From a virus: a stretch of DNA of 28,113 nt. The first letter of the stretch is position 1, and the number at the start of each line of letters is the position of its first letter. The notes below the pieces were generated by a model. It was not told the DNA's origin. It ran no database searches and worked only from the letters and a program-made list of their open reading frames with translations. A program made the translations under genes and the position numbers. The stretch is from positions 1 through 28,113 of IMG/VR virus record IMGVR_UViG_3300032242_001302. One strand, given 5' to 3'. Below, piece by piece: positions 1 to 28,113 of the stretch.

Positions 1-621
1 AATCGTGGTGAGATGGAGATCCTAAAGGTCTATGCCATCGCAGACTGTGGCACAGAACAGATGGCACAGGCCATACGCTATGACTTCCCACAGCGTACCA
101 TACAGTCAATTATGGATATGTCAGGTAGCCAATTGAACCGAGATACCACCTCACAGTTTGGCGTAACGGACAAGACCATCTTAGAGAAATATGGATTCCG
201 CATCTTGAATACCAGCAGATCCAATCCCTTGATCGCTGATACGGACAATTCAGCCAATGCCTTCATCAACCAAGGACGCCTTAAGATTTGGCAAGGTGAG
301 GCCAAGTTATTAGATGCCTTAGAGACCTATCATTATGAAGATGGATCGCGTAAGAAACTTGTCAAGTATTCAGATGCCAAGTATGCACACATAGACGGTC
401 TGGGCGACTGTATACGCTATGGTATACACTATCTATTTCCTATGGCACACGATACCACGGGCTTGCCAGAATATTTGGACAGCACTGATGATTATCACCG
501 TGAACCAGGACACGATTACCTAACTGAGAATACTGTGATCCGTTCAGTAGACGGTGTTCCCACTGTGGATTGGTTGATTAAACGCAACTTTGAAGACCAG
601 AGCGAAGAATCCTGGAATTAA
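1..621 (+). CDS. terL: Terminase large subunit, C-terminal part (5' truncated)
   Basis: The reading frame is open from base 1, so this is the end of a longer gene cut by the window edge; the first in-window ATG at 13 is not the true start. About 206 residues are visible. They match the RNase H-like nuclease half of phage large terminases, which cut concatemeric DNA during packaging: an invariant-type stretch DNSANAFINQGRLKI, and near the C-terminus HIDGLGDCIRYGIHYLFP, the usual late acidic motif followed by an aromatic tail. The ATPase half lies outside the window. It is followed after 67 bases by the portal gene, the standard order. The family call rests on motif recognition and gene order, not on an alignment. 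Confidence 0.85.
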   Translation, partial: NRGEMEILKVYAIADCGTEQMAQAIRYDFPQRTIQSIMDMSGSQLNRDTTSQFGVTDKTILEKYGFRILNTSRSNPLIADTDNSANAFINQGRLKIWQGEAKLLDALETYHYEDGSRKKLVKYSDAKYAHIDGLGDCIRYGIHYLFPMAHDTTGLPEYLDSTDDYHREPGHDYLTENTVIRSVDGVPTVDWLIKRNFEDQSEESWN

Positions 622-641
622 CCTCATATCCGCTGGGGTTA
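619..641 (+). other. Hairpin at the terL stop codon
   Basis: TAACCTC (619-625) pairs with GGGGTTA (635-641) to give 7 bp including one G-U, with a 9-nt loop. It begins on the terL stop codon. No T-tract follows, so it is more likely an mRNA stability or processing element than an efficient terminator. Confidence 0.35.
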
Positions 642-648
642 TATCCAT

Positions 649-665
649 TTAGATTAAATAACTGA
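649..665 (+). promoter_or_regulatory. Candidate phage late promoter motif upstream of portal
   Basis: TTAGATTAAATAAC (649-662) lies 27 nt before the portal start and recurs exactly at 5696-5709. The 3' part TAAATAACTGA (655-665) recurs exactly at 13573-13583. All three copies sit in intergenic gaps at the heads of late gene blocks. The AAATA core resembles phage-specific -10-only late promoters, but no dedicated sigma factor is visible here, so this is an inference from recurrence. Confidence 0.4.
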
Positions 666-688
666 GCAAGAAACCTAGGGAAAAATCA

Positions 689-2215
689 ATGACATTATCC
701 ATCCGCCAATTACGAGCCAGCAGTCACCTAATGCAGACCATCCAGGGACAGATGCAGAGTTATCGTAATGGCTATGAAGGTGGGCCAGCATTTAAGAATA
801 TGACGCTGATCAAGCGTCCTAGTGAGGATGCGGCCTTGTTCCGTGACAAATTGTTAAATGTAAGCGTGATGCCTATTTGCAAAAGCATAGTTGATGAGAT
901 CGTGGATGTGATCTTTGAAGAAGAACCACAACGTCATCCTGCCTTTCTCAGCCGCTTTACTAATGGTGATGTAGGAATTCCCGATTGGTATCACGACTTT
1001 GTTCGTAATGCCGATCTCAATGGCGAATCATTCACCTCAATTATGGAACAGGCCGCATCCTTGGCTGGTATCGAAGGTTGGTCCTGGGTGTTCGTGGACC
1101 TGCCAGCAGAAGTGGCCAAGAACAATCGCCCTTACCTATCAGTCTGTTCAGCAGAGCACGTCATTGATTGGAAGTATTGGACCGAATATGGTCGCCAATA
1201 CCTAGAATACCTCAAGGTCATAGAATATCAAGATGCTGATACCAGCATCTACAAGATTTGGTATGCTGGTGACAGCAAGAATCCAACCTACTGCGAGCGT
1301 TACCTAGTCAAGCACGAGCATATGGTCAACCAAGAAGATCAGATTGGTCCTCTAGACAGTTATACCTTACCAATGGGCGTGCCAATCCCCGCTGTGCAGG
1401 TCATCGCCCGCCCAGACCAAAGACGCAATGACCTAGGTGTCAGTGATCTACAAGAAGCAGTGGATGCACAGCGTGAAATATTCAAATTGGAATGTGAAGC
1501 CTATGACAGCATCAGATTCTCCAAACCCATAATCCGTGCCGCGGCTGGCCTACGCATACCAGCAGGTGGCGGTGGTATCGTCCGTGCTGACAAGGATCAG
1601 ATGGAAGTATTCAATATCCCCACACAGGACATCAAAGAAATCCGTGAACAACAAAGCAGTATCATTGAACGCCTAGATGGCTTCTTGGGCCGTGGTAGCC
1701 TAAGAACGATGAGAACAGGCACACAGTCAGGTCTTTCAATCATTGAAGAACGTCGAGCACTGCATCGCAAGGCAAGTCAGCGAGCACGCCGATTGGAAGC
1801 CGCTGAAAAGATGATCATACAATTGGCCGCTATGCTGATGGATCTACGCTGGGTCGGCGATATCATCTATTCTGGTGATTATGAAGACAAAGACCTACAG
1901 TTCCGTATGAGCCTACTGCAAACAGCCAGTCAATTGGCGGCTGGCAATGCTGTGGTGCAAGACATTATTAATCGTGAAGTCATCAAGATGATTACTCCAC
2001 CTGAAGAGACTGCGGCCTATTTGGCCTTGATTGGTCAAAGTGTAGCAGAACCTCAGACCAATACCACAGACTGGATGAACACTGCTGGCGCACAAGAAAT
2101 GGTTATAAAAGACAAGACATCAGATCAGATCTTTGACTCAACCATCCAAGATAAAGGTGTCACAACCAACGATCCATTGGCTCGTCAATTGGTTATGTTG
2201 GGCGTGGGCCGCTAA
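689..2215 (+). CDS. Portal protein
   Basis: 508 residues, the usual size for a siphophage portal, placed between terL and the scaffold/capsid genes. The portal forms the dodecameric ring at the capsid vertex through which DNA enters and to which the tail joins. It resembles the DUF4055-type portal group: an N-terminal segment of short acidic helices, a mid-protein region with VIARPDQRRNDLGVSDLQEA, and a C-terminal helical part with many Arg (RRALHRKASQRARRLEAAE, about residues 355-373) that would fit the stem/crown. The start ATG follows AGGGA after a short spacer. The call comes from position, length and general resemblance; no catalytic motif exists to confirm it. Confidence 0.75.
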   Translation: MTLSIRQLRASSHLMQTIQGQMQSYRNGYEGGPAFKNMTLIKRPSEDAALFRDKLLNVSVMPICKSIVDEIVDVIFEEEPQRHPAFLSRFTNGDVGIPDWYHDFVRNADLNGESFTSIMEQAASLAGIEGWSWVFVDLPAEVAKNNRPYLSVCSAEHVIDWKYWTEYGRQYLEYLKVIEYQDADTSIYKIWYAGDSKNPTYCERYLVKHEHMVNQEDQIGPLDSYTLPMGVPIPAVQVIARPDQRRNDLGVSDLQEAVDAQREIFKLECEAYDSIRFSKPIIRAAAGLRIPAGGGGIVRADKDQMEVFNIPTQDIKEIREQQSSIIERLDGFLGRGSLRTMRTGTQSGLSIIEERRALHRKASQRARRLEAAEKMIIQLAAMLMDLRWVGDIIYSGDYEDKDLQFRMSLLQTASQLAAGNAVVQDIINREVIKMITPPEETAAYLALIGQSVAEPQTNTTDWMNTAGAQEMVIKDKTSDQIFDSTIQDKGVTTNDPLARQLVMLGVGR

Positions 2216-2223
2216 AGAATTCT

Positions 2224-2268
2224 CGCCCTTAGTCTAAGGCGTTAAACTAGACCCCGGGGTAGAACCCC
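2224..2268 (+). other. Two tandem hairpins between portal and scaffold genes
   Basis: CGCC(C)TTA pairs with TAAGGCG around a GTC loop (2224-2241, one bulged C), followed by GGGGT-AGA-ACCCC (2256-2268). The second overlaps a 10-bp palindrome ACCCCGGGGT (2251-2260), so alternative pairings exist. No T-run follows. These may tune the ratio of portal to scaffold and capsid transcripts. Confidence 0.35.
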
Positions 2269-2290
2269 TAAAACTCTAAAGGAAAATATC

Positions 2291-3031
2291 GTGGATAGAA
2301 ACACAAATGTCGGTGACTCCGTTAGTCAAGAAGATGGCAACATCGATGCCGGTCAACAAAATGATGCTCCTAATCTAGGTGCTATTCGTCGCAGTGGCCA
2401 GCAGGAAGTATTGAAGGCTTTGAGTAGCGTATTGGGTCAGGAGTTTAACAAAACTACTGATGCAGTTAAGTTTATTGAAAGCATCGTTACTTCAAAATCC
2501 GGTGGCTCCGAAACGCCCAGGGAAGTAAAAGCAACACCTAAGATGGGTGGTGAGATGGCAGAACTTCGCCAAATGATCCAAGGTCTCCAAACACAATTGG
2601 AACAGAAAGATCAAGCAGTGCGTAGAACCAGCCTTCAAAGCCAAATCAAAGAAACGGCCATCCGCCAGGGCTTTGATCCTAATATGTTAGATATTGCTAC
2701 CAATTTGTTCGAGTCTAATCTAGACTTTGATGAAACAGGTAACTTCTTTGTTAAAGGCGCAAACGGCTCCGTGAAGTTGGATTCAAAAGGGAATCCTTAC
2801 ACGCTAGAGCAGTTGGCACAAGATATATTGAGAAATCGTCCTAAATTGGCGGCTGACGAAGGTCGCACTGGCACTGGATCTAGATTCAGCCAAGGTGTTA
2901 CTCGTAGTCCTGATGAGATTCCAGATGCATCTACTGACCTTGAAGGTTGGAAGAAATGGAAAGAACAGCAGGGTATCGGTGGTCGTAGCCTAAAAGGGAT
3001 GAGTGTCTCATTTAACAAGCCCATTGTTTAA
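2291..3031 (+). CDS. Capsid scaffolding protein (probable)
   Basis: 246 residues starting at a GTG preceded by AAAGGA. It is polar and rich in Q, E, K and S. A coiled-coil-like stretch (MAELRQMIQGLQTQLEQKDQ, about residues 92-111) sits in a predicted helical, low-hydrophobicity protein. This composition and its place immediately before the major capsid gene are typical of internal scaffolds that guide procapsid assembly and then leave. The C-terminal end is basic (GGRSLKGMSVSFNKPIV), as is usual for the capsid-binding tail of scaffolds. No prohead protease gene or protease motif is visible nearby, so release would occur without cleavage or through an unseen enzyme. The function is inferred from context and composition. 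Confidence 0.65.
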   Translation: MDRNTNVGDSVSQEDGNIDAGQQNDAPNLGAIRRSGQQEVLKALSSVLGQEFNKTTDAVKFIESIVTSKSGGSETPREVKATPKMGGEMAELRQMIQGLQTQLEQKDQAVRRTSLQSQIKETAIRQGFDPNMLDIATNLFESNLDFDETGNFFVKGANGSVKLDSKGNPYTLEQLAQDILRNRPKLAADEGRTGTGSRFSQGVTRSPDEIPDASTDLEGWKKWKEQQGIGGRSLKGMSVSFNKPIV

Positions 3032-3051
3032 TATAATATAAGGAGACTAAT

Positions 3052-4128
3052 ATGGCTTATTTTATCGGCGGTACTTCTGGAGAAGCAAACGCATTTGAAA
3101 AGACTATCCAGAACAGCGCAATTCAGGTTCTACACGAATCACAAGGTTTGGTCAATATGACCAATGTGGTAATGCCTAACCAAGGTAATACCTACAAAGT
3201 TCCACATATGGCACCTGTGTCCTATGGTGACTATACAGACAGCGGAGTAAACCCAACTTACTCTACTACAACCAACATTGAACAGACAGCGGCTATCACT
3301 GCCAAGGAAGTTGTTGCAACTCCAGCAGTTGCACAGACTGCTTTCAGTAAGTTCTTAGGTTGGACAACAGCGTTCGACTTAGCCGCTAACCTAGGAACAG
3401 AACTAGGTCAAAGTTTTGCTGAAAAAGTTGATCAGCGTGTTACAGCCTCATTTGTTGGTAGCCCGAGCAATGTATCTAGTGGTGATGTCAGCAATGCAGG
3501 TTTCGCCAACACAAGTACAGCGGTCTATTACTCTGTAGCCTCTACTCCTGTAACTGACGGCTTCAACCGTGTTCAGGCAATGGCCGCACAAGGTCTATTG
3601 GCCGCTGGTAGCACAGCAACTATTGTCAACGCCAACATTACTAGCAACACAGTAACTGGTCTAGTTCGCAATATCATCCGTGCTTGGAGAGAGGCTCGTA
3701 ACCCAGGTCGTCCAACAGTTATGCTTGGCGTAGCAGAAGAACAACGCTTGTTAGGTGAACTAACTGGTGGTGCTGTTTATGCTCCAGGTAGCCAAGCAGG
3801 TGTAACTAGCCTAAACGCTGGTTTAACTGCACTAGGTGACGAATTGTTGGCCACAGGTATGTTGCGTAACCTATATGGTTGCACAGTTATCTTCACAACA
3901 TTCCTACAGACTAGCGTTACTGGTCGTGCTATCAACGGTGGTTATGCAACAGCATCCAGCGTAGGTGCCGCGATTGGTCCTCAGGCTATTACAACTGTAA
4001 TGGTCAAGGGTCTAGACATCAGTATGGGTGACAAGGACGGTGGCTTACAGACTTGGATTACAGGTCTTGGCTACTTTGGTTCTGGTGTAACAAGCCAGGC
4101 TCGCGGATTGGCAATTAACATTGCGTAA
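3052..4128 (+). CDS. Major capsid protein (HK97-fold, probable)
   Basis: 358 residues preceded by a strong AAGGAG ribosome site. It follows the scaffold gene, and its Ala/Thr/Gly-rich composition and codon choice fit a highly expressed shell protein. The N-terminal part (about 10-45) is helical, as in HK97-type N-arms. VPHMAPVSYGDYTDSGVNPTY-like sequence near residue 50 looks like an E-loop, and AWREARNPGRPTVMLGVAEE (about 213-232) fits the spine-helix and A-domain junction of this family. The remainder is beta-rich. It is expected to form the icosahedral shell. The name rests on gene order, size and composition; the fold is not proved by sequence alone. Confidence 0.8.
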   Translation: MAYFIGGTSGEANAFEKTIQNSAIQVLHESQGLVNMTNVVMPNQGNTYKVPHMAPVSYGDYTDSGVNPTYSTTTNIEQTAAITAKEVVATPAVAQTAFSKFLGWTTAFDLAANLGTELGQSFAEKVDQRVTASFVGSPSNVSSGDVSNAGFANTSTAVYYSVASTPVTDGFNRVQAMAAQGLLAAGSTATIVNANITSNTVTGLVRNIIRAWREARNPGRPTVMLGVAEEQRLLGELTGGAVYAPGSQAGVTSLNAGLTALGDELLATGMLRNLYGCTVIFTTFLQTSVTGRAINGGYATASSVGAAIGPQAITTVMVKGLDISMGDKDGGLQTWITGLGYFGSGVTSQARGLAINIA

Positions 4129-4134
4129 TCAATG

Positions 4135-4159
4135 GGGGTCGGCTCACAAGGTTGACCCC
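4135..4159 (+). other. Stable hairpin after the major capsid gene
   Basis: GGGGTCGGC (4135-4143) pairs with GTTGACCCC (4151-4159), 9 bp including two G-U, loop TCACAAG. It starts 7 nt after the capsid stop. There is no clear T-tract, so it may protect the capsid message 3' end or act as a leaky attenuator that lowers expression of the connector genes. Confidence 0.45.
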
Positions 4160-4176
4160 TTACTTGGAGAAAGAAT

Positions 4177-4758
4177 ATGGCAATAAGCAGTTTTCTAAAT
4201 TATACTGATGCTACCCTACAACCAGGTGGTGTTAACAGGATCTCAACCGCAGATGCATCAACTATGCAATTCTACGATAAGGCCTGCTATCGTCGTATGG
4301 AACAGGTATATTCAGGTGATCAGGATTACCAACTATTGGCAACCTTTTATCCCAAGAGTTCAATCGAAATGTTAAACTTGTTTGAATTTGGCTGGTGGCC
4401 TCTCTATGTTGAACGCACTCTTGGTGCTTTCTACTATAGACAAAGCCAGGCAACAGGTCAGACAGTGACAGCATTTAATCCAGCACAATTGGTCAAGGTC
4501 AATCAGACTCTGCAACAGTTGGAAGTGTTTAAGGCAGTAGAAATGTTCTATATGACCCTAATCACAGACAATTCAACTATCAACGAGAAAGATGCAACCA
4601 ACCTAGATTATGCTCGTAAACGATTTGAACTTGAGTGGTCTAAGGCAATCCAGGAAAGTTATTTCTATAACCTAAGAGGATTTAATGAGATTGGCATTTA
4701 TCAACAGAGTTGGTTAGCCGATGTCAACTTCTTTGAAGGCGATAGGAGATATTTCTAA
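4177..4758 (+). CDS. Head-tail connector protein, unknown family
   Basis: 193 residues, rich in aromatics and mostly helical, for example a repeated pattern of Y/F/W in residues 60-120 and 130-185. It starts 48 nt after the capsid stop with a GGAGAAAG ribosome site, and its stop overlaps the next start as TAATG. In siphophages this slot holds the adaptor that docks on the portal (lambda W, HK97 gp6 or SPP1 gp15 role). I do not recognise the specific family, so adaptor is an inference from position only. Confidence 0.45.
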   Translation: MAISSFLNYTDATLQPGGVNRISTADASTMQFYDKACYRRMEQVYSGDQDYQLLATFYPKSSIEMLNLFEFGWWPLYVERTLGAFYYRQSQATGQTVTAFNPAQLVKVNQTLQQLEVFKAVEMFYMTLITDNSTINEKDATNLDYARKRFELEWSKAIQESYFYNLRGFNEIGIYQQSWLADVNFFEGDRRYF

Positions 4759-5165
4759 TGCCACTATTCACGCTAGCCCAGGTCCAGTCTACATTGACCA
4801 ATTATTTGGCCACTACGACTGGGACGCATCATCTAGAAGTGTTCACTAACTTTCCCTCTAATGAGAGACAGATAGCAGAAGGCTTCTATGCGGCCCGTGC
4901 ATATCAGGCAGAACGATTGAAGAATGCCAATGGTATTACTCCTGGAGGTCACATCTATAGCATTAAGGATAAGATTGAAATGTATGTGGTAACCCAACAA
5001 GATAGTCCCTATGTGGAAAATCAATTGGGCATATTCCAACAGTTCATTGACGATCCTTTGTTCAAAGACTATTTCCTCCGTGAACACACCATTGAACAGC
5101 AGTATATCAAGAATTCTGAGCAGTATAAAATCATATTCGATCTCACGAGATTACAAGTCATATAA
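4758..5165 (+). CDS. Head closure / tail completion protein, unknown family
   Basis: 135 residues, translationally coupled to the preceding gene (TAATG). It contains a mixed helical N-terminus and a segment with alternating hydrophobics (IYSIKDKIEMYVVTQQDS, about 73-90) that could be beta structure. Its place just before the tail tube gene is the usual position of the head closure (stopper) or tail terminator protein. No signature residues are visible and the exact role is not established. Confidence 0.4.
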   Translation: MPLFTLAQVQSTLTNYLATTTGTHHLEVFTNFPSNERQIAEGFYAARAYQAERLKNANGITPGGHIYSIKDKIEMYVVTQQDSPYVENQLGIFQQFIDDPLFKDYFLREHTIEQQYIKNSEQYKIIFDLTRLQVI

Positions 5166-5177
5166 AAGGAAAATAAA

Positions 5178-5648
5178 ATGGCAAATATTAATGTTTCAGC
5201 AACAGCGGACTTTGTTACACTAACATTGAGCACCAGTTCTACTTTTTCCACAGCAACAAACCTAGTGGTTGGAGCGTTACAAGATGTAACAATTACCAAC
5301 AACAACGGTGTGTTCAGATGGAAACAGTTAGATGCTCTAGGACAAAAGGTCGCAGTAACCCCAGCAACTAACTCAGTGAACTTGACATTGGTTCTAGATG
5401 ACACCACATTCTATGGTGCCACTTGGCCGACAGTCAATACCAATGCTTCAGCAATCAGCCAAGGTCTATTCAATCTTTCTAACCAGAAAGAGAAAGTATA
5501 CTTCAAGTTTGGTTGGGGCGGCGGCACTGCTAACCAAGTAACTGGTTCAGGTTATTTGGCAGGTTTGGCACCAAAAGTCACTCCTGACCAACCAGTATGG
5601 GTATCTCCTCTAATCATCGAGGTAGATGGTCAATACACCAACGCCTAA
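5178..5648 (+). CDS. Major tail tube protein (probable)
   Basis: 156 residues, beta-rich, Thr/Asn/Val-heavy and nearly free of Cys and His. It has alternating strand-like segments through the whole length and a Gly-rich turn (FGWGGGTANQVTGSGYLAG, about 113-131). A good AAAGGAAA ribosome site precedes the ATG, and a strong intrinsic terminator follows at 5665, as often seen after this abundantly made subunit. The next genes are the frameshifting chaperones and the tape measure, which in lambda-type tails follow the tube gene V. It should stack as hexameric rings to form the tail tube. The call is by context and composition. Confidence 0.65.
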   Translation: MANINVSATADFVTLTLSTSSTFSTATNLVVGALQDVTITNNNGVFRWKQLDALGQKVAVTPATNSVNLTLVLDDTTFYGATWPTVNTNASAISQGLFNLSNQKEKVYFKFGWGGGTANQVTGSGYLAGLAPKVTPDQPVWVSPLIIEVDGQYTNA

Positions 5649-5664
5649 TTGAATTAGGTATGAG

Positions 5665-5692
5665 AAAAGGGGCTTTCGTAGCCCCTTTTTCT
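5665..5692 (+). terminator. Intrinsic terminator after the tail tube gene
   Basis: AAAAGGGGCT (5665-5674) pairs with AGCCCCTTTT (5680-5689) in a 10-bp stem with loop TTCGT, running into a T-tract. Because of the A/T symmetry it could act in both directions, but no minus-strand gene needs it. It would limit read-through from the highly expressed capsid/tube block into the chaperone genes. Confidence 0.9.
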
Positions 5693-5695
5693 CTA

Positions 5696-5709
5696 TTAGA
5701 TTAAATAAC
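5696..5709 (+). promoter_or_regulatory. Candidate phage late promoter motif, second copy
   Basis: TTAGATTAAATAAC is an exact 14-nt repeat of the sequence at 649-662. It lies directly after the terminator and 19 nt before the next start codon, just where a fresh promoter would be needed to transcribe the chaperone and tape-measure genes. Confidence 0.45.
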
Positions 5710-5728
5710 ACTATAAGGATATGAAGTT

Positions 5729-5893
5729 ATGGATTTTAAAGATCACAATCTCAAAGATTTAGTCCAAAGCCTAGAGGCAGAAGTGGCTAAGAGTCTAGCA
5801 GAAGTGCGCCACGCACAAGATGATCTAGACAAAGTAGAGAATAGACAGAAATTCATTCTGGCCTTACTACATTACATCAAAACAAGGATATAA
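5729..5893 (+). CDS. Small helical protein, unknown (54 aa)
   Basis: A 54-residue ORF starting MDFKDHNLKDLVQSLEAEVA, with a ribosome site AAGGAT shortly upstream. It is highly charged and fits one long amphipathic helix (residues 6-40, heptad-like L/V/A spacing), ending ALLHYIKTRI. It ends 4 nt before the next gene and fills the only gap between the tail tube terminator and the chaperone gene, which supports its being real. The coiled-coil character suggests a small assembly or chaperone factor, but it matches nothing I recognise. Confidence 0.6.
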   Translation: MDFKDHNLKDLVQSLEAEVAKSLAEVRHAQDDLDKVENRQKFILALLHYIKTRI

Positions 5894-5897
5894 AGAT

Positions 5898-6194
5898 ATG
5901 AACCTAAAGAACCTAGCAAAAAAACCCGAATTAATCAAATTGGTCATCGATGATGAAGCCACCGTTACGGAATATGGCGAGCCAATTGAATTCTATACCT
6001 ACGACCGCCAACCTATTTCAACATTCTTGAAAGTGGCCACTGGTGATCGTACTGATCCAGAAGTATTACTAGAATTGATGAAGAATCTAATCCTAGATGA
6101 AACAGGTGCAACCATCATCAGTGAAGAAAACATTTTGCCCAGCAAGGTCCTAATGACAGCCTTCACCAAATTGGTTGATGTATTGGGAAAGTAA
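5898..6194 (+). CDS. Tail assembly chaperone, short form (lambda gpG equivalent)
   Basis: 98 residues in the position of lambda G, between tail tube and tape measure. Such proteins bind the tape measure and recruit tube subunits; they are not in the finished virion. The sequence opens with a short basic segment, then IEFYTYDRQPISTFLKVATGDRTD and a helical, acidic C-terminus. The ribosome site is weak (GGATATAAAGAT). The last codons TTG GGA AAG TAA contain the slippery heptamer G GGA AAG (6185-6191), the same heptamer used in lambda G/GT, so a minority of ribosomes should continue into the -1 frame. Confidence 0.75.
   Translation: MNLKNLAKKPELIKLVIDDEATVTEYGEPIEFYTYDRQPISTFLKVATGDRTDPEVLLELMKNLILDETGATIISEENILPSKVLMTAFTKLVDVLGK
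6185..6191 (+). other. Programmed -1 ribosomal frameshift site (GGGAAAG)
   Basis: The heptamer G GGA AAG sits in the zero frame of the short chaperone directly before its TAA (6192-6194). Slipping back one base gives GGG AAA then GTA ACT GGG, and the -1 frame stays open from there to 6445. This is the exact X XXY YYZ heptamer of the lambda G-GT site and occupies the homologous place. A zero-frame stop immediately after the slip site is a usual stimulator. I did not find a convincing downstream pseudoknot by eye. Confidence 0.85.
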
Positions 6195-6448
6195 CTGGGG
6201 GAGATTATGATGATAACAGTGCCGAATTATATACCGCAGTGACATTGGATACAATGGCACATAGGTACGGCCTATTACCATCAGAAGTTCTCGTAAGGGC
6301 TTCGACCTTGGATTTGCAAGTTCTCGACATAGCATTAAGTTATGAAAACGAGAAGGACAGAAAGAGAAGAGGCGAACCCCCCAGGGTCAAACCTGAAGTT
6401 ATGGCGAGTATTATTAAGAAAGTAAAAACAAATGGCAATAAAGGTTGA
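6191..6448 (+). CDS. Tail assembly chaperone, frameshift extension (lambda T equivalent)
   Basis: This frame is reached by -1 slippage at 6185-6191 and adds 85 residues to the 98 of the short form, giving a G-T-like fusion of about 183 residues. The extension begins VTGGDYDDNSAELYTAV and continues into a helical domain with HRYGLLPSEVLVRASTLDL, similar in feel to the HTH-like C-terminal half of tail chaperones ('G..PSe.l...t..e...l'). A GTG at 6239 could start it independently (69 residues), but it has no ribosome site. By analogy the T half would bind tail tube subunits while the G half coats the tape measure. Confidence 0.75.
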   Translation, partial: VTGGDYDDNSAELYTAVTLDTMAHRYGLLPSEVLVRASTLDLQVLDIALSYENEKDRKRRGEPPRVKPEVMASIIKKVKTNGNKG

Positions 6449-6761
6449 AATAACTGATGACAAGATGAGAGCCAAGATTAGGAATGCCAAACTCGTGGTT
6501 CAAAATTCTATGAGCACCATTTTCGAAGAATTCATAAAAAATACTCCCAGAGATAAGGGTAATGCCCGTGATCATACCTATGTTAACGGCAAGACCATAC
6601 ACGCCAATTATGAATATGCCCAGGTATTGGAAGCAGGTAGAGGGGTTAGAGATGGTAAGATGAGAGGTAGTGAGCAGGCACCTAAGGGTATGACTCAACC
6701 TACTTTTAAATTTGCCAAAGATTTATTGAAACGCAAAATGAATTTTGAAGGAAACAAATAA
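6432..6761 (+). CDS. HK97 gp10-like small tail/neck protein (probable)
   Basis: 109 residues, overlapping the chaperone extension by 17 nt and the tape measure by one (TAATG). The pattern is of the HK97 gp10-like group: N-terminal helix, TPRDKGNARDHTY (the 'P.dtG.Lr.S' motif, about 38-50), a beta hairpin with YEYAQVLEAGRG (about 60-71), and a C-terminal PTFKFAKDLLKRKM helix. Members are usually tail completion or neck proteins coded before the tail tube; here it lies between the chaperones and the tape measure, an unusual position. The family match is from motif layout only. Confidence 0.55.
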   Translation: MAIKVEITDDKMRAKIRNAKLVVQNSMSTIFEEFIKNTPRDKGNARDHTYVNGKTIHANYEYAQVLEAGRGVRDGKMRGSEQAPKGMTQPTFKFAKDLLKRKMNFEGNK

Positions 6762-9433
6762 TGGCAGATTTAACCTTTACAGTCACCTTAGATGACAGTC
6801 AACTGATTGCCGGCCTAACCAATGCTGAAAATCGACTGCGCAGTCTAGGGGCCAATACCACCCAAGCATTTACAGGCATCAGTGCACAGTTAAACACATT
6901 GCGTACTGGATTTGATGCCCTAACTGCCACAGTTGCCAAAACAGCATCCGAATTACAAAAATTAGGCAGTAATAATAGTGGATTGGCCAATCTAGCCGCT
7001 AATGTTAAATCTTTGGATTTTACTGAGGCTGAGAATAAGATAAAAAAATTAAAATCTGAAGTTGACAACCTAGGTAATAGTAAAACCTCAGTTAGTGGAT
7101 TAACCACTATGCTGTCAAGTTTGGAAGGTCGATTAACAGGAATATTAGGTTTAGAATTTGGCAAAAAAATATTAGAATTTGCAAATGACATTGAAACTAC
7201 TGCTCGTGCTGTAGGATTTACTGTTCCTCAATTATTAGAATTCCAACAGGCAGTTATTAAAGCAGGTGGTAGTGCCAAGGCGGCTGTGATTGGTATTGAG
7301 ATGTTCTATATGAAATTAGACCAAGCACGACAAGGTGGTCTACAACAACAGGTAGCATTTGAACGTCTAGGCATCACATTAGATGATCTTAAAAAATTCG
7401 ATGATAAAACATTATTTGAAAAAACTATTAAACAATTGGCAGAAATGCCAGATAATGCCGCCAGATCAAGAATTGAAGTTGAATTATTAAGTCGTAGTTT
7501 CCGTGGTATTCCTTTATCCGATATCGCTAAAAATATGGAGGAAACTTCTGGAGCCTTTGATAAAAGCAATGGTTTAATATTTGCCGCTAATGAAAATTAT
7601 GTAAAAATAACCACGGCCATTAATAATTTTAAACTTGCTTTATTGAATGTAATAAACCCATTTGTTAGTTTTTTAGATTATTTAGGAGTGTTTCCTAAAA
7701 CAGTAGAAGAAGCGGTAGATACTATTAAAAAATTAGTATATATTTTAATGGCTTTAAGAATAGCCGATAATATTATTTTAATAACAGGATTAGCCAAAGC
7801 ATTTGAAGGTTTAAGAATAGTAGTAGGAGCAGGCACTGTTGCACTTCAAGGTTTTGCGGCGGCTGAAGTGGCCGTAGCAAATGCTACAGGTCTAGGTGCC
7901 ATTGTTAATTTAATATTAAAAATAGGCCTTGCAACTGCGGCATTTTTTGGCATTCAAAAAGTTATGGATAATTTTATTGAAACCAATATAAAAGGAAATG
8001 AAAAGGCTAAAGAAGCCGCTGATGCACAAGATAAACAGGCGGTTGCTACTATGAAAAATAGTGCGGCTGGTCAACAGGTTTATACTCAATATGCTCGTCT
8101 GAATGAAGCCATTAAAGAAAACACACAGAATTTTATTGAGAATCAACGCAGGGCTGTTGAAAAAATTGCCATCCAAGATCAGATGGCGGCCAAAGGTGTT
8201 GTTGAACAAAAGACTGTGGAAGAATCTACCAAAGTCTATGATGCCTATGCGGCCAAGATTGATGAAGTAAAATCAAAATTAAAAGAAGCACAGGCCGCTC
8301 GTCCTGAACAAGAAATCAGTAGAACAGCCGGCACACTACGAGCACAGATCAAGATCCTAGAAGATGCACAAAAATCAATGAGTGAGCAGGCTGGTAAGGT
8401 CGCTGGATCATTGGCACAGAGTAAATTAGATCAAACACAAAAGAAAATATTTTCAGATGAAGATATTAATGTAGGCAAACAGATCGCTGACCTACAGGTT
8501 AAACTAAGTGAATTGACGATGAGTACAGCCGATCGTCGCCTGGCTGACATTGAAAAACTCAAGAATGCCGATATCGCCCGTATGACCACTGAACTTAAAA
8601 ATGCCAATAATGGCATTATCAGTGATGAACAAAAAGCCGCTGTGATTGAAAAGGTTAAAAAAGCCTATGAAGATCTAATACAGGCACAGGAAAGATTTAA
8701 CAAAGAAGCCAACACATTTGATGTAGGATTTTCAGCGGCCTGGCAAAAGTTTGTAGATAATGCTGGCACAGCCGCAGATGCAGGTAAGATGGCCTTTGAA
8801 GGATTCAGTAATGGAGTTGACAAGGCCATTGATGCATTGACCAGCAGAACCAAACATAGTTTCAAAGATATGGTGGCCGATATCATCCTATCTATGGAAA
8901 ACAGAATGTTGAAGAATGCCTTTGCCAATATGATGGGTGGATTGTCTAATGAGATTGGCGGACCAAGTGCAGGTGGATTATTAAGTTCACTAGGTCTTGG
9001 CGGCATAGCCACAGCCTTTGGTCTAAGTGGAACTGCCAAGAATCCAGTCACTCCTCGATCCGCAGTGGGCTTTGGTGATGAACCATCAGCCGCAGATGCC
9101 GCAGTCAATGCCAGTGGCACAGGATTCTTCAGTGGTATCGCGGCCAGCATTGGCAAATTCTTTGGATTCGCTGATGGTGGTATGGTTACTACTAATAGTC
9201 CAGTTCTAGTTGGTGAACGCGGACCAGAATTAATCTCAGGTGCGGCAGGTAGAACAGTTACCAATGCTTCAGACACATCTGCTATGCTTGGTGGCGGAAC
9301 TACACATAATCATTACTACAATATCAATGCTGTTGATGCCAAATCGGTAGCCACATTGTTTGCAGAAAATCGTATGACTATGTTTGGCCTAGTTGAACAG
9401 GCACGCCGCGAATTACCAATGAGAACAAGATAA
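6761..9433 (+). CDS. Tape measure protein (lambda gpH-like)
   Basis: 890 residues, the longest tail-core gene, directly after the chaperones. The N-terminal third is helical with coiled-coil-like segments (about 80-110). Residues 320-410 hold several hydrophobic, probably membrane-active helices. Residues 430-650 are charged helices. LTSRTKHSFKDMVADIILSM (about 695-714) resembles the conserved C-terminal part of lambda gpH-type tape measures, and GGMVTTNSPVLVGERGPELI (about 805-824) is the common tape-measure Gly-rich turn motif. At about 0.15 nm per residue it predicts a tail near 130 nm. Codons in roughly 7000-8100 are more A/T-rich than at both ends, suggesting a mosaic centre. No peptidase motif is seen. 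Confidence 0.9.
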   Translation: MADLTFTVTLDDSQLIAGLTNAENRLRSLGANTTQAFTGISAQLNTLRTGFDALTATVAKTASELQKLGSNNSGLANLAANVKSLDFTEAENKIKKLKSEVDNLGNSKTSVSGLTTMLSSLEGRLTGILGLEFGKKILEFANDIETTARAVGFTVPQLLEFQQAVIKAGGSAKAAVIGIEMFYMKLDQARQGGLQQQVAFERLGITLDDLKKFDDKTLFEKTIKQLAEMPDNAARSRIEVELLSRSFRGIPLSDIAKNMEETSGAFDKSNGLIFAANENYVKITTAINNFKLALLNVINPFVSFLDYLGVFPKTVEEAVDTIKKLVYILMALRIADNIILITGLAKAFEGLRIVVGAGTVALQGFAAAEVAVANATGLGAIVNLILKIGLATAAFFGIQKVMDNFIETNIKGNEKAKEAADAQDKQAVATMKNSAAGQQVYTQYARLNEAIKENTQNFIENQRRAVEKIAIQDQMAAKGVVEQKTVEESTKVYDAYAAKIDEVKSKLKEAQAARPEQEISRTAGTLRAQIKILEDAQKSMSEQAGKVAGSLAQSKLDQTQKKIFSDEDINVGKQIADLQVKLSELTMSTADRRLADIEKLKNADIARMTTELKNANNGIISDEQKAAVIEKVKKAYEDLIQAQERFNKEANTFDVGFSAAWQKFVDNAGTAADAGKMAFEGFSNGVDKAIDALTSRTKHSFKDMVADIILSMENRMLKNAFANMMGGLSNEIGGPSAGGLLSSLGLGGIATAFGLSGTAKNPVTPRSAVGFGDEPSAADAAVNASGTGFFSGIAASIGKFFGFADGGMVTTNSPVLVGERGPELISGAAGRTVTNASDTSAMLGGGTTHNHYYNINAVDAKSVATLFAENRMTMFGLVEQARRELPMRTR

Positions 9434-9443
9434 GGAAACTATA

Positions 9444-10112
9444 ATGGGTCTACAGACTATAATCAATTATGCAGAAACAATGGATATCAATCGCCGCAAG
9501 GTCCTAGGTATCCAATATAGTCGCAGTGAAATCGCCAAGGTGGATGAAACAGTCACACGCAATCCTTGGAAGTTTACTTTAACAGTGCCTGCTATGTTAA
9601 ACTATCGAGATGCTAGAGGTCTTATTGAAGAAATCGATTATCTAGATCGCCGATACGCTGAAACTGTGTCATTCTCAACCTCAACAGGTGCCAGTTCGGG
9701 CCTAAGTTATATGTTTGAATATCAAGGTGCATTGACTCCAGGACAGTTGTCCGGAATCACTGTACAGAGTTGGACAGGCACACAATTGGTCCTAAACAAT
9801 TTGCCCACTGTGGGATCTACTACTGAAATGTTTGTCAAAGGCGATTTCATCCAAGTGGCCACCTTGCCTTATCCGACCACTGTGGTCAACACAGTATTGA
9901 GAGGAGTCGGTTCTACCATTACCCTGCAAACACATCGTCCTAACTTTATGGGTTCATCAGTTAATGGCAAAAGTCTAGTGGTAGGTAATGCAGTACAATT
10001 CCGCGTATTCTGTAATGATACACCTTCTTACAAGATCAATCCGGGTGGTAGCACAGCATTGGTCAATTGGTCTGGACCGTTTACACTTCACGAGTATACA
10101 GGAGAAGTCTAA
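9444..10112 (+). CDS. Minor tail protein in the lambda M position
   Basis: 222 residues with a good AAGGAAA ribosome site. It begins with a helical region containing NYRDARGLIEEIDYLDRRYA (about 53-72) and continues as beta-rich sequence to the end, finishing GNAVQFRVFCNDTPSYKI...LHEYTGEV. It lies between the tape measure and the L-like protein, the slot of lambda M, which helps start tube assembly at the tail tip, but it is about twice the length of gpM. I do not recognise a specific family, so a distal tail or tip-initiation role is inferred from order. Confidence 0.5.
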   Translation: MGLQTIINYAETMDINRRKVLGIQYSRSEIAKVDETVTRNPWKFTLTVPAMLNYRDARGLIEEIDYLDRRYAETVSFSTSTGASSGLSYMFEYQGALTPGQLSGITVQSWTGTQLVLNNLPTVGSTTEMFVKGDFIQVATLPYPTTVVNTVLRGVGSTITLQTHRPNFMGSSVNGKSLVVGNAVQFRVFCNDTPSYKINPGGSTALVNWSGPFTLHEYTGEV

Positions 10113-10804
10113 TGGCAATTTTTACTCCTGCTATTGATGCGGCCTTGGCCAGTCCTAGTATCAAGGATGCTGAATTTGTTCGATTATCAATTACCAATCC
10201 ACTAAGTTCTACTGCCACAGTCTACAGTTTCTCAACCAGTTTCCAGAATGAGACTATTACCGACCAGAATGGTGTAAGTTCTATATCCAGCGGCACATTC
10301 ACAGCCCTAGGTGGCCTATTGGGCATCAGCGGTCACCAAAGAGATCTCAGTGTAACCAGTTTTGACACACAAGTAACCTTAACAGGCATTGACCCCAATC
10401 AGATTAGACTGGTGTTAGAAATAGGCTATAATCCAGCCACAGGCACCTATCATTCAGGCATAAAAGGGTCGAAAATCCAGATATGGCGTGGGTTTTATGA
10501 CGGAAATTATCACCTGATCGACACACCGCAACTACGCTATACAGGCATCGTAACCAGTTATCACATACAAGAAGATCGAGTTGAAGATAAAGATATCTTC
10601 ACTCTAAGTCTAAATTGTAGTTCATTTAAGACAGTATTAGAAAATAGATTTGCCGGACGACATACTAATGGTATCAGTTGGAACCAAGGTGTCAATCCAC
10701 AATATGATGTTAATGGCGTGCCAACCAATCCTGATTATGATACAGGTATGGATCGTGTGCAGGCTATCCACGATCAGACATTTAACTTTGGTATTCCGAT
10801 ATGA
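10112..10804 (+). CDS. Tail tip / hub protein (lambda L-like)
   Basis: 230 residues from the ATG at 10112, which overlaps the previous stop (TAATG) and follows AGGAG; an in-frame ATG at 10067 lies within the upstream gene and lacks a ribosome site. The length matches lambda gpL (232). The C-terminal half has the pattern of the L-like/DUF2163 hub family: QIWRGFYDGNYHLIDTP (about 116-132), a middle TLSLNCSSFKTVLENRFAGR, then HTNGISWNQG and DTGMDRVQAIHDQTFNFG. These proteins form a trimeric hub between tape-measure end and J. It lacks the four Cys that ligate the Fe-S cluster in lambda gpL. Confidence 0.6.
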   Translation: MAIFTPAIDAALASPSIKDAEFVRLSITNPLSSTATVYSFSTSFQNETITDQNGVSSISSGTFTALGGLLGISGHQRDLSVTSFDTQVTLTGIDPNQIRLVLEIGYNPATGTYHSGIKGSKIQIWRGFYDGNYHLIDTPQLRYTGIVTSYHIQEDRVEDKDIFTLSLNCSSFKTVLENRFAGRHTNGISWNQGVNPQYDVNGVPTNPDYDTGMDRVQAIHDQTFNFGIPI

Positions 10805-11256
10805 TAAGAACTGCTACAGAACGAGACATTCCAGAGATCCACGCGATGTTGCGTGAATATCGTCTGGCCAGTCCTCTCAAGGCACACGCTGATATAGATG
10901 AGACCACTGCCAAACAGATGGTTGATGTTGTAATCAAACAGGATAGAGGTTTAATCCTAATTAGCGAACACAAAGATAAGATCCGTGGTATGCTATTGGC
11001 TATCTATAGTTTCAATATGTGGGATCAAAAGATTCGCTGTATGAATGAATTGGCCTGGTGGGTGCGTCCTGAATATCGTGGTTCTACTGATGGTTATAGA
11101 ATGTTGATGAAATATAAAGAAGTAGGCGACCTATTGATTGAAAGAAAAGAAATCAAATATTATACCATTAGCAAGATGGTAACAAGTCCTGATCTAAAAT
11201 ATGATCGTTTTGGATTTGATAAACTTGAGGAGATGTATATATGCCAGCCGCACTGA
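10801..11256 (+). CDS. GNAT-family N-acetyltransferase
   Basis: 151 residues, ATGA-coupled to the hub gene and overlapping the J-like gene by 16 nt. The fold order is that of GNAT: MIRTATERDIPEIHAMLREY (beta1-alpha1), DRGLILISEHKDKIRGMLLA (beta2-beta3), MNELAWWVRPEYRGSTDG (beta4 then the acetyl-CoA pyrophosphate loop, normally Q/R-x-x-G-x-G/A, here R-G-S-T-D-G) and a C-terminal YDRFGFDKLEEMY, the usual beta6-beta7 end. It should transfer an acetyl group from acetyl-CoA; the substrate is unknown. It occupies the place where lambda has K (peptidase) and I, so it may modify a tail-tip or host envelope component, or travel with the tail genes for another reason. Confidence 0.8.
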   Translation: MIRTATERDIPEIHAMLREYRLASPLKAHADIDETTAKQMVDVVIKQDRGLILISEHKDKIRGMLLAIYSFNMWDQKIRCMNELAWWVRPEYRGSTDGYRMLMKYKEVGDLLIERKEIKYYTISKMVTSPDLKYDRFGFDKLEEMYICQPH

Positions 11257-13568
11257 TCGCACCTTTTGTCCTTGAATTTTTAGGTGTAACCGCAGGCACA
11301 TTCCTTGCCACTGCTATCACCTTTGGTATTCGTTTGGTCACTACCTTTGCCATTGCCAGCCTATTTTATAAACCTCCCAAGGAACCAAAAGATCCTGGAA
11401 CACAGGTACAGTTAGGACCTAACACAGATAACAAACTGCCCATAGCCTATGGCACTAGATATTGTAAACCTATTATTAGCGATGCATTAATCAGCAATGA
11501 TCAGCAATATATGTATTATGTTCTGGCCTTAAGTGAAAAGACCAGCGGTGATGTTAGTATTGGTGAGGTATGGTATGATGGCAAGCGATTGATATTTGAT
11601 CCAGATCATCCTGAGAATGTTACAGCCTGGTGGAGCCCACCTAAACGCCATAGTCGCAATGCTGGTAGGATTAATAATAAACCGGCTGGCAATATCAAGA
11701 TGTGGTTTTACAAAGATGGATCCTTTGTTACAGGCACCACACACCTATGCACGACCTTTACAGAAGTAGGTGATAATGTTTGGGATATTAGTAATGATGT
11801 TCCTGGTGCTACCACAGTAGATGCTGTGACCTTGTTACAAGATGCGGCTTTTCCTGATGCTACCAAATGGACCACAGCCACTATGATGAAAAATACTGTG
11901 TTTGCTGTTATCCAACTGCATTATAACAGCAAGGCAGGTATCTATGGATTAGGATCGATGGATATTGAAATCATCAATCCTCTGAATAACCCCGGTGATG
12001 TTATCCTAGATTATTTTACCAACAATAGTTATGGTTGTGGTATTCCTATTGAAAATGTCAACACAGCATCATTGGCTACCTTAAACTATTATAGTCAACA
12101 ACCTTTGTCCATCGTAGACACTATGGGCAACACGGTGACCAATACCAGCACCTATCAAATCAATGGCATCATTGATACCAATAGTGATTGCCTGACCAAT
12201 TTAAATTATATGACAGATGCTTGTGATTCGTGGATCCAATGGGATGAAAGATTGGGCCAATGGGGTGTGATTATGAACATCAGCCTTGAACAGGCAGGTG
12301 GATCTACCAGCACGATGCGAGTGGTTACTAGCGATCAGATCATAGGTGGTGTTAATCTAGTGCCTACTGATCTCAAGACAAGTATTAATAAAATATCTTT
12401 GGCATTCCCTAACAAAGACATTATCAATCAGGTAGACTATCGTTATTATTTTTTAAAACAAGATCGTCCTGAATTGGTATCACCTAATGAACCAGACAAC
12501 AATGCTGACATAAACTTTCCTTTGGTTACTGACAGCATCCAAGCAACCTATTTAGGTTATCGCAAGTTGTTTATGAGCCGCGAAGATATTGTAATCAATT
12601 TTGCAATGGATTATTCAGGCATTGGTATTAACGCAGGTGATGTTATCGCATTAAAACACGAATGGTATGGATGGACCCCTGGTCAATATAATAATGGATA
12701 TTATCCTGGCAAGCCATTTCGCGTTACACAGATCAAAGAGGCCAAGGATGCCAATGGATTCCTAAGTGTTCAATTGACCTGTACTGCTTATAATGATTCA
12801 ATCTATACCACGATGAATCCGCATTATTATACACCGGATACATTTGGTATGCCTATTGATTTTAACAATGTGTTGACACCGATAGCACCATATGCCAGCG
12901 AAGGATTCTTATATGAAACAGTGCCACCAGGTGGTAATGTCACAGGTATGGAGTTTTGGATTTCAACCTCAACCTTTGCTACAGATTATCAACTGTTACA
13001 GACCGTTATACCTGGTGCCAGCACATTCTTTAACAGTGGCACATTAGTGACCTATGACCTAACCACCCTACCTACCTATACAGGTTATGCTATCGCTCGT
13101 GCTGTTGGTGGTAATAGTCAAGGTGGCACCACCGTCAGTAGTTTTAGTCCGCCATATGCCTTTACCTGGCTTAACAATGCTCTAGCAGGTAATGCTACCA
13201 GTGCCAATACTGCTACCGATGCTATAAATGTCAATACCAATCACACAGTATCATCTACAGACTTTTATTTGAATATGGTCAACAGTGCCAGTGCTGGTGG
13301 TTATGTAGGAGTGGAATACAATACAGGTGTTATATATTCAACCAATAATTCAACCCTAAGTGCGCCCAATGCCAGCCACCAAACTTTAAATATCAGCAAG
13401 ACTGCTAACCTGACACCATTGCATTCAGCACCAGCCTCATATAGTCAAGGCACTATTGCTCTGGCAGACAATGCAGTAGGAGGATGGGATCCTGTGCCAA
13501 CTCACGCAAACACTGGCACACCATATGTGGCGTTTTATAATGGATCTAATTGGGTGAAATTGGGGTAA
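11241..13568 (+). CDS. Tail tip attachment / host specificity protein (J-like)
   Basis: 775 residues with a GAGGAG ribosome site. Residues 1-45 are strongly hydrophobic (two helices, as in lambda gpI N-termini), followed by the J-type start region with GPNTDNKLPIAYGTRYCKPI and IGEVWYDGKRLIFD. The centre (about 250-520) is the beta-rich hub with LGYRKLFMSRED and INAGDVIALKHEWYGW. The C-terminal 250 residues look like a fibre domain, ending AFYNGSNWVKLG, a short terminal motif related in form to the end of the second fibre. J-like proteins form the trimeric tail tip that recognises the receptor. The apparent I-J fusion would also explain why no separate I gene is found. Confidence 0.75.
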   Translation: MPAALIAPFVLEFLGVTAGTFLATAITFGIRLVTTFAIASLFYKPPKEPKDPGTQVQLGPNTDNKLPIAYGTRYCKPIISDALISNDQQYMYYVLALSEKTSGDVSIGEVWYDGKRLIFDPDHPENVTAWWSPPKRHSRNAGRINNKPAGNIKMWFYKDGSFVTGTTHLCTTFTEVGDNVWDISNDVPGATTVDAVTLLQDAAFPDATKWTTATMMKNTVFAVIQLHYNSKAGIYGLGSMDIEIINPLNNPGDVILDYFTNNSYGCGIPIENVNTASLATLNYYSQQPLSIVDTMGNTVTNTSTYQINGIIDTNSDCLTNLNYMTDACDSWIQWDERLGQWGVIMNISLEQAGGSTSTMRVVTSDQIIGGVNLVPTDLKTSINKISLAFPNKDIINQVDYRYYFLKQDRPELVSPNEPDNNADINFPLVTDSIQATYLGYRKLFMSREDIVINFAMDYSGIGINAGDVIALKHEWYGWTPGQYNNGYYPGKPFRVTQIKEAKDANGFLSVQLTCTAYNDSIYTTMNPHYYTPDTFGMPIDFNNVLTPIAPYASEGFLYETVPPGGNVTGMEFWISTSTFATDYQLLQTVIPGASTFFNSGTLVTYDLTTLPTYTGYAIARAVGGNSQGGTTVSSFSPPYAFTWLNNALAGNATSANTATDAINVNTNHTVSSTDFYLNMVNSASAGGYVGVEYNTGVIYSTNNSTLSAPNASHQTLNISKTANLTPLHSAPASYSQGTIALADNAVGGWDPVPTHANTGTPYVAFYNGSNWVKLG

Positions 13569-13570
13569 TC

Positions 13571-13583
13571 ACTAAATAACTGA
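13571..13583 (+). promoter_or_regulatory. Candidate phage late promoter motif, third copy
   Basis: ACTAAATAACTGA begins 2 nt after the J-like stop and shares TAAATAACTGA exactly with 655-665. It precedes the fibre block by 55 nt. It fits the set with the copies at 649 and 5696 in being intergenic and at the head of a gene block. Confidence 0.35.
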
Positions 13584-13596
13584 AACAGCAAACTTT

Positions 13597-13620
13597 ATTG
13601 GGCCTTAGCCCAATAATTTC
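13597..13620 (+). terminator. Hairpin between J-like and fibre genes, weak terminator
   Basis: ATTGGGC (13597-13603) pairs with GCCCAAT (13608-13614) around CTTA, followed by AATTTC. The stem is good but the T-run is short and interrupted, so termination would be partial. It lies between the motif at 13571 and the gene at 13639. Confidence 0.5.
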
Positions 13621-13638
13621 ACCCTTCAGGAGAACAAT

Positions 13639-14142
13639 ATGGCTGGTGTATTAACAGTAGGACAATGGCTTGGCGGTCCGGATAATGTCCAAGTAGAATC
13701 AACATTCCCATCAAGCGAAAAAACCTACGCTTATGTGTTTGCAACCAATGTGCAGGGTTGGAACTTCGAATTACAAGCCCAAACGGTTATAGTAGATACT
13801 ATCACATATGATCGTATCACAGGTTTACCAAACTTTGCCACAAGTCGTGTAGTGGGATATTTTCCCAGCGCAGTAGTTAATACTTCAACATATATACAAG
13901 TTCTCAATACCTATAGTGGCATAGTTAATGTCACACATCCAGGTGGATTATACACAGATAAGATCTTACCCGATGCTCGCACCAATACTCCACTATTGGT
14001 TATGAGCCTAACCTGGAGTGATAATTCTACTCCACGACAGATCAATAGTCATCGTATAGCCAAGATATTGGCCTGGGAACCTGGAGTCCTTCCTGGTGAT
14101 CCTACATTGACCACAGCCACCGGATATGTCAGTTTAATTTAA
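13639..14142 (+). CDS. Tail-associated protein, unknown (167 aa)
   Basis: 167 residues with a strong CAGGAGAA ribosome site. It is beta-rich and soluble, without membrane segments or Cys. Notable stretches are VESTFPSSEKTYAYVFATNV near the N-terminus and LLVMSLTWSDNSTPRQINSH with ILAWEPGVLPGD near the C-terminus. It sits between the J-like tip and the fibre genes, so a baseplate or fibre-attachment role is plausible. The general look is of small structural proteins found beside fibre genes in aquatic phages, but I cannot name a family. Confidence 0.45.
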   Translation: MAGVLTVGQWLGGPDNVQVESTFPSSEKTYAYVFATNVQGWNFELQAQTVIVDTITYDRITGLPNFATSRVVGYFPSAVVNTSTYIQVLNTYSGIVNVTHPGGLYTDKILPDARTNTPLLVMSLTWSDNSTPRQINSHRIAKILAWEPGVLPGDPTLTTATGYVSLI

Positions 14143-14151
14143 GGAACGCTC

Positions 14152-16566
14152 GTGGCTTATAACATTCTAGTCAGCGCAACCAATTACCTAGTTACTGCTA
14201 CCAGCATAGCCACTACGGTAAATGTTACCGCGCCAGCGACACCTAGTTTTGCCATAACAACAACTAATCAGATTGTCAATCTTTCAACTTATCTAACCAC
14301 AACCAGCATCTATGTTAATGCAGTTGAATTAAAAGTTGATGATTTTGACAACTATTACAAAGGCGATTGGACTTCAGGAGCAACCTATTATAGAGGCGAC
14401 ATAGTCAACTATGCCTATAGTCTCTATACCTGTTCAACTGGCACTTTAACAACACTAACATCAGTAATAGCACCGCCACAGGATCTAGGCAACGCAGGCA
14501 CACCAGACAGCGTGGGCAATTATGCCAATGGTATGTGGCGTCGCGTGGTATGGAATGAAGCACCACGCGATCATCTAACGGTCACAAATAATTTATTGGC
14601 CGGCAATCTTAATGTAGTTAATACCGCAACGATATCTAAAGAACTTAATGTTATCCGCGATTTATCTGTAGGTCGTAATGCATCTATTTCTGGCAGTTTA
14701 ACAGTAGGTCCTGCCTCATCTAATGGTGGATTATCTGTTAAAGGTCCTTTATATATAGATGGCATTAGTGAATTTGTAGGAACTGCCACTTTTGATTCTA
14801 CGGTCCTGATGCCTTATGCAGATTTAACTGCTAGAAATATAACATCTTCTCAAAGGGTGACTGCTAATGAATTAGTAGTGAATACCACTTCTACATTCAA
14901 TGGATTGATAACAGCAAATTCAACAAGCACATTCAATCAACGGGCAATATTTAATAATGGTATAACAGCCGATAATATCACTGCAACAAATAGGATTGTT
15001 GCCGATAATCTTACAGTTAATCAAAATATTAATACTGATTATATTGCAGGCAGGCACGGAAATTTTAGTATTTTAGAAGTACACGAAACTGGTAGCACGA
15101 TTAATGGTATCTTTGAACTTAATGGATTAGTATATCCTTTAAATCAAGGATTGACAGGACAAGTTTTATCAACTGATGGAGTAGGTTCGGCCCTTTGGGT
15201 TAATTTAAGTGATTTAAATTATTGGAATTTATCTACAGATTTGACTACCAATGGTCATAATATTATTACGGGTGTAAATGCTTCTACACACATAAGAAAT
15301 AATATATCTATCTTGCCGGGTAATGATTCTACTAGGTCATCAATCAATCTTACTGATGATGGTCGTGTGGTTAGTTTGGTATCAAATTATCACGATGATC
15401 ATCCTACCCAAGTTCCCGAAATTGATTTATATAGCGATGGTATTATTAATATTGTTAGTGGATATAATTTAAATGGGGTATATGCCGATGGTTCAGGAAT
15501 ATTATTAGAAGCGAAAAAAGGTGATACTCAACATTATAGTTCTATCGAAATAGGACATAATAGAGTTTTAACCAATGAAACTAAAAATATTAATAGTATC
15601 GTATATTCAGTTACTTCTTCAACATATAATAATGGTTCAGATTATTGGTATGATGGATATCACGAATTTAAAGGCGGCAATATAAAATTATCATCGCCTG
15701 GTTTTGGCATTCAATTTCCAGATGGTAGTATTCAATATAGTTCAAGTCAAGGTAGCACAGGAACTTATGTCCTACCCACAGCCAGTGCATCAACCTTAGG
15801 TGGTATTAAAGTAGGTAATGGATTATCTATTGATGGCAGTGGTGTATTATCTGCAACAGGCGGAGGTGGTGGTGGATCTGTTAATGGAGTAAGAGGAAAT
15901 GCTCCTTTATATGCTTCTACTGATGCATATGGAACGGCTACAGTATATCTTAATGTTGGATCTAATTTAAGTGTCGATGAACGCGGATATTTAAATGCGT
16001 TTGCAGGATCTAGTACCAGTTATGTAAGCCTTGGTCAGGATATGTTGACCAATGGATATAGAATTAAATCTAGTAATCATTCCGAACCAGGATTTATAAC
16101 AATTACTGATTATGGCATAACGATAGATTCTTATAGTTATGATTCTGGTAGAGCCTATGATCAAAATATCATAACCACTGCTTCAAGTAAAGTTTATATA
16201 AATGGTCTAAGAGGAGTTGATATTATCGCCGGCCACGGAGATGGCATACATCCTGCTACCAGCCAAGTTAATAGTATCGCTGATTACACAAGATTGGGCA
16301 CAGATAATAATCATAGCGATTTGGGTGTTAATAGGATCAGAAATTATCAATTTAGTGGACCACCATTATTTCCAAATGGCATTCAATTTGATGATCAAAC
16401 GGTTCAAATAACAGCCTATGATGATGGTAGATTTAACTTTGGTAATATAACACCACCTTTCAATAGACAAAGTTGGCAGGATTTAATAACGCAGTTATTG
16501 GGTAGTCAAGGAACGATCAACACACCCAACACAGGACATTGGACATTTGGTCCTATCATAATTTAA
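14152..16566 (+). CDS. Large tail fibre protein 1
   Basis: 804 residues starting at GTG after AAGGAA. Near residue 65 is [20 protein letters not shown], a carbohydrate-binding-like (CBM5/12-type) motif. Residues 150-300 are repetitive short beta segments rich in T, N, S and V, typical of trimeric fibre shafts. [13 protein letters not shown] (about 523-535) and [13 protein letters not shown] (about 744-756) are variants of the FPDGT-VQ-T motif common in phage tail fibres, and a poly-Gly linker separates two halves (GGGGGG, about 569-574). The shaft region, about 14600-16480, uses A/T-ending codons such as TTA far more than the neighbours. A receptor-binding or fibre role is inferred; the receptor is unknown. 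Confidence 0.75.
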
Positions 16567-16576
16567 GGAAAACAAA

Positions 16577-19420
16577 ATGGCACTACAGATTAGACAAGGC
16601 ACTGATGCCGAAAGACAAACAATTACTCCAGCCAGTGGGGAACCTATTTGGACCACGGACCAAAAACAATTATGGGTAGGTGATGGGACCACTACAGGCG
16701 GGGTATTGATCGCCAGTACTGGCACAGGTAGCGGATCAACAGTGACCAATCAGGAATTGTTTACCAACAGCAATGTAACATTTGCCAATCTTAACATCAC
16801 TAACAATACTACTTCAACCAGCCTAAATATTGGTGGTATGACAGTTTCTTATACTGACTATCTAAGTAGTAGAGAAGTTATATTTGAATTAACTGCTATT
16901 CCTCCAGGTGATACTGGAAGTCAAATTTATTTCCGTGGCGGCCAACCTGTGCGTTTTGATGATGGTGCAGTTATGTATGATCTATATACAGATCGTCTAC
17001 ATACATATCAAGGTCCAGGATCGACCCTAACAGTTTATAATAGCCTGGTTCCTTCTGCCAACAAGGCTATTGACCTGGGAACTCCTTATAATCAATGGCG
17101 TCACCTATATGTAAGTTCATCTACTGTCTATATCGGTGGACAAAGTTTAACCATCGACCAAAATGCCAATCTAAGCATCAATGGAAATGCAGTTACCGAC
17201 CAACCATTGAGCACAACCAGTTCAGTCCAGTTCCAGAATTTAACTGTTGGCAATGGTGGTGTTATCTATGCTAGCCAAGGTGCATACGGTCCTCCAGATG
17301 GATCATTCAATAATATTCGTATTGGCCTATATGGCAATGATCCTAACTATTCTATTGGTGTAGAAAGCGATCATATTTGGTTACAAGGTAACCAAGGTGT
17401 TAAATTCTATACTGGTGATAATGTAGCCAGATTGACTGTTGATCAAAATGGTTTGACATTCCCAGATGACACAGTCCAAAGCACTGCCTTTACCGGTGAC
17501 CTACGCATCAATGGCACTTGGCTAAGGAACAAAGACACAGGCGATATCTATATCAGTCCACAAGATGGCACAACAGGCGTATATTTCCCCAGCGACTCTA
17601 ATTCATCTGCAAGTCCTGTTCAATTATTCAATACCAACGCTGGTGGCTTGACCATCGACAGCAATGGTAATGTATGGACTTTTACCAATACAGGCACATT
17701 TGTATTGCCTAATGGTGCTACCATTATCAACACTATGACCAACCAATTAGAAATTCTGGCTGGTGGTGTTGGATCCAATGGTAATTTTATCTTTACTCAA
17801 GATGGCACATTTGTATTCCCAAGTGGCGCACATATTGTCAGCACATCAACTAACCAATTTGATATCCACGCTGATGAAATATACATATTGGCCGCTAATC
17901 AAACTGAACCTACATTCCGTCTAACACCTGGCAACAGTCAGATCAATACTGGACAGATGCAGTTCTTTGATGAAGGTGCCAATACTGAAATTATGGATGT
18001 GCAGAATTCAGGTGTCAGTGTGTTTAGTCTATTCTCAGCAGGTAATGGTGCCAAGTTAAACAACATTACATATCCTACCACAGATGGTGCGGCTGGTGAT
18101 GTTATTGCCACAGACGGTGCAGGCAACTTGTCATTTGTTGCTCCTGGTGCTGGTCCTCAGGGTCCAACTGGCCCAACTGGTTCACAAGGCTCTGTAGGTC
18201 CTACTGGTCCACAAGGTCTACAAGGCAATGTTGGTCCTCAGGGTCCAACTGGCCCAACTGGTTCACAAGGTAATGTTGGCCCAACTGGCCCAACTGGTTC
18301 ACAAGGTAATGTTGGCCCGACTGGTCCTACTGGTCCTTTGAATTCTTATGATCAGGCCCTATATACAACCAGTTCAGTGACTTTCCTTTCTGCTTCATTG
18401 AGCAACATAGCCAACGCCAATACAGGTCTAGTGCAAAGCAATTATCACAGCGGATCTCCAGGTAGCCAAACTGCGGTGACTTCGGGCGAGGCTCTGTTGA
18501 AATTATCTGCACAACCATATGCAGGCACAGCGGCTTTGGCATCAACTGGCACATTCCAATTGAATGTGAATGCTAGTGAAAACTTTGTGATTTCTGGATC
18601 AACAACTACCAATGCGGGAACACAATTCAGTCTAGCAGTCCAACCTCGCAATATCCGTGTTAATGCTGATGGTAGCAGTATGATGAAGGCTTTTGAGGCA
18701 ATCACTAATAACACAGGTGGAACAAGCCCAGGTCCTCTAAACTTGTATTTTGGTCCTCAAACCACTGCTACACTGATCCGTTCAGATGGCACAAGCCTAG
18801 GTATTGGTTATGGTAAGACTATCTCCAACTTTACCAATGGTGTGATTGAACTGTTTGGTGTTCCTTCGACTGATAGCACTGCTGACACAGCCAACATCAA
18901 AGGTTCCAATGTTATCTATTTCGTGACCAGCAGACAAAACGGTGTTAGTGGTCGTCGTAATGCACTGCAATCAGGTGATGATATTGGTCAGATCACATTC
19001 GAAGGTATGAATGCTACTAACTCAACTGGTTTCGGTGGATTAACTGCTAACCTGCGTGTTGATGCTATTGAAACTTTCAGTGGATCTGCATACGGATCAA
19101 GGATCAAGTTGCAGACTGTCAACACAGGCACAACCACGCTGACCAATCGTTTGGCCCTTGATGATCGTTTGAACCAATATGGTGCCGACACACATAAATT
19201 CACAGACAAGTCAGGTTCATTCACAGCCCTATCGATGACTACTAGTACAGCGGTGTTTACAGCGATTCCTGTAGTGCCAAACTACACTACCACAGCCCTG
19301 CGTGCCATAACTGGTCAGGTAGGTGCTATTGCGGCAGTCAATGATAATGGTGGTGCTATGGCCTATTGGGATACTACAAACAGCCGTTGGAGTTATATCC
19401 AAACAGGCCTAGCAGTCTAA
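16577..19420 (+). CDS. Large tail fibre protein 2 with collagen-like segment
   Basis: 947 residues, good AAGGAAA ribosome site. The N-terminus ([14 protein letters not shown], then [20 protein letters not shown], about 5-41) is the widespread tail-fibre N-terminal module seen in tropism-determinant-like proteins. Then come beta shaft segments with [13 protein letters not shown] (about 294-306). Twenty-one Gly-X-Y triplets occupy residues 526-588 and should form a triple helix joining shaft and head. After them lies a domain of about 330 residues ending in [17 protein letters not shown], probably the receptor-binding or chaperone-type tip. The trimeric state is implied by the collagen repeats. 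Confidence 0.8.
18152..18340 (+). repeat. Collagen-like Gly-X-Y coding repeat
   Basis: 189 nt encode 21 uninterrupted Gly-X-Y triplets. A 12-residue unit, [12 protein letters not shown], occurs twice back to back after a diverged copy (ending GSV), and the DNA copies are nearly identical (for example the stretches at 18152 and 18236). Such repeats can expand or contract by slippage, changing fibre length. Confidence 0.9.
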
Positions 19421-19431
19421 TGGAGAAGCCA

Positions 19432-19653
19432 ATGACAGTAGAAACCGATCTATCAAAACACGAAGCAGTCTGTGCAGAACGCTATGAAAGAATTAAAGAA
19501 CACCTGGACAGCCTGGATGCTAAGTTTGATCATATGGGTTCTAGCATCGAAAACTTTAAGATGGAAATCCTCAAGATAATGATCGGCAGTTGTGTAACTG
19601 TGATTGGTGTCCTGATTGGCGTAGCAGTAACCATATTGACACGCCATCCATAA
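19432..19653 (+). CDS. Possible holin (XhlA-like), single membrane segment
   Basis: 73 residues from the ATG at 19432, chosen because GGAG lies 6 nt upstream inside the end of the fibre gene; an ATG at 19420 overlapping the fibre stop would add four residues. Residues 1-45 are charged and helical (coiled-coil-like, ERIKEHLDSLDAKFDHM). Residues 49-69 are a membrane helix (IMIGSCVTVIGVLIGVAVTIL), followed by a basic end TRHP. Size, one C-terminal membrane helix and position after the fibres fit XhlA-like holin accessories. No endolysin gene is nearby, so lysis is inferred with modest confidence; a membrane anchor for another function is possible. Confidence 0.45.
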   Translation: MTVETDLSKHEAVCAERYERIKEHLDSLDAKFDHMGSSIENFKMEILKIMIGSCVTVIGVLIGVAVTILTRHP

Positions 19654-19662
19654 TTTGACTCC

Positions 19663-19694
19663 TTAAATAGGTGTATGGAAAAACACCTATTTGA
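19663..19694 (+). promoter_or_regulatory. Hairpin enclosing a start codon (translational control element)
   Basis: AAATAGGTGT (19665-19674) is perfectly complementary to ACACCTATTT (19683-19692); with T64-G93 and T63-A94 the stem reaches 12 bp. The 8-nt loop ATGGAAAA holds the start codon of the next gene and the stem hides its only ribosome-site-like bases (AGGTG). In RNA this should restrict initiation until the stem is opened. As DNA it could also be an operator. Confidence 0.65.
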
Positions 19695-19959
19695 ACAACG
19701 AGTACAGCCCCTACTGGAATTAGCCCCACGCACCAAGAGCAATACACAGGCCAAAACACATTATGAAGAATGTTGTTTGCCTCGTGCCAAGAGCCAACCG
19801 ACCTTATGTAGTGATTGTGATCAGATCAAGCAGGGTCCAATCCAACAGAAGATATGGATCAAAAACCTTGAAAGCCGATATCCTAAATGGGCAAAAAAGT
19901 GCATAACCTGCCGAAAAGAACTTGAAATCCCACCAGGAAAGATCATACAATATAAATAG
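19675..19959 (+). CDS. Small Cys-rich protein, possible zinc-binding, unknown
   Basis: 94 residues, basic, with Cys in two groups: ECCLP plus CSDCDQ (about residues 33-48) and CITCRKELEIPPGK (about 76-89). Two CxxC pairs suggest one zinc ribbon. The charge and Cys pattern resemble small nucleic-acid-binding proteins, but no family is recognised. The start codon is in the loop of the hairpin at 19663-19694, and no alternative in-frame start follows nearby. The end of the gene carries the promoter of the next non-coding RNA (-35 at 19922). Confidence 0.55.
   Translation: MEKHLFEQRVQPLLELAPRTKSNTQAKTHYEECCLPRAKSQPTLCSDCDQIKQGPIQQKIWIKNLESRYPKWAKKCITCRKELEIPPGKIIQYK
19922..19951 (+). promoter_or_regulatory. 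Sigma-70-type promoter for ncRNA 1
   Basis: TTGAAA (19922-19927), 18-nt spacer, TACAAT (19946-19951). Expected start near 19958, four bases before the first helix of the RNA described next. It lies within the 3' end of the preceding coding sequence. Confidence 0.6.
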
Positions 19960-20116
19960 TGTGTAGAGGGAGAGTTCCTGTGACATTTACGATCTCCTAA
20001 ATCTGATTATCTTTGGCTTCCTCTATACATTCCTCGAAACGCGGTATAGGTTGAGTGACATTAACTATACCAACAACGCAAGTTGTCAAGAGCCCACGCA
20101 ATGTGGGCTTTTGTTT
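19958..20116 (+). ncRNA. Putative small RNA 1 (about 159 nt)
   Basis: No ORF is credible here. Transcription from the promoter at 19922-19951 would begin near 19958 and stop at the terminator ending 20116. The 5' domain closes on itself: TGTAGAGG (19962-19969) pairs with CCTCT-AT-ACA (20020-20029). Inside, GGAGA (19969-19973) can pair with TCTCC (19993-19997). A second hairpin, GGTATAG-G-TT with AACTATACC (20043-20071), has 9 bp and one bulge. The loops of both hairpins carry GTGACATT (19980-19987 and 20055-20062). The combination of promoter, structure and terminator supports an independent RNA; function unknown. Confidence 0.65.
20091..20116 (+). terminator. Intrinsic terminator of ncRNA 1
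   Basis: AGCCCAC (20091-20097) pairs with GTGGGCT (20103-20109), loop GCAAT, followed by TTTTGTTT. A standard rho-independent terminator; it may also end read-through from the fibre/holin operon. Confidence 0.85.
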
Positions 20117-20129
20117 GGTTAAAACATAT

Positions 20130-20157
20130 TTGACATTTTATATTAAACCTGTATAAT
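20130..20157 (+). promoter_or_regulatory. Strong sigma-70 promoter for ncRNA 2
   Basis: TTGACA (20130-20135), 16-nt spacer, TATAAT (20152-20157), both hexamers perfect. It lies 14 nt after the preceding terminator. Expected start near 20164. Confidence 0.8.
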
Positions 20158-20163
20158 TATTAT

Positions 20164-20271
20164 TGTGTTGTTAGGCAAGTCCCAATCCAAGGTGCGGGGA
20201 GATATAAAGGCAAACCAATATACTCAATCGTAGATTGTTTCAAGGGCGGCTAAGGTCGCCCATTTTTTTGA
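20164..20271 (+). ncRNA. Putative small RNA 2 (about 108 nt)
   Basis: A consensus promoter and an intrinsic terminator frame about 108 nt without a credible ORF. CAATC-GTA-GATTG (20225-20237) is one small hairpin. Upstream, G-rich (GGTGCGGGGAG, about 20191-20201) and C-rich (GTCCC, about 20178-20182) stretches can pair with each other. Size and layout are those of a regulatory sRNA or RNA decoy, but I do not recognise a family. Being read from a host-type promoter suggests early or constitutive expression. Confidence 0.7.
20244..20269 (+). terminator. Intrinsic terminator of ncRNA 2
   Basis: GGGCGGC (20244-20250) pairs with GTCGCCC (20255-20261), loop TAAG, followed by A and seven T. A clear rho-independent terminator. 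Confidence 0.9.
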
Positions 20272-20321
20272 TTAAAAAATCTCTATATTTTACCCTATAA
20301 AAAATGTTAAACTAAATATTA

Positions 20322-20349
20322 TTGCGTTATTAATGTCATTGAATACAAT
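20322..20349 (+). promoter_or_regulatory. Candidate promoter for the large structured RNA
   Basis: TTGCGT (20322-20327), 16-nt spacer, TACAAT (20344-20349). The -10 is good and the -35 weak. Expected start near 20356, shortly before the first stem at 20371. An alternative -10-like TATATA lies at 20360. Confidence 0.45.
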
Positions 20350-20718
20350 AACCAAAATTATATAGCACAAGGTTGACGGGCCAAATAATAATACCGTTGG
20401 TGAATCCGTTCTGATGTGTGACGGCAACCAGATCCATTCGCTATAGATGGGCTTTTGAACACTACCCTCTTGATGAGAGGATGCCTTAAAGCATATGGCC
20501 ACGCTTTCCCTGCTTTGTTCAATCGTAAATGGTGTAGGTCAGAGAACTTACGACAAAGTCTGTGTGGACACTAGAACATAGTTTGAGTGACCATTCTGCA
20601 ATGATCCATAAAAAGCACCTGAGAGTGGATCTTAAAAATCGTTATAGGTAGGGTAAGGAACAGAGCCCATAGCAGGAACCCACAGCCAACCAAATAAGCC
20701 TATTGCAATGAAACGACG

Positions 20719-20782
20719 CCCGGAGTCGGAGAGTGTTTGCACCTAACCCTTAACAGGGTGCATTCACTCTGCCTGGAGTGGG
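20719..20782 (+). other. Long interrupted helix within the large RNA
   Basis: AGAGTG (20730-20735) and TGCACC (20738-20743) pair with GGTGCA (20757-20762) and CACTCT (20765-20770), separated by a symmetrical TT/TT mismatch. GG/CC with one bulged G, a 6x6 purine-rich internal loop and CCC/GGG extend it outward to 20719 and 20782. The 13-nt loop contains ACCCT, which could alternatively pair with AGGGT (20746-20759). This is the clearest structural element of the region. Confidence 0.75.
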
Positions 20783-20797
20783 AAGGAGAAATATTAA

Positions 20798-20832
20798 AAA
20801 TGAACCATTGAGCGTTAGCGATTGGTTCATTT
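20798..20832 (+). other. 10-bp stem with flanking A and T runs
   Basis: AAATGAACCA (20798-20807) pairs with TGGTTCATTT (20823-20832) around a 15-nt loop. The A-run before and the T/A-rich run after make it a possible weak terminator for the large RNA, or a boundary between that RNA and the leader of the gene at 20891. Confidence 0.5.
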
Positions 20833-20833
20833 A

Positions 20834-20870
20834 TATATTGATCAGGTCTTGCAAAAGACCTTACAATATA
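20834..20870 (+). promoter_or_regulatory. GNRA-capped hairpin in the leader of the gene at 20891
   Basis: TATATTG (20834-20840) pairs with CAATATA (20864-20870); inside, across a 3x2 internal loop, AGGTCTT (20844-20850) pairs with AAGACCT (20855-20861) around the tetraloop GCAA, a GNRA type. It ends 20 nt before the start codon, just upstream of the ribosome site GAGGA. It may be a translation control element, or the 3' domain of the large RNA with the tetraloop making a tertiary contact. Confidence 0.7.
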
Positions 20871-20890
20871 AACTTACTTGAGGAAAACAA

Positions 20891-21193
20891 ATGTCACTAC
20901 TAAATCAAATTGAACGCTTACATTATCATCTCTTAGATCATAATGAGATTGATTGGGATCTCATTGAAGATCTAATTGTCAATGAAGATATCAGTGCTCA
21001 ATCACTTAAAAAATTAATTGATTATTTTGTTAGGAACTTATCAAATAATCATATTGTTCCTGGTAAGATATATCAGACCTTATGTGGTATAGGTGATTTC
21101 TGTTCTATAGAAGATCATTATACATCAAAACAATTTAGATTTGTATATGCTAATTTGGCAACTTATTATGATCAAATAGATCCGTTTAAATAA
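20891..21193 (+). CDS. Unknown protein (100 aa)
   Basis: 100 residues, acidic and mostly helical, with no membrane segment. It begins MSLLNQIERLHYHLLDHNEI and has two repeated-looking acidic helices (IDWDLIEDLIVNED). A clear GAGGA ribosome site precedes the ATG. Codon use is A/T-rich compared with the structural genes. It follows the structured non-coding region with no intervening terminator better than the stem at 20798, so it may be read from the same transcript as the large RNA. No family recognised. Confidence 0.55.
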   Translation: MSLLNQIERLHYHLLDHNEIDWDLIEDLIVNEDISAQSLKKLIDYFVRNLSNNHIVPGKIYQTLCGIGDFCSIEDHYTSKQFRFVYANLATYYDQIDPFK

Positions 21194-21203
21194 CCAATAT
21201 CTC

Positions 21204-21232
21204 TTGATTTAACTAAATACATCGTGTATTAT
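21204..21232 (+). promoter_or_regulatory. Sigma-70-type promoter for the accessory operon
   Basis: TTGATT (21204-21209), 17-nt spacer, TATTAT (21227-21232). It shares TCTCTTGA with the stronger promoter at 26966. The downstream genes from 21251 to 24746 are close or overlapping and could form one transcript. The spacer also contains a TAAATA. Confidence 0.6.
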
Positions 21233-21250
21233 AAAGATAAGGAGATATGA

Positions 21251-21760
21251 ATGAATACCAAAGAGATCACATACAAAATTAAAAACACCTCGGCTACCAC
21301 TGATTATATGTCAGTGTCCTCAGAGGATATGAGTTGGATCAAAGAAGATCTATTGATGGCCTATAAAAACCTATTGATAGATCTAGCCAAGAATAGAGAC
21401 AAAGAAATCCGTGAGATTTATGATGTCTTGAATTCACCTGACAAGAACTTGCCTAAACGCCGTGCTGGTATGGGCTATGCCAAAAATTCACTAGTGTCAT
21501 TCATTGATGGAATGATTGACAATATTGTTAGAGGCACACAGCGAGACCTAACCATTAAGCAAGCAGATGGTTTGGCTTATGTCAGTGAGATCATCAACTA
21601 CATCCAACCTGACCTTCCTCAGGTTACATTTGCAGGTCCTCGCCCCAAGTCATTGAAGGCACCGGCTTCACCAGACCTGCCTAGAGAAACACCACGGGTC
21701 ATTGCTCCACACGCTAGGGGCAATCAAATGATATTTGGCAATGGATTATTTGAACTATGA
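21251..21760 (+). CDS. Unknown protein (169 aa)
   Basis: 169 residues with a very strong AAGGAGAT ribosome site, first gene after the promoter at 21204. Residues 1-115 look helical and charged, with SWIKEDLLMAYKNLLIDLAK and SFIDGMIDNIVRGTQRDLTI. Residues 120-169 are Pro-rich and probably flexible (GPRPKSLKAPASPDLP), ending IFGNGLFEL. It overlaps the next gene by ATGA. Leading the operon that carries the methyltransferases suggests an early host- or DNA-related role, but there is no recognisable motif. Confidence 0.55.
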   Translation: MNTKEITYKIKNTSATTDYMSVSSEDMSWIKEDLLMAYKNLLIDLAKNRDKEIREIYDVLNSPDKNLPKRRAGMGYAKNSLVSFIDGMIDNIVRGTQRDLTIKQADGLAYVSEIINYIQPDLPQVTFAGPRPKSLKAPASPDLPRETPRVIAPHARGNQMIFGNGLFEL

Positions 21761-22173
21761 CACATACTCAACATCCCCTATGGCGTAAATGGACCTACAT
21801 TCAATATACCCTAAACAATCCCAATCATAAACAATATGCCCAGGCAAAAAAGTATGGCTGGACTTGTGATTGGGATAATTTTAGATCATTTGCCTCTGAC
21901 ATTGAACAGCACCTGGGCTTGCCACTACCGGGTGAGATGTTGATACGCAAAGATCAAACTCAGGGTTGGACATTGAAGAACTTAGACTATGGCACTGAGA
22001 AAGTGCGTGGCAATCGTCAGCGTACTTGTCTAATATTAAAATACCGAAATAAAAAGATGACTGCCTCGCAATGGGCTGAATATAGAGGCATACCGGTAGG
22101 CACACTCTACAGCAGACTATATCACTACCATTGGCCTGTGGCAGAAGCACTAGAATATAAAAAGAGAACATAA
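21757..22173 (+). CDS. HNH-like (degenerate) DNA-binding protein with HTH-type tail
   Basis: 138 residues, coupled on both sides (ATGA before, TAATG after). The layout is that of phage HNH-type proteins: an N-terminal helix (HPLWRKWTYIQYTLNNP), YGWTCDWDNFRSFASDI, then LPLPGEMLIRKDQTQGWTLKNLDY, matching the general form 'W..F..D..G..P.G..L.R.D..GW...N'. The metal-binding His and Cys of active HNH nucleases are not visible. The C-terminus MTASQWAEYRGIPVGTLYSR resembles the small HTH that follows such domains ('t..ewa...gi...tl..Rl'). It lies right before three methyltransferases, so a DNA-binding or former nuclease role is plausible. Confidence 0.5.
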   Translation: MTHTQHPLWRKWTYIQYTLNNPNHKQYAQAKKYGWTCDWDNFRSFASDIEQHLGLPLPGEMLIRKDQTQGWTLKNLDYGTEKVRGNRQRTCLILKYRNKKMTASQWAEYRGIPVGTLYSRLYHYHWPVAEALEYKKRT

Positions 22174-22889
22174 TGACATACCAACTACATCAGCAAGATT
22201 GTTTGGCTTGGATGCGGGCTCAATCTCCAGAATCAGTGGATATTATATTGACAAGCCCCCCATACAATTTTGATATGCCCTATGGCACTTATAAAGATGA
22301 CATCACAGATTATCGTAGTTGGACAGCGGCCTGGATTGCGGAAGCCAGTCGTGTATTAAAACACACAGGTAGGCTTATCATCAATATACAACCAAAATTT
22401 AGTGCAAGAGAACCATATCATCATTGGGTCCATCACGCCGCTGAAAGTGCGGGCTTACTATGGTACGGTGAGCGTATATGGCAAAAGAATACCATAAACG
22501 GTTATCGTGGTGCGGCTGGAAGTATGGGCATACCCAGCAAGATTTATCTTTGGTATTCAACTGAATATGTTCAAATATTCAGCAAAGGTGATATCTATCG
22601 TCCAACAAAAAGAGAGGATAGTCTTATTACTATGCCAGAACAAACTGCCTGGGCTAAAGATCATATTTGGAGCATAGCACCAGCAAGGCAAAAAGACCAC
22701 CCAGCACAAATGCCCGCACAACTGGTAGAGCGTTGTCTTAAACTATTTGCTCGTCGAGGTGATATGGTGTATGATCCATTTGCTGGAGCAGGCACAACTA
22801 TGATAGCCGCCAAAGAATTGGGATTAGACAGCATAGGCACAGAGATAGATCCTGATTACTGCCAGTTTATACACCAAAGGATGCAATGA
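22173..22889 (+). CDS. DNA methyltransferase 1, beta class (N6-adenine / N4-cytosine)
   Basis: 238 residues. Catalytic motif IV, SPPYN (28-32), comes first and the AdoMet-binding motif I, DPFAGAGTT (201-209), comes last; this permuted order and the HPAQMPAQLVERCLKL helix before motif I are those of the beta class of amino-methyltransferases (N6_N4_Mtase). The region between, about 40-180, should hold target recognition. SPPY is compatible with N4-cytosine or N6-adenine, so the base is not certain. The N-terminal 15 residues equal those of the next gene, and the last 18 (SIGTEIDPDYCQFIHQRM) equal both neighbours. No restriction enzyme is adjacent, so protection against host restriction is likely. 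Confidence 0.9.
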   Translation: MTYQLHQQDCLAWMRAQSPESVDIILTSPPYNFDMPYGTYKDDITDYRSWTAAWIAEASRVLKHTGRLIINIQPKFSAREPYHHWVHHAAESAGLLWYGERIWQKNTINGYRGAAGSMGIPSKIYLWYSTEYVQIFSKGDIYRPTKREDSLITMPEQTAWAKDHIWSIAPARQKDHPAQMPAQLVERCLKLFARRGDMVYDPFAGAGTTMIAAKELGLDSIGTEIDPDYCQFIHQRMQ

Positions 22890-22941
22890 CCTATCAATTA
22901 CATCAGCAAGATTGTTTGGCTTGGATGCGGACACAAGCAGA
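22836..22941 (+). repeat. Methyltransferase junction repeat, copy A
   Basis: 106 nt covering the last 50 coding bases of methyltransferase 1, the ATGA overlap and the first codons of methyltransferase 2. It aligns without gaps to 23618-23723 with about 8 differences by hand count (about 92% identity). The middles of the genes do not share such similarity. Confidence 0.85.
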
Positions 22942-23671
22942 CGCCACTATAGACATCATAATGTCCTCGCCACCCTATAATATTGGCATTGCTTACAATA
23001 CCTATGGCGATAAAATGACGGCACAAGATTATCTTGATTGGCAACGAGATATATGGACAGAAGCCTGCCGCATACTTAAATTCTCTGGACATTTATTTTT
23101 AAACATAGCACCAACCCGTAAAGATCCACTACTGCCTTATCGTGTAGCAGACTCAATACCCTGGAAAATACAAAACTCTATAATATGGAGCAAATGTATA
23201 GAAATAGATGGACACGTCAGAGGACACGGAGTAGTTACAGCCAGCAAAAAATATCTACCCAATGGACACGAAATGATGTTTCACTTCACTAAAAATGGTG
23301 ATACTGAAATAGATATCGCATCTTCTGGTGTTCCTTATCAACCTGCCTGGGCCGCTGATAATACTAAACGCACAGGCAGAAATTGGAGACCTACAGTCAA
23401 TAATTGGCATATACCCTATGAAACCTGTGGATCTTTTGGTGGTAATAAAACTGCTGAACTTAAAGGCACCAAAAAACACCCCGCTATATTTCCCAGAGAA
23501 TTAGTGCGTCATTGTCTCAATGTAGCAGGAGCACAACCTGGACACATAGTCTATGACCCTTTCGCTGGCACAGGCACCACCTTGGTAGTAGCCAAAGAAA
23601 TGAACATAGACAGTATTGGCACAGAGATAGATCCAGACTACTGCCAATTTATACACCAAAGGATGCAATGA
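22886..23671 (+). CDS. DNA methyltransferase 2, beta class
   Basis: 261 residues, ATGA-coupled to methyltransferases 1 and 3. Motif IV is SPPYN (28-32), motif I is DPFAGTGTT (224-232), and HPAIFPRELVRHCLNV precedes it. The middle (about 85-205) is unlike its neighbours and longer, containing IIWSKCIEIDGHVRGHGVVT and NWRPTVNNWHIPYET, the usual 'W...W..i' pattern of this family. The central part should set a different target sequence. The start and end of the gene are nearly identical in DNA to those of the neighbouring genes, which suggests duplication followed by divergence or exchange of the middle. Confidence 0.9.
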   Translation: MTYQLHQQDCLAWMRTQADATIDIIMSSPPYNIGIAYNTYGDKMTAQDYLDWQRDIWTEACRILKFSGHLFLNIAPTRKDPLLPYRVADSIPWKIQNSIIWSKCIEIDGHVRGHGVVTASKKYLPNGHEMMFHFTKNGDTEIDIASSGVPYQPAWAADNTKRTGRNWRPTVNNWHIPYETCGSFGGNKTAELKGTKKHPAIFPRELVRHCLNVAGAQPGHIVYDPFAGTGTTLVVAKEMNIDSIGTEIDPDYCQFIHQRMQ

Positions 23672-23723
23672 CCTATCAACTATATCAACAAGATTGCTTG
23701 GATTGGATGCGGACACAAGCAGA
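23618..23723 (+). repeat. Methyltransferase junction repeat, copy B
   Basis: Direct repeat of 22836-22941, spanning the methyltransferase 2/3 junction, 782 bases downstream. Recombination between the two copies would remove exactly one complete gene and leave an intact coupled junction. Half-copies exist at 22173 (start side only) and 24325-24375 (end side only). Confidence 0.85.
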
Positions 23724-24378
23724 TAACTCTATAGATACAATCTTATTCTCACCACCCTATAATAAAAAAGGATTGAGAGGTGGAGTTAGAACATCAACCA
23801 AATTATGGAACAAGGCCAATATAGATTATGCTACCTATAAGGATAATATGCCAGAAGATGAATATCAGGCCTGGCAAATACAAGTAGTTGATGAATGCCA
23901 CCGTATTATCAAACCTACTGGATCAATATTCTATCAACATAAGATACGCAACTGGGCTCGCAAAGGCAGTCATCCTATGGAATGGCTGGCAAAGACTAAC
24001 GCCCAGTTCTATCAAGAAATAGTTTGGCATCGTAAATCTACTATGGCATTAGATGAACGATATCTATTCAGCACTACTGAACGCATCTATTGGTTCTGCA
24101 AAGATAAACCCACGGTCTATAAACAACAAGTTGATGATCAATATCGCAGTGATGTCTGGGTGATACCTCCAGAACGCCAACAAGGTCATCCCGCTCCATT
24201 TCCAGAACAATTAGCGGCTAACTGCATCCTACTTACTACCCAACAGGGAAATATTGTATATGATCCTTTCGCTGGTAGTGGCACTACCCTGTTAGTAGCA
24301 GAAGGCCTGGGCAGAACTAGTATTGGCACAGAGATAGATCCAGACTACTGCCAGTTTATACACCAAAGGATGGCATAA
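23668..24378 (+). CDS. DNA methyltransferase 3, beta class
   Basis: 236 residues. Motif IV SPPYN (28-32), motif I DPFAGSGTT (199-207), preceded by HPAPFPEQLAANCILL. The centre differs again: a basic insert after motif IV (KKGLRGGVRTSTKLWNK), QEIVWHRKSTMALDERYLFS and SDVWVIPPERQQGHP, the last a good match to the 'dvW.ip......HPa.fP' block of site-specific beta-class enzymes. The first 15 residues are MTYQLYQQDCLDWMR, two changes from the other two. It overlaps the next gene by TAATG. Confidence 0.9.
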   Translation: MTYQLYQQDCLDWMRTQADNSIDTILFSPPYNKKGLRGGVRTSTKLWNKANIDYATYKDNMPEDEYQAWQIQVVDECHRIIKPTGSIFYQHKIRNWARKGSHPMEWLAKTNAQFYQEIVWHRKSTMALDERYLFSTTERIYWFCKDKPTVYKQQVDDQYRSDVWVIPPERQQGHPAPFPEQLAANCILLTTQQGNIVYDPFAGSGTTLLVAEGLGRTSIGTEIDPDYCQFIHQRMA

Positions 24379-24746
24379 TGGCAAGACCCTCGACAATTTA
24401 TACAGGTCCACGCCCTTATGCTTGGCGCTACAAAGATCCCTTTGACCACGAACGCCACTTGCCTTTCCTGCGTTGGCGCAGTCAATGTTGGTATCGTGAG
24501 GAAGAAGTAGAACTTACCATTGAAGATTGGTTTGATCTATGGAAAGACCCCAAGGTATGGGCTCAGCGTGGTCGAAGCAGTGACAATTATGCTATTACAC
24601 GCATCGATAGACAACTGCCTTGGCGTTATGATAACTGCATCATTATTACCCGCAGAGAACAGGCACAGGCCAGCCAGCGTAGAGGTGTTGAGATTCGTCT
24701 ACAGAAATCTGCCGCTAAACCCAAGGCTAAATGGGGCTTTTATTAA
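24378..24746 (+). CDS. HNH-like small phage protein, unknown
   Basis: 122 residues, basic and Trp/Arg-rich, coupled to methyltransferase 3. HLPFLRWRSQCWYREEE (about 30-46), LTIEDWFDLWKDPKVWAQRG (about 50-69), YAITRIDRQLPWRYDNCIII (about 76-95) and TRREQAQASQRRG follow the plan of HNH-related phage proteins ('W..F..lw... Y.l.RiD...pW...NC.i.tr.eq'). The zinc and catalytic His are not evident. It mirrors the HNH-like gene on the other side of the methyltransferases. A DNA-binding or nuclease-derived role is likely but unproved. Confidence 0.55.
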   Translation: MARPSTIYTGPRPYAWRYKDPFDHERHLPFLRWRSQCWYREEEVELTIEDWFDLWKDPKVWAQRGRSSDNYAITRIDRQLPWRYDNCIIITRREQAQASQRRGVEIRLQKSAAKPKAKWGFY

Positions 24747-24771
24747 ATATATGATAATTTAAGGACGAATT

Positions 24772-24927
24772 ATGCCAATACACAAAATGACCAAGGGCGG
24801 CAAAACTGTTTACAAGTGGGGCCGACACGGCAAGGAATATCCTACTCGTGCGCAGGCTGTAAAACAAGCACAAGCCGCACACGCCGCAGGCTACCAAGAA
24901 CCTATGAAAAAGGATATGAAAAAATGA
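24772..24927 (+). CDS. Small basic protein, unknown (51 aa)
   Basis: 51 residues starting MPIHKMTKGGKTVYKWGRHG, preceded by AAGGACG. It is Lys/Ala-rich, with KEYPTRAQAVKQAQAAHAAG forming a helix after a beta-hairpin-like start, and a Lys/Met end. Short proteins with the pattern 'GG..Y.WG..GK.YpTr..A..Qa.Ai.a.GY' are common in phages without known function. It overlaps the next gene by ATGA. Confidence 0.65.
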   Translation: MPIHKMTKGGKTVYKWGRHGKEYPTRAQAVKQAQAAHAAGYQEPMKKDMKK

Positions 24928-25133
24928 AAATGAAACCAGAACGCCAACAACAGCACAAGCCACAGATGCCCAGTCACGGTAAGATGGCACAACCACCAAT
25001 GGCCAAGCCAGACAGTCGTCCTCATAAAACAGTGGCCAAACCCTATACAGGTATGAAAGATTCAGCAGGCGTCAATGATGCTATGGGCGGTGCAGGAGCC
25101 ATCACAGGCCTTCGTCGTACAGGTGGGTATTGA
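24924..25133 (+). CDS. Low-complexity basic protein, unknown (69 aa)
   Basis: 69 residues from the ATG at 24924, which is ATGA-coupled to the previous gene; the frame is open upstream to 24816, but that part is just the shifted reading of the preceding ORF. The protein is Pro/Gln/Lys/Met/Gly-rich (MKMKPERQQQHKPQMPSHGK at the start) and ends GVNDAMGGAGAITGLRRTGG, probably unfolded with a short C-terminal motif. It belongs to the run of small coupled genes leading to the Dps-like gene. No function assigned. Confidence 0.55.
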   Translation: MKMKPERQQQHKPQMPSHGKMAQPPMAKPDSRPHKTVAKPYTGMKDSAGVNDAMGGAGAITGLRRTGGY

Positions 25134-25135
25134 TC

Positions 25136-25351
25136 GTGGCAGATAGAACTTATCCCGATGGTAGTCCAATACCCAAGAGCCTACCACCTGCTTATCAATC
25201 TGCATCAAATGCTGATGTGCCATCAGGCCAGAAATGCTCTAACTGCGGTTATTACAATCCAGTGAATGATCGATGCAGTCGTTGGAACAACGCTGTGGTC
25301 CGAGCAGGATTTTGGTGTAAAGCGTGGAAATCAAACAAGGAACAAAAATGA
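25136..25351 (+). CDS. Small four-Cys protein, HiPIP-like (possible iron-sulfur)
   Basis: 71 residues from GTG at 25136 (AGGTGG about 10 nt upstream); a TTG at 25130 overlapping the previous stop is an alternative start. The C-terminal half has C-x2-C-x9-C-x13-C (KCSNCGYYNPVNDRC, then GFWCKAW), the spacing and 'WC..W' end seen in high-potential iron-sulfur-like small phage proteins. It could bind one [4Fe-4S] cluster or a zinc ion; sequence cannot decide. It is ATGA-coupled to the Dps-like gene, which suggests a common link to iron or redox. Confidence 0.55.
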   Translation: MADRTYPDGSPIPKSLPPAYQSASNADVPSGQKCSNCGYYNPVNDRCSRWNNAVVRAGFWCKAWKSNKEQK

Positions 25352-25797
25352 AAACAGTTGACAGTTTAAAAAAATTATTTGCAGATAACTTTGCCACCTA
25401 TGTGTTGGCACACGGATACCATCAAGCGGTAGTAGGTGATGACTTTTATGAATATCACAAGTTATTCCAAAAGATCTATGAATACCTACAGGACAACATT
25501 GACAACATCGGCGAGTTGATCCGCCAATGTGATGACATCGCCCCATTCAGCCTAACACGCATCAGCGAACTAAGTGAAGTCAAAGATGTACAGACAGCAC
25601 CAGATACGGTCACTATGGTATTGGATCTAGATTCAGCCATTTATATGTGTATTGAGCAGGCCAATCAGGTGTTTGAAGACAGCAATGCAGACAAAGAATA
25701 TGGCGTCAACAATTTCGTTGGTGGCTACATCCAGGATCTTAACAAGTTCTGCTGGTTCTTGAAGGCTTCTAGCCAAATGACAGACCAGGGCGACTGA
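25348..25797 (+). CDS. dps: Dps / ferritin-like DNA-protection protein
   Basis: 149 residues from the ATG at 25348 (AAGGAAC upstream, ATGA overlap). The four-helix plan of Dps is visible: LKKLFADNFATYVLAHGYHQ (helix A), DDFYEYHKLFQKIYEYLQDN (helix B), a linker with FSLTRISELSEVKD, and a C-terminal LNKFCWFLKAS. H25, H37, D52 and E56 have exactly the spacing of the E. coli Dps inter-subunit ferroxidase ligands H51, H63, D78 and E82; the D67 position is Gln (Q41). Dps forms a 12-subunit shell that oxidises and stores iron and protects DNA. Activity may be reduced by the Q41 change. It may shield host or phage DNA from oxidative damage, or be a defence countermeasure. Confidence 0.8.
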   Translation: MKTVDSLKKLFADNFATYVLAHGYHQAVVGDDFYEYHKLFQKIYEYLQDNIDNIGELIRQCDDIAPFSLTRISELSEVKDVQTAPDTVTMVLDLDSAIYMCIEQANQVFEDSNADKEYGVNNFVGGYIQDLNKFCWFLKASSQMTDQGD

Positions 25798-26192
25798 TGC
25801 AGGCATTTACCAATGTGTCAGTAGCGGCCACCAACCGCTTTTGGAATATCGATCGCATAATGTTTGGCCTAAGCCCCTACATCACAGATGAAGAAAGTTG
25901 GAAGATCGTAGAGGAATTGAACAAGATGGGTAAGAGTAGGACTGAAGGTAATTTTACTGCCAGTGATGCCTTACTTTGGGTCGCAGAACAGGTAGGTCCA
26001 GATCGTTGGCAGGCCATTTGCCAATGCTGGACTATGGACAATCAGAATGCTATCAAGAAATTATACTCTCCTGAGCAACTACGCACAGCCTGGGTGCATA
26101 AGATCTTTATGACTGAAGGAACTCCAGAACAGATCCGCAACAATCCTAGAGATTATATCGAAATACAGACTACTCGAGAAAGTTTTCTATAA
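25797..26192 (+). CDS. Unknown protein (131 aa)
   Basis: 131 residues, TGATG-coupled to the Dps-like gene and TAATG-coupled to the next. It is helical and Trp-rich, with DEESWKIVEELNKMGKSRTE, SDALLWVAEQVGPDRWQAIC and SPEQLRTAWVHKIFMTEGTP. The three Trp-centred helices suggest a compact soluble domain. There is no catalytic motif that I recognise, and no membrane segment. Tight coupling implies it is made in similar amounts to the Dps-like protein. Confidence 0.6.
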   Translation: MQAFTNVSVAATNRFWNIDRIMFGLSPYITDEESWKIVEELNKMGKSRTEGNFTASDALLWVAEQVGPDRWQAICQCWTMDNQNAIKKLYSPEQLRTAWVHKIFMTEGTPEQIRNNPRDYIEIQTTRESFL

Positions 26193-26503
26193 TGGCCAAG
26201 ATACTACCATTCAACCCCATAGAAAAACGGCCTGCACACAAGATCCTAGCAGGTGATTTCACCCTGATGTTGCACAATGGCACACTGACCCGTTGGGATG
26301 TCAAAACCATTCTCAATCAGTTAGAAGCAGATGATGAGTTTGGTTACATCCTGCCTAAGGTCCTACAGGTCAACATCCCAGTGCCCTATCTAAGTGAGGA
26401 CCTGCCCTATGCAGATATGGCAGAGGATCCCAATAGCCAACAGGCCCTGGCAGTTTACAAACATTATGATAGCATAATGGTGAAGAATGAGCCTATACAA
26501 TAA
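26192..26503 (+). CDS. Unknown protein (103 aa)
   Basis: 103 residues, acidic, with Pro-rich turns (INIP-like strands near residue 68, VPYLSEDLPYADMAEDPNSQ). It begins MAKILPFNPIEKRPAHKILA and has a probable helical core around WDVKTILNQLEADDE. It overlaps the following ORF by 17 nt. Not recognised; context is the same coupled gene run. Confidence 0.55.
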   Translation: MAKILPFNPIEKRPAHKILAGDFTLMLHNGTLTRWDVKTILNQLEADDEFGYILPKVLQVNIPVPYLSEDLPYADMAEDPNSQQALAVYKHYDSIMVKNEPIQ

Positions 26504-26711
26504 CTATCAAGACCGTCCAGGTTGGGCCTATGTAGAAGCCAATGAACTTTATTATCGCAATGTGCATCATACCGAAGTTGATGAACGACATATCGAACAC
26601 GATTACCTACACAAGGGCCTTTGGGTTGATCTTAGCACACCCACTGCTACCTTGCTGAGTTTGAAAGGTTGTCGTTTCCTCAATACCAAATTACAGTCAA
26701 GGAGAGATTGA
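26487..26711 (+). CDS. Unknown protein (74 aa)
   Basis: 74 residues starting inside the previous gene, with a GGTGAAG ribosome-like stretch upstream. It is His/Tyr-rich (ELYYRNVHHTEVDERHIEHD, about 19-38) and ends with a beta-like segment SLKGCRFLNTKLQSRRD. The clustered His and acidic residues could bind a metal, but the pattern is not one I know. TGATG-coupled to the next gene. Confidence 0.5.
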   Translation: MSLYNNYQDRPGWAYVEANELYYRNVHHTEVDERHIEHDYLHKGLWVDLSTPTATLLSLKGCRFLNTKLQSRRD

Positions 26712-26935
26712 TGTTCCTCACCCGTGATGAAGTTGAACAATTAGACTATAAAGCCTGCAAGTTGGCCCGTAAACGATTGGAAGAAGCATATCCATTTGAC
26801 ACGCCTATAGAAGAACTTGATAAACAAGTTTGGGACGATGCTGATGAGGCCATCAACACATTGTTATATTTGGAAGATCGCATCAAGTTGTTTGATGATC
26901 CTCGCATAACATCTATGAGCACTGAAGAGTTGTAA
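26711..26935 (+). CDS. Unknown acidic helical protein (74 aa)
   Basis: 74 residues from the ATG at 26711 that overlaps the previous stop and follows AAGGAGA; the frame is open back to 26669, but that lacks a ribosome site. The protein is acidic and helical, for example MFLTRDEVEQLDYKACKLAR and DDADEAINTLLYLEDRIKLF. It is the last gene before the early-type promoter at 26966. No family recognised. Confidence 0.55.
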   Translation: MFLTRDEVEQLDYKACKLARKRLEEAYPFDTPIEELDKQVWDDADEAINTLLYLEDRIKLFDDPRITSMSTEEL

Positions 26936-26960
26936 TTTTACAACAATATTTTGGTAAAAT
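26935..26960 (+). promoter_or_regulatory. Inverted repeat upstream of the strong promoter (possible operator)
   Basis: ATTTTAC (26935-26941) and GTAAAAT (26954-26960) are perfect 7-nt arms 12 nt apart, ending 5 nt before the -35 box. A second palindrome TTGTAATTTTACAA overlaps its left arm (26930-26943). Position and symmetry suit binding of a dimeric activator or repressor; the regulator is not in the window. Confidence 0.45.
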
Positions 26961-26965
26961 CTCTC

Positions 26966-26994
26966 TTGACATATACCAGGAGTTGCTGTATAAT
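26966..26994 (+). promoter_or_regulatory. Consensus sigma-70 promoter for the small-gene operon
   Basis: TTGACA (26966-26971), 17-nt spacer, TATAAT (26989-26994): both hexamers and the spacing are perfect. Expected start near 27001, leaving a leader of about 48 nt before the first gene. Such a promoter would be read at once by the host polymerase after infection, marking the operon as early. Confidence 0.9.
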
Positions 26995-27011
26995 TTATAC
27001 ATCAACAGCAA
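26983..27011 (+). promoter_or_regulatory. Dyad overlapping the -10 box and start site (possible repressor operator)
   Basis: TTGCTGT (26983-26989) is the reverse complement of ACAGCAA (27005-27011); between them TATAATTTATA is itself nearly palindromic. The dyad covers the -10 box and the expected start. A bound protein would block transcription; as RNA only half the dyad is transcribed, so an attenuator is unlikely. Confidence 0.5.
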
Positions 27012-27048
27012 TAGTGCAGTTGGTATAACACACTGAGAAAGGTTAGTA

Positions 27049-27240
27049 ATGTTTACTCAACATCACACATATAAAATTATTCCAGCCGAAGACGGTATTG
27101 GTTATTTGGTCCAAGATGAGAATGGTAGCCCCTGGGGTTATCACCAAAGTCGTATTCAGGCAGAGTTCCAAATTAGTTTTCTGACTACTGGTAAGAGTAT
27201 TGAACAACGCATTGATGAATTTGAAGAGGCCGCAAAATGA
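27049..27240 (+). CDS. Small early protein 1, unknown (63 aa)
   Basis: 63 residues, first gene after the consensus promoter, with AAAGG upstream. It starts with beta-like sequence (HHTYKIIPAEDGIGYLVQDE) and has a helical C-terminal half ending IDEFEEAAK. The small fold of two strands plus a helix with polar surface fits many short phage host-takeover proteins, but no family is recognised. Its 3' end is the junction GAGGCCGCAAAATGA, which also holds the ribosome site and start of the next gene. Confidence 0.65.
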   Translation: MFTQHHTYKIIPAEDGIGYLVQDENGSPWGYHQSRIQAEFQISFLTTGKSIEQRIDEFEEAAK

Positions 27241-27407
27241 CATTAATTAATATGCTTCAAACTAATGTCAATGCTCGTAAAGTTTTCGACGAACTTAATG
27301 AAGCAGAAATTATGAGTGCCTTTAATCTTACTCTTAAAGAGGTTAAAGAATATAAGCATCTCAATAATTTATTAATTTTGAAATATGATTGTGAGGCCGC
27401 AGAATGA
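27237..27407 (+). CDS. Small early protein 2, unknown (56 aa)
   Basis: 56 residues starting MTLINMLQTNVNARKVFDEL, ATGA-coupled to the first gene; GAGG lies 7-8 nt before the ATG. It is helical with alternating charge (FDELNEAEIMSAFNLTLKEV), a possible HTH-like or coiled-coil mini-protein, and ends YDCEAAE. The gene fits exactly between two coupled junctions, which supports its being real despite its size. Confidence 0.7.
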   Translation: MTLINMLQTNVNARKVFDELNEAEIMSAFNLTLKEVKEYKHLNNLLILKYDCEAAE

Positions 27408-27661
27408 AAGTTATCGTTGAACAAGTAGCCTGGATCAAAATTGAGCGTCATTTTACGCACACACTTGAGATTGATCCCAAAGAGTATGCCTTAATCCTTG
27501 AAGGCGAACACGAAAGTTATGATGATATTGAAGAATGGGCACAAGATCAAGAACTTGGCAATGAACATTCTACTCATTATGATTATGATGAAGAGTGGGA
27601 TGAAGATCGCATTGAATCAGTTGAATCAATTGAATTAGAAGAATTGGAGGCCGCAGAATGA
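27404..27661 (+). CDS. Strongly acidic small early protein 3 (85 aa), possible DNA mimic
   Basis: 85 residues, of which 29 are Asp or Glu and only 5 Lys or Arg by hand count. The first half has a beta-like start (MKVIVEQVAWIKIERHFTHT) and the second is an acidic run (YDYDEEWDEDRIESVESIEL), ending LEAAE. Strong negative charge, small size and early expression are the marks of DNA-mimic proteins such as Ocr or ArdA types that block restriction enzymes or other DNA-binding host proteins; there is no sequence match to these, so this is an inference from charge and context. Confidence 0.65.
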   Translation: MKVIVEQVAWIKIERHFTHTLEIDPKEYALILEGEHESYDDIEEWAQDQELGNEHSTHYDYDEEWDEDRIESVESIELEELEAAE

Positions 27662-27891
27662 AAATCTCTACGGTCCAATATAAAGAAGTTGTGGTCGCAT
27701 ACAAAGATGGCAATGATCATCGTTTGATCAACAATATTTGGGAAAAGGCCCCATTCAAATTCAAACAATACGACGACATTCGTAATGGTGATTTGGTTCA
27801 AGTATTTGTTATGACAATCCAAGTGTCTGATGAACATATACAAAAGACCATTGACAAAACATTACAAGCATTGTTGGAGGCCGCAGAATAA
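27658..27891 (+). CDS. Small early protein 4, unknown (77 aa)
   Basis: 77 residues, coupled by GAGGCCGCAGAATGA. It has beta-like segments (STVQYKEVVVAYKDGN, then DLVQVFVMTIQVSDEH) and a terminal helix ending LLEAAE. The same final residues and the same DNA (GAGGCCGCAGAATAA) as upstream genes appear here although no coupled gene follows. The operon terminator comes 44 nt later. No family recognised. Confidence 0.65.
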   Translation: MKISTVQYKEVVVAYKDGNDHRLINNIWEKAPFKFKQYDDIRNGDLVQVFVMTIQVSDEHIQKTIDKTLQALLEAAE

Positions 27892-27896
27892 ACCTG

Positions 27897-27926
27897 TCCC
27901 GGCAGATGTCTTATTAGAGACCCGGG
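27897..27926 (+). other. Nested hairpin in the operon trailer
   Basis: CCCGG (27898-27902) can pair with CCGGG (27922-27926), with an inner GTCT/AGAC stem (27908-27911 and 27918-27921) and a 5-nt bulge. It precedes the terminator stem and could stabilise the 3' end. It is not a tRNA T-arm. Confidence 0.35.
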
Positions 27927-27934
27927 TTCATTTT

Positions 27935-27961
27935 GCCTCGCTTTATGCGGGGCTTTTTTTT
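27935..27961 (+). terminator. Intrinsic terminator of the early operon
   Basis: GCCTCGC (27935-27941) pairs with GCGGGGC (27947-27953), one G-U, loop TTTAT, followed by eight T. It separates early transcription from the terminase genes. Confidence 0.9.
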
Positions 27962-27979
27962 GATCTCATAAATATCATT

Positions 27980-28113
27980 ATGGAAATCATTGAAAAACAT
28001 TCAGATGAAAACAACCTGGTGAAAAAAGCCCGCGGTGGAGTCAGACCAGGCGCTGGCCGTCCCGCTGGTAGTCTAAACAAGTTAAGCGGTGGAGCCTTGT
28101 TAGAAGCCATCGA
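27980..28113 (+). CDS. terS: Terminase small subunit, N-terminal part (3' truncated)
   Basis: 44 residues are visible from ATG 27980 before the window ends. After an acidic start (MEIIEKHSDENN) comes KKARGGVRPGAGRPAGSLNK followed by LSGGALLEAI. The GG-RPGAGRP-GS-NK basic motif opens many phage small terminases, which bind the packaging site and load the large subunit. There is no clear ribosome site; a CATAAATA lies just upstream. Position at the end of a window that begins inside terL supports the call through circular gene order. A different AT-hook-like DNA-binding protein is possible. Confidence 0.65.
   Translation, partial: MEIIEKHSDENNLVKKARGGVRPGAGRPAGSLNKLSGGALLEAI

Follow-up and report, generated by a model that had tools for sequence, protein, structure and literature searches.

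What does a phage keep in several hundred nucleotides of DNA that hold no gene? The question is raised by positions 20265-20890 of IMG/VR virus record IMGVR_UViG_3300032242_001302, of which the whole analysed stretch of 28,113 nt is here called the window. The window belongs to a siphovirus-like phage (portal, tape measure, tail fibre, methyltransferases), where non-coding DNA spans from the end of a small gene (19959) to the start of a 100-aa gene (20891). A preliminary description, made from the sequence alone, had proposed at this place a large structured RNA without a recognised family, either a diverged GOLLD or ROOL RNA or a new class. Few large ornate RNAs are known; GOLLD and ROOL are phage RNAs found near tRNA islands and recently shown to form RNA-only cages, whose function is not known (PMC12286853). 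The analysis indicates that window 20357-20866, on the plus strand, encodes a complete copy of a large non-coding RNA whose family is conserved. Dozens of environmental phages that are unrelated to one another carry it, as do mobile elements of Polynucleobacter, a freshwater bacterium. One more widespread class thereby joins the large ornate RNAs, with carriers that range from small phages through very large phage contigs to mobile elements of bacteria, and the Rfam entry RF01718 is corrected.

The gap is indeed without credible genes, as first claimed, since the only ORFs in it that reach 50 aa, of 70 and 54 aa, lie on the minus strand. The plus strand of 20350-20890 folds to -152.8 kcal/mol (z = -3.7), a value reached by none of 100 dinucleotide shuffles, and the minus strand of the same interval is unremarkable (z = -1.7). 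The promoter-like sequence pointed out just upstream was found to hold only in part: the letters are present, but the -35 element is weak and fails a simple consensus scan. The genes flanking the RNA are intact. The 100-aa gene that follows has no match in Pfam, PHROG or PADLOC, and neighbour-gene searches returned no relatives of the 100-aa and 169-aa neighbour genes of the window. The window contains no tRNA and no tmRNA.

The preliminary description had called for a covariance-model search of Rfam and for homologous regions with covarying base pairs. In the first, no family of Rfam 15 reached threshold on the window, with GOLLD, ROOL, introns and HEARO among the models, and no family covers the RNA in 41 member loci; weak matches on the window to AgrB, MicX, PhrS, tsr33, ceN42 and SmY were dismissed as chance. 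These searches bear on whether the RNA could be what is left of a ribozyme or an intron (of group I or II, or a guide RNA associated with an element), a possibility that the large, catalytic-looking fold and the integrases and HNH genes adjoining the RNA in some loci could suggest. However, no group I intron, group II intron or HEARO model of Rfam matches the window, the intact neighbours provide no flanking exons, no host gene is split, and no TnpB or IscB is found among the annotated neighbours, so that this origin appears very unlikely.

Homologues and covarying pairs were both found. The starting lead was a match of the window to the whole 141-nt model of RF01718 (Polynucleobacter-1), with nearly all helices canonical. 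At 18.3 bits (E 0.1-0.17) it does not meet the gathering cut-off of 37 bits, and on the criterion that Rfam itself sets, the window falls outside RF01718. A first motif pattern gave four matches, all of them chance hits in coding DNA, and a strict RF01718 pattern had no match in GTDB, whose Polynucleobacter genomes were then reached through a 16S probe. A motif lying outside Rfam's RF01718 model gave 13 viral matches, 12 of which are true homologues, and two more motifs added 34 and 57 stretches. In all, 84 IMG/VR stretches carry a homologue, on contigs that range in length from 4 to 354 kb, and some of the stretches are near-identical copies on different contigs; as the collections were scanned with exact motifs, the counts are minimum values and favour members with those motifs. 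A profile of the 12 viral sequences, built without the window, matched the window at E = 4e-14, and a subfamily A profile, also without it, did so at E = 9.7e-54 (180 bits, 401 nt, 20364-20764). Among 186 Polynucleobacter genomes, 32 were matched at E <= 1e-3, and most of these below 1e-18, by R1 (a covariance model built on the 5' domain of the window type; its E-values are rough), and sampling across the phylum added a single genome. By blastn, the window RNA has no real match in INPHARED phages or PLSDB, nor do five other members and one tmRNA-RNA stretch in INPHARED phages, so that no cultured phage carrying the RNA was found.

Among relatives of the phage identified by portal and downstream gene, three (L006, L031, L057) have the same gene order and lack the RNA, which is therefore dispensable for this phage type. 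The absence was initially read as non-conservation, a reading overturned by four contigs that share genes with the window phage (L208, L183, L240, L182) and carry the RNA at the corresponding place; in L208 it is flanked by the counterparts of w19366 and w21757 (an HNH gene), the arrangement seen in the window. A role in DNA packaging or at a replication origin, on the model of the phi29 pRNA, could be read from a terminase-type gene located ~1.3-1.5 kb downstream of the RNA in L158 and L162 (confirmed by Pfam for L158), yet the RNA is absent from close relatives whose head genes are the same and present in Polynucleobacter elements with no packaging gene seen nearby, and we give this role next to no credence.

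Table 1. Coordinates of the large RNA, its helices and the features beside it. Positions are those of the window unless a locus is named.
Feature	Position	Strand	Basis or remark
Possible promoter	20322-20349	+	TTGCGT 20322-20327, 16 nt, TACAAT 20344-20349; start expected near 20357
Large RNA, ~510 nt, estimated ends	20357-20866	+	Homology 20364-20764 plus conserved 3' hairpins
5' domain, multi-helix, counterpart of Rfam Polynucleobacter-1	20364-20526	+	Alignment A4, covariation
P2 hairpin GACGG/CCGTT	20375-20398	+	99% of cells paired; double-sided change in 4/5 pairs
P3 hairpin GGT/ACC, inner CCGT/ACGG	20399-20429	+	Outer part: 96% paired, double-sided change 3/3
P4 hairpin CCAT/ATGG	20434-20450	+	Subfamily A: 96% paired, covariation
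P5 helix TTGAAC (20455-20460)/GTTCAA (20517-20522), encloses P6 and P7	20455-20522	+	Covariation
P6 hairpin CCTC/GAGG, after invariant CTACC	20466-20480	+	99% paired; double-sided change 3/4
P7 hairpin AAAGCA/TGCTTT	20488-20516	+	Direct reading, counterparts in members
P9 helix TCTGC (20595-20599)/GCAGG (20672-20676)	20595-20676	+	92.5% paired; double-sided change 5/5
P8 hairpin GATCCA/TGGATC	20603-20631	+	99% paired; double-sided change 5/5
P10 ATAGG (20644-20648)/CCTAT (20699-20703), pseudoknot with P9	20644-20703	+	99% paired; double-sided change 4/5
P11 hairpin GGG/CCC with conserved GGGTAAGG..AGAGCCCA motif	20651-20668	+	Nearly invariant, subfamily A
P13 hairpin TGCACC/GGTGCA	20738-20762	+	Counterparts that covary in nearly all of subfamily A, by inspection
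P14 hairpin, GA-NN-GNNA-NN-GA head (GAGCGTTAGCGA)	20799-20831	+	Motif common to viral and Polynucleobacter members
P15 terminal hairpin AGGTCTT-GCAA-AAGACCT	20844-20861	+	No strong T run
Next gene, 100 aa, family unassigned	20891-21193	+	Homologue directly 3' of the RNA in L182
Permuted tmRNA beside RNA	L196 2967-3366		
Permuted tmRNA beside RNA	L200 13250-13649		
Permuted tmRNA beside RNA	L217 4127-4526		
Permuted tmRNA beside RNA	L216 2676-3154		
Permuted tmRNA beside RNA	L195 5802-6139		
Permuted tmRNA beside RNA	L198 2864-3310		
Permuted tmRNA beside RNA	L211 5917-6379		
Permuted tmRNA beside RNA	L223 8221-8667		

The anatomy of the RNA is given in Table 1, with ends that are estimates, as the exact ends are unmeasured. 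The best-supported part consists of the pseudoknotted 5' and middle domains (20369-20703), which the preliminary description had missed. In the 5' domain (40 sequences), 94.8% of the proposed cells pair, compared with 65.1% after shuffling and 31-48% with partners slid, 20 of the 22 pairs change on both sides, and the covariation score is 0.82 against 0.255 +/- 0.015. In the middle domain (also 40 sequences), 97.1% of cells pair against 70.6% when shuffled, with changes on both sides in 15 of 18 pairs. Sliding the partners across the two alignments leaves about 30-48% paired; this control is partly favourable by construction since the structures were proposed from the same alignments, which does not explain the shuffle control or the count of double changes. 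P5 is paired in 100% of cells, with double-sided change in all six pairs (40 sequences) and ~28 different versions among viral members, and the P9/P10 pseudoknot is represented by two helices that both covary, P10 pairing across P9. The conserved multi-helix fold with its pseudoknot is thus real. Some details are less regular: the register of the inner part of P3 varies between members, as judged by eye; P4 is paired in 76% of cells in the mixed alignment, in which subfamily B is out of register; and P7 was left out of the formal pair count because its register shifts. A helix between AAGGT (20369-20373) and GCCTT (20483-20487) predicted by RNAalifold is no more than a possibility, as it hardly varies and would be knotted with P5.

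Towards the 3' end, several stems of the preliminary description reappear as parts of the family. Its 10-bp stem (20799-20808/20821-20831) and its GNRA-capped hairpin, with a GCAA cap (20844-20850/20855-20861), both belong to conserved 3' hairpins, and the inner hairpin (20738-20743/20757-20762) of the 64-nt interrupted helix proposed at 20719-20782 is conserved and covaries. The head motif of P14 was recovered in 48 of 91 members by a strict search, and a hairpin of the P15 type lies 3' of P14 in most members where P14 was found; P15 is likely the 3' end or terminator of the RNA.

With homologues, synteny in relatives and strong covariation in hand, the proposal of a large structured RNA outside the recognised families is sustained, and the question becomes whether it is an old class in disguise. 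Being large, pseudoknotted, supported by covariation, phage-borne and without a fixed gene partner, it passes a test at the level of kind. A very diverged GOLLD or ROOL RNA would agree with this, as those RNAs are of the same kind by size, ornate pseudoknotted fold, presence in phages and prophages and location in tRNA islands (PMC12286853). Still, Rfam 15, which holds both, matches neither of them on the window at E up to 10 nor, at gathering, in the 41 member loci, the window RNA is shorter with a different helix order, and it is joined to Polynucleobacter-1 instead; descent from either is therefore hardly to be expected, and of the two earlier options it is the new class that gains support. 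In particular, ROOL shares with the window RNA a large, ornate and pseudoknotted structure in phages and prophages, often near tRNA islands (PMC12286853), but is ~600 nt long with another order of helices and no sequence or Rfam match. GOLLD, a large phage RNA likewise near tRNA islands and named in part for lake metagenomes (PMC12286853), differs in its length, which often exceeds 800 nt, in its conserved 3' region and in the lack of an Rfam match. The RNA thus resembles GOLLD and ROOL in kind, and not by sequence or anatomy. OLE RNA, also ornate and ~600 nt, is host-encoded in extremophiles and shows no match. The open-access literature yielded no description of the large RNA (subscription papers and preprints were outside the scope) and, for the fragment RF01718, no mention beyond Weinberg et al. 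2010 and a genome paper giving the accession, so that the family has possibly not been described as such so far, although a description that we did not see may exist.

The support for a new class comes with one correction, concerning Polynucleobacter-1. True RF01718 members are present above the cut-off in 19 of 186 Polynucleobacter genomes, patchily and in integrase-bearing elements (L129-L153), and their alignment is conserved over ~560 nt, as compared with the 141 nt in Rfam. Helices P2 to P7 of the window follow the order of the RF01718 consensus, with covarying equivalents along the match (1-141), and window-type and RF01718-type members alike end with a GA-head hairpin of the P14 type followed by the last hairpin. 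An outlying RF01718 member (L149) matches both models (R1 67.7 bits, E 3.9e-14; RF01718 25.8 bits), and window-type copies are matched in their middle and 3' portions by an RF01718-type profile, with E-values as low as 5e-14. Copies of both types adjoin a DUF6641 gene (45-60% identity) and a short tyrosine integrase. Taken with the shared extent, the intermediate L149 and the profile matches identify RF01718 as the 5' part of a diverged branch: judged from sequence comparison, Polynucleobacter-1 corresponds to the first quarter, counted from the 5' end, of this RNA in a distant branch, and is its only relative in Rfam. The two share the 5' helix order, the CTA.CC...GGA.G motif, the central motif and, over the true 3' extent, the GA hairpin, but differ in most of the 5' letters, and the Rfam model covers only 141 of about 560 nt.

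The neighbours of the RNA bear on how it acts. Flanking genes are unrelated between loci (CHASE2-cyclase, UvdE, RNase H, terminase, radical SAM, methyltransferase, DUF6641) and are found in either orientation, which argues against cis control of one gene. A cis-regulatory leader, that is a 5' UTR controlling a gene 30-120 nt downstream, has some points in its favour: Polynucleobacter-1 was marked as probably cis-regulatory by Weinberg et al. 2010 (PMC2864571), the next start codon of the window is only ~25-30 nt past the last hairpin, and a homologue of the 100-aa gene that begins there follows the RNA in L182 too. Nevertheless, downstream genes differ widely, in L178, L180 and many Polynucleobacter loci the gene that follows points towards the RNA, and a pseudoknotted fold of 500 nt kept across unrelated operons better fits a stand-alone RNA, so that we regard a leader as unlikely, though possible. 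An anti-defence decoy, or a sponge for a host regulator, could account for the patchy, accessory distribution and the location among variable genes; as no defence or counter-defence gene was seen nearby, bar one marginal match, it has little to recommend it.

In larger phages, the commonest recurring neighbours are tRNA arrays (L195, L201, L223, L234) and a permuted phage tmRNA, the latter nearby in 7 of the ~42 loci given to Rfam (L195, L198, L200, L211, L216, L218, L223); in L196 and its near-identical copies, the tmRNA lies 69 nt upstream of the large RNA. The betaproteobacterial type of the tmRNA, together with the Polynucleobacter copies, suggests that many carriers infect Burkholderiales hosts.

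We therefore consider it probable, and the most likely of the readings, that the RNA is a stand-alone structured non-coding RNA of ~510 nt, carried as cargo by phages and Polynucleobacter, with its own promoter and acting in trans; its expression, ends, oligomer state and target are inferred. Homology, a conserved fold, intergenic placement and variable neighbours are established; against this reading count the lack of expression data, a promoter that is weak by consensus, a 3' hairpin without a strong T run, the restriction of the tmRNA to 7 of ~42 loci, the lack of any tRNA or tmRNA in the window, and the absence of the RNA from L006, L031 and L057. On this stand-alone reading, the RNA would be an accessory cargo of many tailed phages and small Polynucleobacter integrative elements, presumably transcribed from its own promoter by a host-type polymerase up to the last hairpin, and may work in trans during infection as a folded RNA or an RNA-protein particle. 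By analogy with what is supposed for GOLLD and ROOL, and with tRNA arrays and tmRNA as its commonest neighbours, the likeliest site of action would be translation in the infected cell, which remains a guess. A bolder version, which we find doubtful but possible, is that of an unrecognised giant phage RNA class forming a self-assembling RNA or RNA-protein particle that, with phage tRNAs and permuted tmRNA, takes over or rescues translation, Polynucleobacter-1 being a clipped piece of it. Dozens of sequences, a pseudoknotted covariation model, culturable Polynucleobacter hosts and relatives with and without the RNA make structure and function directly testable.

Some minor observations concern the surroundings of the RNA. 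Four small Polynucleobacter integrative elements (L253-L256) comprise DUF6641 (divergent from the RNA), DUF6876, the RNA, a variable ORF and a short tyrosine integrase, and most of the variable ORFs are without a family match. An ORF of ~683 aa adjoins the RNA downstream in L168, L175, L176, L188 and L190 and upstream in L178; CHASE2 and adenylate/guanylate cyclase domains are confirmed for L168 only, the others being alike by size or by eye. In the window, three consecutive paralogous ORFs (22173-24378) all match the same part of phrog_67 (DNA methyltransferase), and another short, terminator-ended intergenic stretch (20137-20270) is found immediately 5' of the large RNA. A second, shorter non-coding stretch (19960-20120), with a terminator-like hairpin at its end, has counterparts in L006 (1970-2120), L031 (2791-2930) and L057 (5500-5700), and is retained after the tail genes in relatives without the large RNA.
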